Below are positions 1-64,000 of a stretch of DNA of 64,000 nucleotides, in pieces. Location: contig NZ_JACZDF010000005.1 of NCBI RefSeq assembly GCF_014852685.1, positions 1-64,000 on the forward strand, given 5' to 3'. Within the stretch, counting starts at the first letter, position 1, and the number at the start of each line of letters is the position of its first letter. Origin of the DNA: Flavimobilis rhizosphaerae. GTDB lineage: Bacteria; Actinomycetota; Actinomycetes; Actinomycetales; Cellulomonadaceae. A program made the position numbers and the translations under genes. The notes beneath the pieces are model-generated. The model did not search any database. It was given only the letters and a program-made list of their open reading frames with translations, and was not told the DNA's origin.

Positions 1-25
1 TGGGAGAGTAGGACGCTGCCGGACA
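1..25 (+). rRNA. rrf: 5S ribosomal RNA, 3' end only
   Basis: The first bases match the conserved 3' end of bacterial 5S rRNA: the GGGAGAGTAGG loop segment followed by the strand that closes the terminal helix (GCTGCCGGAC). A hairpin terminator follows directly. The rest of the gene and the rRNA operon lie upstream of the window. The exact 3' end is uncertain by one or two bases. Confidence 0.85.
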
Positions 26-35
26 TTCTTTCGCG

Positions 36-64
36 AAGGCCCACCCCGTTGAGGGGTGGGCCTT
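36..64 (+). terminator. rRNA operon intrinsic terminator
   Basis: Perfect 12-bp stem (36-47 with 53-64) and a 5-nt GTTGA loop, followed by CGTCGTTTTC. Its place right after the 5S 3' end makes it the rrn terminator. Confidence 0.9.
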
Positions 65-408
65 CGTCGTTTTCTCCACCTCTCGCGGGTGGTGCACGGC
101 GGATCGACTATTCGCGCCCGTGCGATGGTCGGACCGCGTCAATCCGTGGGAGGAAGGGTGCGGCCGTTGGCGTGAGCCAGCAGCGGTGCGTGCCTGCATC
201 TGACTCTCGTGGGAGGCGGACGGCGGTTCCTCCGTCGGTTCATCGTAGGAGCAGGGCCGCTGGCGATTGCCGTCGAAGGTGCGGTTGAGCCGAGTCCGCG
301 CACGTCATCGCTGAGTGGTGACGCGCGTGACTGCTCTGGGACGACCCACCCGTGGTCACGTGATGAGAGAATGCATCGATAACAACATCGTGGAAGGAAG
401 CGACCAAC
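65..408. other. Intergenic region, no gene seen
   Basis: 344 bases between the rrn terminator and the first protein gene. I see no convincing coding frame. An 8-bp palindrome TCACGTGA lies at 356-363 and a weak -10-like GAGAAT at 367-372, but no clear -35. It presumably holds the promoter of the gene at 409. Confidence 0.5.
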
Positions 409-2496
409 GTGAACGATCAGCAGGCTGGCGGCGACCGTCAGGATCGCCGCCCCGAGCGCGGCGACCGCAGCTACCGCGGAGGCCGCGAGCAGGCAGGCCG
501 TGACGATCGCTCCGGAGCCCGCGGCGGTGACTACCGCGACGGTGGCGCCCGTGCGAGTCGTGACGGCCGCGAGCGTCGCTACGGCGATCGGCCCTCGTAC
601 GGACAGCGCGACGACAGCCGCGGCGGTGCTACCCGAGGTGGCGCTTCGCGCGAGGGTGGGTTCCGCGGTCGCAGTGAGAGCGGGGAGCGTCGCTACGGCG
701 ACCGTCCTGCCTACGGGCAGCGCGACGACCGCCGCGACGGCGGTTCCCGTGACGGTGGCTTCCGTGGTTCCCGTGGTGCTGGCTCGCGTGAGGGTGGCTT
801 CCAGGGAAGCCGCCCGAGCGCACCCCGCGATAGCCGTGACGGGGAGCGCCGTGACGGTGGCTTCCGCAGCAGCCGGGACGGCGGGGAGCGTCGCTACGGC
901 GACCGTCCCGCCTACGGGCAGCGCAACGACCGCCGCGACGCCGCTTCCCGTGACGGTGGCTTCCGTGGTTCCCGAGATGCGGGCACGCGCGAAGGGGGCT
1001 TCCAGGGAAGCCGACCGAGCACACCCCGCGATAGCCGGGACGACGACCGTCGTGACGGCGGTTTCCGGGGTAGCCGCGATGGTGGCTTCCGCGGGAGTCG
1101 TGCGGGTGGCGAGCGCCGCTACGGCGAGCGCCCGGCCTACGGCCAGCGCGATGGCCAGCGCGACGAGGGCCGCGACGGCGGTTTCAGGGGTGGCCGTGAC
1201 GGTGAGCGCCGCGACGGCGGCTTCCGCGGTGGCCGTGACGGTGGCTCCCGTGAGCACAGCGCCCCGGCTGGCCGTGACGGTGGCTTCCGTGGCAGCCGTG
1301 ACGGCGGGGAACGTCGCTATGGTGAGCGTCCGGCCTACGGCCAGCGCGACGACCGCCGTGACGGCGGCTTCCAGGGCAACCGCGAGGGCGGGTTCCGTGG
1401 ACGCAGCGACGGCGGCGACCGTCGCTTCAGTGACCGCCCGTCGCACGGGCACCGCGAGGACCGTCGCGACAGCGGGTTCCGGGGCGCGCGCACCCAGGGC
1501 GACGCGGCACGCGGCGATCGCCCCCACGGCCCCGCACGCGACGCATCGGACCGCCGTGACGTGCGGCGGGACACGCCGCGCGACACGATGCGTGACGACC
1601 GTCGTGAGGTGCCCGCAGGTCCCGAGATCCCCGAGGACGTGACGATCGGCGAGCTCGACCGCGAGGCGCGCGCGAACCTGCGCTCGCTCTCGAAGCAGAA
1701 CGCGGAGACGGTCGGCCGTCACCTCGTCATGGTCGCGCGTCTCTTCGACGTCGACCCCGAGCTTGCCTACCAGCACGCCGTCGCGGCGGTCGCCCGCGGC
1801 GGACGCGTCGACATCGTTCGCGAGACCGCCGGTCTCGCCGCGTACCGGACCGAGCGCTACGCCGAGGCCCTGCGCGAACTGCGCACCGTGCGTCGTCTCA
1901 ACGGTTCGTCCGAGCACCTTCCCGTCATGGCGGACTGCGAGCGCGGGCTCGGGCGTCCTGAGCGTGCGATCGCGCTCGCGCAGACCCCCGAGGTCGAGAC
2001 GCTCGACGTCGAAGCGCGCGTGGAGCTGTCGATCGTCGTCGCTGGCGCGCGCATGGACCTCGGCGAGACCGAGGCCGCGCTCGTCACCCTCGACGACATC
2101 GACCTCACCGGCGTCCCCCGGCTTCAGCAGGTGCGTGTCCTCCAGGCTCGTGCCGACATCCTCGAGTCCGTCGGCCGTGACGAGGAAGCCGCAGCGGTGC
2201 TCGCGGGCGTCACCCCCGCCGAGCTGGCCGCAGCGATCGGCGAGGTCGAGATCGACGAGGACGTCATCGTCGTCGACCTCGACGACCTCGTTCCCGACGA
2301 GGACGAGGAGGACGATGAGGACGCGAACGGCGCCGAGGAGCCCGACGCGACCGGCGGCGACCCGCTCGCCGAGTCTGCGGACACACCCACGGCCGAGGAC
2401 GGAGACCTCGACGATGCGGCTTCGGCTGACGCTGACGCCGACGCCGACGCCGACGCAGACGCCGACACGGCAGCGACCGAGGAGGAGCGCGCGTGA
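409..2496 (+). CDS. Arg/Gly/Asp-rich repeat protein with C-terminal TPR-like helical region
   Basis: 695 aa. GTG start at 409 has GGAAGG about 10 nt upstream. Residues 1-400 are almost only R, G, D, S, F and Y, with about six copies of [14 protein letters not shown] (near 56, 94, 160, 235, 301 and a degenerate one near 338) separated by RDGGFRG units. Residues 405-620 form an Ala/Leu/Arg-rich helical region resembling tetratricopeptide repeats. From about 621 the tail is very acidic and ends in an Ala-Asp dipeptide run. Proteins with this conserved C-terminal half are common in actinobacteria but have no known function. The RGG-like half suggests RNA or nucleoid binding or condensate formation (inference). 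It overlaps the HAD gene by GTGA, so the two are translationally coupled. Confidence 0.8.
571..1455 (+). repeat. Coding tandem repeats in the RGG-rich half
   Basis: Imperfect DNA repeats that encode the RRYG-x-RP-x-YGQR and RDGGFRG units of the gene at 409. They keep frame, vary mostly at third positions and produce long empty frames on both strands. They are protein repeats, not a CRISPR array or mobile element. Confidence 0.8.
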
Positions 2497-3524
2497 CCGC
2501 AGGACTTATCGGATCTGCCGCCCCGCTCGCCGAGGCGTTCGACCTCGCACTCGTCGACCTTGACGGCGTCGCCTACCGGGGACCGCTGCCGATCGACCAC
2601 GCGGCACCCAGCCTCACCGGTGCGCGCGACCGCGGGATGCGTCTCGTCTTCGTGACGAACAACGCGTCGCGCGAGCCCGAGGACGTCGCGGCCCAGCTCA
2701 CCGGCCTCGACATCCCGACGTCGCCCGACGAGGTCATGACCGCGGCCCAGGCCGCGGCCCAGGTCCTCGCGGCCCGGCTCGAGCGGGGGGCGAAGGTTCT
2801 CGTCGTCGGGGGCTCCGGTCTGCGCACCGCGGTGCGCGAGGTCGGCATGACGATCGTCGGCTCCGCCGATGAGGCGCCCGACGCCGTCGTCCAGGGCTTT
2901 GCCCCGGACCTCGGGTGGAAGGACCTCGCCGAGGCTGCGTACGCAGTCGGTCAGGGCGCCTGGTTCGTCGCGTCGAACCGTGACCTCTCGCTGCCGACGG
3001 CGCGCGGCTACGCGCCGGGCAACGGGGCGCTCGTCGGCGCCGTCGTCGCCGCGACCGGCGTCGAGCCGGACTCCGCGGGCAAGCCGTCGCCTCGCATGTA
3101 CGAGCTCGCGGTCGAGCGTGTCGGGGGAGCTCGCCCGCTCGTCGTCGGCGACCGGCTCGACACGGACCTCGCCGGGGCCCGCTCGGGCGGGTACGTCGGG
3201 CTCCACGTCCTCACGGGCGTGAGCACCGCGCGCGACGACATCCTTGCGGAGCCGCACCTGCGACCGCATCTCATCGGTGAGGACCTGCGTGCGCTGCTCG
3301 TCGCCCACCCCGAGCCCGTCGCGCGCGAGGGCTGGTGGACGAGCCGCGGCGTCGCCGCACGTGTGACGGACGGACGGCTCGAGCTCGACGACGCCCACGG
3401 AGACGCGGACGCCGAACCCGTCGACCTCGTGCGTGCTGCGTGCGCCGCCGCCTGGGCGTCGGCCGACGCCGGCGCACCGCTCGACCCGGCCGCCGTACCG
3501 GAGCTTGCCGTCGGCAGCCACTGA
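2493..3524 (+). CDS. HAD-superfamily phosphatase, NagD/class IIA type
   Basis: 343 aa. Motif I is [10 protein letters not shown] near the N terminus, followed by the class IIA hallmark FVTNNAS; the C-terminal motif is [13 protein letters not shown] with GKPSPRMYE before it. Family members dephosphorylate small phosphometabolites (phosphoglycolate, nucleotides, sugar phosphates); the substrate here cannot be told. Residues after about 265 extend beyond the usual HAD core and are poorly conserved. GTG start overlaps the upstream stop by 4 nt. A strong hairpin follows the stop. Confidence 0.88.
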
Positions 3525-3535
3525 ACGGCACCCCG

Positions 3536-3577
3536 GACGGCCCTGTCCCCGCAGACACCTGTGGGAACAGGGCCGTC
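3536..3577 (+). terminator. Hairpin terminator after the HAD gene
   Basis: 11-bp perfect stem (3536-3546 with 3567-3577), extended inside by CCC/GGG pairs. No U-tract follows, which is common for actinobacterial terminators. It divides the first two genes from the 58-aa gene/tlyA unit. Confidence 0.7.
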
Positions 3578-3637
3578 CTGCACGTCGTCCGCTAGCGTGG
3601 ACGCGCGGCACGACACGACCGAGAGGACACCGAGGAC

Positions 3638-3814
3638 ATGAGCGACGGCCCCACAGGCGACGCGACCGTCGACGCGGCGCTCGCGCCGCTCGGCGACCTC
3701 GCCGCGCGCCCTCTCGCCGAGCACCCAGGCGTCCTCGAGGACGTCCACCGCACGCTCCACGAGCACCTCGCCGAGGAGCCCGCCGCACCCGGTGAGGCAC
3801 GACCGCGCCCGTGA
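3638..3814 (+). CDS. Small conserved-position protein, 58 aa
   Basis: A 58-codon frame starts at ATG 3638 (GAGG a few bases upstream) and stops at 3814, overlapping the tlyA GTG start by 4 nt. The product begins MSDGPTGDATVDAALAPLG and contains an amphipathic segment, HPGVLEDVHRTLHEHL. Codon use and third-position GC match the neighbours, and the stop/start overlap indicates real translation coupled to tlyA. Small acidic proteins in this position are, from memory, common in related actinobacteria, but no function is known. Confidence 0.75.
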   Translation: MSDGPTGDATVDAALAPLGDLAARPLAEHPGVLEDVHRTLHEHLAEEPAAPGEARPRP

Positions 3815-4719
3815 ACCAGCCCGAACACCCTCCCGTCACCGAGGAGCGGCTCGACGTCGCGCTCGTCGCGCGCGGCCTCGCCCGGTCGCGCGCCCGCGCC
3901 GCCCAGGCGGTCAAGGACGGTCGTGTCCACGTCGACGGAGTCCGTGCGTCACGCCCCGCGCAGCCCGTCGCCCCCAGCGCCACGCTGACGATCGACGTCG
4001 CTCCCGACGGTGAGCTCGTCTCACGGGCAGGAGGGAAGCTCGTCGGTGCGCTGGCCGCGCTCGACCGGCTCGCCGCGACGGGCGTCCCGACGCCCGAGCC
4101 GCGCGGGCTCGACTGCCTCGACGTCGGCGCCTCGACCGGCGGCTTCACCCAGGTGCTCCTCGAGCGCGGGGCCCGGGCCGTCGCGGCGATTGACGTCGGG
4201 CACGACCAGCTCGTCCCCGAGCTGCGCCGCGATCCCCGCGTCACCGTGCGCGAAGGGCTCAACGCACGCGAGCTGCGGGCTGACGACCTGCCGTTCGCCC
4301 CTGCGTTCGTCGTCGCCGACCTCTCGTTCATCTCGCTCACGCTCGTCCTCCCGGCGCTTCGCACCGCGGCTCCCGCAGCAGAGCTGCTCCTCATGGTGAA
4401 ACCGCAGTTCGAGGTCGGACGTGCGCGGCTCGGCCAGGGCGGCGTCGTCCGTGACCCTGCCCACCACGTCGACGCGGTGCTCGACGTCGTCGCGTGCGGG
4501 GCCGTGCACGGCGCCCGCCTGCGCGGCGTCGTCGCGTCCGCGCTCCCTGGGCCCTCGGGCAACCGCGAGTTCTTCTGCTGGTTCTCCCCGGACGTCCCGC
4601 ACGACGCCCACGCGGCGCGCACGGACGCCGAGCCCGCCGTACGCGCCGCGGTGGCAGACTCGACCGGGGCGACCGTCCGCACCGTCGGCGCCCCTCCTCA
4701 CGACCGAGATGGACGGTGA
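3811..4719 (+). CDS. tlyA: TlyA-family rRNA 2'-O-methyltransferase
   Basis: 302 aa. An N-terminal S4 RNA-binding domain (about residues 12-75, LDVALVARGLARSRARA) is followed by an FtsJ-like SAM domain with the motif DVGASTGGFT. The K-D-K-E catalytic tetrad is visible as GGKL, VADLSFIS, MVKPQFE and NREFF. Family members methylate ribose in 16S and 23S rRNA, and loss of TlyA gives capreomycin resistance in mycobacteria; the hemolysin name is historical. Coupled to the 58-aa gene upstream and next to nadK and recN, the usual actinobacterial order. Confidence 0.93.
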   Translation: MNQPEHPPVTEERLDVALVARGLARSRARAAQAVKDGRVHVDGVRASRPAQPVAPSATLTIDVAPDGELVSRAGGKLVGALAALDRLAATGVPTPEPRGLDCLDVGASTGGFTQVLLERGARAVAAIDVGHDQLVPELRRDPRVTVREGLNARELRADDLPFAPAFVVADLSFISLTLVLPALRTAAPAAELLLMVKPQFEVGRARLGQGGVVRDPAHHVDAVLDVVACGAVHGARLRGVVASALPGPSGNREFFCWFSPDVPHDAHAARTDAEPAVRAAVADSTGATVRTVGAPPHDRDGR

Positions 4720-4723
4720 CCAC

Positions 4724-5659
4724 ATGACCCGCACCGCGATCGTCGTCGCCCACGGTGGACGCGCCGAGGCGCTCGCCGCGCTCCGGGAGACCCTCCACGA
4801 GCTCGACGCCGTAGGCTTCGACGTCGTCGTGCACGACGACCACGAGCACCTGCCCGTCCACGGCGACCTCGAAGGGACTCGGCGCGACGGCGTCGGCGCC
4901 GCCGAGATCGTCGTCGTCCTCGGCGGGGACGGTACGATCCTGCGCGCGGCCGAGCTCACCCGCGGCACCGACGTCCCTATCCTCGGCGTCAACCTCGGCC
5001 ACGTCGGGTTCCTCGCCGAGTCCGAGCGCGAGAACCTCCGTGCCGCCGTCCAACGCATCGGGGCCCTCGACTACGAGGTCGAGGAGCGCGGGATCGTCGA
5101 GGTCACGGTCCGCACACCTCAGGGCGACGTCCTCACGGGCTGGGCCCTCAACGAGGCGACCGTTGAGAAGGCCGACCGGGAGCGCATGATCGAGGTCGTC
5201 GTCGAGGTCGACGGCCGGCCGCTGTCGTCCTTCGGGTGCGACGGCGTCATCGTCGCGACGTCGACCGGCTCGACCGCGCACGCGTTCTCCGCAGGCGGCC
5301 CCGTCGTCTGGCCCGACGTCGACGCGATGCTCCTCGTGCCGCTCGCCGCCCACGCGCTGTTCGCACGTCCGCTCGTCGTCGGGCCGAGGTCCGCGTTCGC
5401 GATCGAGGTCGTGCCTGCCTCCCAGGCGTCAGGCGTCCTCACGCTCGACGGCCGTCGGCGCGTCGACGTCGCGCCAGGATCCCGCGTCGAGGTGACGCTC
5501 GGAGCCGACCGCGTGCGGCTCGCGCGCCTCAGCCACGCGCCGTTCAGCGATCGGCTCGTCAACAAGTTCGATCTGCCCGTCGTCGGCTGGCGCGGCGCAG
5601 CCCGTGCCGCCGCCGGGAACCGCGGCAGCGTCCGCACAGCACCCGACCAGGAGGGATGA
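4724..5659 (+). CDS. nadK: NAD kinase
   Basis: 311 aa with the ATG at 4724; an in-frame ATG at 4709 would add five residues and overlap tlyA. I chose 4724 because MTRTAIVV fits the usual family N terminus. Motifs: VLGGDGTILRA (GGDG nucleotide loop), ALNEATVEK, and STGSTAHAFSAGGP. It phosphorylates NAD to NADP in the cytoplasm. The stop overlaps an ATG just upstream of recN; the genes form one unit with tlyA. Confidence 0.95.
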   Translation: MTRTAIVVAHGGRAEALAALRETLHELDAVGFDVVVHDDHEHLPVHGDLEGTRRDGVGAAEIVVVLGGDGTILRAAELTRGTDVPILGVNLGHVGFLAESERENLRAAVQRIGALDYEVEERGIVEVTVRTPQGDVLTGWALNEATVEKADRERMIEVVVEVDGRPLSSFGCDGVIVATSTGSTAHAFSAGGPVVWPDVDAMLLVPLAAHALFARPLVVGPRSAFAIEVVPASQASGVLTLDGRRRVDVAPGSRVEVTLGADRVRLARLSHAPFSDRLVNKFDLPVVGWRGAARAAAGNRGSVRTAPDQEG

Positions 5660-5661
5660 GC

Positions 5662-7365
5662 GTGCTTGAGGAGATCTCGCTCGAGAACATCGGCGTCATC
5701 ACGCACGCGCGCATCCCGCTCGCGCCAGGCCTCACCGCCATCACGGGGGAGACCGGAGCGGGCAAGACCATGCTCCTCACCGGTCTCGACCTCCTCATGG
5801 GCGGCAAGGCCGACCCGGGTCGTGTCCGTACCGGGACGGACCGCGCCGCAGCCGAGGGCACGTTCGTCATCCCTGAGGGGTCGGCCGTGCGCGAGCGGGT
5901 CGCGGACGCGGGCGGCGAGATCGACGACGACGGGGCGCTCGTCGTCCTCCGGACGGTCGCAGCCGCCGGCCGCTCCCGAGCCCACCTTGGCGGGCGCACA
6001 GTCCCGCAGAGCGTCCTCGCCGAGATCTCCGGCGAGCTCGTCACCGTCCACGGGCAGGCCGACCAGCTGCGGCTGCGCTCACCGCGACGGCAGCGGGAGG
6101 CACTCGACGCATACCTCGGCGCTGACCATCTCGCACTCCTCGGCCGCTACCGCGACGCCTGGACCGAACGCAGCGCCGTCCTCGACGAGGCCGCACGTCT
6201 CGTCGCCGAGCGCGACGACCGGGCCCGTGAGGCCGAGCTGCTACGCCTGGGACTGGCCGAGATCGAACGCGTCGACCCGCGCGCGGGGGAGGACACCGAG
6301 CTCGACGCGCTCGTCGAGCGGCTCAGCAACGTCGAGGAGATCCGCCTGCGCGCTGCCGAGGCCCACGCGGCGCTCGTCGGCGACGACTCGGGCGACTCCC
6401 AGCCCGACGCCGTCGGGCTCGTCGACCACGCACGCCGCGCGCTCGACCACGCAGGCGAGCACGACCCCGAGCTGGCGAGCCTCGCCGCCCGCACCGCGGA
6501 GATCGGCTACGTGCTCGCCGAGATCGCCGCCGAGCTGTCCTCGCACCTCGCCGGGCTCGAGGCGGACCCTGTCGCGCTCGAACGCGCCCACGAGCGGCGC
6601 GCCGAGCTCACGACGCTCATGCGGTCCTACGGCAGCGACGCGGCCGAGGTGCTCGACTGGGCCTCGCGCGCCGGGCTGCGGCTGCTCGAGCTCGAGGGCG
6701 GCGACGAGCGTCTCGTCGAGCTCGGCGAGCGTCGCGACGCGCTCGACGCGCTGCTCGCGGAGCTTGCGGACGCGCTCGGCGCGGCACGCCGGCGAGGCGC
6801 CGAGGAGTTCGCCGCACGTGTTACCGCCGAGCTCGAGGGACTCGCGATGGCCGGGGCCCGGCTCGTCGTCGACGTCGCGGCCGCTGAGCCGGGGCCCTAC
6901 GGCGCGGACGACGTGTCGATCTCGCTCGTGCCTCACGCCGGTGCACCCGCGAGCCCCCTCGGACGCGGGGCGTCGGGCGGCGAGCTGTCGCGCGTCATGC
7001 TCGCCGTCGAGGTGGTCCTCGCAGCGAGCCCCGGGGGGGACACACCGTCGTTCGTCTTCGACGAGATCGACGCGGGCATCGGCGGACGTGCTGCGCTCGA
7101 GGTCGGCGCGCGGCTCGCGCGGCTCGCGCGTGACGCCCAGGTCGTCGTCGTCACGCACCTCGCCCAGGTCGCGGCGTACGCCGACCAGCACGTCGTCGTC
7201 ACGAAGTCGTCGGCCGCGGACGGCGACGTCGTCACCCAGTCTGACGTCCGCACGGTCACGGGCGACGACCGCCTCGCCGAGCTCGCCCGCATGCTCTCGG
7301 GCCAGGACTCCGAGGTCGCGCGCACCCACGCGGCCGAGCTCCTTCGCAGCGCGGTCGTGGGATGA
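5662..7365 (+). CDS. recN: DNA repair protein RecN
   Basis: 567 aa, SMC-like ATPase acting in double-strand-break repair. Walker A is ITGETGAGKTML, the ABC signature is RGASGGELSRVMLAVE, and Walker B is FVFDEIDAGIGG, with a long charged coiled-coil middle. Two starts are possible: ATG 5656 overlaps the nadK stop but touches its Shine-Dalgarno sequence, while GTG 5662 lies 6 nt after AGGAGGG and gives the canonical MLEEISLENIGVI. I prefer 5662. No LexA box is visible directly upstream, so expression follows the tlyA-nadK unit. The stop overlaps steA by 4 nt. Confidence 0.93.
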   Translation: MLEEISLENIGVITHARIPLAPGLTAITGETGAGKTMLLTGLDLLMGGKADPGRVRTGTDRAAAEGTFVIPEGSAVRERVADAGGEIDDDGALVVLRTVAAAGRSRAHLGGRTVPQSVLAEISGELVTVHGQADQLRLRSPRRQREALDAYLGADHLALLGRYRDAWTERSAVLDEAARLVAERDDRAREAELLRLGLAEIERVDPRAGEDTELDALVERLSNVEEIRLRAAEAHAALVGDDSGDSQPDAVGLVDHARRALDHAGEHDPELASLAARTAEIGYVLAEIAAELSSHLAGLEADPVALERAHERRAELTTLMRSYGSDAAEVLDWASRAGLRLLELEGGDERLVELGERRDALDALLAELADALGAARRRGAEEFAARVTAELEGLAMAGARLVVDVAAAEPGPYGADDVSISLVPHAGAPASPLGRGASGGELSRVMLAVEVVLAASPGGDTPSFVFDEIDAGIGGRAALEVGARLARLARDAQVVVVTHLAQVAAYADQHVVVTKSSAADGDVVTQSDVRTVTGDDRLAELARMLSGQDSEVARTHAAELLRSAVVG

Positions 7366-8558
7366 TGGCGGCGATGAGACTCACCTTCCGCCGGGGGGAG
7401 ACCCCCGAGCCCACGACCGGTATCCACGGCCCCGCACGTGTCGACGCCCGCACCAAAGACCTCACGAAGCGGCTGCGCCCCGGTGACGTCGCGGTCATCG
7501 ACCACCTCGACATCGACCGCGTCGCCGCCGAGGCTCTCGTCGCCGCGCGTCCCGCCGCCGTGCTCAACGCCGCACGGTCGATCTCGGGACGCTACCCGAA
7601 CCTCGGCCCCGAGATCCTCCTCGCCGCAGGCATCCCGCTCGTCGACGACCTCGGCCCCGACATCATGACGATGCCCGAGGGCCGCAAGGTCCGCGTCGAG
7701 GGCGCGTCCGTGTTCCTCGGTGACGCCTTCGTCGCCGAGGGCGTGCTCCAGGACGACGACACCGTCGCAGCCGCGCTCGCCGAGGCCCGCGAGGGCCTCT
7801 CCGTGCAGCTCGAGTCGTTCGCCGCGAACACCATGGACTACCTCCGGCGGGAGCGTGAGCTCCTGCTCGACGGCGTCGGCGTCCCGGACATCCGCACGCA
7901 GATCGAGGGCCGGCAGGTGCTCATCGTCGTGCGCGGCTACCACTACCGGGAGGACCTTGCGACGCTCCGTCCTTACGTGCGCGAGTACCGCCCGATCCTC
8001 ATCGGTGTCGACGGCGGCGCCGACGCGATCCTCGACGAGGGCTGGAAGCCTGACCTCATCGTCGGCGACATGGACTCGGTGTCCGACAAGGCGCTTGCAT
8101 GCGGTGCCGAGATCGTCGTCCACGCGTACCGGGACGGCAAGGCTCCGGGTCTCGAGCGGGTCGAGCGCCTCGGGGTCCACCACGTCGTGTTCCCCGCGAC
8201 GGGCACGAGCGAGGACATCGCGATGCTCCTCGCCGACGACAAGGGCGCCGAGGTCATCGTCGCTGTCGGCACGCACGTCACGCTCGTCGAGTTCCTCGAC
8301 AAGGGCCGTGCCGGCATGGCCTCGACGTTCCTCACCCGTCTGCGGGTCGGCGGCAAGCTCGTCGACGCGAAGGGCGTCTCACGCCTCTACCGCCAGCGGA
8401 TCTCCAACGTGCAGCTGACGATGCTCGTCGTCGCCGGACTCGTCGCGCTCGTCGTCGCGCTGCTCTCGACGGCCGCGGGCCAGACGCTCTTCGGCCTCGC
8501 GGGTGCCCGCGTCGACGACGTCTGGAGCTGGTTCGTCGGGCTCTTCTCCGGGCCGTGA
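7362..8558 (+). CDS. steA: SteA-like cell-separation protein
   Basis: 398 aa. The central part (about 180-330) resembles a thiamin-pyrophosphokinase fold (GVDGGADAILDEGWKPDLIVGDMDS), followed by one C-terminal membrane helix (QLTMLVVAGLVALVVALL). This matches SteA, which with SteB acts at the septum in daughter-cell separation in Corynebacterium. The kinase-like domain is thought not to act in thiamin metabolism. ATG 7362 overlaps the recN stop; a second in-frame Met at 7365 and a third at 7374 are possible starts. SteB follows after a 52-nt gap. Confidence 0.85.
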   Translation: MMAAMRLTFRRGETPEPTTGIHGPARVDARTKDLTKRLRPGDVAVIDHLDIDRVAAEALVAARPAAVLNAARSISGRYPNLGPEILLAAGIPLVDDLGPDIMTMPEGRKVRVEGASVFLGDAFVAEGVLQDDDTVAAALAEAREGLSVQLESFAANTMDYLRRERELLLDGVGVPDIRTQIEGRQVLIVVRGYHYREDLATLRPYVREYRPILIGVDGGADAILDEGWKPDLIVGDMDSVSDKALACGAEIVVHAYRDGKAPGLERVERLGVHHVVFPATGTSEDIAMLLADDKGAEVIVAVGTHVTLVEFLDKGRAGMASTFLTRLRVGGKLVDAKGVSRLYRQRISNVQLTMLVVAGLVALVVALLSTAAGQTLFGLAGARVDDVWSWFVGLFSGP

Positions 8559-8610
8559 GGCCCCGCACCTCCGTGACGCCCCGCCCCCCGACCCGAGGAC
8601 CACTTCAGCC

Positions 8611-9681
8611 GTGATCGACTTCCGCTACCACCTCGTCTCGCTCATCTCCGTGTTCCTCGCGCTCGCCGTCGGGATCGTCCTCGGCGCGGGCCCCCTCAAG
8701 GAGGCGATCGGCGACCAGCTCACGGGGCAGGTCGAGACGCTGCGCACCGACAAGGAGAACCTCCGCACCAAGCTCGCGGAGGCCGAGTCCGACGTCGCGT
8801 CGCGCGACGCTTTCCTCGCCGCGACGTCCGCGCAGCTCACCGCCGGCACGATCACGGGCCGCCGCGTGACGTTCGTCGAGCTCGCCGAGACCGACGACGC
8901 GATCGTCGAGGCGATCACGGCGCACCTCGTCACGGCCGGGGCGCAGGTCGCCGGCACCGTGAGCGTCTCCGAGCAGTGGACGAGCGAGGGGCAGGCACGC
9001 TACCGGCAGGCACTCGTCCCGTCGCTCACCGACTACCTCCCGCAGGGCAGCACCGGATCGCACGACGCGAGCCTCGCGCGCGCCCTCGTGCTCTCGCTCG
9101 TCCAGCTCGCGCCCGAGGGCGACGCGTTCTCCGCCGACGCGCTCCAGCTGCAGAGGCTCCTCGCGGCCGGCGACTTCGTCAGCTACTCGGAGGACATCGC
9201 ACCCGCCGACATGATCGTCGTCCTGGCCCCGACGGGCACGCCCGCCGGCGAGAGCACGACCGCGCCGACAGCGCAGGACGCGACGTCGCTGCTCATCCAG
9301 CAGGAGCTTCCCCGTGCCGCGGTCGAGCTCGCGGAGGGGTCGGTCGTCGCGGGGGACACCTCCTCGGCGCTGCTCGCCGCGATCATCGGCGGCGACGACG
9401 CGGACACCGTCTCGACGGTCAACGACGTCGATGCGCTCACCGGCCAGATCTCCGTCCCGCTCGCCCTCGCGGCACGCGCCGCAGGCACCGTCGGGCACTT
9501 CGGCACGGGCGACGGGGCGACGGCGGTGGCGCCCACCGTCGTGAGGCTCGACGAGGTCGACCGGACGACGCGGCGCGCCGCCCCACCCGAGGCGCCGCCG
9601 ACCGGCGGCAACACCGACGAGGCCACCGGCGACGCCTCGGACGAGCCGTCCGGCGACGCGTCCGACGGAGCCGAGGGATGA
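8611..9681 (+). CDS. steB: SteB/MctB-like membrane-anchored protein
   Basis: 356 aa. MIDFRYHLVSLISVFLALAVGIVLGAG is the hallmark N terminus: a short cytoplasmic end and one transmembrane helix, then a coiled coil (about 35-70, QVETLRTDKENLRTKLAEAES) and an extracytoplasmic domain. The Pfam name is copper transporter MctB, from a mycobacterial porin-like protein, but the position directly after steA favours the SteB role in cell separation. The tail is Gly/Asp/Thr-rich and disordered. GTG start with GAGGA 11 nt upstream; the stop overlaps the next gene by ATGA. Confidence 0.83.
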   Translation: MIDFRYHLVSLISVFLALAVGIVLGAGPLKEAIGDQLTGQVETLRTDKENLRTKLAEAESDVASRDAFLAATSAQLTAGTITGRRVTFVELAETDDAIVEAITAHLVTAGAQVAGTVSVSEQWTSEGQARYRQALVPSLTDYLPQGSTGSHDASLARALVLSLVQLAPEGDAFSADALQLQRLLAAGDFVSYSEDIAPADMIVVLAPTGTPAGESTTAPTAQDATSLLIQQELPRAAVELAEGSVVAGDTSSALLAAIIGGDDADTVSTVNDVDALTGQISVPLALAARAAGTVGHFGTGDGATAVAPTVVRLDEVDRTTRRAAPPEAPPTGGNTDEATGDASDEPSGDASDGAEG

Positions 9682-10535
9682 GCGCCCGCCGAGCGTTCGG
9701 CACGCTTGCCGGGCTCGTCGTCGGGGCCGTGAGCACCAGGGTGTCGCGCTCCGTGCTCGACGGTGCAGCGGCCGACCTCGACCCCGAGACCTGGACGCGC
9801 ACGAACTACGCCGGCCGTCGGGTCGACCTCAAGGCCGGCCCCGCGCTCGCTGCAGGGCTCGCCGACGCCGCGCTCGCCGCCGGCGTCGTCGGCGGCACTC
9901 CCCGCACGGGCGTCGCGCACGCCGTCGCCACCCTCGGCGCAGGAGCCGCGGGCCTCAACGACGACCTCCGCGAGGCGCCCGAGGACCGTCGCAAGGGACT
10001 CCGCGGGCACCTCGGTGCGCTGCGTGAGGGCCGAGTGACGACCGGAGCTGTGAAGATCGCCGGGATCGGTGCGTCGGCGTTCGTCGCAGCGCTCGTCGTC
10101 GACGGCGGGCGTGGCCCGCGCAGCGTCGGCCGCCGCACCCTCGACGTCCTCGTCGACACCGCGCTCGTCGCTGGCGCCGCCAACCTCGTCAACCTCCTCG
10201 ACCTGCGGCCCGGACGCGCCCTCAAGGCGGGCGCGGCGACCTCCGTCGCCCTCACCCTCGCAGGTCAGGGTCTCGCCGCAGCCCCCGCCCTCGGACCGAT
10301 CGCCACGGCCGTGACGGCGGACCTCGAGGAGGACGACATGCTCGGCGACTGCGGCGCCAACGCGCTCGGCGCGCATCTCGGCGTCGCCGCTACCGGTGCG
10401 CCGCTGCCCGCGCGGGCGGCCCTCCTCGCGGGCATCGTCGGTCTCACGCTCGCGTCCGAGCGCGTGAGCTTCTCGGCCGTCATCGACCGCACTCCTGCGC
10501 TCGCTGCGGTCGACGCCTGGGGTCGACGGAGGTGA
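9678..10535 (+). CDS. MraY/WecA-like (GT4 superfamily) membrane protein
   Basis: 285 aa, mostly hydrophobic with several predicted membrane helices. The segment AGLNDDLREAPEDRRKGLRGHL resembles the Asp-rich cytoplasmic loop of polyprenyl-phosphate sugar-phosphate transferases, and NLVNLLDLRPGRALKAG resembles their N-x3-D motif. It is shorter than MraY (about 360 aa). The role may be transfer of a phospho-sugar to a lipid carrier, or a non-catalytic relative. Position between SteB and MurJ supports a cell-envelope job. Coupled on both sides by 4-nt overlaps. Confidence 0.7.
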   Translation: MSARRAFGTLAGLVVGAVSTRVSRSVLDGAAADLDPETWTRTNYAGRRVDLKAGPALAAGLADAALAAGVVGGTPRTGVAHAVATLGAGAAGLNDDLREAPEDRRKGLRGHLGALREGRVTTGAVKIAGIGASAFVAALVVDGGRGPRSVGRRTLDVLVDTALVAGAANLVNLLDLRPGRALKAGAATSVALTLAGQGLAAAPALGPIATAVTADLEEDDMLGDCGANALGAHLGVAATGAPLPARAALLAGIVGLTLASERVSFSAVIDRTPALAAVDAWGRRR

Positions 10536-12169
10536 CCGAGGGCTCGCGCCGACGGCTCGCCGGGAGCCTCGTCGGCGCGGCGGCGCTCATCACGGCCGTC
10601 ACGGTGCTCTCCCGCATCCTCGGGTTCGTCCGCTGGGTCGCGCAGGCGGGAACCGTGGGCTACGACGCGGTGGGGACGGCGTACGCGTCGGCCAACACCG
10701 TGCCCAATGTCCTCTTCGAGGTCGTCGCCGGAGGCGCCCTCGCGAGTGCGCTCGTCCCGCTGCTCGCGGCGCCGCTCGCGCGCGGCCTGCGCGCCGAGAC
10801 CGACCGCACGGCGTCGGCCGCGCTCACGTGGGCGCTCGTCGCGCTCGCGCCGGTCGCGCTCCTGGTCCTCGTCCTTGCCGAGCCCGTCGCCCGCGCGCTC
10901 GCGCCCGACGACCCCGCGACGGTCGAGCTCACGGCGACGTTCCTGAGGATCTTCGCCCTCCAGGTCCCGCTCTACGGCGTCGGCGTCGTGCTCTCGGGCG
11001 TCCTGCAGGCGCAGAAGCGGTTCTTCTGGCCGGCATTCGCGCCTGTCCTCTCGACGCTCGTCGTCCTCGGTGCGTACGCAGCGTTCGCGCTCACGGCCGA
11101 CGGCCGTCAGGGCGATCCTGCGGCGCTCCCGGACGTGGCCGTCGCATGGCTCGCGTGGGGCACGACCGCAGGCGTCGCCGCGATGAGCCTGCCGCTGCTC
11201 GTGCCGGTGCGACGCTCCGGGGTCCGGCTGCGTCCGACGCTCTCGTTCCCGGACGGTGTCGCGGCCCGGGCGCGGCGGCTTGCCGGGGCCGGCGTCACCG
11301 CGCTGCTCGCGCAGCAGGTCGCGGTCGTCGTGACGCTTCGGCTCGCGGGGACGTACGGCGGAACGGGGACGTGGCCCGTCTTCCAGTACACGCAGGCTGT
11401 CTACCTCCTGCCGTACGCGGTTCTCGCGGTGCCGCTCGCGACGAGCGTCTTCCCGCGGCTCGCGGAGCGTGCCGGTGACGACGACGCCCGCGGGTTCTCG
11501 TCGCTCGCCGCCGGGACGACGCGCGCCGTCGCGACACTCGCGGGGCTCGGCGCCGTCGCGCTCGTCGCGGCAGCCCCCGCGGTCGCGGTGGCCTTCGGAC
11601 GCGTGGGTCGGGGTGACGCGGACGTCGTCGGCGCCATGGGGCCGACGCTCACCGCCATGGCTCCGGGCCTCGTCGGGTTCTCGGTGCTCTTCCTCGCGAC
11701 GCGGGCTCTCTACGCGCTCGAACGTGCCCGGTCCGCGATGCTCTCGGGTTCGCTCGCATGGGGGGTCGCAGCGGTCGCGTCGTTCGGGCTCGTCCTCACG
11801 ACGACGGGATCGGCGCCCGACGCGCCGGGGACGCTTGTCGCGCTGGGGGCGGGCAGCACGCTGGGCATGACCGTCGGTGGCGTGGCGGCACTCCTCGCTC
11901 TGCGACGTGCGCTCGGCGCGCGCGTCCTTGCTGGAGTCGTGCGTACCGCGGCGGCAGTCGTCGCCGGCGGAGCAGCCGCGTCGTTCGTGGGACGCGCGGT
12001 CACCGACGCGCTCGTCGGCCCCGGCGCGACGCTCGGCACGGCGGTCGGGGGAGGGGCGGTGGGTGCGCTCGCAGCGGCCTGCGGTCTCGCGCTCGTCCTC
12101 GCCGTCGTCGACCGACGGACGCTCCGCGCCGCGCTCGGTCGGCTCGGACGTGGCAGGGTGGCGTCATGA
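10532..12169 (+). CDS. murJ: MurJ-like lipid II flippase (MOP superfamily)
   Basis: 545 aa, polytopic with about 14 hydrophobic segments. The N terminus ITAVTVLSRILGFVRW and the segment NTVPNVLFEVVAGGALASALVPLL are characteristic of the MurJ/MviN family, which flips lipid-linked peptidoglycan precursor across the membrane. Another murJ copy likely exists elsewhere, because actinobacteria often carry a longer MurJ with a pseudokinase tail near the chromosomal end; that tail is absent here. GTG start overlaps the upstream stop; the stop overlaps the glycosyltransferase ATG. Confidence 0.85.
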   Translation: MTEGSRRRLAGSLVGAAALITAVTVLSRILGFVRWVAQAGTVGYDAVGTAYASANTVPNVLFEVVAGGALASALVPLLAAPLARGLRAETDRTASAALTWALVALAPVALLVLVLAEPVARALAPDDPATVELTATFLRIFALQVPLYGVGVVLSGVLQAQKRFFWPAFAPVLSTLVVLGAYAAFALTADGRQGDPAALPDVAVAWLAWGTTAGVAAMSLPLLVPVRRSGVRLRPTLSFPDGVAARARRLAGAGVTALLAQQVAVVVTLRLAGTYGGTGTWPVFQYTQAVYLLPYAVLAVPLATSVFPRLAERAGDDDARGFSSLAAGTTRAVATLAGLGAVALVAAAPAVAVAFGRVGRGDADVVGAMGPTLTAMAPGLVGFSVLFLATRALYALERARSAMLSGSLAWGVAAVASFGLVLTTTGSAPDAPGTLVALGAGSTLGMTVGGVAALLALRRALGARVLAGVVRTAAAVVAGGAAASFVGRAVTDALVGPGATLGTAVGGGAVGALAAACGLALVLAVVDRRTLRAALGRLGRGRVAS

Positions 12170-13290
12170 CGCTGCCCGACGTTCCCGACGTGCACGGCAC
12201 CCGGGTGCTGCTCGTGCTCGGCACGAGCGCGGGAGGTGTCGTGCGGCACGTCGCTCAGGTCGGAGCATCGCTCCGCGAGGTCGGCGCCGACGTGCGCGTT
12301 GCGGGGCCCGCGTCCGTCGTGGGCGCGCTCGGGGGCCTGCCGTGGGCCGACGTGCCGATCGGGCCCCGGCCAGGGGCTGCTGACGTGACGGTCCTCCGCC
12401 GGCTGCGCGCGCTGCTCGAGGGCGCGGACGTCGTCCACGCGCACGGGCTGCGTGCGGGGGCGCTCACCGTGCTCGCCGCGCGGAGCCGGAGCCGGCGCCG
12501 ACGTCCCCGTGTCGTCGTGACGCTCCACAACCTTCCCGTCGGGGGGCGCGGTGTGCGCGCCGTCTCCGCGGTGCTCGAACGCGTCGTCGCGCGGGGCGCC
12601 GACGTCGTCCTCGGCGTCTCGGGCGACCTTGTCGCGAGGGCGAGGGCGCGGGGGGCTCGGCATACCACGCGTGCCCTCGTTCCAGCGCCGACGGGGCCGG
12701 TCGTCGACGGCGACCGGCCGCAGATCCTCACGGAGCTCGGGCTCGGTCCGTCGTCGCGGCTCGTCCTCACGGTGGCCCGGCTCGCCCCGCAGAAGGGCCT
12801 CGACACGCTTCTCGACGCTGCCTGCTCGCTCGCGCGGCTCCCCGCAGGTCGCGACGTCACGTGGTGCGTCGCGGGAGGGGGTCCGTTGCTCGAGGGGCTC
12901 CGCGCCGACGCCGCGCGGCGCGAAGCCCCCGTGCAGCTGCTCGGTCCGCGCGACGACGTGCCACGGCTGCTCGCCGCAGCCGACGTCGTCGTCTCGACAG
13001 CCGTGTGGGAGGGGCAGCCGATCGCCGTGCAGGAGGCGCTCCGTGCCGGCTGCGCGCTCGTCGTCACAGATGCGGGCGGCACGCGTGAGGTCGTCGGCGA
13101 CGCCGCCGTCCTCGTGCCAGTCGGCGACGCACCTGCGATCGCGGCCGAGGTCGCGACGCTTCTCGACGATCCGCAGCGCGTCTCCCAGCTGCGTCGGGAC
13201 GCGCTCGCGCGTGCCTCGACGCTTCCCACGCCGGTCGACGTCCTCGGCCAGCTCACCCAGGTCTACGCGGGTCAACTTTCTCGCGTGTGA
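12166..13290 (+). CDS. GT4-family glycosyltransferase
   Basis: 374 aa, GT-B fold. The N-terminal [16 protein letters not shown] is the acceptor-domain glycine loop; the C-terminal domain has [16 protein letters not shown] and the EX7E-like segment [19 protein letters not shown]. No membrane segment is seen, so it likely works at the inner membrane face. The neighbours (MraY-like protein, MurJ) suggest a lipid-linked or envelope polysaccharide, but donor and acceptor are unknown. Last gene of the overlapping series; pyrG follows with its own promoter. Confidence 0.85.
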
Positions 13291-13335
13291 CATCGTTCGC
13301 ACCGCGCGTCGTCGTCCGATGCGTCAGGTCGTTGT

Positions 13336-13341
13336 TAGAGT
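13336..13341 (+). promoter_or_regulatory. -10 element of pyrG, leaderless type
   Basis: TAGAGT lies 8 nt before the pyrG GTG at 13350, so transcription should begin at or within about one base of the start codon. A GGAG at 13342-13345 could alternatively act as a ribosome site on read-through transcripts. Confidence 0.55.
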
Positions 13342-13349
13342 GGAGTTCC

Positions 13350-15011
13350 GTGGCAGAGCATGCGAACCGACTCTCCGGGCGGTCGGAATCAACGACCCGG
13401 CACATCTTCGTCACGGGAGGCGTCGCCTCCTCTCTCGGTAAGGGGCTCACAGCCTCGAGCCTCGGTCGCCTGCTCCGCGCGCGCGGTCTTCGGGTCACGA
13501 TGCAGAAGCTCGACCCGTACCTCAACGTCGACCCGGGAACGATGAACCCGTTCCAGCACGGTGAGGTCTTCGTCACCGAGGACGGCGCCGAGACGGACCT
13601 CGACATCGGTCACTACGAGCGATTCCTCGACGTGCCGCTCTCGGGCAAGGCGAACGTCACGACCGGTCAGGTCTACTCGCACGTCATCGCGAAGGAGCGC
13701 CGCGGCGAGTTCCTCGGCGACACTGTCCAGGTCATCCCGCACATCACCGACGAGATCAAGGCGCGCATGCGGGCGCAGGCGAGCGATGACGTCGACGTCA
13801 TCATCACCGAGATCGGCGGCACCGTCGGCGACATCGAGTCGCAGCCGTTCCTCGAGGCCGCCCGTCAGGTGCGCCACGAGCTCGGGCGCGACGTCGTCTT
13901 CTTCCTCCACGTCTCGCTCGTGCCGTACATCGGTCCGTCGGGCGAGCTCAAGACGAAGCCGACGCAGCACTCGGTCGCAGCACTGCGCTCGATCGGCATC
14001 CAGCCCGACGCGCTCGTCCTGCGAGCCGACCGCGAGCTCCCCGACTCGATCAAGCGCAAGATCGCACTCATGTGCGACGTCGACAACGAGGCCGTCGTCA
14101 CGGCCGCCGACGCCCCGAGCATCTACGCGATCCCGCGCGTCCTGCACTCCGAGGGCCTCGACGCGTACGTCGTGCGCCGCCTCGGCGTCCCGTTCCACGA
14201 CGTCGACTGGGCCGAGTGGGACACACTGCTCACCCGCGTCACGGAGCCTGCCCATCACGTCGAGGTCGCGCTCGTCGGCAAGTACATCGACCTGCCCGAC
14301 GCCTACCTTTCGGTGACCGAGGCGCTCCGCGCCGGCGGCTTCGCGAACGACGCGAAGGTCGTCATCCGCTGGGTCGCGTCCGACGAGTGCCAGACACCGC
14401 AGAGTGCGCGCGAGGCGCTCGAGGGCGTCGACGCCGTCCTCGTCCCGGGCGGCTTCGGCGTCCGCGGCATCGAGGGCAAGATCGGTGCTCTGCGCTGGGC
14501 CCGCGAGAACAAGGTTCCGACGCTCGGCATCTGCCTCGGTCTCCAAGCGATGGTCATGGAGTACGCCCGGACCGTCGTCGGGCTCGAGGGCGCCTCGTCG
14601 TCGGAGTTCGACGTCGACACGCAGCACCCCGTCGTCGCGACGATGGAGGAGCAGCAGGCGTTTGTCGAGGGCGCGGGCGATCTCGGTGGCACGATGCGCC
14701 TCGGCGCCTACGACGCGGTCCTCGCCGAGGGCTCCGTCGTCGCCGGGGTGTACGGCGCGACGCGGGTCTCCGAGCGTCACCGTCACCGTTACGAGGTCAA
14801 CAACGCCTACCGTGACCAGATCGCGGAGGCTGGGCTCGTGTTCTCGGGCACGTCGCCCGACGGGGGTCTCGTCGAGTACGTCGAGCTGCCCGCTGACGTC
14901 CACCCGTACTACGTCTCGACGCAGGCGCACCCCGAGTTCAAGTCGCGTCCGACGAACGCTCACCCGCTCTTCGCCGGTCTCGTGGCGGCGGCGCTCGCCG
15001 CGCAGGACTGA
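13350..15011 (+). CDS. pyrG: CTP synthase
   Basis: 553 aa with GTG 13350 ([10 protein letters not shown]); the frame is open upstream to 13287 but that would overlap the upstream gene and exceed the family length. The synthetase domain carries [20 protein letters not shown]; the glutaminase domain has GICLGLQAM with the nucleophile Cys and HRHRYEVNN and HPEFKSRP around the catalytic His/Glu. It converts UTP to CTP using glutamine. The NUDIX gene follows after one base. Confidence 0.96.
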
Positions 15012-15012
15012 C

Positions 15013-15669
15013 GTGGACGACCCGCTGTTCGACCGGTCGGCTCCCCGTCCCACGACGGGGAGCCGACCGGTGCACCGCGGCTACGTGTGGGACGTCGTCG
15101 CTGACGACGTCGACCTGGGTGACGGCGTCGTTGTCACTCGGGAGGTCATCGACCACCCCGGGGCCGTCGCCGTCGTCGCGCTCGACGATGAGGGGCGGGT
15201 CCTGCTGCTCAAGCAGTACCGGCACCCCGTGAGGTCCGAGCTCTGGGAGCCTCCTGCAGGACTGCTCGACGTCGCGGGTGAGGACGCGTGCCTCGCCGCG
15301 CAGCGCGAGCTGTTCGAGGAGGCGGACCTGCGCGCCGCGCGCTGGGACGTGCTCGTCGACTACTACACGACGCCGGGCGGCTCGAACGAGGCGCTGCGCG
15401 TGTTCCTCGCGCGCGACCTCACCGCCGTGCCAGAGGCCGAGCGCCACGTCCGGGAGGACGAGGAGCGGGACATGGTGCCCGTGTGGGTGCCGGTCGAGGA
15501 TGCGGTCGAGGGGGTTCTTGCGGGACGGCTCCACAACCCGTCGACCGTCGTCGGGGTGCTCGCGCTCCAGGCAGCGCTCGCCGCGGATCTCACGACGCTG
15601 AGGCCTGCGGACGCGCCGTGGCCGCAGCGGCGGCCCGGTCCTCCCCCGGGCACGCGCTCGATCGGCTGA
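15013..15669 (+). CDS. NUDIX hydrolase, ADP-ribose pyrophosphatase type
   Basis: 218 aa. The Nudix box is present: GLLDVAGEDACLAAQREL followed by FEEADL. A PPAGLLD segment precedes it and a TPGGSNEALRVFLA segment follows, as in ADP-sugar pyrophosphatases. The GTG start is one base after the pyrG stop (TGA-C-GTG), implying coupling. The exact substrate is uncertain. A very strong hairpin 20 nt after the stop ends the unit. Confidence 0.9.
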   Translation: MDDPLFDRSAPRPTTGSRPVHRGYVWDVVADDVDLGDGVVVTREVIDHPGAVAVVALDDEGRVLLLKQYRHPVRSELWEPPAGLLDVAGEDACLAAQRELFEEADLRAARWDVLVDYYTTPGGSNEALRVFLARDLTAVPEAERHVREDEERDMVPVWVPVEDAVEGVLAGRLHNPSTVVGVLALQAALAADLTTLRPADAPWPQRRPGPPPGTRSIG

Positions 15670-15688
15670 GAGCGACCGCAGATCTGGC

Positions 15689-15730
15689 GCACCAGGCCCG
15701 GACCCGACATCTCGGGTCCGGGCCTGGTGC
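15689..15730. terminator. Bidirectional terminator, perfect 19-bp stem
   Basis: Positions 15689-15707 pair perfectly with 15712-15730 around a 4-nt CATC loop. It lies between the convergent NUDIX gene and MerR gene and can serve both. Confidence 0.9.
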
Positions 15731-15759
15731 GTGCAGCGGCGTGGGAGTGCGCGAGGACC

Positions 15760-16527
15760 TCAGTCCTCGTCGAACGTCGCGTGCTCCGCGTACGCGACAA
15801 GGACCTCCCGCACGTAGGCAGCGCCGTCCGGGCCGCCGTAAGTCGCCGCGAAGCGCTCGTCGGCGACGTACATCTCGGCGAGGCCGAGGAAGTACCCGCG
15901 GCTCACCGTGCGTGCCGCGCCACGCAGCCACGCGTGATGGCGCGCCGCCACCTCGCCGGCCTCGGGCGAGTCCGCAGCGACGCCGCGGGCCGCGAGGTCC
16001 GCGAACGCCGCGACGATCGCCTGCGTCTGCGCTCCGAAGGCCACGCGGCCCTCCTCGCCGAGGTCGCGCCACCAGCGGTCGGAGCTCTCCCAGGCGTCGC
16101 GGCCCCACCGTCGTGTGACCTCGTCGGCGTGGACCGCATGGTCAAATCCGTCAAACATCTTCTCGGGCACGAGGCGCCCTCCGTCCTGTCGTCCTGCGAG
16201 GGTGTGCCGCACCGCAGCGATCCGCCTCTCGAGGCGGTGTCGTTCCTCGACGAGCTCTGCGAGGTGCCGCTCGAGAGCGGCCGCCTCGTCCGTGAGCCCG
16301 TCGAGGGCCTCGGCGATCGCCGCGAGGCCGAGTCCCAGGTCGCGCAGCAGCAGGATGCGCTGGAGACGGACGAGAGCGTCAGCGTCGTAGAAGCGGTAGC
16401 CGTTGGCGCCGGTGCGGGACGGCGGCAGGAGACCGATCGCGTCGTAGTGCCGCAGCGTGCGGCTCGTCGTGCCCGTGAGCCGCGTGAGCTCGTGGACCGA
16501 CCACTCGGTCGCGTTCGTGGCGTGCAT
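15760..16527 (-). CDS. MerR-family regulator with TipAS-like effector domain
   Basis: 255 aa. The N-terminal MerR helix-turn-helix is WSVHELTRLTGTTSRTLRHYDAIGLL, then a dimer coiled coil to about residue 115, then a helical domain with the TipAS features WESSDRWW and HHAWL. TipAL-type proteins bind thiopeptides or other amphipathic drugs and activate drug-response genes, usually including themselves. No obvious target other than its own promoter is nearby. A dyad in the upstream region (16563-16583) is the likely operator. Confidence 0.88.
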   Translation of the reverse strand: MHATNATEWSVHELTRLTGTTSRTLRHYDAIGLLPPSRTGANGYRFYDADALVRLQRILLLRDLGLGLAAIAEALDGLTDEAAALERHLAELVEERHRLERRIAAVRHTLAGRQDGGRLVPEKMFDGFDHAVHADEVTRRWGRDAWESSDRWWRDLGEEGRVAFGAQTQAIVAAFADLAARGVAADSPEAGEVAARHHAWLRGAARTVSRGYFLGLAEMYVADERFAATYGGPDGAAYVREVLVAYAEHATFDED

Positions 16528-16562
16528 GGTGCCTCCTTCGTCGTCGACAACCAGACAACCGG

Positions 16563-16583
16563 TTGACGTCGCGTCAGAGTCAA
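16563..16583 (-). promoter_or_regulatory. Candidate MerR operator and -35 region
   Basis: TTGAC-N11-GTCAA inverted repeat upstream of the MerR gene. On the minus strand it starts with a TTGACT -35-like box and has the stretched spacing typical of MerR-activated promoters. The -10 is not clear. Confidence 0.5.
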
Positions 16584-16683
16584 GTGTGCCCTTAGCGGAG
16601 GTCGACGGACGGGCTCGCGGCCGTGCCGACGCGCCGACGAGGTGGTCGAGCGGGTGGTGCAGCTGACCTCCGCGCGTCGTGAG

Positions 16684-17709
16684 TCAGACCGCGTCGTGCC
16701 GCGCGGCGAGCGGCGTCGTCGACGCGAGCGCGGGCCGGACCCGCACCGAGAGGACGAGCCGCACGGCGACAGCTGTCGAGAGTGCTGCGCCGAGCATGTG
16801 GAGGAGCACGAGAACGATGGGCAGCCCGGTGAAGTACTGGACGTAGCCGATGACGGCCTGGAGGCCGATGACCCCGGCGACCTCGCGCAGCGCGTGCTGC
16901 GCACGCACGAGCTCGGCGCGATCGGGGGCTGCGGTGCGACGGGAGGCGAGCACGACGACGACGGCGAGCGCGACAACGGCCGCGACGTACACCCAGACGC
17001 TCACGCCGTGGAGCTTCGCGGCGAGCGCGGGATCGAGCGCGAAACGGTAGCCGACCTCCTCGTCGCCCGAGTGGGGGCCAGCACCCGTCGTCACCACACC
17101 GAGCGCGAGCATCGGCACGGCGAGGACGGCCGAGAGCAGCGCGAGCGGCCGGCCCGGTGAGGGGACGACGGTGCGCCCCGGCGCGTCACCCTCGCCGACC
17201 CGCGCGAGGAGGTACGTCGAGACGGCGACGAGGATGAGCGAGAGGAACATGTGCGACCCGACGATCGCGGGGTGGAGATCGACGAGCACAGTGATGCCGC
17301 CGACGACCGCCTGGATCGCGACGAGCGTGAGCGGCGCGAGGCCGAGCACGCGCAGGACCTTCGCTCGGTCGCGCATGCGCCACAGGGCGATCGCGACGAG
17401 CAGCGCCGTGATCGAGACGACGCCCGTGAGCGTCCGGTTGCCGAACTCGATCGCCGAGTGGAGCGCGGTCTCGGGGTGGTAGACGGGCGTGAAGCTGCCC
17501 GGCTCGCACTGCGGCCACGTCGAGCAGCCGAGACCCGAGCCTGTGAGACGGACGAGCCCGCCCGTGACGATGATGCCGATCTGCGCGGCGAGGTTCGCCA
17601 CGAGGATGCCCCAGGGATGAGCGTCGACCCACGCGAGGAAACGCGCAAGGAGCGAGGTGCGCCGGACGGGCGCGTCGGGGCGGGCTGCGGTGGGCGCTGG
17701 GGTCGTCAC
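16684..17709 (-). CDS. ctaA: Heme A synthase, COX15/CtaA family
   Basis: 341 aa, about eight membrane helices. Conserved pieces: GGLVRLTGSGLGCSTWPQC (with the loop Cys), then LHSAIEFGNRTLTG, LHPAIVGSHMFLSL and a C-terminal LLHMLGAALST, which carry the heme-ligand histidines. It oxidises heme O to heme A for cytochrome aa3 oxidase. The GTG start is preceded by TAGCGT only 7 nt away, so the mRNA is probably leaderless. It lies next to an ABC exporter and the suf operon, a frequent actinobacterial arrangement. Confidence 0.93.
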   Translation of the reverse strand: MTTPAPTAARPDAPVRRTSLLARFLAWVDAHPWGILVANLAAQIGIIVTGGLVRLTGSGLGCSTWPQCEPGSFTPVYHPETALHSAIEFGNRTLTGVVSITALLVAIALWRMRDRAKVLRVLGLAPLTLVAIQAVVGGITVLVDLHPAIVGSHMFLSLILVAVSTYLLARVGEGDAPGRTVVPSPGRPLALLSAVLAVPMLALGVVTTGAGPHSGDEEVGYRFALDPALAAKLHGVSVWVYVAAVVALAVVVVLASRRTAAPDRAELVRAQHALREVAGVIGLQAVIGYVQYFTGLPIVLVLLHMLGAALSTAVAVRLVLSVRVRPALASTTPLAARHDAV

Positions 17710-17716
17710 GGCCCCT

Positions 17717-17722
17717 ACGCTA
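17717..17722 (-). promoter_or_regulatory. -10 element of ctaA, leaderless type
   Basis: TAGCGT on the minus strand with 7 nt between it and the ctaA GTG. No Shine-Dalgarno sequence fits in that space. Confidence 0.5.
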
Positions 17723-17808
17723 TGCCCGTGCGCCCGCGCGGGGCCAACTGCACGTCGGCGGCGTGGGACACGTCACGAGCGCCCGGCGCGAGCGCGCGGA
17801 GGCGCTCG

Positions 17809-18585
17809 TCAGGACCACCGGAACGTGCGGCTCGTCGCCCAGGTGAGCAGGCCCGCCCAGCCGAGGAGGGCGACCACGTCACGCCACGCAACGCCGTCAC
17901 CGAAGGCACCGCGCAAGGCCTCGCCGAGAGCGCCCGACGGCAGCAGGCGGACGATGTCCGCGCCGACGCCCGGCAGCCAGTCCGTCGGCACGAGGACGCC
18001 GCCGACGAGCGTGAGCCCGATGAGCAGGAGGTTCGCGAGCGCGAGCACGGCCTCGAAGCGCAGCGTGCCGGCCATGAGCATCGCGAGCGCGGTGAACACC
18101 GCGGTGCCGAGGACTCCGATGCCGAGCGCGACGATGACGTCGCCGGGCTCGGGACGCCACCCGAGGGCGATCGCGACGCCGCCGAGGACGACGGCCTGCA
18201 CGACCTGGAGGACGAGGACGGCGCAGATCTTCCCACCGAGGAGGCCGACGCGGCCGAGCGGCGTGGTCGCGAGGAGGCGAAGGACCCCTCCGCGCCGGTC
18301 GAAGGACGTCGCGATGGCCTGCGACGTCAGGGCCGCGGCCATGACAGCCATCGCGAGGACGCCCGGCGCGACGAGGTCGACGCGAGCGCCATCCGCACGG
18401 CCGAGGTCGACGACGTCCGTCGCGGCGAGCGCGACGAGCGCGACGAGCGGCATGAGGATCGTCACCATGATCTGCTCGCCGTTGCGGAAGATCGACGCGA
18501 GCTCGAACGTCGTCTGGGCACGCAGCCGGTCGAGGACCGGGGCGGCGCCGGGGTGCGGGGCGGGGGCTGCCGCGGGGGCGCTCAT
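17809..18585 (-). CDS. ABC transporter permease, ABC-2 type
   Basis: 258 aa with six predicted membrane helices (for example IMVTILMPLVALVALAA and FTALAMLMAGTLRFEAVLALANLLLIGLTLVGG). It matches the ABC-2/DrrB-like permease class used for drug or lipid export. ATG 18585 overlaps the stop of its ATPase gene (ATGA), so the two make one exporter. Substrate unknown; the pair lies between ctaA and sufR in many actinobacteria. Confidence 0.88.
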   Translation of the reverse strand: MSAPAAAPAPHPGAAPVLDRLRAQTTFELASIFRNGEQIMVTILMPLVALVALAATDVVDLGRADGARVDLVAPGVLAMAVMAAALTSQAIATSFDRRGGVLRLLATTPLGRVGLLGGKICAVLVLQVVQAVVLGGVAIALGWRPEPGDVIVALGIGVLGTAVFTALAMLMAGTLRFEAVLALANLLLIGLTLVGGVLVPTDWLPGVGADIVRLLPSGALGEALRGAFGDGVAWRDVVALLGWAGLLTWATSRTFRWS

Positions 18586-19514
18586 CGCATGCTCCGTCCG
18601 GTGAGGTCGAGGAAGAAGTCCTCGAGCGAGCGGGTGCCGAGGTCGAGGCGCGTGACGAGGACGTCCTCCGCCGCGCAGAACGCAAGGACTGCGGCGAGCG
18701 CGGCCGGGTCGACGGGACCCTGGACCCGCAGCGACGTCGGGTCGGGGGAGTCGACGGTCCATCCCTCGCCGAGGTGGGCGCGCAGGCGCGCTGTGGCGCC
18801 GTCGGGCAGAGCGGTGGCCGACGTGAGGGACGCGACCTGGTCGGAGCCGGTCGTGGTGAGCTCGGCGGGGGTGCCCTGGGCGATGACGCGGCCGTGGTCG
18901 ACGACGATGACGTCGTCGGCGAGCTCCGCGGCCTCGTCCATGAGGTGCGTCGTGAGGATGACCGACGTCCCCTGCGCGCGCAGCGCGCGCACGAGCTCCC
19001 ACACGGCGAGGCGGCTCTGCGGGTCCATGCCCGCGCTCGGCTCGTCGAGGAAGACGACCTCAGGTCGGCCGACGAGCGCGCACGCGAGCGCAAGACGCTG
19101 CCGCTGGCCGCCGGAGAGGCGGCGGACGGTGGTGCGGGCGAACGACGCGAGGCCGAGGCGCTCCGTGAGGTCGGCGACGGGCCACGGGTCGCGATACATG
19201 CGGGCGACGTGCGCGAGCACCTCGCCCGCGCGCTTCTGGGCGGGCAGCCCCGAGTCCTGGAGCATGACACCGACGCGCGGGCGGAGGGCGACGGCGTCGG
19301 CGAGCGGGTCGAGCCCGAGGACCCGCACCGTGCCGGCGTCGGGGGCGCGGAGACCCTCGCAGCACTCGATTGTCGTCGTCTTGCCGGCCCCGTTGGGGCC
19401 GAGGACAGCGGTCACAGCGCCGCGGACTGCGCTGAGGGTGAGGCGGTCGACGACGGCGCTGCCGCCGTAGCGCTTGACGAGGTCGCGTACCTCGACGACG
19501 GGATCTGCGGTCAC
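18582..19514 (-). CDS. ABC transporter ATP-binding protein
   Basis: 310 aa from GTG 19514. Walker [11 protein letters not shown], signature [15 protein letters not shown], Walker [13 protein letters not shown] and an H-loop TTHLMDEA are all intact. After about residue 220 there is the regulatory extension typical of DrrA/CcmA-like exporters. Frames further upstream are open but start in the divergent sufR promoter region, so I use the GTG that follows a TAGACT box by 8 nt. Confidence 0.9.
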
Positions 19515-19522
19515 GATCGGCA

Positions 19523-19528
19523 AGTCTA
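19523..19528 (-). promoter_or_regulatory. -10 element of the ABC exporter operon, leaderless type
   Basis: TAGACT on the minus strand, 8 nt before the GTG at 19514. Confidence 0.5.
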
Positions 19529-19709
19529 GGGCGGACGGCGCAGTCGGGCGTGCTCGAGGTGACACGCCCGGCCTCGGGTGTGTTTCACGCCACGTCGCGC
19601 GGCGGATGCCGTCGAGAACTGGGCGCAAGGGCTTGGGATCCGCCGAAACTCGCGGATGGCACGCGGGACCAAGGTCCCCAGGTAAGGCACGGCTTCCTTG
19701 CGGTCCAAC

Positions 19710-19737
19710 ATTTAGGGCAGGACACTGTTTCCTATAT
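19710..19737 (+). promoter_or_regulatory. Candidate suf promoter/SufR operator
   Basis: Imperfect inverted repeat ATTTAGG-N14-CCTATAT, the only AT-rich patch in the 252-nt gap before sufR, with a -10-like TATATC at 19733-19738. Position fits an autoregulated SufR promoter; the operator assignment is inference. Confidence 0.45.
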
Positions 19738-19766
19738 CGCTGACGACCCGTGGAAGGAGTGTGCGC

Positions 19767-20543
19767 ATGACCGTCGATCCCGACGCCCGTCCCGCCGCAC
19801 CTGCCGGCGAGCACAGCACACGCGACCGCGTCCTCGAGCTCGTCGTCTCCGACGGGCCCGTGAGCGCCGCCGATCTCGGCCTCCGGCTCGACCTCACGTC
19901 CGCCGCGATCCGCCGGCACATCGCGAGCCTCGAGGCCGACGGCCTCGTCGCCGTCCACGAGTCCGGCCACACCGGGCAGCGCGGACGACCCGCGAGGCGT
20001 TACGTCGCGACCGGTTCCGCGCAGGACCCGCTCGCCGCCGGCTACACGCAGTTCGCCCTCGAGGTCATGGCGCACCTGGAGAAGTTCGGTGGACCGGCCG
20101 CCGTCGAGGACTTCGCGACCACGAACGTCGCCGCACGCGAGGCCGGCTACGCCGCCGCGCTCACGGCGACCGACCCGACCGCACGCGTCCAGCAGCTCGC
20201 CGAAGCGCTCACCGACGACGGGTTCGTCGCCTCGGTGAGGCCCGTCCCCGGCACTCAGATGGTCCAGCTGTGCCAGGGCCACTGCCCCGTGCAGCACGTC
20301 GCCGCCCGCTACCCGCAGCTTTGCGACGCCGAGATCGCCGCGTTCTCGCGGCTCCTCGGCACGCACGTCCAGCGCCTGTCGACCCTCGCAGGAGGGGCGC
20401 ACGTGTGCACCACGAACATCCCGGTGGGGCCGCCGCCCGGCGTCCCGCCGGACGACAGGGGACCGGCCTGCGCCACCCCCGTCACGCCCACCACCGGGAC
20501 CCACCCCCGGCCGTCCGGCCGGACCGCGGAAGGAATGAGATGA
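19767..20543 (+). CDS. sufR: SufR, iron-sulfur-sensing repressor of the suf operon
   Basis: 258 aa from ATG 19767, which sits 7 nt after AAGGAG; a GTG at 19761 is too close to that site. A DeoR/ArsR-like winged helix occupies about residues 15-85 ([19 protein letters not shown]). Cys169, Cys173 and Cys186 (C-x3-C-x12-C) match the cluster ligand spacing of mycobacterial SufR. It represses the operon when it carries an Fe-S cluster. The stop overlaps sufB by 4 nt. Confidence 0.92.
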
Positions 20544-21988
20544 CCGCACCCACCGAGAACGTCGCGGAGCAGGCCGCTCCGGCGACCGACGAGGAGATCA
20601 TCGCCTCGATCGGCGCGTACGAGTACGGCTGGCACGACGCGGACGACGCTGGCGCCCTCGCGCAGCGAGGCCTCTCCGAGGAGGTCGTCCGCAACATTTC
20701 GGCGCTCAAGAACGAGCCCGAGTGGATGCTCAAGACCCGCCTCAAGGCCCTGCGCCTCTTCGAGCGCAAGCCCATGCCGTCGTGGGGCGCTGACCTCTCT
20801 GGCATCGACTTCGACAACATCAAGTACTTCGTGCGGTCGACGGAGAAGCAGGCGACCTCGTGGGAAGAGCTCCCCGAGGACATCAAGAACACCTACGACC
20901 GTCTCGGCATCCCCGAGGCCGAGAAGCAGCGCCTCGTCGCGGGCGTCGCCGCCCAGTACGAGTCCGAGGTCGTCTACCACCAGATCCGTGAGGACCTGGA
21001 GGAGCAGGGCGTCATCTTCGTCGACACCGACACCGGGCTGCGCGAGCACCCCGAGATCTTCGAGCAGTACTTCGGCTCGGTCATCCCCTCGGGCGACAAC
21101 AAGTTCGCGGCGCTCAACACGGCCGTGTGGTCGGGCGGCTCGTTCGTCTACGTGCCGCCGGGCGTCCACGTCGAGATCCCGCTGCAGGCCTACTTCCGCA
21201 TCAACACGGAGAACATGGGCCAGTTCGAGCGGACGCTCATCATCGCCGACGAGGGCTCCTACGTGCATTACGTCGAGGGCTGCACCGCGCCGATCTACAA
21301 GTCGGACTCACTGCACTCCGCCGTCGTCGAGATCATCGTCAAGAAGAACGCACGCGTGCGCTACACGACGATCCAGAACTGGTCGAACAACGTCTACAAC
21401 CTCGTGACGAAGCGTGCCACGGCCGCCGAGGGCGCGACGATGGAGTGGGTCGACGGCAACATCGGCTCCAAGGTCACCATGAAGTACCCGGCGATCTACA
21501 TGCTCGGCGAGCACGCACGCGGCGAGACCCTCTCGATCGCGTTCGCGGGCGAGGGCCAGCACCAGGACGCGGGCTGCAAGATGGTCCACGCGGCGCCCAA
21601 CACGTCGTCGTCGATCGTCTCGAAGTCCGTCGCTCGCGGCGGCGGACGCACGTCCTACCGCGGCCTCGTCCAGGTCCTCGAGGGTGCCAAGCACTCCGCG
21701 TCGACCGTCCTGTGCGACGCACTGCTCGTCGACCAGATCTCCCGCTCCGACACGTACCCGTACGTCGACGTCCGTGAGGACGACGTCTCGATGGGTCACG
21801 AGGCGACGGTTTCCCGCGTGAGCGAGGACCAGCTCTTCTACCTCATGTCGCGCGGCATGGAGGAGACCGAGGCCATGGCGATGATCGTCCGCGGCTTCGT
21901 CGAGCCCATCGCGCGTGAGCTGCCGATGGAGTACGCCCTCGAGCTCAACCGCCTCATCGAACTCCAGATGGAAGGTTCCGTCGGCTGA
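20540..21988 (+). CDS. sufB: Fe-S cluster assembly scaffold SufB
   Basis: 482 aa, the normal length. The beta-helix core is highly conserved: [53 protein letters not shown] and the C-terminal [18 protein letters not shown]. With SufC and SufD it forms the SufBC2D scaffold on which clusters are built from SufS/SufU sulfur. ATG overlaps the sufR stop and the stop shares a base with sufD. No intein interrupts it, unlike SufB of several mycobacteria. Confidence 0.96.
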
Positions 21989-23217
21989 TGACCACCACCA
22001 CCCCCACCAACCTCAGCACGGACCACTCGCGCGCGACCGCCGACGGGGCGCACTCGCACGGCGTCGTCGTCCAGGGCTCGCGCGCCGAGCGCGTGACGTC
22101 GTTCGACCTCGCGGACATCCCCGTTCCCACGGGCCGCGAGGAGGAGTGGCGCTTCAGCCCGGTCGCCCGCCTCCAGCCGCTCTTCGCAGAGACGATCGAG
22201 GGCCACGGCGTCCAGACGACCGTCGTCGCCGCGCCCGAGGTCACCGTCGAGATCGTCGGCCGTGACGACGCGCGGCTCGGCACGTCCGGCCGCCCGGGCG
22301 ACCGCGCCGCCGTCGTCGCGTGGAACACGTTCGCCGAGGCGACCGTCGTCACCGTGCCCGCCGAGCAGGTCGCCTCGACCGCGACGTCGATCCGCGTCGA
22401 GGGCATCGAGGGTCAGGGCGACGTCGCGACGTCGAACCACCTCGTCATCCGCGCGGAACGGCACGCCGAGGCTGTCGTCGTCATCGACCACGTCGGCGAC
22501 GCGCTCCTCAACCAGACCGTCGAGATCGACGTCGCTGACGGCGCCCACCTCACGGTCGTCTCGGTTCAGGACTGGGCGGCTGGCGCCGTGCACGCGTCGT
22601 CGCACCGTGCCCGTCTGGGCCGCGACGCGCGCCTCAAGCACGTCGTCGTGACGTTCGGCGGCGACGTCGTGCGCATCACGCCCGACGCCGAGTTCACGGG
22701 CGAGGGCGGTGAGGTCGAGATGATCGGCCTCTACTTTGCCGACACGGACCAGCACCAGGAGCACCGCCTCTTCGTCGACCACGCCGTGCCGCGCTGCAAG
22801 TCGCGCGTCACGTACAAGGGCGCTCTCCAGGGCGCGGGCGCGCACACCGTGTGGGTCGGCGACGTGCTCATCCAGGCGAGCGCCGAGGGCACCGACACGT
22901 ACGAGCTCAACCGCAACCTCGTCCTCACCGACGGGGCGCGCGCGGACTCCGTGCCGAACCTCGAGATCGAGACGGGCGAGATCGAGGGCGCGGGGCACGC
23001 GTCGACGACCGGCCGCTTCGACGACGAGCAGCTCTTCTACCTCCAGGCGCGCGGCATCACTGAGGCCGAGGCACGTCGCCTCGTGGTTCGCGGCTTCTTC
23101 GCCGAGCTCATCCACGAGATCGGGGTGCCCGAGGTCGAGGAGCGTCTGCTCGCGTCGATCGAGGCCGAGCTCGAGCGGTCGATGACCGCGATCCAGGGCG
23201 GTACGGCGTCCGCATGA
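21988..23217 (+). CDS. sufD: Fe-S cluster assembly protein SufD
   Basis: 409 aa, paralogue of SufB with a shorter N terminus (FDLADIPVPTGREEEWRFSPVARL). The C-terminal core HASTTGRFDDEQLFYLQARGI parallels SufB. It is the SufBC2D partner that holds the conserved His used in cluster assembly. Start and stop codons overlap the adjacent genes (TGATG and ATGA). Confidence 0.94.
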   Translation: MTTTTPTNLSTDHSRATADGAHSHGVVVQGSRAERVTSFDLADIPVPTGREEEWRFSPVARLQPLFAETIEGHGVQTTVVAAPEVTVEIVGRDDARLGTSGRPGDRAAVVAWNTFAEATVVTVPAEQVASTATSIRVEGIEGQGDVATSNHLVIRAERHAEAVVVIDHVGDALLNQTVEIDVADGAHLTVVSVQDWAAGAVHASSHRARLGRDARLKHVVVTFGGDVVRITPDAEFTGEGGEVEMIGLYFADTDQHQEHRLFVDHAVPRCKSRVTYKGALQGAGAHTVWVGDVLIQASAEGTDTYELNRNLVLTDGARADSVPNLEIETGEIEGAGHASTTGRFDDEQLFYLQARGITEAEARRLVVRGFFAELIHEIGVPEVEERLLASIEAELERSMTAIQGGTASA

Positions 23218-23549
23218 CCGTCCAGCTGGCCTGCCTCGCGCAGGACGTCCCTGTCGAGGGCACCTACCACGTCGAGCTCGAGGACGACGCGGGGAAGATC
23301 GTCGAGGTCGCGGTTGTCCGCGACTCCGACGGCACCCTCCACGCGATCAACGACGTCTGCTCCCACGGAGCGGTCTCGCTGTCCGAGGGCGAGGTCGACG
23401 GCTGCTTCATCGAGTGCTGGCTCCACGGGTCGCGCTTCGACCTGCGGACCGGCCAGCCCGACTCGCCGCCCGCCGTGCGGCCCATCCCTGTCTATCCCCT
23501 GACCCTCGACGGTGACCGTGTCCTCGTCGACGTCGACACCACCGTCTGA
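23214..23549 (+). CDS. Rieske-type [2Fe-2S] ferredoxin of the suf operon
   Basis: 111 aa, a stand-alone Rieske domain. The ligand motifs C-x-H (VCSHGAVSL) and C-x2-H (CWLHGSRFD) are both present. Such small Rieske proteins lie between sufD and sufC in many actinobacteria and may supply electrons or act as an early target in Fe-S assembly. Coupled to sufD by a 4-nt overlap. Confidence 0.93.
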   Translation: MTVQLACLAQDVPVEGTYHVELEDDAGKIVEVAVVRDSDGTLHAINDVCSHGAVSLSEGEVDGCFIECWLHGSRFDLRTGQPDSPPAVRPIPVYPLTLDGDRVLVDVDTTV

Positions 23550-23566
23550 AAGCTTCTAGGAGAACA

Positions 23567-24322
<756 letters not shown>

Positions 24323-24348
24323 GCAACGCCGGGCAACCGCCCGGCCCC

Positions 24349-24383
24349 GGTGCGGCGGAGCGTCCCTGATGCTCCGCCGCACC
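24349..24383 (+). terminator. Hairpin between sufC and sufS
   Basis: 13-bp perfect stem (24349-24361 with 24371-24383) and a 9-nt loop, no U-tract. It may be a partial terminator or a processing/stability element that adjusts the ratio of scaffold to desulfurase mRNA. Confidence 0.55.
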
Positions 24384-24432
24384 ATCCCAGCACTCTTCCG
24401 GGCCGGTGAGGCCCACGACCACGAGGCGGTAA

Positions 24433-25707
<1,275 letters not shown>

Positions 25708-25718
25708 GAGGAACATCA

Positions 25719-26273
25719 ATGTCTGCCAGCGCGATGGAACAGCTCTACCAGCAGGTCATCCTCGACCACTACAAGGCTCCGCACGGTCGCGGCCTGCTCG
25801 ACGCCGACGCCGCGCACGCGTGCGGCGAGTCCCACCAGCTCAACCCGACGTGCGGCGACGAGGTGACGCTGCGCGTCGCCGTGTCGCCCGCCGACGGAAC
25901 CCCGCGCATCGACTCGATCACGTGGGACGGCCAGGGCTGCTCGATCTCCCAGGCTTCGCTCTCGGTGATGACCGAGCTTGCGTCCGGCACGACGGTCGAG
26001 GAGGCGGAGTCGCTCGGCGACCTCTTCCGCGACCTCATGTCGACGCGCGGCAAGGGCCTCGACGACGACGACGCGGAGGATCGCCTCGGCGACGCGACCG
26101 CGTTCACGGGCGTCTCGAAGTTCCCCGCCCGCATCAAGTGCGCACTGCTCGGCTGGGCCGCGCTGCGCGACGCGCTCGTGCGCACCGGAACCGTCGGCGA
26201 GGCGCAGGCCACCGCGTCCGCCGCGCACACCACCCCGACCACCACGACTCCGACCTCCGAGGAGCACGCATGA
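25719..26273 (+). CDS. sufU: SufU, zinc-dependent sulfur transfer protein
   Basis: 184 aa. The three Cys ligands are seen in NPTCGDEVTL, DGQGCSISQAS and PARIKCALLGW. In Gram-positive bacteria SufU accepts sulfur from SufS. The Thr/Ala-rich tail after about residue 160 is extra. The Shine-Dalgarno sequence TAGGAGG precedes the ATG; the stop overlaps sufT. Confidence 0.94.
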   Translation: MSASAMEQLYQQVILDHYKAPHGRGLLDADAAHACGESHQLNPTCGDEVTLRVAVSPADGTPRIDSITWDGQGCSISQASLSVMTELASGTTVEEAESLGDLFRDLMSTRGKGLDDDDAEDRLGDATAFTGVSKFPARIKCALLGWAALRDALVRTGTVGEAQATASAAHTTPTTTTPTSEEHA

Positions 26274-26593
26274 CGACCCCCAGCCCGGTGAACGCCGCCG
26301 ACGTCGAGGAGGCGATGCGTGACGTCATCGACCCCGAGCTCGGCATCAACGTCGTCGACCTCGGCCTCGTCTACGGCATCACCGTCGACCAGAACAACCA
26401 CGCCGTCATCGACATGACGCTCACGTCGGCGGCCTGCCCGCTCACGGACGTCATCGAGGACCAGACCGGTCAGGCCCTTGAGGGCCTCACCGACGGCTAC
26501 CGCGTCAACTGGGTGTGGATGCCGCCGTGGGGCCCGGAGAAGATCACGGACGACGGCCGCGACCAGCTGCGCGCGCTCGGCTTCAACGTCTGA
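26270..26593 (+). CDS. sufT: SufT/MIP18-family (DUF59) Fe-S assembly factor
   Basis: 107 aa. The DUF59 signature VIDPELGINVVDLGLVYGI and the conserved cysteine in TSAACPLTD are present; the C-terminal VWMPPWGPEKITDDGRDQL is typical of the actinobacterial suf-linked form. It helps load clusters into targets. Last gene of the operon, with a hairpin right after it. Confidence 0.93.
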   Translation: MTTPSPVNAADVEEAMRDVIDPELGINVVDLGLVYGITVDQNNHAVIDMTLTSAACPLTDVIEDQTGQALEGLTDGYRVNWVWMPPWGPEKITDDGRDQLRALGFNV

Positions 26594-26615
26594 GAGCTCG
26601 ATCGGCACGTGGCGA

Positions 26616-26645
26616 GGGCCGCACTCCTGGAAGGGGGTGCGGCCC
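26616..26645 (+). terminator. suf operon terminator
   Basis: 9-bp stem GGGCCGCAC/GTGCGGCCC (26616-26624 with 26637-26645), 23 nt after the sufT stop. Confidence 0.7.
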
Positions 26646-26884
26646 GCAGTTGGCTCGTGCTGGTGGGCGTCATCGTCGGAGCGCTCGGCGTGGTCCGGAT
26701 GCGAGAGCACGGCCACAATGGTCGGCGCGGAGCGTAGCCGTCGCAATACGCTTACCCCTCCCTATAGTGAATCAACTGTCCTGAACCGGCTTGCATCAGG
26801 TTCCCGGGTGATGCGGCAGTATTAACGAAGTACCCAAAGTCAAGTACGGGTGGCGCTTTGTCGCCTGACCGATGTGGAGACGCC
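26646..26884. other. Gap at the left edge of the atypical island
   Basis: No gene seen. From about 26740 the base composition becomes visibly richer in A/T. It contains TATAGT at 26763-26768 and an inverted repeat GCATCA-N10-TGATGC (26793-26814) in the presumed leader. I could not find direct repeats, a tRNA fragment or an integrase that would define an insertion end. Confidence 0.5.
26763..26768 (+). promoter_or_regulatory. -10 element for the DUF262 gene
   Basis: TATAGT, one mismatch from TATAAT, 116 nt upstream of the GTG at 26885. A weak -35-like TCGCAA lies upstream. Confidence 0.45.
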
Positions 26885-28726
26885 GTGGGATTTCAGACCC
26901 CGCTCTATGAGTTAAGTGACTACCTGAAGTGGACGACGAGCGGGAAGATCCAGCTTCCTGACTTCCAGCGTGGGTACAAGTGGGAGGACGAGCGGATTAG
27001 GCAGCTGCTGGTGACGATCCTGCGTGGTCACCCGCTCGGTGTTGTGATGCTGCTCAAGACGGGTAACGACCAGATTCGGTTTAAGCCGCGACCTATCGAG
27101 GGGGTGGGCGCGCTTACGAGCGTTGGGCCAGAGACGCTGCTCCTCGACGGTCAGCAGCGCCTTACGTCGCTTACGCAGGCCCTGACCGGGAGCGGCGTTG
27201 TTCATACGATGGATAGTCGCGGCAAACTCATGGACCGCCAGTACTTCATCGACATGGAAGTGGCGGTTCAGGGCGAGGACCGTATGGACGAGGCAGTCTT
27301 GTCTCTCCCCGGCGACGGTATCGAACGTGAGAACTTCGGCCGGGACATCGTCCGGGACGTGTCCACGCCGGACAAGGAACGGGCAGAGGGTCTGTTCCCG
27401 GTCCGGTTGCTGTTCGGCGATGCGATGTCGTGGCTCTTCGACCTTGACGATCGAGACCTCGCAAAGGACTTCAACAACAAGGTCGTGAAGCCGGTTGGAA
27501 CGTACAACATCCCGGCGATCGAGCTCGACAAGGACACCAGCAAAGCTGCCGTGGCGACTGTCTTCGAGAAGGTCAATGTCGGCGGGCTCCCGCTCAATGT
27601 CTTCGAACTGCTAACGGCCACCTTCGCGGGGGACGCGGCGTACTTCCACAGGCACGGAACCGATTTCCGGCTCAACGACGACTGGAAGGAAACGCAGTCA
27701 AGGTTCTCGCGCTACTCCGTTCTTGCGGGCCTAGAGAGCACCGACTTCCTCCAGGCAGTGACCTTGTTGACGACGCGGAAGCGAAACCTCCAGGACACGA
27801 GTAGCCGTCCGCCAGCAGTCTCAGCTAAGCGTGAGGATGTTCTGAAGCTCACCCTCGAGGACTACCTGGAGTGGGTGGAGCCGCTTCGCGAGGCCTTCGT
27901 ATGGGTGTCAACTTTCCTTGCGGACCGGCACATCTTCGATGTTCGCTTCCTGCCGTACCCGAAACAGCTCGTACCGCTCGCGGCCATCCGGGTCGTCATG
28001 GGAAGTGAAGCAGACCTGATTGGAACCCGCGAGAAGCTTGTTCGTTGGTTCTGGTGCGGCATTCTGGGCGAGCTGTACGGCGGGGCTATTGAGACGCGAT
28101 TCGTGCGAGACCTTGAACAGGTCCCCGGCTGGGCGCGCGGTGACGCCGATGCAGTGACACCGAACACTGTGAATGACGCAACGTTCGTGGAGTCCCGACT
28201 CCATTCGCTGCGCACCCGGGGCGCGGCAGCGTACAAGGGTATTTACGCGCTCCTCCTTGGAAACGAAGCGCGAGACTGGATGGAGGACAAGGCTCTCGAC
28301 CTGGTGCAGTACGTGGACCTTGCAGTCGATATCCATCACATCTTCCCGAAGAAGTGGTGTGAAGAGCACAAGATCGACGACGAGCGCCGCGAGAGCATCG
28401 TCAACAAGACGGCCATATCTGCCGTGACGAATCGGACGATTGGTGGGGCTGCGCCGTCGGACTACTTGGCCGTCATCGAGAAGAAGGCTCAGATTCAGTC
28501 GGAGAAACTGGATGGCCTTGTCGAGGCACACCTTGTCCCGGCCGGTCTGCTGCGGGCAAACGACTTCGATTCCTACTTCGTTGAGCGGCGTGAGCGGTTG
28601 TGCCAGCTCGTCGAAAAGGCCATGGGTAAGGTTGTGCCGCGTGACCTCGACCGGGGCGAGTCGGAGGAGGATTCGACTCAGTTCCAGCTGGAAGAGATCG
28701 AGGAACTCCCCGACGAGGCCGCGTGA
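26885..28726 (+). CDS. DUF262/DUF1524 (GmrSD-like) nuclease, probable defence protein
   Basis: 613 aa from GTG 26885, 5 nt after GGAG; a TTG at 26858 is in frame but lacks such a site. The DUF262 ParB-like domain shows LPDFQRGYKWEDERI and LLDGQQRLTSLTQAL (the DGQQR motif) in the first 110 residues. The C-terminal DUF1524 HNH-like domain shows DIHHIFPKKW and IVNKTAISAVTNRTIGG. The fusion matches single-chain GmrSD proteins, which restrict modified phage DNA; SspE is a phosphorothioation-sensing relative, but no ssp genes are here. Codon use is clearly less GC-biased than the flanks, a sign of transfer. No helicase, modification enzyme or integrase accompanies it. Confidence 0.85.
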   Translation: MGFQTPLYELSDYLKWTTSGKIQLPDFQRGYKWEDERIRQLLVTILRGHPLGVVMLLKTGNDQIRFKPRPIEGVGALTSVGPETLLLDGQQRLTSLTQALTGSGVVHTMDSRGKLMDRQYFIDMEVAVQGEDRMDEAVLSLPGDGIERENFGRDIVRDVSTPDKERAEGLFPVRLLFGDAMSWLFDLDDRDLAKDFNNKVVKPVGTYNIPAIELDKDTSKAAVATVFEKVNVGGLPLNVFELLTATFAGDAAYFHRHGTDFRLNDDWKETQSRFSRYSVLAGLESTDFLQAVTLLTTRKRNLQDTSSRPPAVSAKREDVLKLTLEDYLEWVEPLREAFVWVSTFLADRHIFDVRFLPYPKQLVPLAAIRVVMGSEADLIGTREKLVRWFWCGILGELYGGAIETRFVRDLEQVPGWARGDADAVTPNTVNDATFVESRLHSLRTRGAAAYKGIYALLLGNEARDWMEDKALDLVQYVDLAVDIHHIFPKKWCEEHKIDDERRESIVNKTAISAVTNRTIGGAAPSDYLAVIEKKAQIQSEKLDGLVEAHLVPAGLLRANDFDSYFVERRERLCQLVEKAMGKVVPRDLDRGESEEDSTQFQLEEIEELPDEAA

Positions 28727-28760
28727 GCACTTCAGTGCGCCGCGGCTGAGTGGTGAGCCT

Positions 28761-29279
28761 CTATGCGTTGTGTGAACGTAGTTCAGACTGCGAGTCGCTC
28801 TGGACGTCGTTGACCGCAGCGTTGAGGGTGTCGTCCGCCAGACAATCCGGCTCGGGGGTTGCTTGTTGAGTTGACTTCGTCAGTGCGTCGATATCCTCAA
28901 GCAGCGCATCCTGGGCGGAGAAGTCGATACCCAAGGTGTCGCCCAGTTCTTTCTGAGGATCTGTGGCTAGGTCGGCCTTGGGTGCAGCTTTGAGTTTCTT
29001 GGCTTGGCGCCTTGCTCGGAGATGGTTCCAGAGTTTGACCCCACCGGCGGCTGCTGTAACAACTAGCGCGAGTCCGGATATAACGGGCAACAATGAGGTG
29101 TCCTCAGGCTCGTCGCTGGAGTCATTAGTGTCGTCTTCGGGATCCTCCGTGGATCCGCAGAAGGGCGCATGCCCGGCGAGATTGCCGTCACTGTCGAAGA
29201 GCAAGTTGCTTTCGCCGCCTTTGCCTGGTCTCAGAGAGTCGTCGTACTCCCTGTACCCGTATTCGCGCTTCATTGCCAT
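28761..29279 (-). CDS. Unknown single-pass membrane protein
   Basis: 172 aa, not recognised. Residues 1-45 are charged and Gly/Asp-rich with a single Cys (HAPFCGS), 46-60 are acidic (STEDPEDDTNDSSDEPEDTS), then one membrane helix at about 63-82 (LPVISGLALVVTAAAGGVKLW), a basic stretch HLRARRQAKKLK that should be cytoplasmic, and a soluble acidic tail. The sequence resembles neither a signal peptide nor a secretion substrate. ATG 29279 lies 6 nt after a TAACAT box, so it may be leaderless; Met3 is an alternative. It converges on the DUF262 gene and shares its atypical composition. Confidence 0.65.
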   Translation of the reverse strand: MAMKREYGYREYDDSLRPGKGGESNLLFDSDGNLAGHAPFCGSTEDPEDDTNDSSDEPEDTSLLPVISGLALVVTAAAGGVKLWNHLRARRQAKKLKAAPKADLATDPQKELGDTLGIDFSAQDALLEDIDALTKSTQQATPEPDCLADDTLNAAVNDVQSDSQSELRSHNA

Positions 29280-29285
29280 GTGACT

Positions 29286-29291
29286 ATGTTA
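29286..29291 (-). promoter_or_regulatory. -10 element of the 172-aa membrane protein gene, leaderless type
   Basis: TAACAT on the minus strand, 6 nt before the ATG. Its last bases coincide with the stop codon of the helicase gene (29289-29291). Confidence 0.45.
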
Positions 29292-31613
29292 CTCAGGTGC
29301 ACGATAGCGCAGGGGTAATTGCGGCGATTCTGGCTGGTCCGGAGATAAGGTCGGGGGAGAGGGCTCATTGAGTTCGTCCCACCACGGTCCGTAGCCAAGC
29401 CGGGCCTGCTCCGCGGCGACGACCTCGCGGGCGAGGTCGCCGCGTGCGACGTCGATCGATCCGACGGCGGCTTGAGCGAGGGAGGACACACGCACGTAGT
29501 CGTCGAACACCTCACGCTTACGGCCAAGTATCTCGACGATGCGCTCGTCGACGCCGTCGCTTCCGAGCAGCCGGTGCGCGCGCACCGGACGCACCTGACC
29601 CATGCGGTGCGCGCGGGCGATCGCCTGGTCCTCAAGCGTCGGCGTGAGCTGCGGTTCACACAGGACGACGACGCTTGCCGCCTGCAGGTTGAGCCCGGTG
29701 CCGCCCACGGAGATCTGCGCGACGAGCACCGCGGTGTCGTCGGACGTGAAGGCGTCAACAAGTTCCCCGCGCCGGGCGACGGGCACGTCGCCCGTGAGTG
29801 GGCCGTGGACCGCTACCCCGCGAGCCGCGAGCGTGGCGGACACAAGATCGAGCGTCGTGCGGAAGTAGGAGAAGACGAGGACGGAGTGCCCCTCGTCCAG
29901 CGCCTCGTCGACGAGGTCAAGGAGGCGGTCGAGCTTTGCCGGCGACTCGCCCGCCGTCGGGTGCCACGCGGCCTGACGCATCGCCATGAGATTGCCTGCC
30001 TCGACTGCCGCGCGGTACGCGCGCTCCTCGGGTTCCCTCAGCTCAACCCAGTCGTCAGACGCGACAATGCCGGGCAGTTCAACGAGGACGTCGGACTGAT
30101 TGCGGCGCAGGTACACGTGCGCGACCGCATGTCGGAAGGCCTCGGGCCCGACGAGCCCAAGATGCTTGGGGATCGTCGCCGCGAGCCCCGGCTGCAGCAA
30201 CTCCGTGAGCGCGAGGAAGTCCTCAAGCCGGTTGTCCATCGGCGTGCCGGACATGAGCAGCACGCGCGCGCACCGCTGTGCCCACGCCGCGACAAGCTTG
30301 GACCGGGCGGCACGAGGGTTCTTCACCTGCTGTGCCTCGTCGACGACGAGCAGTCCCACGCGCCCAAGGTCGGGGGAGAGCCCCGGATCGTCGTCGGACG
30401 TACCGGGGAGCGGGACGTGAGCGAGGCCTTCAAACGTCGTGAGGCCAATGCCGCCCTCGCGCTCCCATACCGCAAGCGCGTCCGCGCGCCCCGAGCCGTG
30501 AGCGCGGTGCACAGCGAGCGAGGTCCGCAGTTGTATCTCGTGCTCCCAGTTCGCGAGGAGCGACGCCGGGCACACGACGAGGAAGCGCCGGTGGCCGTCG
30601 GCCGCGAGGTGCGCGATCGCGGCGAGCGCCTGCATCGTCTTGCCGAGACCCATCTCGTCGCCGAGCAGCACACGGCCCTGCTCGAGCGCGAAGCGCGCAC
30701 CGAACTCCTGGTAGCCGCGCAGCGCGACGCGCAGCAGCGACGTGTCGAGCGGGTGGGCGTCGACGCGTGCCACGAGGTCGGCAGGCAGGAGGCCGCGTGC
30801 CGCGAGGACGCCCGCGGCGTGCGGGACGATCTCCTGGAGCGTCGTGAAGTACTCCGCGGAGCGGCGTGCGAAGTCCTCGGCGAGCGCGATGCCCGCGGGG
30901 TCGGTGGCGGCGATTTCGGCCTCGGCGCGGGCGACGATCCCCGGCAGGTCGTTGATGGCGATGCGCTCGTCCCACTCCTGCAGGCGCGCGAGGGCGGCGT
31001 GCGCGGCCCTGCGGGTGCGCGGCAGCGTGAGGAGCATGCGGGCGGCGTGGCGTGCGGGAGCGGCGTCGTGCGTCGCCTGCCCGCCGAAGCGGACGTAGTC
31101 GTCGAGCTCTCGTCGGTGCGGTGCGACGAGCGGGGTCACCCGCTGGAACCGCCGCAGGAGCGCGAGGAGGTCGCGGGCCTCGCGCGGCTCCGGCAGGCCG
31201 GCGCGGTCGAGCGTGATGCGCAGGGGCCGCAGCGTCACGGCGGCCTTGGCGAGCTGGTCGACGGCCGCGACGACGCCACGCGCGGTCGCATCGCCGACGC
31301 CCGGGATCGCGTCGAACGTCTCCGGCCTCACCCCGAGGAAGTCCGCGGCGGTCGCGTAGCCGGCGTTCTCGACGGCCGTGAGCCGCAGGTTGCGTTCGGT
31401 CGTCTCGCCGAGCCGCCCGACGGGTACCCGGCTCAGCTCGTCGCGGACCCGTCGGGCCTCGTCGTCGCGCACCCACGCGGCGACCGCGACGGCGACGTCG
31501 TCGAGGTGGGTGACGACGGCGCGCGCCCGATCGACGAGCGCGACGTGACGGTCGACGAGCGCACGGGCGTCGGCGCCGGCCCGGACGGGTCCGGGCGGGG
31601 AGGGTGGGAGCAC
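29289..31613 (-). CDS. SNF2-family DEAD/DEAH helicase-like ATPase
   Basis: 774 aa from GTG 31613, just after the metallopeptidase stop. A helix-hairpin-helix-like segment (FDAIPGVGDATARGVVAAV) lies near residue 100. The ATPase core has Walker A LLGDEMGLGKTMQAL, DEAQ box VVDEAQQVKNPRAARS, SGTPMDNRLEDF, and motif VI IARAHRMGQVRPVRAHRL. Such proteins remodel or translocate on DNA; the cellular role is unknown. The last residues (after GPWWDELNE) are unusually Pro/Gln-rich and encoded in the island's composition, so the tail may have been altered when the island arrived. Confidence 0.85.
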   Translation of the reverse strand: MLPPSPPGPVRAGADARALVDRHVALVDRARAVVTHLDDVAVAVAAWVRDDEARRVRDELSRVPVGRLGETTERNLRLTAVENAGYATAADFLGVRPETFDAIPGVGDATARGVVAAVDQLAKAAVTLRPLRITLDRAGLPEPREARDLLALLRRFQRVTPLVAPHRRELDDYVRFGGQATHDAAPARHAARMLLTLPRTRRAAHAALARLQEWDERIAINDLPGIVARAEAEIAATDPAGIALAEDFARRSAEYFTTLQEIVPHAAGVLAARGLLPADLVARVDAHPLDTSLLRVALRGYQEFGARFALEQGRVLLGDEMGLGKTMQALAAIAHLAADGHRRFLVVCPASLLANWEHEIQLRTSLAVHRAHGSGRADALAVWEREGGIGLTTFEGLAHVPLPGTSDDDPGLSPDLGRVGLLVVDEAQQVKNPRAARSKLVAAWAQRCARVLLMSGTPMDNRLEDFLALTELLQPGLAATIPKHLGLVGPEAFRHAVAHVYLRRNQSDVLVELPGIVASDDWVELREPEERAYRAAVEAGNLMAMRQAAWHPTAGESPAKLDRLLDLVDEALDEGHSVLVFSYFRTTLDLVSATLAARGVAVHGPLTGDVPVARRGELVDAFTSDDTAVLVAQISVGGTGLNLQAASVVVLCEPQLTPTLEDQAIARAHRMGQVRPVRAHRLLGSDGVDERIVEILGRKREVFDDYVRVSSLAQAAVGSIDVARGDLAREVVAAEQARLGYGPWWDELNEPSPPTLSPDQPESPQLPLRYRAPE

Positions 31614-31618
31614 CTCGG

Positions 31619-32509
31619 TCAGAGCTTGTTGCCGCTCACCGCGAACGTGTCGCACGCGCCGGCGCCCTGCTCGAGGCCGGTCGTGAACCAGCGCTGGCGC
31701 TGCTCGGAGGAACCGTGCGTCCACGACTCGGGTCGGACGGAGCCAGACTGGCCCTGGATCGCGTCGTCGCCGATCGCGGAGGCGGTGTCGAGGGCGTCGG
31801 CGATCTCCGCCTTCGTCGGCGGCTTGAGGAACGTCGTGCCCGCGTCGTCCTTTGTCGTGGCGGCCGCGCCGACCCACGCTCCCGCGTAGCAGTCGGCCTG
31901 GAGCTCGATGCGCACGGAGTCGCTCGTCGGGCCCGAGCCGCCACGCTCCGCGGCAGCCATCGCGCCCGTGAGCGTCGAGATGTGGTGGCCCCACTCGTGC
32001 GCGACGACGTACATCTGCGCGAGGCTTCCGCCGTCGGCGCCGAGCTGCGAGCGCAGCGTCTTGTAGAACGACGTGTCGAGGTAGATGTCCTCGTCACCGG
32101 GGCAGTAGAACGGGCCGACGGCCGACGATGCGCTGCCGCACGCCGTGGAGACCGAGCCTTCGAAGAGGTTGACGTGCGGCGTCCGGTACTCCCCGGACGC
32201 GATACGCGGGTACTCCGCTGCCCAGTAGGCGTCGAGCGAGTTCGCGGCGCCGACGACGCGGCACTCGTCGTCCTGGTTCGCCGCGGCACCGGTCGAGCAG
32301 CGTGAGAGGTCGCCGTTCGTGCTGCCGTCGACCGCGATGTTCGACGTGCCTCCGCCGACGAGGCCGGAGAGGTCGAGGCCGAACTGCTGGGCGACGACGA
32401 CGAGCAGGATGACGGCGATGCTGCCGCCGCCGCCGATGGCCATGCCCTTGCCGCCCGAGCGCTTGCTCACCTTGCTCGTGTCGAAGCGGGCGTCGTCGTT
32501 GAACGTCAT
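31619..32509 (-). CDS. Neutral zinc metallopeptidase, YpfJ family
   Basis: 296 aa. The N terminus (MTFNDDARFDTSKV, then SGGKGMAIGGGGSIAVIL and a membrane helix) and the zinc motif VVAHEWGHHISTL (HEWGH) identify the YpfJ/metallopeptidase family, with a second conserved segment ELQADCYAGAW carrying the third ligand region. It is membrane-anchored with the catalytic domain outside. ATG 32509 follows TACCGT by 6 nt. Substrate unknown. Five bases separate it from the helicase gene, so they are probably co-transcribed. Confidence 0.9.
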   Translation of the reverse strand: MTFNDDARFDTSKVSKRSGGKGMAIGGGGSIAVILLVVVAQQFGLDLSGLVGGGTSNIAVDGSTNGDLSRCSTGAAANQDDECRVVGAANSLDAYWAAEYPRIASGEYRTPHVNLFEGSVSTACGSASSAVGPFYCPGDEDIYLDTSFYKTLRSQLGADGGSLAQMYVVAHEWGHHISTLTGAMAAAERGGSGPTSDSVRIELQADCYAGAWVGAAATTKDDAGTTFLKPPTKAEIADALDTASAIGDDAIQGQSGSVRPESWTHGSSEQRQRWFTTGLEQGAGACDTFAVSGNKL

Positions 32510-32515
32510 GTGCAC

Positions 32516-32521
32516 ACGGTA
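32516..32521 (-). promoter_or_regulatory. -10 element of the metallopeptidase gene, leaderless type
   Basis: TACCGT on the minus strand with exactly 6 nt to the ATG at 32509. Confidence 0.5.
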
Positions 32522-32528
32522 GCGCCGA

Positions 32529-32544
32529 GGGTGCGATCGCACCC
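32529..32544. promoter_or_regulatory. Perfect 16-bp palindrome upstream of the metallopeptidase promoter
   Basis: GGGTGCGATCGCACCC, centred about 27 bp upstream of the predicted start of transcription, between the -10 and -35 positions. Could be an operator or, as RNA, a short hairpin ending the ecfT transcript. Confidence 0.45.
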
Positions 32545-32569
32545 AGGAAGCCCGGGTGAAGCGGACCGG

Positions 32570-33214
32570 TCAACTGGTACGAGCCGTGTCGAGCAGCCCC
32601 CGCGCGTGGATCGCCTCGCCCGTGCGGACTGCGTGCCCGACGGTCCTCAGGAGCGTCGGCAGCAGCCACGCCCGCGGACCGCGGACACCGCGGGCGCGCG
32701 CCGCGTCGCGTGCGCCCTGCGCGACGTCGAGGAGCGTCGGCACCGTGCGGAGCACGAGTGCGACGGCAAGCGCGAAGGACTCGGGTACGACGACACGCCC
32801 GAGGAGCGGCACGCGCGCGAGCGCACGCAGGCCACGCACCAGCACGGCGACGATCTCGTCCGTCGGGGTCGTCGCGGTGACGACGGCAGCCGCGAGGACG
32901 ACGGCGGAGAGGCCCGCGACCATGCCGACGGCCGCGCCCGGGCCTGCGGCCCACCATCGGAACGCCCCGAGTGCGACGAGCAGCACGGCGACGCCCCGCA
33001 CCTGGCGCAGCGCGCGCAGGGGGAGGCGAGCAAGCAGCCACGTCGCCGCAACGAACCCGAGCAGCCCGAGCGCCGGCAGCGGTTCGCGGACGAACGCGAC
33101 GACGGTGCCGAGTGCCGCGAGGAGCGCGAGCTTGAGCCCCGCGGGCGCGCGGTGAACGACGCTCGTACCTGGGATGTGGAGACCGAGCGGGGTCGCGACG
33201 CGGACGCGGCTCAT
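32570..33214 (-). CDS. bioN: ECF transporter transmembrane protein EcfT/BioN
   Basis: 214 aa, about five helices. The start GLHIPGTSVVHRAPAGLKL resembles the EcfT N terminus, and the conserved coupling-helix Ala-Arg-Gly motifs appear as [13 protein letters not shown] and EAIHARGLLD. It links the ATPase to the substrate-binding BioY. ATG overlaps the stop of the ATPase gene. Confidence 0.88.
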   Translation of the reverse strand: MSRVRVATPLGLHIPGTSVVHRAPAGLKLALLAALGTVVAFVREPLPALGLLGFVAATWLLARLPLRALRQVRGVAVLLVALGAFRWWAAGPGAAVGMVAGLSAVVLAAAVVTATTPTDEIVAVLVRGLRALARVPLLGRVVVPESFALAVALVLRTVPTLLDVAQGARDAARARGVRGPRAWLLPTLLRTVGHAVRTGEAIHARGLLDTARTS

Positions 33215-33981
33215 CGTGCGTCCCTGGCAGCGAGCTCGGGCGGCAGCCCCGCCATGAGGTCGCGGTAGGTCGCGAGCGCCGCGGCGGGGGAGCCGTCGGC
33301 GACGATGCGCCCGCCGTCGACGACGACCACGCGCTCGGCCCGCGCGGCTGCCTCGAGGTCGTGCGTCACCGTGACGACCTGCTGGGGAAGAGCGTCGAGA
33401 AGCGCCTCGACGTGCGCCTTCCACCGCAGGTCGAGCAGTGTCGTCGGCTCGTCGGCGAGGAGCACCGCGGGCTCGGCTGCGAGCACGGAGGTGAGCGCGA
33501 GCAGCTGCTTCTGCCCACCCGAGAGCGTCGCGACCGGCTGGTGGAGGTGGCCGCCGAGGCCGACGTCCACGAGGAGCTCCGTCGCACGCTCGGTGCGCTC
33601 GCGGCGCGGCAGATGCCGCAGCGAGAGCGCGACGTCCTCGAGCGGCGTCGGCATGAGCAGCTGCGCCTCGGGGTCCGCGAAGAGCAGCCCCACGAGCCCG
33701 CGCACGCGCGCGCCGTCGCGCCGCGTGTCGAGGCCGTGGACGCGCACGGCGCCCGTCGTCGGCGTGAGCAGGCCGTCGAGCAGACGTACGAGTGTCGACT
33801 TGCCCGAGCCGTTCGCGCCGACGACAGCGACGCGACGCTCGCTGAGCGTGAGCGTCGTCGGGTGCAGGAGCGTGCGGGTGCCGCCCTCGCCGTCGACGAC
33901 GGCGACGCCCGCACCGTCGAGCTCGAGCACGCCCGTGGGCGGGACCGCGGTCCCGCCCACGGACGTCCGGGAACGGTTCAC
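33211..33981 (-). CDS. bioM: ECF transporter ATPase BioM
   Basis: 256 aa. Walker A VVGANGSGKSTLVRLLDG, signature TLSGGQKQLLALTSVLA, Walker B AVLLADEPTTLLD (Ala-Asp rather than Leu-Asp before the Glu) and H-loop VTHDLEAA. It powers biotin uptake with BioN and BioY. GTG start overlaps the bioY stop. Confidence 0.9.
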   Translation of the reverse strand: MNRSRTSVGGTAVPPTGVLELDGAGVAVVDGEGGTRTLLHPTTLTLSERRVAVVGANGSGKSTLVRLLDGLLTPTTGAVRVHGLDTRRDGARVRGLVGLLFADPEAQLLMPTPLEDVALSLRHLPRRERTERATELLVDVGLGGHLHQPVATLSGGQKQLLALTSVLAAEPAVLLADEPTTLLDLRWKAHVEALLDALPQQVVTVTHDLEAAARAERVVVVDGGRIVADGSPAAALATYRDLMAGLPPELAARDAR

Positions 33982-34610
33982 GCGGCGGCGATCTCCGGCG
34001 CGAGCGCTCGCGGCGCACGGGCCCCCCGCAGCATCGGGAAGGCGCGCAGCACCGCGGGCGCGGCGACGACGACGAGCGCAGCCTTGACCGCGTCGAACGG
34101 CACGAAGCCCCAGTTGAACGTCCAGGCCGCGGCCGCGTCCATCGCGGTGCGGGCCGCGAGGACCGGCACGCCGACCGCATACGTGAGGGCCGTCGCGGCC
34201 GTGACGCCCACGGCCACCGCGACACCCGTGCCGAGAGGGCCACGTCGGCCTGCCGCGCGCACCGCGAGACCGACGACGAGCGCCGCGAACGGGAACGCCA
34301 TGAGATACCCGCCCGACGGACCCGCGAACGATGCGAGACCGCCCGTGCCGCCCGCGAACACCGGCAGACCGGCCGCGCCGACCGCGAGGTAGAGGCCGAT
34401 CGCCGCCGTGCCGCGCCATGGACCGAGCACCGCGCCCGCGAGCAGCACCGCGAACGTCTGGAGCGTCACCGGAACCGGGACGGCCGAGAACGCGACCGAC
34501 GTGAGCGCGCAGGCGGCCGTGAGCGCAGCGAACGTCGCGATGAGCGCAAGGTCACGCGCACGCTCGGCGGGGGTGCGGCGGGGGGTACGAGTTGTGGCGG
34601 GAGCGGTCAC
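33978..34610 (-). CDS. bioY: Biotin transporter substrate-binding protein BioY
   Basis: 210 aa, six helices. The hallmark PVPVTLQTFAVLLAGAVLGP and GGTGGLASFAGPSGGYLM motifs of BioY are present. The bioYMN order with 4-nt overlaps indicates a dedicated biotin ECF importer, so the organism probably takes up biotin. GTG start preceded by TTGGAGG. Confidence 0.94.
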   Translation of the reverse strand: MTAPATTRTPRRTPAERARDLALIATFAALTAACALTSVAFSAVPVPVTLQTFAVLLAGAVLGPWRGTAAIGLYLAVGAAGLPVFAGGTGGLASFAGPSGGYLMAFPFAALVVGLAVRAAGRRGPLGTGVAVAVGVTAATALTYAVGVPVLAARTAMDAAAAWTFNWGFVPFDAVKAALVVVAAPAVLRAFPMLRGARAPRALAPEIAAA

Positions 34611-34660
34611 GGGGCCTCCAAGGTCGGCGAAATCACGTCGTCACGCACGCTACGCACCGG

Positions 34661-34666
34661 TAAGAT
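34661..34666 (+). promoter_or_regulatory. Possible -10 of the ABC-F gene
   Basis: TAAGAT in the 113-nt gap between bioY and the ABC-F gene, giving a leader of about 50 nt. Weak -35 (TCGTCA). Confidence 0.35.
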
Positions 34667-34723
34667 CGAGCGCGTTTGTGCCGTCGTACAGGGCGGGCCG
34701 CGTGAGTTCGGAGGAAACCTGCA

Positions 34724-36322
34724 GTGATCACCGCCCAGGGCGTCGAGATCCGGGTCGGAGCCCGTCTCCTGCTCGAGCCGACGTCCTTCCGTGTGGCGTC
34801 AGGCGACAGGATCGGGCTCGTCGGCCGTAACGGCGCCGGCAAGACCACGCTCACGAAGACGCTCGCGGGGGAGACCCAGCCGACCGGCGGAACCATCACG
34901 CGGTCGAGCGAGATCGGGTACCTCGCGCAGGACCCGCGCACCGCCGACCCCGAGCAGCTCGCGATGGACCGCGTGCTCTCCGCGCGCGGCCTGGGCGAGA
35001 TCATCACGGCGATGCGTGACACCGAGGGCCAGATGGCGTCGGCCGATCCAGAGACGCAAGCCGCAGCGCTCGAACGCTACCCGCGCCTCGAGGAGCGCTT
35101 CCTCGCCGCAGGCGGCTACGCCGCCGAGTCCGAGGCCGAGCGCATCACCGTCAACCTCGGCCTCGACGAGCGCGTCCTCGCCCAGCCGATCGGCACGCTC
35201 TCCGGTGGTCAGCGTCGACGTGTCGAGCTCGCCCGCATCCTCTTCTCAGGCGTCGACACGCTGCTGCTCGACGAGCCGACGAACCACCTCGACCACGACT
35301 CGATCGTGTGGCTGCGCGAGTACCTGCGCACCTACTCGGGCGGGCTCGTCGTCATCTCCCACGACGTCGAGCTCCTGCGCGTCGTGTGCACGAAGGTCTT
35401 CTTCCTCGACGCGACCCGCTCGACGATCGACCAGTACAACCTCGGCTACGACGCGTACGTCAAGCAGCGCGAGACCGACGAGAAGCGTCGTCGTCGCGAG
35501 CGCGCGAACGCCGAGAAGAAGGCCGCGACGCTCGCCGCCCAGGGTGAGAAGATGCGCGCCAAGGCGACGAAGGCAGTCGCCGCGCAGAACATGCTGCGCC
35601 GCGCCGAGAAGCTCCTCGAGGGCCTCGAGGGCGAGCGCGTCTCCGACAAGGTTGCCAAGCTGCGTTTCCCCAAGCCCGCGCCGTGCGGCCGCACGCCGCT
35701 CACCGCGGAGGGTCTCACGAAGGCGTACGGTTCGCTCGAGGTCTTCACGGGCGTCGATCTCGCGATCGACCGCGGCTCGCGTGTCGTCATCCTCGGTCTC
35801 AACGGTGCCGGCAAGACGACGATGCTCCGCATCCTCGCGGGCGTCGAGAACCCCGACACGGGCGAGGTCGTGCCCGGCCACGGCCTGAAGATCGGCTACT
35901 ACGCGCAGGAGCACGACACGCTCGACCTCGACGCGACCGTCGTCGAGAACCTCCGTCACGCCGCGCCCGACCTCACGGACACCGAGGTGCGTTCCGTGCT
36001 CGGCTCGTTCCTCTTCTCGGGCGACGACGCCGACAAGCCCACGAAGGTGCTCTCGGGCGGCGAGAAGACGCGCCTCGCGCTCGCGACGCTCGTCGTCTCC
36101 TCCGCGAACGTCCTGCTGCTCGACGAGCCGACGAACAACCTCGACCCCGCAAGCCGCGAGGAGATCCTTGGCGCGCTGCGCAACTACGAGGGCGCGGTCG
36201 TCATGGTGACGCACGACGAGGGCGCGGTCGACGCACTCACGCCCGAGCGCGTCCTCCTGCTGCCCGACGGCGACGAGGACCTGTGGAACGACACGTACCG
36301 GGAGCTCGTCGCGCTCGCGTGA
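34724..36322 (+). CDS. ABC-F family ribosome-associated ATPase
   Basis: 532 aa, two ABC domains in one chain without membrane segments. First: VGRNGAGKTTLTKTLAGE, LSGGQRRRVELARI, LLLDEPTNHLD. Second: LGLNGAGKTTMLRILAG, LSGGEKTRLALATL, LLLDEPTNNLD. Between them lies a Lys/Arg-rich linker (EKRRRRERANAEKKAATLA), the P-site tRNA interaction motif. Members act as translation factors or ribosome-protecting resistance proteins; which is not clear. The Shine-Dalgarno sequence GGAGGA precedes the GTG. Confidence 0.92.
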   Translation: MITAQGVEIRVGARLLLEPTSFRVASGDRIGLVGRNGAGKTTLTKTLAGETQPTGGTITRSSEIGYLAQDPRTADPEQLAMDRVLSARGLGEIITAMRDTEGQMASADPETQAAALERYPRLEERFLAAGGYAAESEAERITVNLGLDERVLAQPIGTLSGGQRRRVELARILFSGVDTLLLDEPTNHLDHDSIVWLREYLRTYSGGLVVISHDVELLRVVCTKVFFLDATRSTIDQYNLGYDAYVKQRETDEKRRRRERANAEKKAATLAAQGEKMRAKATKAVAAQNMLRRAEKLLEGLEGERVSDKVAKLRFPKPAPCGRTPLTAEGLTKAYGSLEVFTGVDLAIDRGSRVVILGLNGAGKTTMLRILAGVENPDTGEVVPGHGLKIGYYAQEHDTLDLDATVVENLRHAAPDLTDTEVRSVLGSFLFSGDDADKPTKVLSGGEKTRLALATLVVSSANVLLLDEPTNNLDPASREEILGALRNYEGAVVMVTHDEGAVDALTPERVLLLPDGDEDLWNDTYRELVALA

Positions 36323-36372
36323 TCCCTGGCCGCTCGAGCGGTCGCGGATGTGGATGCGGGCGACCGTGCGCG

Positions 36373-36389
36373 CCCGAGGCACCCTCGGG
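36373..36389. terminator. Short hairpin between convergent ABC-F and SURF1 genes
   Basis: 7-bp stem CCCGAGG/CCTCGGG with a 3-nt loop. Confidence 0.4.
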
Positions 36390-36413
36390 ACGTCGGCGCT
36401 CACCCCCTCCGGC

Positions 36414-37352
36414 TCAGCGCCCCAGGCGCTCGGCCTCCGCGTCCTCGATCTCTTCGTCCGATGGTCTGCTCGCGCGGCGGCGAGACCGCGAGGGCTCGGC
36501 GCTTCGGCGGGACGGGTCGAGCCAGGCCGCGACGTCGTCGGGAGTGTCGTCGGGCACGACGACGGGACCGGCGGCTGCAGCCGCGCGTGCCGTCGCTTCG
36601 CGGCGCTCGCGCCGCAGGAGCAGGAGGAACCCGCCGATCGCTCCGATCGCGAAGACGAACCACTGGAACGTGTACGACAGGTGCGAGCCGAGGTCGAGGT
36701 CGGGGTCGGGGAGCCGGAACAGTCCGGGAGCCGGCTCGCCGTCCTCGACGACGAGCGCGCCGTAACCGCCGATCGTCGCGGTCGTCGCCGGCAGGCCTGC
36801 GGTCGCGAGCACCTGGGCGACGTTGATGCGCTGCACCTGACCAGCGGGAGCGCCGCGGTCGCTCGGGGCCTCGTCGAGCCTCAGTCGCGCGATCACCGTC
36901 GTCGTGCCTGTCGGCGTCGCGGGAACGTCGGCCGGGGAGGCACCGTCGGACCCCATGGGCACGAAGCCGCGGTCGATGACGACGGTGACGGCCGGGTCAT
37001 CAGCCACCTCGAACGGCACGAGCACGTGATAGCCGGGCGTCGATCCGACGGGTCGGTTACGCAGTAGCACCTCGGCGCCCGGCACGTAGGAGCCTTGGAG
37101 CTCGACGGGACGCCACTGGTCTCCGGCGGCGAGCACCTCGCCAGGGGCGAGGAGGTCTCCGAGGGGAACGGGCGTCGCCGAGAAGTTCGCCTGGATCGTG
37201 TCGACGCGAGCCTTCTTCGTCTCGTACCGGCTCCACTGCCAGCGGCCCGCAGCGACGCACAGGGCCGCGACGACGAGCACGCCGACGAGCAGGACGAGCC
37301 ACTCGCGCAGCGAGCGTGTGCGGTGGACCTCGGTGCTGGGGGAGGCCGTCAT
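36414..37352 (-). CDS. SURF1-family cytochrome oxidase assembly protein
   Basis: 312 aa. One helix near the N terminus (LREWLVLLVGVLVVAALCVAAGRWQWSRYETK) and one near residue 245 (YTFQWFVFAIGAIGGFLLLL) frame the extracytoplasmic SURF1 domain (ELQGSYVPGAEVLLRNRP, PGYHVLVPF, VVIDRGFVP). It assists heme insertion into cytochrome c oxidase and fits with ctaA elsewhere in the window. The C terminus is a basic, disordered extension. Coupled by ATGA to the upstream 78-aa gene. Confidence 0.9.
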   Translation of the reverse strand: MTASPSTEVHRTRSLREWLVLLVGVLVVAALCVAAGRWQWSRYETKKARVDTIQANFSATPVPLGDLLAPGEVLAAGDQWRPVELQGSYVPGAEVLLRNRPVGSTPGYHVLVPFEVADDPAVTVVIDRGFVPMGSDGASPADVPATPTGTTTVIARLRLDEAPSDRGAPAGQVQRINVAQVLATAGLPATTATIGGYGALVVEDGEPAPGLFRLPDPDLDLGSHLSYTFQWFVFAIGAIGGFLLLLRRERREATARAAAAAGPVVVPDDTPDDVAAWLDPSRRSAEPSRSRRRASRPSDEEIEDAEAERLGR

Positions 37353-37585
37353 CCGTCGGACGGTCCGAGCTCGTCGACCGGGACCGTGTCGATCCGGAAG
37401 CCGCGCAGGTCGAGGAAGTTCTCGAGGTGGTCGCGGTGGTCGTCGCACGCGAGCCACACCTTGCGGCGCTCGGGCGTGTGGATCTTGGGGTTGCGCCACA
37501 GGACGGCCCACACCGCCTCGGCGCGGCAGCCCTTGCCCGAGCAGACGAGCTCGTCGGCGGGCGTGGGCGAGTCCTGAGCAGTCAT
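37349..37585 (-). CDS. Small conserved Cys/His protein, 78 aa
   Basis: 78 aa. CSGKGC near residue 15 and WLACDDHRDHLENFLDLRGF suggest a metal-binding fold (Cys-x4-Cys plus Cys-x2-His). Proteins like it lie between DUF3099 and SURF1 genes in many actinobacteria; some databases misname them acetone carboxylase. Overlaps both neighbours by 4 nt. Confidence 0.8.
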   Translation of the reverse strand: MTAQDSPTPADELVCSGKGCRAEAVWAVLWRNPKIHTPERRKVWLACDDHRDHLENFLDLRGFRIDTVPVDELGPSDG

Positions 37586-37932
37586 CGGTCCTCCGTCGTC
37601 GGGGGCGGCGTCGTGCCGTCCGCGGTGCCGCCGGGTGCGGCGTCGTCGTGGGGCGCCGCGGGCAGGGCCCGCGGGTCGAGCGTGACCGGACCTGTCGTCC
37701 GTCGGTCGCGTCCCGCGTTCGCGATGAGCACGGCCGTGTAGGGCAGGACGACGGCTGCGGCGATGCACACCCAGCGCAGCGGCCACGACGGCACGGCGGC
37801 AGCGAGCGCGATGCACACGACGCGGATGCCCATCTGGATGAGGTACGAGCGCATGCGACGCGCCTGCTCGACCGCGAGCGGCTCGGGGGCGTCGCTCACG
37901 CGATGCACCTGCTCCGATCCTCTGCGTCCCAC
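37582..37932 (-). CDS. DUF3099 membrane protein
   Basis: 116 aa. The core ARRMRSYLIQMGIRVVCIALA, then RWVCIAAAVVLPYTAVLIANAG, gives two helices and matches DUF3099, a family of unknown function. The tail is Pro/Thr-rich. GTG 37932 lies 6 nt after TAGACT, so it is likely leaderless; a later GTG at 37899 is also possible. Confidence 0.82.
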   Translation of the reverse strand: MGRRGSEQVHRVSDAPEPLAVEQARRMRSYLIQMGIRVVCIALAAAVPSWPLRWVCIAAAVVLPYTAVLIANAGRDRRTTGPVTLDPRALPAAPHDDAAPGGTADGTTPPPTTEDR

Positions 37933-37938
37933 CGTCCG

Positions 37939-37944
37939 AGTCTA
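37939..37944 (-). promoter_or_regulatory. -10 element of the DUF3099-SURF1 unit, leaderless type
   Basis: TAGACT on the minus strand, 6 nt before the GTG at 37932. Confidence 0.5.
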
Positions 37945-38123
37945 GTCGTCACCGCCGGTGCGGGGATCGGCGCGTCCGCGCCCGTGGCGGAAGGCGGCGC
38001 CGCACGGACCTCGGGCGCGTCATGCAGGGTCGGAGCGCTGCCACCCGGGATGCTGGGGCCGGGCGCGCCGACGCGTCCGATGACGGGGACACCCGTCGGT
38101 GCGCAGAGCGAAGGAGTCCCACG

Positions 38124-40380
<2,257 letters not shown>

Positions 40381-40472
40381 CCACCGATATCCTCTTCTGC
40401 GGAACTCCCCGCGCGAGGGTGCGCACGGCCCCGGCCGACGCCGCCCGCGTGCGTGACGAAAGGAACAAGACC

Positions 40473-41240
40473 ATGGGCCTCCTCGAGGGCAAGAAGCTGC
40501 TCGTCACCGGTGTCCTCACCGACCACTCGATCGCGTTCCACGTCGCGCGTCTCGCCCAGCTCGAGGGGGCCGAGGTCGTCCTCACGTCCTTCGGTCGGCA
40601 GATGCGCCTCACGCAGGCGATCGCCAAGCGGCTCCCCGCACCGGCGCCCGTCATCGAGCTCGATATCACCGACGACGAGCACCTCGCGTCGCTCGCTGAC
40701 CGGCTGCGCGAGCACGTCGACCACCTCGACGGCGCCGTCCACTCGATCGGTTTCGCTCCGCAGTCCGTCATGGGCGGCAACTTCCTCGCGGGCGAGTGGG
40801 CGGACGTCGCCACCGCCCTCGAGGTCTCGGCGTTCTCGCTCAAGTCGCTCGCGGTCGCCGTGAAGCCGCTCATGACCGGTGGCGGCTCGATCGTCGGCCT
40901 CACGTTCGACGCATCGTTCGCGTGGCCCGTCTACGACTGGATGGGTGTCGCCAAGGCTGCGTTCGAGTCGACGTCGCGCTACCTCGCACGTGACCTCGGC
41001 CCCGACGGCATCCGCGTCAACCTCGTCTCCGCCGGCCCCATCCGCACGACGGCCGCGAAGTCCATCCCCGGTTTCGAGAAGATGGAGGGCGGCTGGCCCG
41101 AGCGTGCGCCCCTCGGTTGGGACCAGACGGACCCCGAGCCGACCGCCCGCGCCGTGGCGGCGCTCCTGAGCGACTGGTTCCCCGCGACGACCGGCGAGAT
41201 CGTCCACGTCGACGGCGGGGTCCACGCCATGGGACTCTAG
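40473..41240 (+). CDS. fabI: Enoyl-ACP reductase FabI/InhA
   Basis: 255 aa. The N terminus LLEGKKLLVTGVLTDHSIAFHVA is the InhA/FabI form (TGV-x3-SIA rather than TGxxxGIG). LDGAVHSIGFAP and the catalytic Tyr-x6-Lys in FAWPVYDWMGVAKAAFES are present, and SAGPIRTTAAKSIPGF is the substrate-loop region. NADH-dependent last step of fatty acid elongation, the target of isoniazid and triclosan. ATG 40473 has AAAGGA upstream. Confidence 0.95.
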   Translation: MGLLEGKKLLVTGVLTDHSIAFHVARLAQLEGAEVVLTSFGRQMRLTQAIAKRLPAPAPVIELDITDDEHLASLADRLREHVDHLDGAVHSIGFAPQSVMGGNFLAGEWADVATALEVSAFSLKSLAVAVKPLMTGGGSIVGLTFDASFAWPVYDWMGVAKAAFESTSRYLARDLGPDGIRVNLVSAGPIRTTAAKSIPGFEKMEGGWPERAPLGWDQTDPEPTARAVAALLSDWFPATTGEIVHVDGGVHAMGL

Positions 41241-41244
41241 TTCC

Positions 41245-41766
41245 ATGCCCACGACGACGCGGACGCTTGTCGTCCTCCGCCACGCCAAGGCCGAGCCCGC
41301 CCAGGGCGGCTCCGACGAGATCCGCCCGCTCGCCCTCACGGGACGCCGGCAGGCGTCCTCGGTGGGGCACCACCTTCAGGACGCGGGGCTTCTCCCCGAG
41401 GTCGTCCTCGTCTCGACGGCGCTCCGCACGCGGCAGACGTGGGAGCTCGCGCAGGCCGGCCTGCGCGAGATCGCACCGGAGGTCGACCTGCGCGACGAGC
41501 TCTACGCGGCGTCTGCGGGCGACCTCCTCGAGGCCGTGCGCGGCGTCGACGCGCGCGTGCGCACGCTCCTCGTCGTCGGTCACGAGCCCGCGGTGTCGGG
41601 CCTCGCGGCGTACCTCGCGGGCGACGGCTCCGACTCGTCGGCCGTCGCACAGGTGCGCGCAGGCGTGCCGACCGCGTCGCTCAGCGTCCTGCGGGCCGAG
41701 GGCCCGTGGGACGGGTGGGGACGTGGCAGCGCCCGCCTCGCGGGCGTCTTCCGCCCGCAGGTCTGA
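41245..41766 (+). CDS. SixA-like histidine phosphatase
   Basis: 173 aa. The phosphohistidine motif is VVLRHAKAE (RHA rather than RHG), with the second catalytic His in LLVVGHEPAVSGLA. SixA removes phosphate from histidine kinase HPt domains in E. coli; actinobacterial homologues act on unknown substrates. The ATG is 4 nt after the fabI stop, so it belongs to the same transcript. Confidence 0.88.
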   Translation: MPTTTRTLVVLRHAKAEPAQGGSDEIRPLALTGRRQASSVGHHLQDAGLLPEVVLVSTALRTRQTWELAQAGLREIAPEVDLRDELYAASAGDLLEAVRGVDARVRTLLVVGHEPAVSGLAAYLAGDGSDSSAVAQVRAGVPTASLSVLRAEGPWDGWGRGSARLAGVFRPQV

Positions 41767-41825
41767 CGACCCGCGGTGATCTTCCCGACGGATTGACGCC
41801 GCACGCCTGTTGAACGGGGGATGCG

Positions 41826-41856
41826 CGTCCATCCGTCGAGAAGGGACGGACGGGAC
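41826..41856. terminator. Possible bidirectional hairpin
   Basis: About 10 bp between 41827-41837 and 41845-41856 with one mismatch and one bulge, in the 134-nt gap between the convergent phosphatase and serB genes. Confidence 0.4.
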
Positions 41857-41900
41857 CCGGGGTGCTCCGGTGCACACCGTGGTGGCGGGTGGTGCTGGGC

Positions 41901-42569
41901 TCAGCTCGTGAGCGCTGCGATCTCGCGGTCGATGATCGCGAGCGCCGCGTCGAGACGCGGACCGTCGACGCTGAACGGCGCCTGCGCACGCACGACGGGC
42001 TTCGCGTCGAACGCGATGCCGATCTGGGCCGCACCGATCATCGCAAGATCGTTCGCGCCGTCGCCGATCGCGATCGTCCGGGACATGTCGATGCCCTCGT
42101 CCGCCGCGAACGCACGCAGCGTCTCTTCCTTGACCTCGCGGTCGATGACGGGTCCGGTCGTCCGGCCCGTGAGGACGCCGTCGGCAACCTCGAGCCGGTT
42201 CGCGCGGACGTGCGTGATGCCGGCGCGCGCCGCGAGAGGCAGGACGACCTCTTCGAACCCGCCCGAGACGAGCCCGACGACCCAGCCGCGCGACTGCGCC
42301 TCGGCGACGAGATCGAGCGCGCCCGGCGTCACCGTCACCTGCGCGAGGACGTCGTCGAACACCGACGTCGGCAGGCCGGCGAGGAGCGCGACGCGACGCT
42401 CGAGCGACTCACCGAAGTCGATCTCGCCGCGCATCGCGGCGCCCGTGACGTCCGCGACCTCCTCGAGCGCGCCCGCGCGGGCGGCGAGGAGTTCGATGAC
42501 CTCCGCGGTGATGAAGGTGGAGTCGACGTCCATGACGAGGAGCCAGCGGTCTGCCTGGGGAGTGGTCAC
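41901..42569 (-). CDS. serB: Phosphoserine phosphatase SerB
   Basis: 222 aa, HAD superfamily. Motif I VMDVDSTFITAEVIELLA, motif II LVSGGFEEVV and motif III AIGDGANDLAMI, with the helical cap segment MRGEIDFGESLERRVALL specific for SerB. It makes L-serine in the last pathway step. It lacks the N-terminal ACT domains found in many actinobacterial SerB2 proteins, so it is the short form. GTG 42569 lies 6 nt after TATTCT. Confidence 0.93.
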   Translation of the reverse strand: MTTPQADRWLLVMDVDSTFITAEVIELLAARAGALEEVADVTGAAMRGEIDFGESLERRVALLAGLPTSVFDDVLAQVTVTPGALDLVAEAQSRGWVVGLVSGGFEEVVLPLAARAGITHVRANRLEVADGVLTGRTTGPVIDREVKEETLRAFAADEGIDMSRTIAIGDGANDLAMIGAAQIGIAFDAKPVVRAQAPFSVDGPRLDAALAIIDREIAALTS

Positions 42570-42575
42570 GGGCCA

Positions 42576-42581
42576 AGAATA
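42576..42581 (-). promoter_or_regulatory. -10 element of serB, leaderless type
   Basis: TATTCT on the minus strand, 6 nt before the GTG. Confidence 0.55.
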
Positions 42582-42672
42582 GGGAGCACCCGGACGCACT
42601 GTCCGGAGGGCCCGCCACGCGGACGCACGCACCCCGGAAGAACGGCGCCCGGCCGTACGACGCCCCACACGC

Positions 42673-42706
42673 ACGACGCCCCCGGCCGCACGGCCGGGGG
42701 CGTCGT
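42673..42706 (-). terminator. glgC terminator
   Basis: 15-16-bp perfect stem (42673-42688 with 42691-42706) just after the glgC stop; it isolates serB from glgC. Confidence 0.8.
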
Positions 42707-42718
42707 CGACAAGCAACG

Positions 42719-43960
42719 TCACCGGGTGACGCGTGAGCCCTTGGGGATCACCGTGATGCCGGACTCCGTCACCGTGTAGCCGCGGGCCCTGTCGGCCTCG
42801 GCGTCGAAGCCGACGCGCGCGTTCTCCTCGATGACGACGTTCTTGTCGATGATGCAGCGGTTGACCTGCGCGTAGCGGCCGACCGTGACCCCGTCGAGGA
42901 TGACCGAGTCCGCGATCATCGACCACGAGTGGAGTCGCGACCCCGGGGAGACGATCGAGCCCGAGACCTGGGCGCCCGAGACGATGACGCCGGGGGAGAC
43001 GATCGAGTCGACCGCGTGCCCCAGGCGACCTGCGCCCGCGTGGACGAACTTCGCGGGCGGCAGCCCGACGTAGCCCGTGTAGAGCGGCCAGTCGCTGTTG
43101 TAGAGGTTGAAGACGGGCCGGGTCGCGATGAGGTCCATATTCGCGTCGTAGTACGCGTCGAGCGTCCCGACGTCGCGCCAGTAGTCACGGTCGCGGTCTG
43201 TCGAGCCGGGCACGTCGTTGCGGATGAAGTCGTAGACCGACGCGGTGCCGCGCGCGACGAACGCGGGGACGATGTCGCCGCCCATGTCATGGCGGCTCGA
43301 GGTGTCGTCGGCGTCGCGCGTCACGGCCTCGACGAGCGCCTCGGCGGTGAAGACGTAGTTGCCCATCGACGCAAGGACCTCGCCGGGGGAGTCCGCGAGC
43401 CCGACAGTGTCGGTCGGCTTCTCGAGGAACGCGCGGATCTTCGTAGGGTCCGTGGGATCGGTGTCGATGACACCGAACTGGTCCGCGAGGCCGATCGGCT
43501 GGCGGATGCCCGCGACCGTGAGCTCGGCGCCCGACTCGACGTGCGCGTCGACCATCTGGGAGAAGTCCATGCGGTACACGTGGTCGGCACCGACGACGAC
43601 GACGATGTCGGGCTTCTCCTCGTGGATGATGTTGAGGCACTGGTAGATCGCGTCGGCGCTGCCGAGGTACCAGTGCTTGCCGACTCGCTGCTGCGCGGGG
43701 ACCGGTGCTACGAAGTTGCCCAGCAGGTGTGACATGCGCCAGGTCTTTGAGATGTGCCGGTCGAGGCTGTGCGACTTGTACTGCGTGAGCACAACGATCT
43801 GCAGGTAGTGCGAGTTCACGAGGTTGGACAGCGCGAAGTCGATGAGGCGGTAGATGCCGCCGAACGGCACCGCGGGCTTGGCCCGGTCCGCCGTCAGTGG
43901 CATCAGCCGCTTTCCTTCTCCGCCTGCAAGGACGATTGCCAGGACCCGAGGAGCAGCCAT
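42719..43960 (-). CDS. glgC: Glucose-1-phosphate adenylyltransferase
   Basis: 413 aa. Nucleotidyl-transfer loop [22 protein letters not shown] with the activator lysine, [17 protein letters not shown], and a left-handed beta-helix C-terminal domain ([21 protein letters not shown]). It makes ADP-glucose for glycogen. It is divergent from glgA; both have -10 boxes 6-7 nt from their start codons. Confidence 0.95.
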
Positions 43961-43966
43961 GACGAA

Positions 43967-43972
43967 ACCTTA
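43967..43972 (-). promoter_or_regulatory. -10 element of glgC, leaderless type
   Basis: TAAGGT on the minus strand, 6 nt before the ATG at 43960. Confidence 0.55.
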
Positions 43973-44088
43973 GTGGCACGCGGGGTGTTCCGGGACCACC
44001 GACGCGAAGGATGTCGCCGGTCGGACATCTTCCGGCCACCTTGGGTGGACCAGCGCGTGCCGGTCGTGATTCAGGGCGCGCGGCCCGC

Positions 44089-44094
44089 TACGGT
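44089..44094 (+). promoter_or_regulatory. -10 element of glgA, leaderless type
   Basis: TACGGT, 7 nt before the GTG at 44102. Confidence 0.5.
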
Positions 44095-44101
44095 TCGTCC
44101 T

Positions 44102-45319
44102 GTGAGAGTCGATCTTCTGACCCGTGAGTTCCCGCCTTACGTCTACGGCGGTGCCGGCGTGCACGTCGCGGAGCTCTCTGCGGTGCTGCGTGCGCACGCC
44201 GACGTCCGTGTCCACTGCTTCGACGGTCCGCGCGACGCGGTCGAGCAGCCGGGTGTCACGGGTTACACGGCGCCCGAGGAGCTCGCGGCCGCGAACCCCG
44301 CGCTGTCGACGTTCGGCGTCGACCTCGAGATGGCCGCGGGCGTCGCAGGGACGGACCTCGTCCACTCGCACACCTGGTACGCGAACCTCGCGGGGCACCT
44401 GGGCGGGCTGCTCCACGGCGTGCCGCACGTCATCTCGGCGCACTCTCTCGAGCCGCTGCGGCCGTGGAAGGCCGAGCAGCTCGGCGGCGGCTACGCCCTG
44501 TCGTCGTGGGCCGAGCGCACCGCGTACGAGGCCGCCGACGCGATCATCGCGGTCTCGGGCGGGATGCGCGCCGACATCTTGCGCGCCTACCCGTCGATCG
44601 ACCCCGCACGCGTCCATGTCGTCCACAATGGCATCGACCTCGACGCGTGGCAGCGCCCCACGGGCGACGCGGCCCGCGTCGGCGACGACGCCGTGCGCGG
44701 CCTCGGCGTCGACCCCGGCCGTCCGGCCGTCGTCTTCGTCGGCCGTATCACGCGCCAGAAGGGCCTGCCGTACCTTCTGCGCGCGGCCGAGCAGCTGCCC
44801 GCCGACGTCCAGCTCGTCCTGTGCGCGGGCTCGCCCGACACCCCGCAGATCGCCGAGGAGGTCTCGACCGCGGTCGCCGGGCTCTCGAAGCGCCGTTCGG
44901 GCGTCGTGTGGATCGAGGAGATGCTCCCGCGCGAGACGCTCGTCGCGCTCCTCGCAGCGTGCACCGTCTTCGTGTGCCCGTCGATCTACGAGCCCCTCGG
45001 CATCGTCAACCTCGAGGCCATGGCCGTCGGGCTTCCTGTCGTCGGCTCCGCGACCGGCGGCATCCCCGAGGTCGTCGACGACGGCGTCACAGGACTGCTG
45101 GTCCCGATCGACCAGGTCCAGGACGGCACCGGCACGCCGACCGACCCGGATCGCTTCGTCGACGACCTCGCCGACGCCCTCGTCCAGGTCGTCTCCGACC
45201 CGGCGCGCGCTGCGGAGATGGGCCTTGCCGCGCGTCGTCGGGTCGAGGACCACTTCGCGTGGACCGCGATCGGCGACCGCACGATGGACGTCTACCGGTC
45301 GGTGCTCGAGGGACGCTGA
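44102..45319 (+). CDS. glgA: Glycogen synthase, actinobacterial GT4 type (GlgA/GlgM)
   Basis: 405 aa. VDLLTREFPPYVYGGAGVHVAEL at the N terminus, FVGRITRQKGLPYLLRAAEQL at the domain junction and the EX7E segment CPSIYEPLGIVNLEAMAVGLP. This short GT4 form is distinct from the GT5 GlgA of E. coli; in mycobacteria the homologue GlgM makes maltose-1-phosphate from ADP-glucose for alpha-glucan. Which product is made here cannot be decided from sequence. Divergent pairing with glgC supports ADP-glucose as donor. Confidence 0.9.
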   Translation: MRVDLLTREFPPYVYGGAGVHVAELSAVLRAHADVRVHCFDGPRDAVEQPGVTGYTAPEELAAANPALSTFGVDLEMAAGVAGTDLVHSHTWYANLAGHLGGLLHGVPHVISAHSLEPLRPWKAEQLGGGYALSSWAERTAYEAADAIIAVSGGMRADILRAYPSIDPARVHVVHNGIDLDAWQRPTGDAARVGDDAVRGLGVDPGRPAVVFVGRITRQKGLPYLLRAAEQLPADVQLVLCAGSPDTPQIAEEVSTAVAGLSKRRSGVVWIEEMLPRETLVALLAACTVFVCPSIYEPLGIVNLEAMAVGLPVVGSATGGIPEVVDDGVTGLLVPIDQVQDGTGTPTDPDRFVDDLADALVQVVSDPARAAEMGLAARRRVEDHFAWTAIGDRTMDVYRSVLEGR

Positions 45320-45419
45320 TGCAGCTCCTCGACCGACGTGCCGGGCGCGCGCGGGGTGGCGCCGCTCACGTCCCGGCGGAACGTCGGGGTGCCGCGACCC
45401 GTCCTGGGGGCGTCGCCGT

Positions 45420-45425
45420 TAGGCT
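45420..45425 (+). promoter_or_regulatory. -10 element of the ABC ATPase gene at 45432, leaderless type
   Basis: TAGGCT, 6 nt before the ATG. Confidence 0.5.
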
Positions 45426-45431
45426 CGGGGC

Positions 45432-46214
45432 ATGACCGAGGTCCTCGCCCTGCACGACGTCACCGTCCGCCGCTCCGGAACCAACATCATCGACGAGGTC
45501 TCCTGGACAGTCCATGACACCGACAGGTGGGTGGTCCTCGGCCGCAACGGTGCTGGCAAGACGACGCTCCTGCAGATCGCCGCCGCTCGCATGCACCCGA
45601 CGCGGGGCACCGCCGACATCCTCGGTGAGCGGCTCGGCCGGGTTGACGTCTCCGAGCTGCGGCCGCGGATCGGTCTCGCGAGCGCCGCCCTCGCCGAGAA
45701 CATCTCGGCGGTCGAGACGGTCGAGGACGTCGTCCTCACGGCCGCGTACGGCATGACGGGCCGCTGGCGCGAGCGGTACGACGAGGTCGACCACGGCCGT
45801 GCGAAGGACCTGCTGCGTCTCTTCGGTCTCTCGGGATTTGAGCGTCGGACGTTCGGCACCCTGAGCGAGGGCGAGCGCAAGCGCGTGCAGATCGCCCGCT
45901 CGCTCATGGCGGACCCCGAGCTCCTGCTCCTCGACGAGCCTGCCGCGGGTCTCGACCTCGGCGGCCGAGAGGAGCTCGTCGCGGCGCTCGCCGAGATCGC
46001 GAGCGACCGTCGTTCGCCCGTGCTCGTCCTCGTCACTCACCACGTCGAGGAGATCCCGCCGCACTTCACGCACGCGCTCCTGCTGCGGGAGGGCCGCGCG
46101 TTCCTCGCCGGTCCGATCGACCAGGTCGTCACGAGCGAGAACCTGTCCGACGCGTTCGGCCTGCCTCTCGTGGTGACGCGCGACGGCGCCCGGTTCTCGG
46201 CGCGCGGACGCTGA
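45432..46214 (+). CDS. ABC ATP-binding protein without a permease partner
   Basis: 260 aa. LGRNGAGKTTLLQIAAARM, LSEGERKRVQIARSLM (signature LSEGE, Glu for Gly) and LLLLDEPAAGLDL. It resembles the YlmA/ModF-like stand-alone iron-transport-type ATPases. No membrane protein gene is adjacent, so partner and role are unknown. Start chosen because of the leaderless promoter form and the MTEVLALHDVTV N terminus. Confidence 0.87.
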   Translation: MTEVLALHDVTVRRSGTNIIDEVSWTVHDTDRWVVLGRNGAGKTTLLQIAAARMHPTRGTADILGERLGRVDVSELRPRIGLASAALAENISAVETVEDVVLTAAYGMTGRWRERYDEVDHGRAKDLLRLFGLSGFERRTFGTLSEGERKRVQIARSLMADPELLLLDEPAAGLDLGGREELVAALAEIASDRRSPVLVLVTHHVEEIPPHFTHALLLREGRAFLAGPIDQVVTSENLSDAFGLPLVVTRDGARFSARGR

Positions 46215-46254
46215 CCCAGCAGGCTTTTTCGCAGGACAAGCGACCCTGCTGCTG

Positions 46255-46260
46255 GTAAAG
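46255..46260 (+). promoter_or_regulatory. Possible -10 of the NfeD-SPFH unit
   Basis: TAAAGT, 50 nt before the ATG of the NfeD gene. A 7-bp inverted repeat CAGCAGG/CCTGCTG (46216-46250) precedes it and may end the upstream transcript. Confidence 0.4.
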
Positions 46261-46309
46261 TTACGGCAAAGCGGTCCGTCGGCGTCGGCGTGACCACGGA
46301 GGGGGAGCC

Positions 46310-46756
46310 ATGGACTGGTACTGGTGGGTCGCGATCATGCTCGCGCTCGTCGCGATCGAGGCGATGACCCTCGATCTCGTGCTGTTCATGTTCGCCGGTG
46401 GTGCCCTCGGTGCCGCGGTCGTCGCGGCGGCGGACGGTGACCTCGTCTGGCAGGTCGTCGTGTTCGCCATCGTCTCGACGATCCTCCTCGCAGCCCTGCG
46501 ACCCTTCATGCTCAAGTCGCTGCGGAAGCGTGGGGAGAACCTTCCCGAGACGAACGCCGCGGCCCTCGTGGGGCGCGATGCGATCGTCGTCGACGACGTC
46601 TCCGAGCACGCCGGCCTCGTCAAGCTCGCGGGTGAGGTCTGGTCCGCCCGCACCGAGGGCGACGCCGTCATCGCAGCGGGCACCGAGGTGCGCGTCGTGC
46701 GCATCGCGGGCGCGATCGCGATCGTCACTTACAGCGACCATCCCGCGTCGGCCTGA
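46310..46756 (+). CDS. NfeD-family membrane protein
   Basis: 148 aa. Two to three helices in the first 65 residues (WWVAIMLALVAIEAMTLD, GGALGAAVVAAA, VVVFAIVSTILLAALRPF) and a C-terminal OB-fold domain (about 85-142). NfeD proteins pair with SPFH/stomatin proteins, as here with the next gene, in membrane-domain organisation. Good Shine-Dalgarno sequence GGAGGGGG. Confidence 0.9.
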   Translation: MDWYWWVAIMLALVAIEAMTLDLVLFMFAGGALGAAVVAAADGDLVWQVVVFAIVSTILLAALRPFMLKSLRKRGENLPETNAAALVGRDAIVVDDVSEHAGLVKLAGEVWSARTEGDAVIAAGTEVRVVRIAGAIAIVTYSDHPASA

Positions 46757-46839
46757 CGCACATCCGACACGGGGCGTGACGTCGCGCACCCGGCCGCACC
46801 GCACGCCTGCACCGCCACCACGAACCAGGGAGCCGCTCC

Positions 46840-48087
46840 ATGCCTGAGGATGTCACCCTCAACTTCGGGATCGTCCTCGCGATCGTCCTCGCGATCGTCG
46901 TCCTCATCGTCATCGGCAAGTCCGTCCGCATCGTCCCGCAGGCTCAGACCTGGCTTGTCGAGCGGCTCGGCCGCTACTCGCACTCGTTCGAGGCCGGACT
47001 CCACCTGCTCATCCCGTTCGTCGACCGGGTCCGCGCCCAGGTCGACCTCCGCGAGCAGGTCGTCTCGTTCCCGCCGCAGCCCGTCATCACGTCGGACAAC
47101 CTCGTCGTGAGCATCGACACCGTCATCTACTTCCAGGTGACGGACCCCAAGTCGGCCGTCTACGAGATCGCCAACTACATCGTCGGTATCGAGCAGCTCA
47201 CCGTGACGACGCTCCGCAACGTCATCGGCTCGATGGACCTCGAGCAGACGCTCACGAGCCGTGACCAGATCAACGGCCAGCTCCGTGGCGTCCTCGACGA
47301 GGCGACCGGCCGCTGGGGCATCCGCGTCAACCGCGTCGAGCTCAAAGCGATCGACCCGCCCGCGTCCGTCCAGGGCTCGATGGAGCAGCAGATGCGCGCC
47401 GAGCGTGACCGTCGTGCCGCGATCCTCACGGCCGAGGGCGTCAAGCAGTCGCAGATCCTCACGGCCGAGGGCGAGAAGCAGGCGTCGATCCTCCGCGCCG
47501 AGGGTGCCGCCCAGTCGCGCATCCTCGAGGCCGAGGGTGAGGCGCGCGCGATCCTCCAGGTCTTCGACGCCATCCACGCTGGCGACGCCGACCCCAAGCT
47601 CCTCGCGTACCAGTACCTGCAGAAGCTCCCCGAGATCGCCAACGGCACCTCCTCGAAGCTCTGGCTCGTCCCGACGGAGTTCACGGCGGCGCTCGGCGCC
47701 ATCACCGCCGGTCTCGGCGGCACGGCACCGGCCGCGCCGGTGTCCGCGGCCGACGACCCGGAATCGGCCGCAGCACGGCGCCGTGAGCGGCTCTCGTTCG
47801 AGTCGTCCGGGCTGCGCGACCCTGCCGAGGCACTCGCCGAGGCACGTCGCGAGGCCGAGGCCGCGACGGCCGACGCGACGACCGCAGGTCAGCGTTCGGG
47901 GCGCCCGTTCAACCCGGATGCCGCGCGGGGTCAGCAGCCCGGGTTCCCCGCGGCGCAGCCCCCGGCACACGCTGCCTCGGCCGCACCGCCCTACCAGTCG
48001 CAGGCTCCGGCACCGACGTACCAGCCGCAACCCCCCGCGCAGGACGACGAGCAGCCGCCGGCACCTCCCGCGCCGCCGGCACCCTGA
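46840..48087 (+). CDS. SPFH/stomatin-like protein (paraslipin)
   Basis: 415 aa. One N-terminal helix (FGIVLAIVLAIVVLIVIG), the SPFH domain VRIVPQAQTWLVERLGRYSHSF to about residue 190, then an alanine/glutamate coiled coil with repeated TAEGEKQ-like units, and a Pro/Gln/Ala-rich disordered tail from about 320. It forms oligomers at the membrane with the NfeD partner encoded upstream. The long Pro-rich tail is unusual compared with the roughly 300-aa core. Confidence 0.92.
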   Translation: MPEDVTLNFGIVLAIVLAIVVLIVIGKSVRIVPQAQTWLVERLGRYSHSFEAGLHLLIPFVDRVRAQVDLREQVVSFPPQPVITSDNLVVSIDTVIYFQVTDPKSAVYEIANYIVGIEQLTVTTLRNVIGSMDLEQTLTSRDQINGQLRGVLDEATGRWGIRVNRVELKAIDPPASVQGSMEQQMRAERDRRAAILTAEGVKQSQILTAEGEKQASILRAEGAAQSRILEAEGEARAILQVFDAIHAGDADPKLLAYQYLQKLPEIANGTSSKLWLVPTEFTAALGAITAGLGGTAPAAPVSAADDPESAAARRRERLSFESSGLRDPAEALAEARREAEAATADATTAGQRSGRPFNPDAARGQQPGFPAAQPPAHAASAAPPYQSQAPAPTYQPQPPAQDDEQPPAPPAPPAP

Positions 48088-48140
48088 CGCACGACACGGT
48101 ACGACCGCACGACACCATCGCACGGCACGACCGCGCACTG

Positions 48141-48173
48141 ACGGCGCGCCCCGGGACCTCCGGGGCGCGCCGT
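48141..48173 (+). terminator. Terminator after the SPFH gene
   Basis: 14-bp perfect stem (48141-48154 with 48160-48173) and a 5-nt loop. Confidence 0.8.
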
Positions 48174-48258
48174 CGTCGTCCAACGTCGTCCTGCTCCACC
48201 GGGCATGCCGAGACGTGTCCCCGCATGGGAACGCTCCGAACCCTGCGATGATCCTCCC

Positions 48259-49485
48259 GTGACCACGCCCTTCACCCCGACCCTCCGCCGTGATGGCTTC
48301 ACGCTCACGCACTACTTCGTCCTCGTCGTGTGGGGGTGGTTTCTCTACTCCTTCAGTCCGTCGGTCCCGCTGCTCGCGGAGGACCTCGGCGTCTCCAAGG
48401 CCGTCGGCGGGCTCCATGGCACCGCGATGGCAGCAGGCGCGATCACTGCGGCGCTCGTCCTGCCGCACCTGATCCGCTTCCTGGGGCGGCAGCGGCTGCT
48501 CGTCGCGAGCCTCGTGACGGTCGCGATCGGCGTCACCTGCTTCGTCCTCGCCCCCAGCATCGCCCTCACGCTGCCCTCGATCGCCGTCGTCGCGCTCGGT
48601 GGCAACATCGCGCTCTCGATCGCGCAGCTCAACCTCTCGCAGCGCCACGGTCTCGCGGCACCGGCCGCGATCTCCGAGGCCAACGGGGCGGGCTCGGGCA
48701 TCGGCCTCCTCGGACCGCTCGCGGTGGGTCTCGCAGTCGGGATCGGCTGGGGCTGGCGGGCCGCGGTCGTCGTCGCCGTCGTCCTCGCGCTCACCGTTGC
48801 GTTCGCTGTGTCGCGTCTGCCGCGCGACGTCCCCGGTCCAGGCACGCAGGCCCGCGACGTCGCGGATCCGGTGCCCGAAGGTCCTCTGGTCACCAGCTCC
48901 GTGAGCGTGGCGTCGCGACGGCTCGCCCCTGGGACGTCCGGGCTCCTCGTCGCGCTCGTCGCAGCGATGACTCTTGAGAACGCGACGACGTACTGGTCGA
49001 CGTCGCTCGTCCTCGAGCGCACGGGCGCTGACGCGAGCATCGCGACCGCGACGACTGCCGGCCTGCTCGGCGGTATGACGGTCGTCCGGTTCCTCGGGAC
49101 GACCCTCACCCGGCGGTTCGGGGCCGACCGGGTGCTCGCCGCGAGCTTCGTCCTCGCGATCGCGGGCTGGGCGGTCCTCTGGACCGCACACACGCCGGGC
49201 GTCGCCGTCGCCGGGCTCGTCGTCGCGGGTCTCGGGTACGGCGCGCAGTACCCCCTGACGATCGCGCTGCTCCTCGGCATCGCACGCGAGGGCGCCGACC
49301 GGGCGCAGGCCGTCGCGACGTTCGTCGCAGGTGCCACCGTCGGCATCGCCCCGTTCCTCCTCGGAGCGGCGGCCGACGCGGTCGGCACGCACACGGCGTT
49401 CGTCGCCATCCCCGTCATGGCGGTGCTCGGAGCCGTCGGCGTGCTCCTCGGCGTGCGCAACGCGCGGGCGCACGGGCTGCTCTGA
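48259..49485 (+). CDS. MFS transporter
   Basis: 408 aa, about 12 hydrophobic segments (for example TAMAAGAITAALVLPHLIRFLG and GLVVAGLGYGAQYPLTIALLLG). It belongs to the major facilitator superfamily; the substrate is unknown. I use GTG 48259 (VTTPFTPTLRRDGF), 6 nt after a GATGAT box, rather than the upstream ATG 48205, which lies just after the previous terminator and encodes a non-typical start. Confidence 0.85.
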   Translation: MTTPFTPTLRRDGFTLTHYFVLVVWGWFLYSFSPSVPLLAEDLGVSKAVGGLHGTAMAAGAITAALVLPHLIRFLGRQRLLVASLVTVAIGVTCFVLAPSIALTLPSIAVVALGGNIALSIAQLNLSQRHGLAAPAAISEANGAGSGIGLLGPLAVGLAVGIGWGWRAAVVVAVVLALTVAFAVSRLPRDVPGPGTQARDVADPVPEGPLVTSSVSVASRRLAPGTSGLLVALVAAMTLENATTYWSTSLVLERTGADASIATATTAGLLGGMTVVRFLGTTLTRRFGADRVLAASFVLAIAGWAVLWTAHTPGVAVAGLVVAGLGYGAQYPLTIALLLGIAREGADRAQAVATFVAGATVGIAPFLLGAAADAVGTHTAFVAIPVMAVLGAVGVLLGVRNARAHGLL

Positions 49486-49539
49486 GCCCCGCGTCAGCCG
49501 CCCCGCGCCGAGCCTGGCTGGCATGCGTGACAATGGACC

Positions 49540-50427
49540 GTGCCCACGAATCCTGCTGACACCGTGCTGCCCGCCGACCTCGACCTCGTCGAGATCACCG
49601 ACGTCACCGCGCCCGGCCTCGAGGACTACGTCGCGCTCACCGACGTGAGGCTGCGATCGCGCACGGAGCCCGGCAAGGGGCTCTACATCGCGGAGTCCTC
49701 GACCGTCATCCGGCGGGCGCTCGCCGCGGGCCATCGGCCGCGCTCGTTCTTCATGGAGCACAAGTGGTTGACGTCCATGGCGGACGTGCTCGCCGAGCAC
49801 CCGGGGGTGCCCGTCTACACGGGCACGGCCGAGGTCCTCGAACAGGTCACCGGGTTCCACCTCCACCGCGGGGCGCTCGCCTCGATGCACCGGCCCGCGC
49901 TCGCGCCCGTCGCCGAGCTGCTCGCGGCGGCGCGTGGCGGGCAGGGCGCTCGCCGTGTCGTCGTCCTCGAGGACACGGTCGATCACACGAACGTCGGCGC
50001 CGCGATGCGCGCGTGCGCGGCGATGGGCGTCGACGCGGTGCTCTTCACGCCCTCGTGCGCCGACCCGCTCTACCGGCGGGCCGTGCGCGTCTCGATGGGC
50101 ACCGTCTTCCAGGTGCCGTGGACCCGCTTCGAGCACTGGCCTGCGGGCCCCGCGGACGGTGCGGCCGACGGGGTCGACCTGCTGCGGTCGCTCGGCTTCA
50201 CGGTCGCGGCGCTCGCGCTCGAGGACGACTCGGTGAGCCTCGACGTCCTCGAGCACGACACCCCTGAGAAGCTGGCGCTCGTCTTCGGCACGGAGGGCGA
50301 CGGCCTCAAGAAGCGCACGATCACGGCGTGCGACCTCACCGTGAAGATCCCCATGGCGGGCGGCGTGGACTCGCTCAACGTCGCGTCGGCCGTCGCGGTC
50401 GCGGGCTGGGCGACCCGGGTGCGGTGA
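49540..50427 (+). CDS. TrmH/SpoU-family RNA methyltransferase
   Basis: 295 aa. An N-terminal substrate-binding region (to about 125) and the SPOUT knot: VVVLEDTVDHTNVGAAMRACAAMG, LYRRAVRVSMGTVFQVPW, LVFGTEGDGL and IPMAGGVDSLNVASAVAVAGW. Motif NVGAAMR has Ala for the usual Asn-Arg pattern but keeps Arg. Likely methylates ribose in rRNA or tRNA; the target is unknown. GTG start with no clear ribosome site. Confidence 0.9.
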   Translation: MPTNPADTVLPADLDLVEITDVTAPGLEDYVALTDVRLRSRTEPGKGLYIAESSTVIRRALAAGHRPRSFFMEHKWLTSMADVLAEHPGVPVYTGTAEVLEQVTGFHLHRGALASMHRPALAPVAELLAAARGGQGARRVVVLEDTVDHTNVGAAMRACAAMGVDAVLFTPSCADPLYRRAVRVSMGTVFQVPWTRFEHWPAGPADGAADGVDLLRSLGFTVAALALEDDSVSLDVLEHDTPEKLALVFGTEGDGLKKRTITACDLTVKIPMAGGVDSLNVASAVAVAGWATRVR

Positions 50428-50471
50428 CGCACGGCCGCATCGATCGCTCGTGGCGAAACTGTCCGGCGAGA

Positions 50472-50498
50472 CTGGCACTCGGGGGGTGAGAGTGCTAA
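50472..50498 (+). promoter_or_regulatory. CIRCE element (HrcA operator)
   Basis: CTGGCACTC-N9-GAGTGCTAA: seven of nine left-arm bases and all right-arm bases fit the CIRCE consensus TTAGCACTC-N9-GAGTGCTAA. Upstream of hsp20, followed by an A/T-rich TAAAAATAG that may hold the -10. Confidence 0.9.
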
Positions 50499-50540
50499 AA
50501 ATAGAGGCGTAGCCACGGCGCCGGACTCCGGCGTCCCCGA

Positions 50541-50559
50541 CCCCCGGAAGGTCCGGGGG
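50541..50559 (+). promoter_or_regulatory. Hairpin in the hsp20 leader
   Basis: 8-bp stem CCCCCGGA/TCCGGGGG with an AGG loop, 9 nt before the Shine-Dalgarno sequence. Possible mRNA stability or temperature-responsive element. Confidence 0.4.
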
Positions 50560-50581
50560 ATCTTCTGCGGAGGTGAACGAG

Positions 50582-51010
50582 ATGGCTGCTCAGCGAGACC
50601 CTTTCCGTGAGATGGACCGACTCTTCGGCGCGATGCTCGGCGGCCCGCGCGACAACGCCGGCATGCCGATGGACCTGTTCCGCACCGACGACCACTACGT
50701 CCTCAACATCGACCTGCCGGGCGTCGACCCCGGCACGATCGACGTCTCCGTCGAGGACCGCACCCTCACCATCCGGGCGGAGCGCAGCGCGCGGACCGAG
50801 GTGAGCCAGTGGCTCCTCCGTGAGCGCCCGGCGGGCACGTTCGCCCGACAGCTCACGGTCGGTCGCGGCCTCGCCCTCGACAAGATCGACGCCAGCTACC
50901 GCGACGGCGTCCTCGCGCTCACCATCCCCGTCGCCGAGGAGGCTCGCCCGCGTCGCATCGAGGTCGTCCACGACTCCGGTGCTCCCGCGCTCGAGGCCGC
51001 GACGAGCTGA
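50582..51010 (+). CDS. hsp20: Small heat-shock protein Hsp20
   Basis: 142 aa. Alpha-crystallin domain from about residue 38 (DHYVLNIDLPGVDPGTIDVSVEDRTLTIRAE) to the A-x-x-x-GVL motif in YRDGVLALTIPVAEEARPRRI. It is an ATP-independent holdase. ATG 50582 is 8 nt after CGGAGG; the GTG at 50573 overlaps that site. The CIRCE element upstream indicates control by HrcA. Confidence 0.94.
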   Translation: MAAQRDPFREMDRLFGAMLGGPRDNAGMPMDLFRTDDHYVLNIDLPGVDPGTIDVSVEDRTLTIRAERSARTEVSQWLLRERPAGTFARQLTVGRGLALDKIDASYRDGVLALTIPVAEEARPRRIEVVHDSGAPALEAATS

Positions 51011-51033
51011 CCCCTGCAACGTCCCGCGCACGA

Positions 51034-51066
51034 ACGACGGGCCACCGCACGCCGGTGGCCCGTCGT
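51034..51066 (+). terminator. hsp20 terminator
   Basis: 14-bp perfect stem (51034-51047 with 51053-51066), 5-nt loop, 23 nt after the stop. Confidence 0.8.
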
Positions 51067-51174
51067 CGTGCGTCCGGCCCCGCACCACTCGACGGAAGCA
51101 CTGACGGCGGCACTCGACGACCGTGATCGACCGTCCACGCTCGGGTCGCGCGACGCGCGCTCCGCTGCCACCCT

Positions 51175-52293
51175 GTGACGATGACGAACCTCAGGACTGT
51201 GGGCGTCGAGGAGGAGTTCCTCCTCGTCGACGAGACCGGACACCCGACCGCCGTCGCCGCCGCAGTGCTCGAGACCGCGCCACCCGAGCTGCGCGAGGGC
51301 CCCGCTCACGTGCCGGGCGGAGGCCTCGAGCACGAGCTCATGCTCGAGCAGATCGAGACCGGCACCGTCCCGTGCACCGACCTCACGGCGCTCGACGCGG
51401 AGATCCGCGCAGGCCGCGCCCGTGCGAACGAGGCCTCGGCCCCGCACGGTGCACGCATCGCGGCCGTCGGCACGAGCCCCGTCCACGTCCTCGGCACGCG
51501 CGTCCCCTCGCGGCGCTACGAGCGCGCCGCCGCGCAGTTCGGCCTCACCGCCGACGAGCAGCTGACGAGCGGCTGCCACGTTCACGTCGGCGTCACCTCG
51601 CGCGCCGAGGGGGTTGCCGTGCTCGACCGCATCGGGCCCTGGCTCGCGCCGCTCCTTGCGATCTCTGCGAACTCCCCGTTCTGGCAGGGCGTCGATACGT
51701 CGTACGAGTCCTACCGCGCCCAGGTATGGTCACGCTGGCCCACCGCCGGACCGGTCCGCACGTTCGGCTCGGTCGACGCGTACGACGACGCCGTCGCACG
51801 ACTCCTCGCGACCGGGACGATCCTCGACACCGGCATGATCTACTTCGACGCGCGACTCTCGGCGCGGTACCCCACGGTCGAGATCCGTGTCGCCGACGTG
51901 TGCCTCGCGCCCGCGACCGCCACCCTCGTCGCGGCCCTCGCCCGCGCCCTCGTCGAGACTGCCGCCCGTGAGCACGCAGCCGGGCAGCCGCTGCCCGAGC
52001 TGCACCCCGAGGTCCTGCGCGCCGCAGCGTGGCGCGCGAGCCGCTCGGGGCTCGCCGACGAACTCGTCGATCCCGCGACGTGGCGGAACGCGTCCGCGCA
52101 CGACGTCGTCGGCAGCCTCGTCGACCACGTCCGCCCCGCACTGGCCGACGCGGGCGATCTCGACGCCGTCACCGAAATGCTCGGCGGCCTGTGGTCGCGG
52201 GGCGGGGGAGCCCGACGCCAGCGCGGATGGTTCGCGGAGTCGGGCGACGTCCTCGACGTCATGCGGCGCGCGGCCGACGCGACCGTCGACTGA
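51175..52293 (+). CDS. YbdK-type carboxylate-amine ligase (GCS2 family)
   Basis: 372 aa. VGVEEEFLLVDE is the metal- and ATP-binding start of the GCS2 fold; HELMLEQIETGT, GCHVHVGV and TVEIRVADVC are the conserved segments. E. coli YbdK has weak glutamate-cysteine ligase activity; in actinobacteria related proteins may make other gamma-glutamyl products. GTG 51175 or ATG 51181 could be the start. Alone between terminators. Confidence 0.9.
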   Translation: MTMTNLRTVGVEEEFLLVDETGHPTAVAAAVLETAPPELREGPAHVPGGGLEHELMLEQIETGTVPCTDLTALDAEIRAGRARANEASAPHGARIAAVGTSPVHVLGTRVPSRRYERAAAQFGLTADEQLTSGCHVHVGVTSRAEGVAVLDRIGPWLAPLLAISANSPFWQGVDTSYESYRAQVWSRWPTAGPVRTFGSVDAYDDAVARLLATGTILDTGMIYFDARLSARYPTVEIRVADVCLAPATATLVAALARALVETAAREHAAGQPLPELHPEVLRAAAWRASRSGLADELVDPATWRNASAHDVVGSLVDHVRPALADAGDLDAVTEMLGGLWSRGGGARRQRGWFAESGDVLDVMRRAADATVD

Positions 52294-52310
52294 CCCGGCC
52301 CTCGACGGGG

Positions 52311-52838
52311 TCAGAGCACCCGGGCGAGCACGAAGTCGTCGTGGATGCGGTCACCGACCCGCATGTGCTTCGTCCCGACGACCTCGAATCCGTGCTTCGC
52401 GTAGAAGCGCTGCGCGCGCTCGTTGCGTTGGTTGACGCCGAGCCACACCGCTGCGACACCACGTGCGCGGCCTGCGTCGAGCACAGCCCCCATGAGGAGG
52501 GCCGTGACGGGCGTGCCGTGCACGTCCGGGTGCGCGTAGAACTTCGAGACCATCCGTGACAGCGCCGGCACGACGGCCGTCGACGGCGGCGCCTCGTCGA
52601 CGACGAGCGCGTACGCGAGGGGCGTGCCCGGACGCGCGTCGTCGGCGACGAGCAGCACGTCGCACGACGCGTCGGCGACATGCGCGGCAAGGTGCGCGGC
52701 CGTGAGGTTCCCGCGGACGAACTCCGTGATGTCCGCCGGGTCGGTGCCCGGCGGGCACGCGAGCGGGAAGGTGAGGGCCGCGAGCGCGGCCAGCGCCGCC
52801 GCGTCGTCCGGTACCGCGGCCCGCACGTGCAGGGTCAC
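52311..52838 (-). CDS. GNAT-family acetyltransferase
   Basis: 175 aa. Acetyl-CoA site motif GVAAVWLGVNQRNERAQRFYAKHGFEVVG, preceded by a beta-strand core (LLVADDARPGTPLAYALVV). Acceptor unknown. GTG overlaps the stop of the PEBP gene, so they are co-translated. Confidence 0.86.
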   Translation of the reverse strand: MTLHVRAAVPDDAAALAALAALTFPLACPPGTDPADITEFVRGNLTAAHLAAHVADASCDVLLVADDARPGTPLAYALVVDEAPPSTAVVPALSRMVSKFYAHPDVHGTPVTALLMGAVLDAGRARGVAAVWLGVNQRNERAQRFYAKHGFEVVGTKHMRVGDRIHDDFVLARVL

Positions 52839-53362
52839 CGCGCGTGCGTGACCGTGAGCGTCGCCCTCGCGACCGTGTGGAAGAGCGCCGTGAACGCGAC
52901 GGCCGTCGGCGACGCCTCCGCGTCGAGGTCGAGCGAGTCGACGTCGAGCGCGTGCACCGCGAACACGTAGCGGTGCGGGCGGTCGCCCGCGGGCGGTGCC
53001 GCCCCGGTGTAGTCGTAGCCGCCGCCGTCGTTGCGGACGTGGAATGCCGCACCGTCGAGCATGAGGTCGGACTCGCCGACCCCCTCGTCGAGCTCGGTGA
53101 CCTCGGCCGGCACGTCGACGACCGTCCAGTGCCAGAAGCCCGCGGGCGTCGGCGCGTCGGGATCGAAGCACGAGACGAGGAACGAGCGCGTCGAGGTGGG
53201 GAAGCCCGTCCACGACAGCTGCGGCGACGTGTTGCCGCCGTCGGCGGTGTGCTCGGCAGGCATCGCTGCGCCGTCGACGAGCGTCGAGCTCGTCAGCGTG
53301 AACGACGGCACGGCCGGAAGCGAGGCGTAGGGGTCCGGGGCGACGGGGCGCGTGAGGTCCAT
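52835..53362 (-). CDS. YbhB/YbcL-family PEBP-like protein
   Basis: 175 aa. Phosphatidylethanolamine-binding-protein fold: GGNTSPQLSWTGFPTSTRSF, DPDAPTPAGFWHWTVVDVP, and the C-terminal GDRPHRYVFAVHALD. Bacterial members bind phosphate-like groups and their role is unknown. Possible leaderless start: a CATGAT box lies 6 nt before the ATG. Confidence 0.9.
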   Translation of the reverse strand: MDLTRPVAPDPYASLPAVPSFTLTSSTLVDGAAMPAEHTADGGNTSPQLSWTGFPTSTRSFLVSCFDPDAPTPAGFWHWTVVDVPAEVTELDEGVGESDLMLDGAAFHVRNDGGGYDYTGAAPPAGDRPHRYVFAVHALDVDSLDLDAEASPTAVAFTALFHTVARATLTVTHAR

Positions 53363-53425
53363 GCACCCATCATGGCCCGCGACGCCCCGTGGGTCACGCG
53401 ACCTGGCGCGCGTCTCCCGAGCGGC

Positions 53426-53472
53426 GACGCGGGGGCGGCGCCCGACCGGTGGTCGGACGCCACCCCCGCGTC
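53426..53472 (-). terminator. P-type ATPase terminator
   Basis: 20 base pairs with two mismatches around a GGT loop (arms 53426-53447 and 53451-53472), just after the ATPase stop. Confidence 0.7.
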
Positions 53473-53479
53473 GTCGCGG

Positions 53480-55438
53480 TCAGGCACCCACGAGCTCGCG
53501 CTCGGGCGCGGCGACGACACGTGCTGCTGCGGGCCTCGCCCGCAGCAGGCGCATGGCGTTGGCGATGACGAGGAGCACCGACGCCTCGTGGACGAGCATG
53601 CCGACCGCCATCGTCACCCCGCCCGCGAACACCCCGGCGAGGAGGACTGCGACCGTGACGAGCGCGACCGCGATGTTCTGCCGCATGACGGCCACCGTGC
53701 GGCGCGCGAGCCGGATCGCGTCGGGCAGACGCAGCAGGTCGTCCTGGACGAGCGCGATGTCCGCGGTCTCGACCGCGACCCCCGTGCCGCCGAGGCCCAT
53801 CGCGACGCCGACGTCCGCGACCGCGAGCGCGGGGGCGTCGTTGACGCCGTCGCCGACCATCGCGACGACGTGTCCCTCGGCGCGCAGCCGCTCGACGACC
53901 TCGAGCTTGTCCTCGGGCAGGAGCGCCGCATGGACCTCGTCGACGCCGACCGCCGCGCCGACGGCCTCCGCGACCGGCCGTGCGTCGCCCGTGAGCATGA
54001 CGACCCGGCGCACACCGTTCGCGTGGAGCCGTGCAACCATCTCCGCGGCATCGTCGCGGACACGGTCCGCGACGCCGAGGACACCGACGACCTCCCCGTC
54101 GAGCGCGACGACCATGGGCGTGCGCCCGAGGCCCGCGAGGCGCTCGGCCTCGGGCGCCGCGACGTCGTGCGTCATGGCCTCCGCGGCGAGCAGCGCGAGG
54201 TTGCCGACCGCGACCCGACGGCCTTCGACCGTCGCGACGACGCCCTTGCCGGGCACAGGCTCGGTGTGCTCGGGAAGCCCCGGCACGTCGAGCCCCTCGG
54301 CGCGAGCGGCGTCGAGCACGGGCCGTGCGAGCGGGTGCTCCGAGCCGGCCTCGGCGCGGGCCGCCCACCGCAGGACGTCGGCCCGCGTGAGCGCGTCGTC
54401 GAGAACCGTGACGTCCATGAGGACCGGCCGGCCCTCGGTGAGCGTGCCCGTCTTGTCGAGCGCGACCGCGCTGATGCGCGCGCTCGTCTCGAGGTGGTCG
54501 CCGCCCTTGATGAGCGTGCCGTCCCGCGCACCGCGGCCGATGCCAGCGACGACGGCGACAGGGATCGAGATGACGAGCGCGCCCGGGCATCCGATGACGA
54601 GCAACGTGAGCGCGAGCACGACGTCACCCGTGGTCAGGCCCGCGACGAGCGCGGCGACGATGATCCCCGGCGTGTACCAGGCGGAGAACCTTTCCATGAA
54701 CGTCTGCGTGCGCGCCTTGGCGTCCTGCGCCTCCTCGACGCGGTGGATGATCCGCGCGAGCGTCGTGTCCGCGCCCACGCCGGTCGCCCGCACCTGGAGC
54801 AGACCGCCGTGGGAGACGGTGCCGGCGAAGACGCGGTCGCCCGCGACCTTCTCGACGGGGATCGACTCGCCAGTGATCGATGCCTCGTCGAGCGCTCCAG
54901 TCCCGTCCGTGACCTCGCCGTCGACGGGGACCTTGGCGCCGTTCTTCACGACGACGATCTCGCCCGGGCGCACCGCGCCCGCGGGCACCTCGACCTGCGT
55001 GCCGTCCCGCAGGACGACCGCGACGTCGGGGGCGACGGCGACGAGCTCGGCGAGCGCCGAGCGGGTGCGGTCCATCGTGCGGACCTCGAGCGCGTGCCCG
55101 AACGCGAAGAGGAAGGTCACCGCGGCGGCCTCCCAGTACTCACCGATGACGAGTGCACCGATCGCGGCGATCGAGACGAGCAGGTCGATCGCGACGACCT
55201 TGACGAGGAGCGCGCGCACGGCCGTGCGGACGATGCGTGCGCCCGCGACGAGCGCCGCGACGACCATGAGGACGTCGGAGACGACGAGCGCGGTCGGGAC
55301 GGCGTGCGCCTCGCCGTGACCGGCGCCGAACGGGTTGACGCCGACGGACAACGACGCGACCGCGGCGGCGACGATGAGAGCCCCGGCAACCGTCGGGACA
55401 CCCCAGGGGCCGCGCAGCCAGCGTGACAGGGAACTCAT
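53480..55438 (-). CDS. Heavy-metal P1B-type ATPase with CPG membrane motif
   Basis: 652 aa. TGES at 189-192, membrane motif Cys284-Pro285-Gly286 (VIGCPGALVISIP), phosphorylation site Asp328 in DKTGTLTEG, the P1B-type HP motif in GSEHPLARP and GDGVNDAP. No N-terminal metal-binding domain; the separate gene upstream supplies one. Most copper and zinc pumps have CPC here, so the transported metal is uncertain. ATG has GGAAGGAAG upstream. Confidence 0.92.
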   Translation of the reverse strand: MSSLSRWLRGPWGVPTVAGALIVAAAVASLSVGVNPFGAGHGEAHAVPTALVVSDVLMVVAALVAGARIVRTAVRALLVKVVAIDLLVSIAAIGALVIGEYWEAAAVTFLFAFGHALEVRTMDRTRSALAELVAVAPDVAVVLRDGTQVEVPAGAVRPGEIVVVKNGAKVPVDGEVTDGTGALDEASITGESIPVEKVAGDRVFAGTVSHGGLLQVRATGVGADTTLARIIHRVEEAQDAKARTQTFMERFSAWYTPGIIVAALVAGLTTGDVVLALTLLVIGCPGALVISIPVAVVAGIGRGARDGTLIKGGDHLETSARISAVALDKTGTLTEGRPVLMDVTVLDDALTRADVLRWAARAEAGSEHPLARPVLDAARAEGLDVPGLPEHTEPVPGKGVVATVEGRRVAVGNLALLAAEAMTHDVAAPEAERLAGLGRTPMVVALDGEVVGVLGVADRVRDDAAEMVARLHANGVRRVVMLTGDARPVAEAVGAAVGVDEVHAALLPEDKLEVVERLRAEGHVVAMVGDGVNDAPALAVADVGVAMGLGGTGVAVETADIALVQDDLLRLPDAIRLARRTVAVMRQNIAVALVTVAVLLAGVFAGGVTMAVGMLVHEASVLLVIANAMRLLRARPAAARVVAAPERELVGA

Positions 55439-55512
55439 GATGCTTCCTTCCGTGAGGAGGTGCGCGCCCCGGACGGGGTGACGCGGTGCTGTCCTGCGAA
55501 GGGACGAGCGGT

Positions 55513-55537
55513 GACGGCGCGGCCCGGCCGCGCCGTC
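55513..55537 (-). terminator. Hairpin between the CopZ-like gene and the ATPase
   Basis: GACGGCGCGG/CCGCGCCGTC stem of at least 10 bp, in the 108-nt gap. Probably lowers ATPase expression relative to the small protein. Confidence 0.55.
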
Positions 55538-55546
55538 GGAGCCGTC

Positions 55547-55786
55547 TCAGAAGGCGGCAGGCACGGACGTGTAGCCGGCCTTGGCGACCTCGGCGACGAG
55601 CGCGTCGACCGTGACGAGGGCAGGGTCGTGGTCGATCTCGATGCGACCCGACGCGAACTTCACGGCGACGTTCGCGACGCCGTCGAGGCGGCCGACCTGC
55701 TTCTCGATCTTCGTGACGCACGACGGGCAGCTGAAGCCCTCGGCGCGCAGGACCGTGCGGGTGGCGGGGGTGGAGGTGGTGGTCAT
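55547..55786 (-). CDS. CopZ-like heavy-metal-associated protein
   Basis: 79 aa, a single HMA domain. The metal motif is GFSCPSCVTKIEKQV (C-x2-C); the rest follows the beta-alpha-beta pattern (VANVAVKFASGRIEIDHD, VAKAGY). It likely delivers metal to the ATPase encoded downstream. First gene of the operon controlled from 55851-55891. Confidence 0.9.
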   Translation of the reverse strand: MTTTSTPATRTVLRAEGFSCPSCVTKIEKQVGRLDGVANVAVKFASGRIEIDHDPALVTVDALVAEVAKAGYTSVPAAF

Positions 55787-55850
55787 GATGAGCCTTCTTC
55801 CGGTCGGTGCTGCAGGTGAGCCCCGCAGCTGTTCCTGCGGTGCACCACCG

Positions 55851-55856
55851 ACACTA
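55851..55856 (-). promoter_or_regulatory. -10 element of the CopZ-ATPase operon
   Basis: TAGTGT on the minus strand; predicted start of transcription near 55844, leader about 58 nt with a small hairpin CCGCAG/CTGCGG (55823-55840). Confidence 0.5.
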
Positions 55857-55879
55857 GGAAGCCGCCGGCGCGGGTGGCA

Positions 55880-55891
55880 TGACGGCCGTCA
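55880..55891. promoter_or_regulatory. Candidate Crp/Fnr-type operator TGAC-GGCC-GTCA
   Basis: Perfect 12-bp palindrome, close to the FNR-type form TTGAT-N4-ATCAA. Its centre is about 41.5 bp upstream of the predicted start of the CopZ-ATPase operon, the classic class II activator position, and it lies between that operon and the Crp/Fnr gene. Confidence 0.6.
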
Positions 55892-55947
55892 ATCAACCGC
55901 AGCATCCGCTGCGACCTGCGGTGGTGCTCGTCACGTCGGGCTGGGGA

Positions 55948-55953
55948 TAGCCT
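55948..55953 (+). promoter_or_regulatory. Possible -10 of the Crp/Fnr gene
   Basis: TAGCCT, about 70 nt before the ATG at 56024. Confidence 0.4.
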
Positions 55954-55957
55954 GATC

Positions 55958-55979
55958 GCGGGCCCCGGACGGGGCCCGC
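55958..55979 (+). other. Hairpin at the start of the Crp/Fnr leader
   Basis: 9-bp perfect stem GCGGGCCCC/GGGGCCCGC with GGAC loop, at or just past the predicted start of transcription; may stabilise the mRNA 5' end. Confidence 0.45.
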
Positions 55980-56023
55980 GCGCCTCGGACGCGCACGTGC
56001 AGGACGACCAGGTCGGAGGACGG

Positions 56024-56830
56024 ATGGCACCCCCCGAGCGCGAGCCACGACGCACCGCCGCGGGCGCGCCGCCCTCCGTCGGGCCCCGCCGGACCATCCC
56101 GCTGCAGGAGATCACCCTCCCGCACGAGTGCCCACGCCCCGTCCGAATCCACGTGCTCTCCCGCGCCCCGTACTTCGTCGGGCTCGACGAGGCGGCGCTC
56201 GACGCCGTCGACCGCCGCATGCGCACCCGCACGTACGCGGCCGACGAGCCCGTCTACCGCGCGGGGGAGCCGGCCGACGCGCTCTACGTCGTCGCCGAGG
56301 GCCGCGTCCGCGTGTCCCAGGCGACGGCCGACGGCACCGAGACCGTGACCGACGTCCTCGTGCCCGGCGAGCTCTTCGGCGCGATGGGCACGCTCGGCGA
56401 GCCCTCCCACCTGCAGTCCGCGTCCGCGCTCGTCGGCTCGTGCATCCTCCGCATCGGCCAGGGCGACTTCCGGCAGGTGCTGCTCGAGCAGCCCCAGGTC
56501 GCGCTCCGCGTGCTCGACGACGTCGCCGCGCGGCTCGCCCGCGCCCACACCGACATCGGCGGGCAGAGCACCGAGACCGTGCCGCAACGCGTCGCCCGCG
56601 CCCTGCTGCGTCTTGCGGACAAGCTCGGCGAGGACCGGGGCCCGCGCGGCGTCATGCTCGAGGTGCCGCTCTCCCGCGCCGACCTCGCGGGGCTCGCGCG
56701 CTCCACGCCGGAGTCCGTCTCCCGCGTCATGAGCCGCTGGAAGAAGGACGGGATCGTCGACTCGGGCCGCCGCTGGACGTCGCTCCTCGACCGCCCCTTC
56801 CTCGAGGAGGTCGCGGCCGGGCGCGGCTGA
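56024..56830 (+). CDS. Crp/Fnr-family transcription regulator
   Basis: 268 aa from ATG 56024 (GGAGGA just upstream); GTG 55997 is an alternative. Cyclic-nucleotide-like effector domain at about 38-150 (YRAGEPADALYVVAEGRVRVSQ), dimer helix, then HTH LAGLARSTPESVSRVMSRWKKDGIV. Only two Cys residues are seen (HEC near 38 and one near 141), too few for the four-Cys cluster of Fnr, though the N-terminal Cys lies in an Fnr-like PHEC context. Divergent from the CopZ-ATPase operon, its likely target. Confidence 0.88.
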   Translation: MAPPEREPRRTAAGAPPSVGPRRTIPLQEITLPHECPRPVRIHVLSRAPYFVGLDEAALDAVDRRMRTRTYAADEPVYRAGEPADALYVVAEGRVRVSQATADGTETVTDVLVPGELFGAMGTLGEPSHLQSASALVGSCILRIGQGDFRQVLLEQPQVALRVLDDVAARLARAHTDIGGQSTETVPQRVARALLRLADKLGEDRGPRGVMLEVPLSRADLAGLARSTPESVSRVMSRWKKDGIVDSGRRWTSLLDRPFLEEVAAGRG

Positions 56831-56912
56831 GCGGCACCCGCCCGCGCCGTGCCTGACACCGTCTCGCGGCCGTGGCCGCGAGTGTCGGTCGCAGGGGGTA
56901 CCGTCCTCGACG

Positions 56913-56928
56913 TCGAACATCTGTTCGA
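56913..56928 (+). promoter_or_regulatory. LexA binding site (SOS box)
   Basis: TCGAAC-ATCT-GTTCGA, a perfect match to the actinobacterial SOS box TCGAAC-N4-GTTCGA, 29 nt upstream of imuA' and overlapping the spacer just before the -10 TATGCT. Confidence 0.95.
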
Positions 56929-56934
56929 TATGCT
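56929..56934 (+). promoter_or_regulatory. -10 element of the imuA'-imuB-dnaE2 operon
   Basis: TATGCT abutting the LexA site, so bound LexA blocks RNA polymerase. Confidence 0.6.
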
Positions 56935-56956
56935 GGAGGGGACGGAAGGACGGACC

Positions 56957-57964
56957 ATGGCGACTGCAGCTGCGGCCTCTGCAGGGACCGACCGCGCAGC
57001 ACGCGCGCTCGCGGCCCTGCGCACGGCCGAGGAACGCACGGGGGCACGACGCGTGACGCTCACGGACGTCGCGCCCGTCGTCGTCGGGCACTCGCGCGGG
57101 GCCGCCCGGAACGCTGCGCCAGCACCGCAGCAGCAGGATCCCGTCCACCGCCCGGCAACCTCCATGACCCGCACGCCCCAGCGCGCACCCGCACCACCCC
57201 TCGGCGTCCGCACCGCCGAACGCCCCCCGCTGCCCGTGCCGCCCGCGCTCGCGGACGTCCTGCCCGAGGGGCTGCGCCGCGGCACCGTCACCCAGGTGAC
57301 GGGCTCGGCCGCCCTCGTCCTCGAGATGCTCGCGCACGTCGAGACGCAGCGGGTCGCGCTCGGCGACGAGCCGTGGACGGCCGTCGTCGGCTGCCCGGCC
57401 CTCGGCCTCGTCGCGGCCGCCGAGGCCGGCGTGAGCCTCGACCGGCTCCTCCTCGTCCCCACGCCCGGCCTCGAGGCCGCGACCGTCCTCGCGGCCCTCG
57501 TCGACGGCGTCGACATCGTCGTCATCGGTGACGTCGGCCTCACCGAGGCCGACCGTCGCCGGCTCGTCGCCCGTGCCCGCGAGCGTGGCGTCGCGATCCT
57601 TGCCGTGCGCCCCTGGCCCGGGGCGCGCGCCGTCCTCGAGGTCACAGGCGTGCGCTGGCGCGGCATCGGTGCGGGGGAGGGGCGGCTGCGCTCGCGGGAG
57701 CTCCACGTCGCGCGGGTCGAGGCCGGCCGGACGCGTCGTGCGCACGTCGCGCTCGTCTTGCCGGCCCCGGGCGACGGCTACGACGTGACGACGCCCGACG
57801 TCCGCCCCGGCGCCGTGCCTGCCACCGCGACCGACGCTACGAGCCGGACGTCGTCTTCGACCGAACCCGCGACGCCCGGTCGTGAGGGCCTGCCCGCGCA
57901 GGCCACCGGGCCCACCCACGATCAGGGGATCCTCCCGCTGAGGCCCGTCGAGCGTGTCGCATGA
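56957..57964 (+). CDS. imuA': ImuA', RecA-like mutasome accessory protein
   Basis: 335 aa from ATG 56957 (GGAAGGAC upstream). The central part is a degenerate RecA-like fold (LADVLPEGLRRGTVTQVTGSAALVLEML, then DIVVIGDVGLTEADRRR), and the Walker A GKT is missing, as in mycobacterial ImuA'. Pro/Ala-rich linkers at both ends. It works with ImuB and DnaE2 in SOS-induced translesion synthesis. The stop overlaps imuB by ATGA. Confidence 0.87.
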   Translation: MATAAAASAGTDRAARALAALRTAEERTGARRVTLTDVAPVVVGHSRGAARNAAPAPQQQDPVHRPATSMTRTPQRAPAPPLGVRTAERPPLPVPPALADVLPEGLRRGTVTQVTGSAALVLEMLAHVETQRVALGDEPWTAVVGCPALGLVAAAEAGVSLDRLLLVPTPGLEAATVLAALVDGVDIVVIGDVGLTEADRRRLVARARERGVAILAVRPWPGARAVLEVTGVRWRGIGAGEGRLRSRELHVARVEAGRTRRAHVALVLPAPGDGYDVTTPDVRPGAVPATATDATSRTSSSTEPATPGREGLPAQATGPTHDQGILPLRPVERVA

Positions 57965-59718
57965 GCGCTGTCGCAGCCGCGTCCACCCCCGGGGCCGCCC
58001 CGACGGAGGTCACGCGGACGGCCGTCGTCTGGGTGCCCGACTGGCCCGTCGTCGCAGCCGCCACGGCGGCCGGGCACTCGCCCGCCGTGCCCGTCGCGGT
58101 GCAGGACGCTCGCGGGATCGTCGCGGTCGGCCCCGCAGCCCGCCGCGCGGGCGTGCGTCGCGGCATGCGGCGCCGTCACGCGCAGGAGGCCTGTCCCGGG
58201 CTCGTCCTCCTGCCTGTCGACGACGCACGAGACGCACGCGGTTTCGAGCCCGTCGCGGCCGCGGCCGAGGAGGTCGTCGCGGGGCTCGAGGTCGCGCGGC
58301 CCGGGCTTCTGCTCCTGCCCGCGGAGGGCGCTGCGCGCTTCCACGGTTCCGAGGACGAGCTCGTGCGGCTCCTCGTCGAGCGCGTCGCGGACGCGACGGG
58401 GCACGAGTGCCGCGTCGGCATCGCCGACGGCGTGCTCGCCGCCGTCCTCGCGGCGCGTGAGGACCGGCTCGTGGCGCCCGGGCGCAGCGCGGACTTCCTC
58501 GCGCCGCGGCCGCTGCGCGACCTCGTCCACGTCGCCGTGACGCCCGAGCGCGCCACCGCGCTGCTCGAGCTCGTCGATCTCTGGGACCGGCTCGGTGTGC
58601 GCCGGGTCGGGGACCTCACGGCGCTCGACGCGCACGCGGTCGCCTCACGCTTCGGCGCCGAGGGCGTCTGGGCGCAGCGCGTCGGCCGCGGCGAGGACCT
58701 GCGACCGCCCGCACGGCGGCGGCCCGAGGCCGACGTCGAGGCGACGTGCGAGCTTGACCCGCCAGCCGTCCGCGTCGACACCGCGGCGTTCGCGGCGCGC
58801 CGGCTCGCGGCCGAGCTGCACGCCGCGCTCGTCGCCCGTGGGGCGACGTGCGCGCGCCTGCGCATCGCCGCACGGCGCGGCGACGGTCGTGAGCACGTGC
58901 GGACGTGGCGCACCGACGACGCGGCGCTCGGCGGGCTCACGGCCGCCCGCATCACCGACCGGGTGCGCTGGCAGCTCGAGGGCTGGCTGACGTCCGACGC
59001 GCCGGACCCCGCGGACGAGCACCCGAGCGGGGACGACGCGGCAGGCATCGTCCGGCTCACGGTCACCGCGGAGGACCTCGTCGACGCGGGGCAGCACCAG
59101 GAAGGACTGTGGGGCTCGGCTCAAGGCTCGTCGCTGCGGGCCCTGCGGGCGCTCGACCGCGTCCAGGGGCTGCTCGGCGCCGACGGTGTCCTCGCGGCGC
59201 GCCTCCAGGGCGGCCGCACGGCGCGCGACCGCGTGAGCGTCGTCCCGTGGGGCGAGGAACCGCCGCCGCTGCGCCCGCTCGACCGGCCGTGGCCCGGCTC
59301 GTTGCCCTCGCCCGCCCCGGCGCGCGTCCTGCCCGAGCCCGTCGAGGTGCGCCTGCTCGACGCGTCGGGCCGTCCCGTCGTCGTCGACCGTCGCCTCGCC
59401 GTCTCGGGGGAGCCTGCGCACGTGCGGGCGCTGCCGCCCGCACCCGCGGAGGACGGGCCGACGACCGTCGGCCGGCACGGTCATACGGCCGGCCGCCCTG
59501 CGGCCCGCCCGCGTCGGGCAGCGGTTCCGCCTGAGGTTCCCGTGGGCGAGGTCGTCGCGTGGGCGGGGCCCTGGCCGCTCGCGCAGCGGTGGTGGCGCGA
59601 GGACGCAGAACGGCTCGTCCACGTCCAGGCCGTCGTCCGCACCGCCGACGACGACACCCCGGCTGTGCTCCTCGCGGGCTCGGCCGGTCGTTGGTGGTGG
59701 GAGGCCAGCTATGACTGA
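57961..59718 (+). CDS. imuB: ImuB, catalytically inactive Y-family polymerase
   Basis: 585 aa. The Y-family palm start VVWVPDWPVVAAA and the thumb helix-hairpin-helix LWDRLGVRRVGDLTALDAHAV are visible, but the usual SxDE metal motif is replaced in LLLLPAEGAARFHG, so it should be non-catalytic. The clamp-binding motif QEGLWG lies at about residues 380-385, like QLPLWG of mycobacterial ImuB. The C-terminal region recruits DnaE2. Stop overlaps the dnaE2 start by 8 nt. Confidence 0.92.
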   Translation: MSAVAAASTPGAAPTEVTRTAVVWVPDWPVVAAATAAGHSPAVPVAVQDARGIVAVGPAARRAGVRRGMRRRHAQEACPGLVLLPVDDARDARGFEPVAAAAEEVVAGLEVARPGLLLLPAEGAARFHGSEDELVRLLVERVADATGHECRVGIADGVLAAVLAAREDRLVAPGRSADFLAPRPLRDLVHVAVTPERATALLELVDLWDRLGVRRVGDLTALDAHAVASRFGAEGVWAQRVGRGEDLRPPARRRPEADVEATCELDPPAVRVDTAAFAARRLAAELHAALVARGATCARLRIAARRGDGREHVRTWRTDDAALGGLTAARITDRVRWQLEGWLTSDAPDPADEHPSGDDAAGIVRLTVTAEDLVDAGQHQEGLWGSAQGSSLRALRALDRVQGLLGADGVLAARLQGGRTARDRVSVVPWGEEPPPLRPLDRPWPGSLPSPAPARVLPEPVEVRLLDASGRPVVVDRRLAVSGEPAHVRALPPAPAEDGPTTVGRHGHTAGRPAARPRRAAVPPEVPVGEVVAWAGPWPLAQRWWREDAERLVHVQAVVRTADDDTPAVLLAGSAGRWWWEASYD

Positions 59719-62700
59719 GCCGCGCTACGCCGAGCTCCACGCGCACTCCGCGTTCAGCTTCCTCGACGGAGCGAGCCAGCCCGAGCAGCTCGTCGCCGAG
59801 GCCGCGCGGCTCGGCCTCGAGGCGCTCGCGCTCACGGACCACGACGGTCTCTACGGGGTCGTGCGCTTCGCGCAGGCCGCACGCCGCGCAGGTCTCCCGA
59901 CGGTCTTCGGCGCCGAGCTCCACCTGCCTGCGCACCGTCCCGACGGCCCGCCGGTCCTCGAGGCGCCGACGGGCGTGCCCGACCCCCGCTCCGAGCACCT
60001 TCTCGTCCTCGCGCGCGGGGCCGACGGCTACACGGCGTTGTCCGCCGCGATCGCGGACGCGCATCTCGCGACAGGGGCCAAGGGGCTTGCGCGCTACGAC
60101 CTCGAGGACCTCGGGGCGCGGGCCGACGGCCGTTGGCTCGTCCTCACGGGCTGCCGCAAGGGCGCGGTGCGGTCGGCGCTCGCGTCGGGCGGTCCCGCAG
60201 CTGCGCGGCGTGAGCTCGACCGGCTCACGGCGGCGTTCGGGCGGGACAACGTCGCGGTCGAGATCACCGACACGGCGGACCCGCGCGACCCTGAGCGCAA
60301 CGCGCTGCTCGCGGCGCTCGCCGCGGACGCGGGCCTGCCGCTCGTCGCGACGGGCGCGGTCCACCACGCGACGCCCGCCGAGGCGCCGCTCGCGGCGGCG
60401 CTCGGCGCGATCCGCGCGCGCAGCTCGCTCGACGATATGGACGGCTGGCTGCCGGGTGCCCCCGCCGCGCACCTGCGTTCGGCGCACGAGATGCTCGCGC
60501 GCCACCGTGCGCACCCGCAGGCGGTCCTCACCGCCGCAGAGCTCGGCCGGGAGTGCGCGTTCGACCTCAGCCTCGTCGCACCGTCGCTCCCGCCGTACCC
60601 CGTGCCCGCGGGGCACGACGAGGCCTCCTGGCTGCGCGAGCTCGTCCGTCGGGGCGCGCTCGAACGCTACGGCGAGCCGGGCACCGCCCGGGCCGAGCGT
60701 GCGCGGCTCGTGCTCGAGCACGAGCTCGAGGTCATCACGGCGCTCGGCTTCCCCGGCTACTTCCTCATCGTCAGCGACATCGCGACGTTCTGCCGCGAGC
60801 AGGGGATCCTCGCGCAGGGTCGCGGCTCGGCCGCGAACTCGGCGGTCTGCTACGCGCTCGGCATCACGGCGGTCGACGCGGTCGCGCACGGCCTGCTCTT
60901 CGAACGGTTCCTCGCGCCCGAGCGTGACGGCCCGCCGGACATCGACGTCGACATCGAGTCGGGACGTCGTGAGGAAGTCATCCAGCACGTCTACGAGCGG
61001 TTCGGCCGGCGTCACGCGGCGCAGGTCGCGAACGTCATCTCCTACCGGCCGCGCTCGGCGGTGCGGGACGCCGCGCGCGCGCTCGGGCACGACGTCGGGC
61101 GGCAGGATGCCTGGAGCAAGGGCATCGAGCGCTGGGGGAGCCTGCGCGGGCCCGAGGACGACAGCCCGTGGTGGACGGTGAGCCGCGGCGGGCCGGTCGC
61201 GGCGGTCCCGGTGCCGGGCGACCCCGGGGCGGTGCTGAGCGACGACGGGCGTGACGTCGTGCCTGCCGTGAGACCGCCGTCCGCGGCGTCGGAAGGCACG
61301 ATCCCGGAGGACGTTCTCGACCTTGCCGAGCAGTTGCTGCGACTGCCGCGTCACCTCGGCATCCACTCCGGGGGCATGGTGCTGTGCGACCGGCCGGTCG
61401 TCGAGGTGTGCCCGGTCGAGTGGGCGCGCATGCCGGGCCGCACGGTGCTCCAGTGGGACAAGGACGACTGCGCGGACGCGGGCCTCGTGAAGTTCGACCT
61501 GCTCGGTCTCGGCATGCTCACGGCGCTGCGGCTCGCGTTCGAGCAGGTCGCCGAGCACGAGGGCGTCGAGCTCACGCTCCACGGTCTGCCGCAGGAGGAT
61601 CCGGCGGTGTACGACCTGCTGTGCGCGGCGGACACGGTCGGGGTGTTCCAGGTCGAGTCGCGGGCGCAGATGGCGACGCTGCCGCGGCTGCAGCCGCGGA
61701 CGTTCTACGACATCGTCATCGAGGTCGCGCTCATCCGGCCCGGTCCCATCCAGGGCAACTCGGTGCACCCGTACATCAACCGTGCGCGGGGCCGGGAGGA
61801 CGTCACTTTCCTCCACCCGCTGCTCAAGAACTCCCTGGGCAAGACGCTCGGCGTACCGCTGTTCCAGGAGCAGCTCATGCAGATGGCGATCGATGTCGCA
61901 GACTTCACACCTGCCGAGGCCGACCAGCTCCGTCGCGCCATGGGATCCAAACGTTCCGCCGAGCGCATGGAGGCTCTGCACGCGCGGCTGCTCGCGGGCA
62001 TGGCGGCGAACGGCATCTCGCGGGAGGTCGGCGAGCAGATCTTCGACAAGCTCAAGGCGTTCGCTGACTTTGGCTTCCCCGAGTCGCACGCCTACTCGTT
62101 CGCGTACCTCGTCTACGCGAGCTCGTGGCTCAAGGTGCACCATCCGGCGGCGTTCTACGCGGCGCTTCTCGCGGCGCAGCCCATGGGCTTCTACTCGCCG
62201 CAGTCGCTCGTCGCGGACGCGCGTCGGCACGGCATCACGGTGCTGCGCCCGGACGTCACGCGCTCAGGCGTCGAGGCGCGCGTCGAGCGGTGCGAGGACG
62301 GGGCGCTCGGGGTGCGGCTCGGGCTCGCGAAGGTGCGGGGCGTGGGGGAGGACGTCGCGGGACGGATCGTCGCGGAGCGGGAGCGGGCGCCGTTCGTCGA
62401 CCTGCCGGACCTCGCGCGACGCGTCGGCCTCACGGTCGCGCGGCTCGAGGCGCTTGCGACCGCGGGTGCGCTCGACGCGTACGCGGGCTCGCGGCGGGCT
62501 GCGCTGTGGGCGGCCGCCGCAGTGGCGCAGGAGTCGCCCGCGACGCTCCCGGGGGTGAGCGTCGGGGTCGAGGCTCCGACGCTGCCGGGGATGAGCGAGG
62601 TCGAGCGGTCGGTCGCGGACGTGTGGGCGACGGGCGTCTCGCCCGAGGAGTACCCGACGCAGTTCGTCCGCCCCGGGCTCGACGCGGCAGGCGTCCTCAC

Positions 62701-63004
62701 GGTGGGTGCGGCGACGGTCCACGAGGCAGGACGTCGGGTCGCCGTGGCGGGGGTCGTCACGCACCGGCAGCGTCCTGGGACGGCGCGCGGTGTGACCTTC
62801 CTCTCGCTCGAGGACGAGACGGGGCTGCTCAACGTCGTGTGCTCGCCGGGGCTGTGGCAGAGGCACCGGACGGTCGCACGGTCGGCTGCGGCGCTCGTCG
62901 TGCGGGGGCGGCTCGAGCGTGCGGACGGGGCGACGAACCTCGTCGCGGAGCACCTCGCGCCGCTGTCGCTCGCGGTGCCGTCGCGCTCGCGTGACTTCCG
63001 TTGA
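59711..63004 (+). CDS. dnaE2: Error-prone DNA polymerase DnaE2
   Basis: 1097 aa, a C-family polymerase. PHP domain YAELHAHSAFSFLDGAS and ALTDHDGLYGVVRF, the catalytic aspartates in PPDIDVDIE (Asp410, 412, 414), QGRGSAANSAVCYALGIT, FADFGFPESHAYSFAYLVYASSWLK, and a C-terminal OB fold (VAVAGVVTHRQRP, FLSLEDETGLLNVVC). It is the SOS mutagenic polymerase that bypasses lesions with ImuA' and ImuB. The third gene of the LexA-regulated operon. No U-rich terminator is seen before the tRNA genes. Confidence 0.96.
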   Translation: MTEPRYAELHAHSAFSFLDGASQPEQLVAEAARLGLEALALTDHDGLYGVVRFAQAARRAGLPTVFGAELHLPAHRPDGPPVLEAPTGVPDPRSEHLLVLARGADGYTALSAAIADAHLATGAKGLARYDLEDLGARADGRWLVLTGCRKGAVRSALASGGPAAARRELDRLTAAFGRDNVAVEITDTADPRDPERNALLAALAADAGLPLVATGAVHHATPAEAPLAAALGAIRARSSLDDMDGWLPGAPAAHLRSAHEMLARHRAHPQAVLTAAELGRECAFDLSLVAPSLPPYPVPAGHDEASWLRELVRRGALERYGEPGTARAERARLVLEHELEVITALGFPGYFLIVSDIATFCREQGILAQGRGSAANSAVCYALGITAVDAVAHGLLFERFLAPERDGPPDIDVDIESGRREEVIQHVYERFGRRHAAQVANVISYRPRSAVRDAARALGHDVGRQDAWSKGIERWGSLRGPEDDSPWWTVSRGGPVAAVPVPGDPGAVLSDDGRDVVPAVRPPSAASEGTIPEDVLDLAEQLLRLPRHLGIHSGGMVLCDRPVVEVCPVEWARMPGRTVLQWDKDDCADAGLVKFDLLGLGMLTALRLAFEQVAEHEGVELTLHGLPQEDPAVYDLLCAADTVGVFQVESRAQMATLPRLQPRTFYDIVIEVALIRPGPIQGNSVHPYINRARGREDVTFLHPLLKNSLGKTLGVPLFQEQLMQMAIDVADFTPAEADQLRRAMGSKRSAERMEALHARLLAGMAANGISREVGEQIFDKLKAFADFGFPESHAYSFAYLVYASSWLKVHHPAAFYAALLAAQPMGFYSPQSLVADARRHGITVLRPDVTRSGVEARVERCEDGALGVRLGLAKVRGVGEDVAGRIVAERERAPFVDLPDLARRVGLTVARLEALATAGALDAYAGSRRAALWAAAAVAQESPATLPGVSVGVEAPTLPGMSEVERSVADVWATGVSPEEYPTQFVRPGLDAAGVLTVGAATVHEAGRRVAVAGVVTHRQRPGTARGVTFLSLEDETGLLNVVCSPGLWQRHRTVARSAAALVVRGRLERADGATNLVAEHLAPLSLAVPSRSRDFR

Positions 63005-63076
63005 GGAGGCCCGACGCACCTGTGCCGAGGGGCGGTGAGGGGCTCTGGTGCCGATGTGATTTCTGGGCTCCGGCCG

Positions 63077-63085
63077 TGCTATGTT
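63077..63085 (+). promoter_or_regulatory. Extended -10 of the tRNA-Leu pair
   Basis: TGC-TATGTT, about 41 nt upstream of the first tRNA gene. Confidence 0.5.
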
Positions 63086-63125
63086 CTTCCAGCACCGAGC
63101 GGGGGTCACCTCGCGAGGGTCACCT

Positions 63126-63210
63126 GTCCGGGTGGCGGAATGGCAGACGCGCTAGCTTGAGGTGCTAGTGCCCTTTATCGGGCGTGGGGGTTCAAGTCCC
63201 CCTCCGGACA
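63126..63210 (+). tRNA. tRNA-Leu (anticodon GAG)
   Basis: 85 nt, class II tRNA. Acceptor GTCCGGG/TCCGGAC with discriminator A, anticodon stem CTAGC/GCTAG with loop TTGAGGT (anticodon GAG), a long variable arm TGCCCTTTATCGGGCG, and T loop GTTCAAGTC. CCA is not encoded. Confidence 0.96.
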
Positions 63211-63262
63211 CTCGCTGAGACAACTGAACAACCGCACGGCTTTCGGGCCGTGATGGTCACCT

Positions 63263-63347
63263 GTCCGGGTGGCGGAATGGCAGACGCGCTAGCTTGAGGT
63301 GCTAGTGCCCTTTATCGGGCGTGGGGGTTCAAGTCCCCCTCCGGACA
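63263..63347 (+). tRNA. tRNA-Leu (anticodon GAG), second copy
   Basis: Identical in all 85 bases to the copy at 63126-63210; anticodon GAG reads CUC and CUU. Transcribed from the same promoter, since there is no good promoter in the 52-nt spacer. Confidence 0.96.
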
Positions 63348-63365
63348 CTCGTTGAGACAGCGACG

Positions 63366-63399
63366 CGAAGCGGATCCAGGTTCACCTGGGTCCGCTTCG
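63366..63399 (+). terminator. tRNA-Leu terminator
   Basis: 14-bp stem with one G-T wobble and a TTCA loop (63367-63380 with 63385-63398), followed by CGTCGTTCCC. Confidence 0.8.
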
Positions 63400-63487
63400 T
63401 CGTTCCCCCGAACGAGCGCTGGCTGCACTCACGACAGGACGGTGGACCGTCTCGCGCCGCGCGACCGTTTCGTGTTGACTGGCCCAC

Positions 63488-64000
63488 GTGACCACGGCAG
63501 ACACGAACCGGGGGGCGTCAGGCTACGTCGTGCGGCCCTGGCTCGGGCCGCAGCCGAGCGACGACCCCGAGCTGCAACGCTATGCGGTGCTCGCGTCGCT
63601 GTGCGTCGGCGACGGAGCAGCTGCGGTCCTGCTCCCCGAGCCGGACGGAGCCCGGGTCGCAGCCGCGTCGACGATCGACGACGGCGCGTCGGGCACGCTG
63701 CGTTCTGATCTTGCGTACGAGTCGCTCCGGACGGGACGGCTCGTCGTGCTCACGCCCGCGGAGTCCGCGGTCTCGCGGCCCGAGCAGCCGGTGGGGTTCG
63801 TCGCGGTGCCCGTCACCACCCCGGAGGGGGCGCGGGTCGCGGTGCTCTTCGCGCAGACGCTCGTCGAGGTCCAACCGAGCCAGGTGAGGGCTCTCGGCGA
63901 GCTCGCGGTGCTCCTGGCCGCCTACCTCGGGTCGCGCACGTCGTTGCGGCGCGCGGTCGAGGCCGAGGCCGAGCTCCAGGAGATCACCCGCATCAATCGC
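63488..64000 (+). CDS. GAF-like sensor protein, N-terminal part (runs off the window)
   Basis: 171 codons from GTG 63488, open to the last base. The sequence MTTADTNRGASGYVVRPWLG is followed by a fold resembling a GAF domain: AVLASLCVGDGAAAVLLPEP, GTLRSDLAYESLRTGRLVVLTP, VGFVAVPVTTPEGARVAVLFA and LRALGELAVLLAAYLGSR-like helix. An incipient coiled coil (RRAVEAEAELQEITRINR) at the end suggests a signalling output domain such as a kinase, phosphatase or ANTAR domain beyond the window. Confidence is limited by truncation. Confidence 0.65.
   Translation, partial: MTTADTNRGASGYVVRPWLGPQPSDDPELQRYAVLASLCVGDGAAAVLLPEPDGARVAAASTIDDGASGTLRSDLAYESLRTGRLVVLTPAESAVSRPEQPVGFVAVPVTTPEGARVAVLFAQTLVEVQPSQVRALGELAVLLAAYLGSRTSLRRAVEAEAELQEITRINR

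Follow-up and report, generated by a model that had tools for sequence, protein, structure and literature searches.

Restriction of modified phages is known for several members of the GmrSD family of type IV restriction enzymes, namely GmrSD, BrxU and TgvAB (PMC10952713, PMC11411939). The DGQQR motif and the remainder of the GmrSD motif set have been defined (PMC4619093), and the motif features that we report below have also been described for TgvAB (PMC11411939). BrxU (PDB 7p9k, 7p9m), which is found with a BREX system, is a single chain of 587 aa in which a DUF262 domain, with DGQQR, is followed by an HNH domain. GmrSD and Eco94GmrSD have this same two-domain order and the same motifs, and are specific for glucosyl-5hmC. 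GmrSD-like genes embedded in Hma clusters are on record (PMC11411939), and the auxiliary effectors named for BREX and BREX-related systems include GmrSD-type nucleases (PMC12839542). Given these records, the pattern of Hma association that we describe for orthologues is known in kind.

Here we describe a nuclease of 613 aa from Flavimobilis rhizosphaerae, encoded within a stretch of 64,000 nucleotides (hereafter the window), that shares with BrxU its single chain, its domain order and DGQQR. Our data provide good support for a role in defence, and add the nuclease to the GmrSD family as a new member that was acquired and stands alone. The best explanation of the segment that encodes it, and one that we consider likely, is that it represents horizontally acquired defence cargo, whose main gene encodes a GmrSD-family (type IV) restriction enzyme that is autonomous and consists of one polypeptide, with the membrane protein as a separate passenger. 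The features of the locus are as follows.

26616 to 26645, plus strand: terminator hairpin of the suf operon, the left edge of the segment (from the sequence; a similar hairpin lies here in congeners)
26646 to 29368, no strand: acquired segment of low GC; DNA homology to the nearest congener ends at 26645 and restarts at 29369
26885 to 28726, plus strand: single-chain GmrSD-family restriction enzyme (DUF262 + HNH), 613 aa, GTG start (from PF03235, the alignment and an AlphaFold2 model)
27146 to 27160, plus strand: DGQQR motif, residues 88-92, predicted NTP-binding site
28328 to 28432, plus strand: predicted His-Me finger (HNH) active-site region with D482, H484/H485, N507 and N516 (from invariance in 30 orthologues and the model)
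28761 to 29279, minus strand: one-pass membrane protein, 172 aa, of an uncharacterised actinobacterial family, judged to be separate cargo
29289 to 31994, minus strand: SNF2-type helicase gene flanking the segment, its last ~27 codons inside the atypical DNA

We placed the start of the nuclease gene at GTG 26885 rather than at TTG 26858, because all orthologues begin with MGF. The Pfam profile PF03235 (DUF262, GmrSD_N) matches the protein with 96 bits (E 3.4e-27) against a cut-off of 33.2 bits, and is present in 30/30 orthologues. In an alignment of these orthologues (58-83% identity, gap-free in the motifs), we found that the QR, DGQQR and FxxxN motifs (Q28-R29, D88GQQR92, and F227 with N231) are invariant, as are the HNH residues listed above. 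The original prediction, a fused DUF262/DUF1524 nuclease, is thus borne out for the DUF262 domain. The DUF1524 profile (PF07510) has no match in the window nuclease and only sub-threshold matches in 17 of the 30 orthologues, the best with an E of 0.012, but the HNH residues are invariant. The motif context of the nuclease, DxHHxFP..W, differs from the (E/D)HxxPQ of GmrD.

An AlphaFold2 model of the nuclease (pLDDT 84) shows a strand-helix pattern at the predicted HNH region. When we compared this model with the PDB by Foldseek, BrxU was the best match (E 1e-12, probability 1.00), aligned over the whole chain with a TM score of 0.40-0.42; similarly, a profile of the nuclease family detects BrxU at E 8e-4. 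The low global TM score indicates that the placement of the domains differs or is uncertain, so that the claim of likeness rests on domain order and motifs. In addition, with ~15% identity in the structural alignment and a TM score of 0.40, the substrate of BrxU cannot be transferred to the nuclease.

The only other credible PDB matches were chains of SspE, which likewise combines DUF262 with an HNH fold, and BrxU was far ahead of them. SspE's place as second-best match would accord with a nuclease that senses phosphorothioate DNA, as SspE does. However, a search of the genome with a DndC-type (phosphorothioation) query gave no match, so no phosphorothioate partner gene of this type accompanies the nuclease, and the match to BrxU is far better; we therefore regard phosphorothioate sensing as extremely unlikely. 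Assignment to a named PADLOC system was rejected, as the PDC-M55C, HEC-05, HEC-06 and SspE models match only parts of the protein, with low scores.

By analogy with these relatives, the nuclease probably has NTPase and nuclease activities, depends on modification of its substrate, and protects against phage; the proposal that it acts on modified DNA, which the original prediction also made, is probably correct on the grounds of family and fold. The N-terminal DUF262 domain would bind and hydrolyse NTP through DGQQR and would detect chemical modification of phage DNA entering the cell. Once this is sensed, the His-Me finger domain at the C-terminus (D482/H484-H485/N507/N516) would be licensed to cut or nick the DNA. 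Because the proposed target is modified DNA, no methylase would be needed, and the module, which holds two genes only, contains no cognate methylase. C5-cytosine methylases are encoded elsewhere in the genome; if they are active, indiscriminate cutting of 5mC DNA by the nuclease would be self-harmful.

The genome contains five DUF262 genes altogether. Two of them, encoding 592 and 758 aa, are adjacent to each other on a separate contig of 6.8 kb (C3; L133:1728-5779), beside a transposase-like (integrase-core) gene, and this pair resembles the two-protein DUF262 systems. Another lies in an apparent defence island on contig C15 (L134:4811-12435), with a DUF1998/DrmB-like gene (recognised by eye) and a C5-cytosine methylase.

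The segment that carries the nuclease gene extends over 2.72 kb, from the suf terminator to the SNF2 gene, and its two complete genes, seen in both the open reading frame list and the sequence, are those of the nuclease and the membrane protein. Its GC content is 0.599, ~6 standard deviations under the rest of the window (559 equal-sized intervals from the remainder of the 64 kb: mean 0.730, sd 0.021, minimum 0.686). GC3 is 0.76 in the nuclease gene and 0.65 in the membrane-protein gene, the lowest among the 38 called genes of the window, compared with 0.84-0.97 in correctly framed neighbours. These values agree with the shift in composition and codon use toward A/T that had been predicted for a small acquired island with two complete genes. 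A second stretch of lower GC3 (0.735-0.746) lies at 46732-51088 and consists of two minus-strand genes. The predicted coordinates were correct, whereas the right edge lies ~80 bp further on, at ~29368, inside the tail of the SNF2 gene rather than at its end. The edges show neither a target-site duplication nor terminal repeats, only short, chance-like repeats, and we detected no integrase at the segment. Scans of the segment yielded no promoter-like site and one terminator-like site, fewer than expected by chance, and a search of it against Rfam gave no match.

To place the segment among relatives, we compared the sufT-SNF2 interval across the genus. Neither of its genes is matched in any of the five other genomes of the genus; the two genes are thus not fixed in close relatives, nor does their composition match its surroundings. 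The SNF2-type gene occupies the same place in 4/6 genomes; the other two (G002 and G004) showed no SNF2 homologue in the stretch from sufT to the metallopeptidase gene. Two congeners (G003 and G005) have empty sites, with the same kind of terminator followed by the SNF2 end ~70-180 bp later. The nearest congener (G001), 93% identical over the suf side, holds a different insert of ~1.2 kb that encodes an XRE-type HTH protein and a DUF6036 nucleotidyltransferase. Together, the empty junctions in two congeners and the different insert in the nearest one demonstrate that the segment is an acquired insertion, and that the sufT-SNF2 interval is a recurrent site of insertion or replacement. The segment was likely exchanged through homologous recombination of its flanks. 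The SNF2 neighbour itself was rejected as a partner of the nuclease, since it lies at the same place in congeners that lack the segment.

The XRE/DUF6036 pair of G001 (L048:3072-4249) is a toxin-antitoxin-like module. Its presence in the very interval that holds the nuclease in our genome raises the question of whether the latter is a nuclease of an abortive or toxin-like kind, or serves a function other than phage defence. We judge this very unlikely: the orthologues have no conserved small partner adjoining the gene, and the family link to type IV restriction is strong.

Other defence systems commonly use a membrane protein as effector. The original prediction had offered, besides a stand-alone defence, a two-gene system in which the membrane protein would be the effector, and the presence of both genes in a single low-GC acquired segment fits that idea, as does the general frequency of membrane effectors elsewhere. 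The protein has one hydrophobic stretch (about residues 61-84), no match in Pfam, PADLOC or PHROGs, and no meaningful match in NCBIfam. Weak to moderate homologues occur in other genomes of the class, and family members lie at the following places.

L054:8937-9443
L056:7676-8632
L145:7645-8388
L148:7723-8550
L149:7923-8255
L150:8304-8807

The family shares an N-terminal motif of the kind YE(Y/W).DDLTPG...GG..(Q)NL(Y/F), followed in most members by one hydrophobic segment. Among the neighbours of the homologues are a Hachiman-like helicase, a type IIG-like R-M pair, a Schlafen-type helicase and, within a type I R-M island, an AAA_21/DUF4276 pair, as well as ordinary genes. Several members of the family are thus located in defence-type islands. 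We found no homologues on plasmids or phages.

The evidence argues strongly against a partnership with the nuclease. The two genes lie on opposite strands and face each other, and the membrane protein has homologues at places that lack the nuclease. Conversely, none was found beside nuclease orthologues, either at 36 orthologue loci or at the loci of an order-wide sample. The end of the SNF2 gene is ~10 bp from the start of the membrane-protein gene on the same strand, so that transcription of the latter may follow that of SNF2. For lack of co-occurrence at the orthologue loci examined, we rejected the membrane protein as a partner, and hold a two-gene system to be scarcely credible. The stand-alone defence of the original prediction is supported, and, as predicted, the module includes neither a modification gene nor a helicase gene.

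We next consider the distribution of the nuclease. Scanning a single genome for each species, we obtained 36 orthologue loci, nearly all in Actinomycetota, across which the orthologues (58-83% identity) are scattered; in an evenly drawn, order-wide sample, the nuclease was present in 15/396 genomes and 12/109 genera. In our tree, the window nuclease falls in a well-supported clade of nine, and its closest relatives (80-83% identity) are from Nocardia, Gordonia and Rhodococcus. This clade departs from host taxonomy, as the sole copy from the same family is only 52% identical. Full-length relatives are also found on two Rhodococcus plasmids (70% identity), which indicates that plasmid carriage of the nuclease is possible, and in one unannotated phage record (49%). 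Our data show that the N-terminal domain belongs to the GmrSD family, that the predicted catalytic residues are conserved and the fold resembles BrxU, and that the gene was acquired, is absent from congeners and has a scattered distribution.

For about half of the orthologues, the neighbours that we examined include no recognised R-M partner. Others lie beside DrmD with DrmMI (L059), a DrmD-like helicase (L062, L085) or a type IIG enzyme (L076). TgvAB belongs to the same family as our nuclease, some orthologues of which adjoin type I HsdR (L063, L080, L087), but TgvAB requires two DUF262 proteins, whereas the window system has one. At 11 of the 36 loci we found the full order HmaA-HmaB-gene-HmaC (identities checked in representatives with PADLOC models: E=0, 0 and 1e-264, respectively), and at 2 further loci the gene follows HmaA only. 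The 11 embedded orthologues lie between hmaB and hmaC, and thus within Hma clusters, as do the GmrSD-like HEC-05 and HEC-06, whose models match our nuclease only partly and weakly; the window copy, in contrast, lies outside any Hma cluster.

With a third of the sampled orthologues inside Hma cassettes, there is room for dependence on such systems. The nuclease could be an orphaned or portable effector of Hma, a DUF499-centred, BREX-related system, its targeting requiring HmaA/B/C or a similar host complex, and the auxiliary role of GmrSD-type nucleases in BREX and BREX-related systems (PMC12839542) would agree with this. However, the clade of nine includes no Hma-embedded member, HmaB was not found in the window's genome, and hmaA, hmaB and hmaC are not adjacent to the nuclease gene. 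Moreover, Hma context changed at least twice on well-supported branches, indicating that the gene has repeatedly entered or left Hma clusters, which a self-sufficient module would be expected to do. We therefore consider dependence on Hma unlikely, and rejected an Hma remnant, as the genome lacks HmaB.

A more specific and rather doubtful possibility is that the actinobacterial subfamily reads a mark different from the cytosine modifications known for GmrSD and BrxU, such as one used by actinophages, is self-contained, and settles repeatedly between hmaB and hmaC against phages that escape the host's methylation-based system.

Our results place a stand-alone GmrSD-family enzyme in an exactly delimited acquired segment, with empty-site controls. 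Its close orthologues alternate between a stand-alone state and association with Hma, type I, type IIG and DISARM genes. As orthologues exist in both contexts, the autonomy of embedded GmrSD nucleases becomes directly testable.
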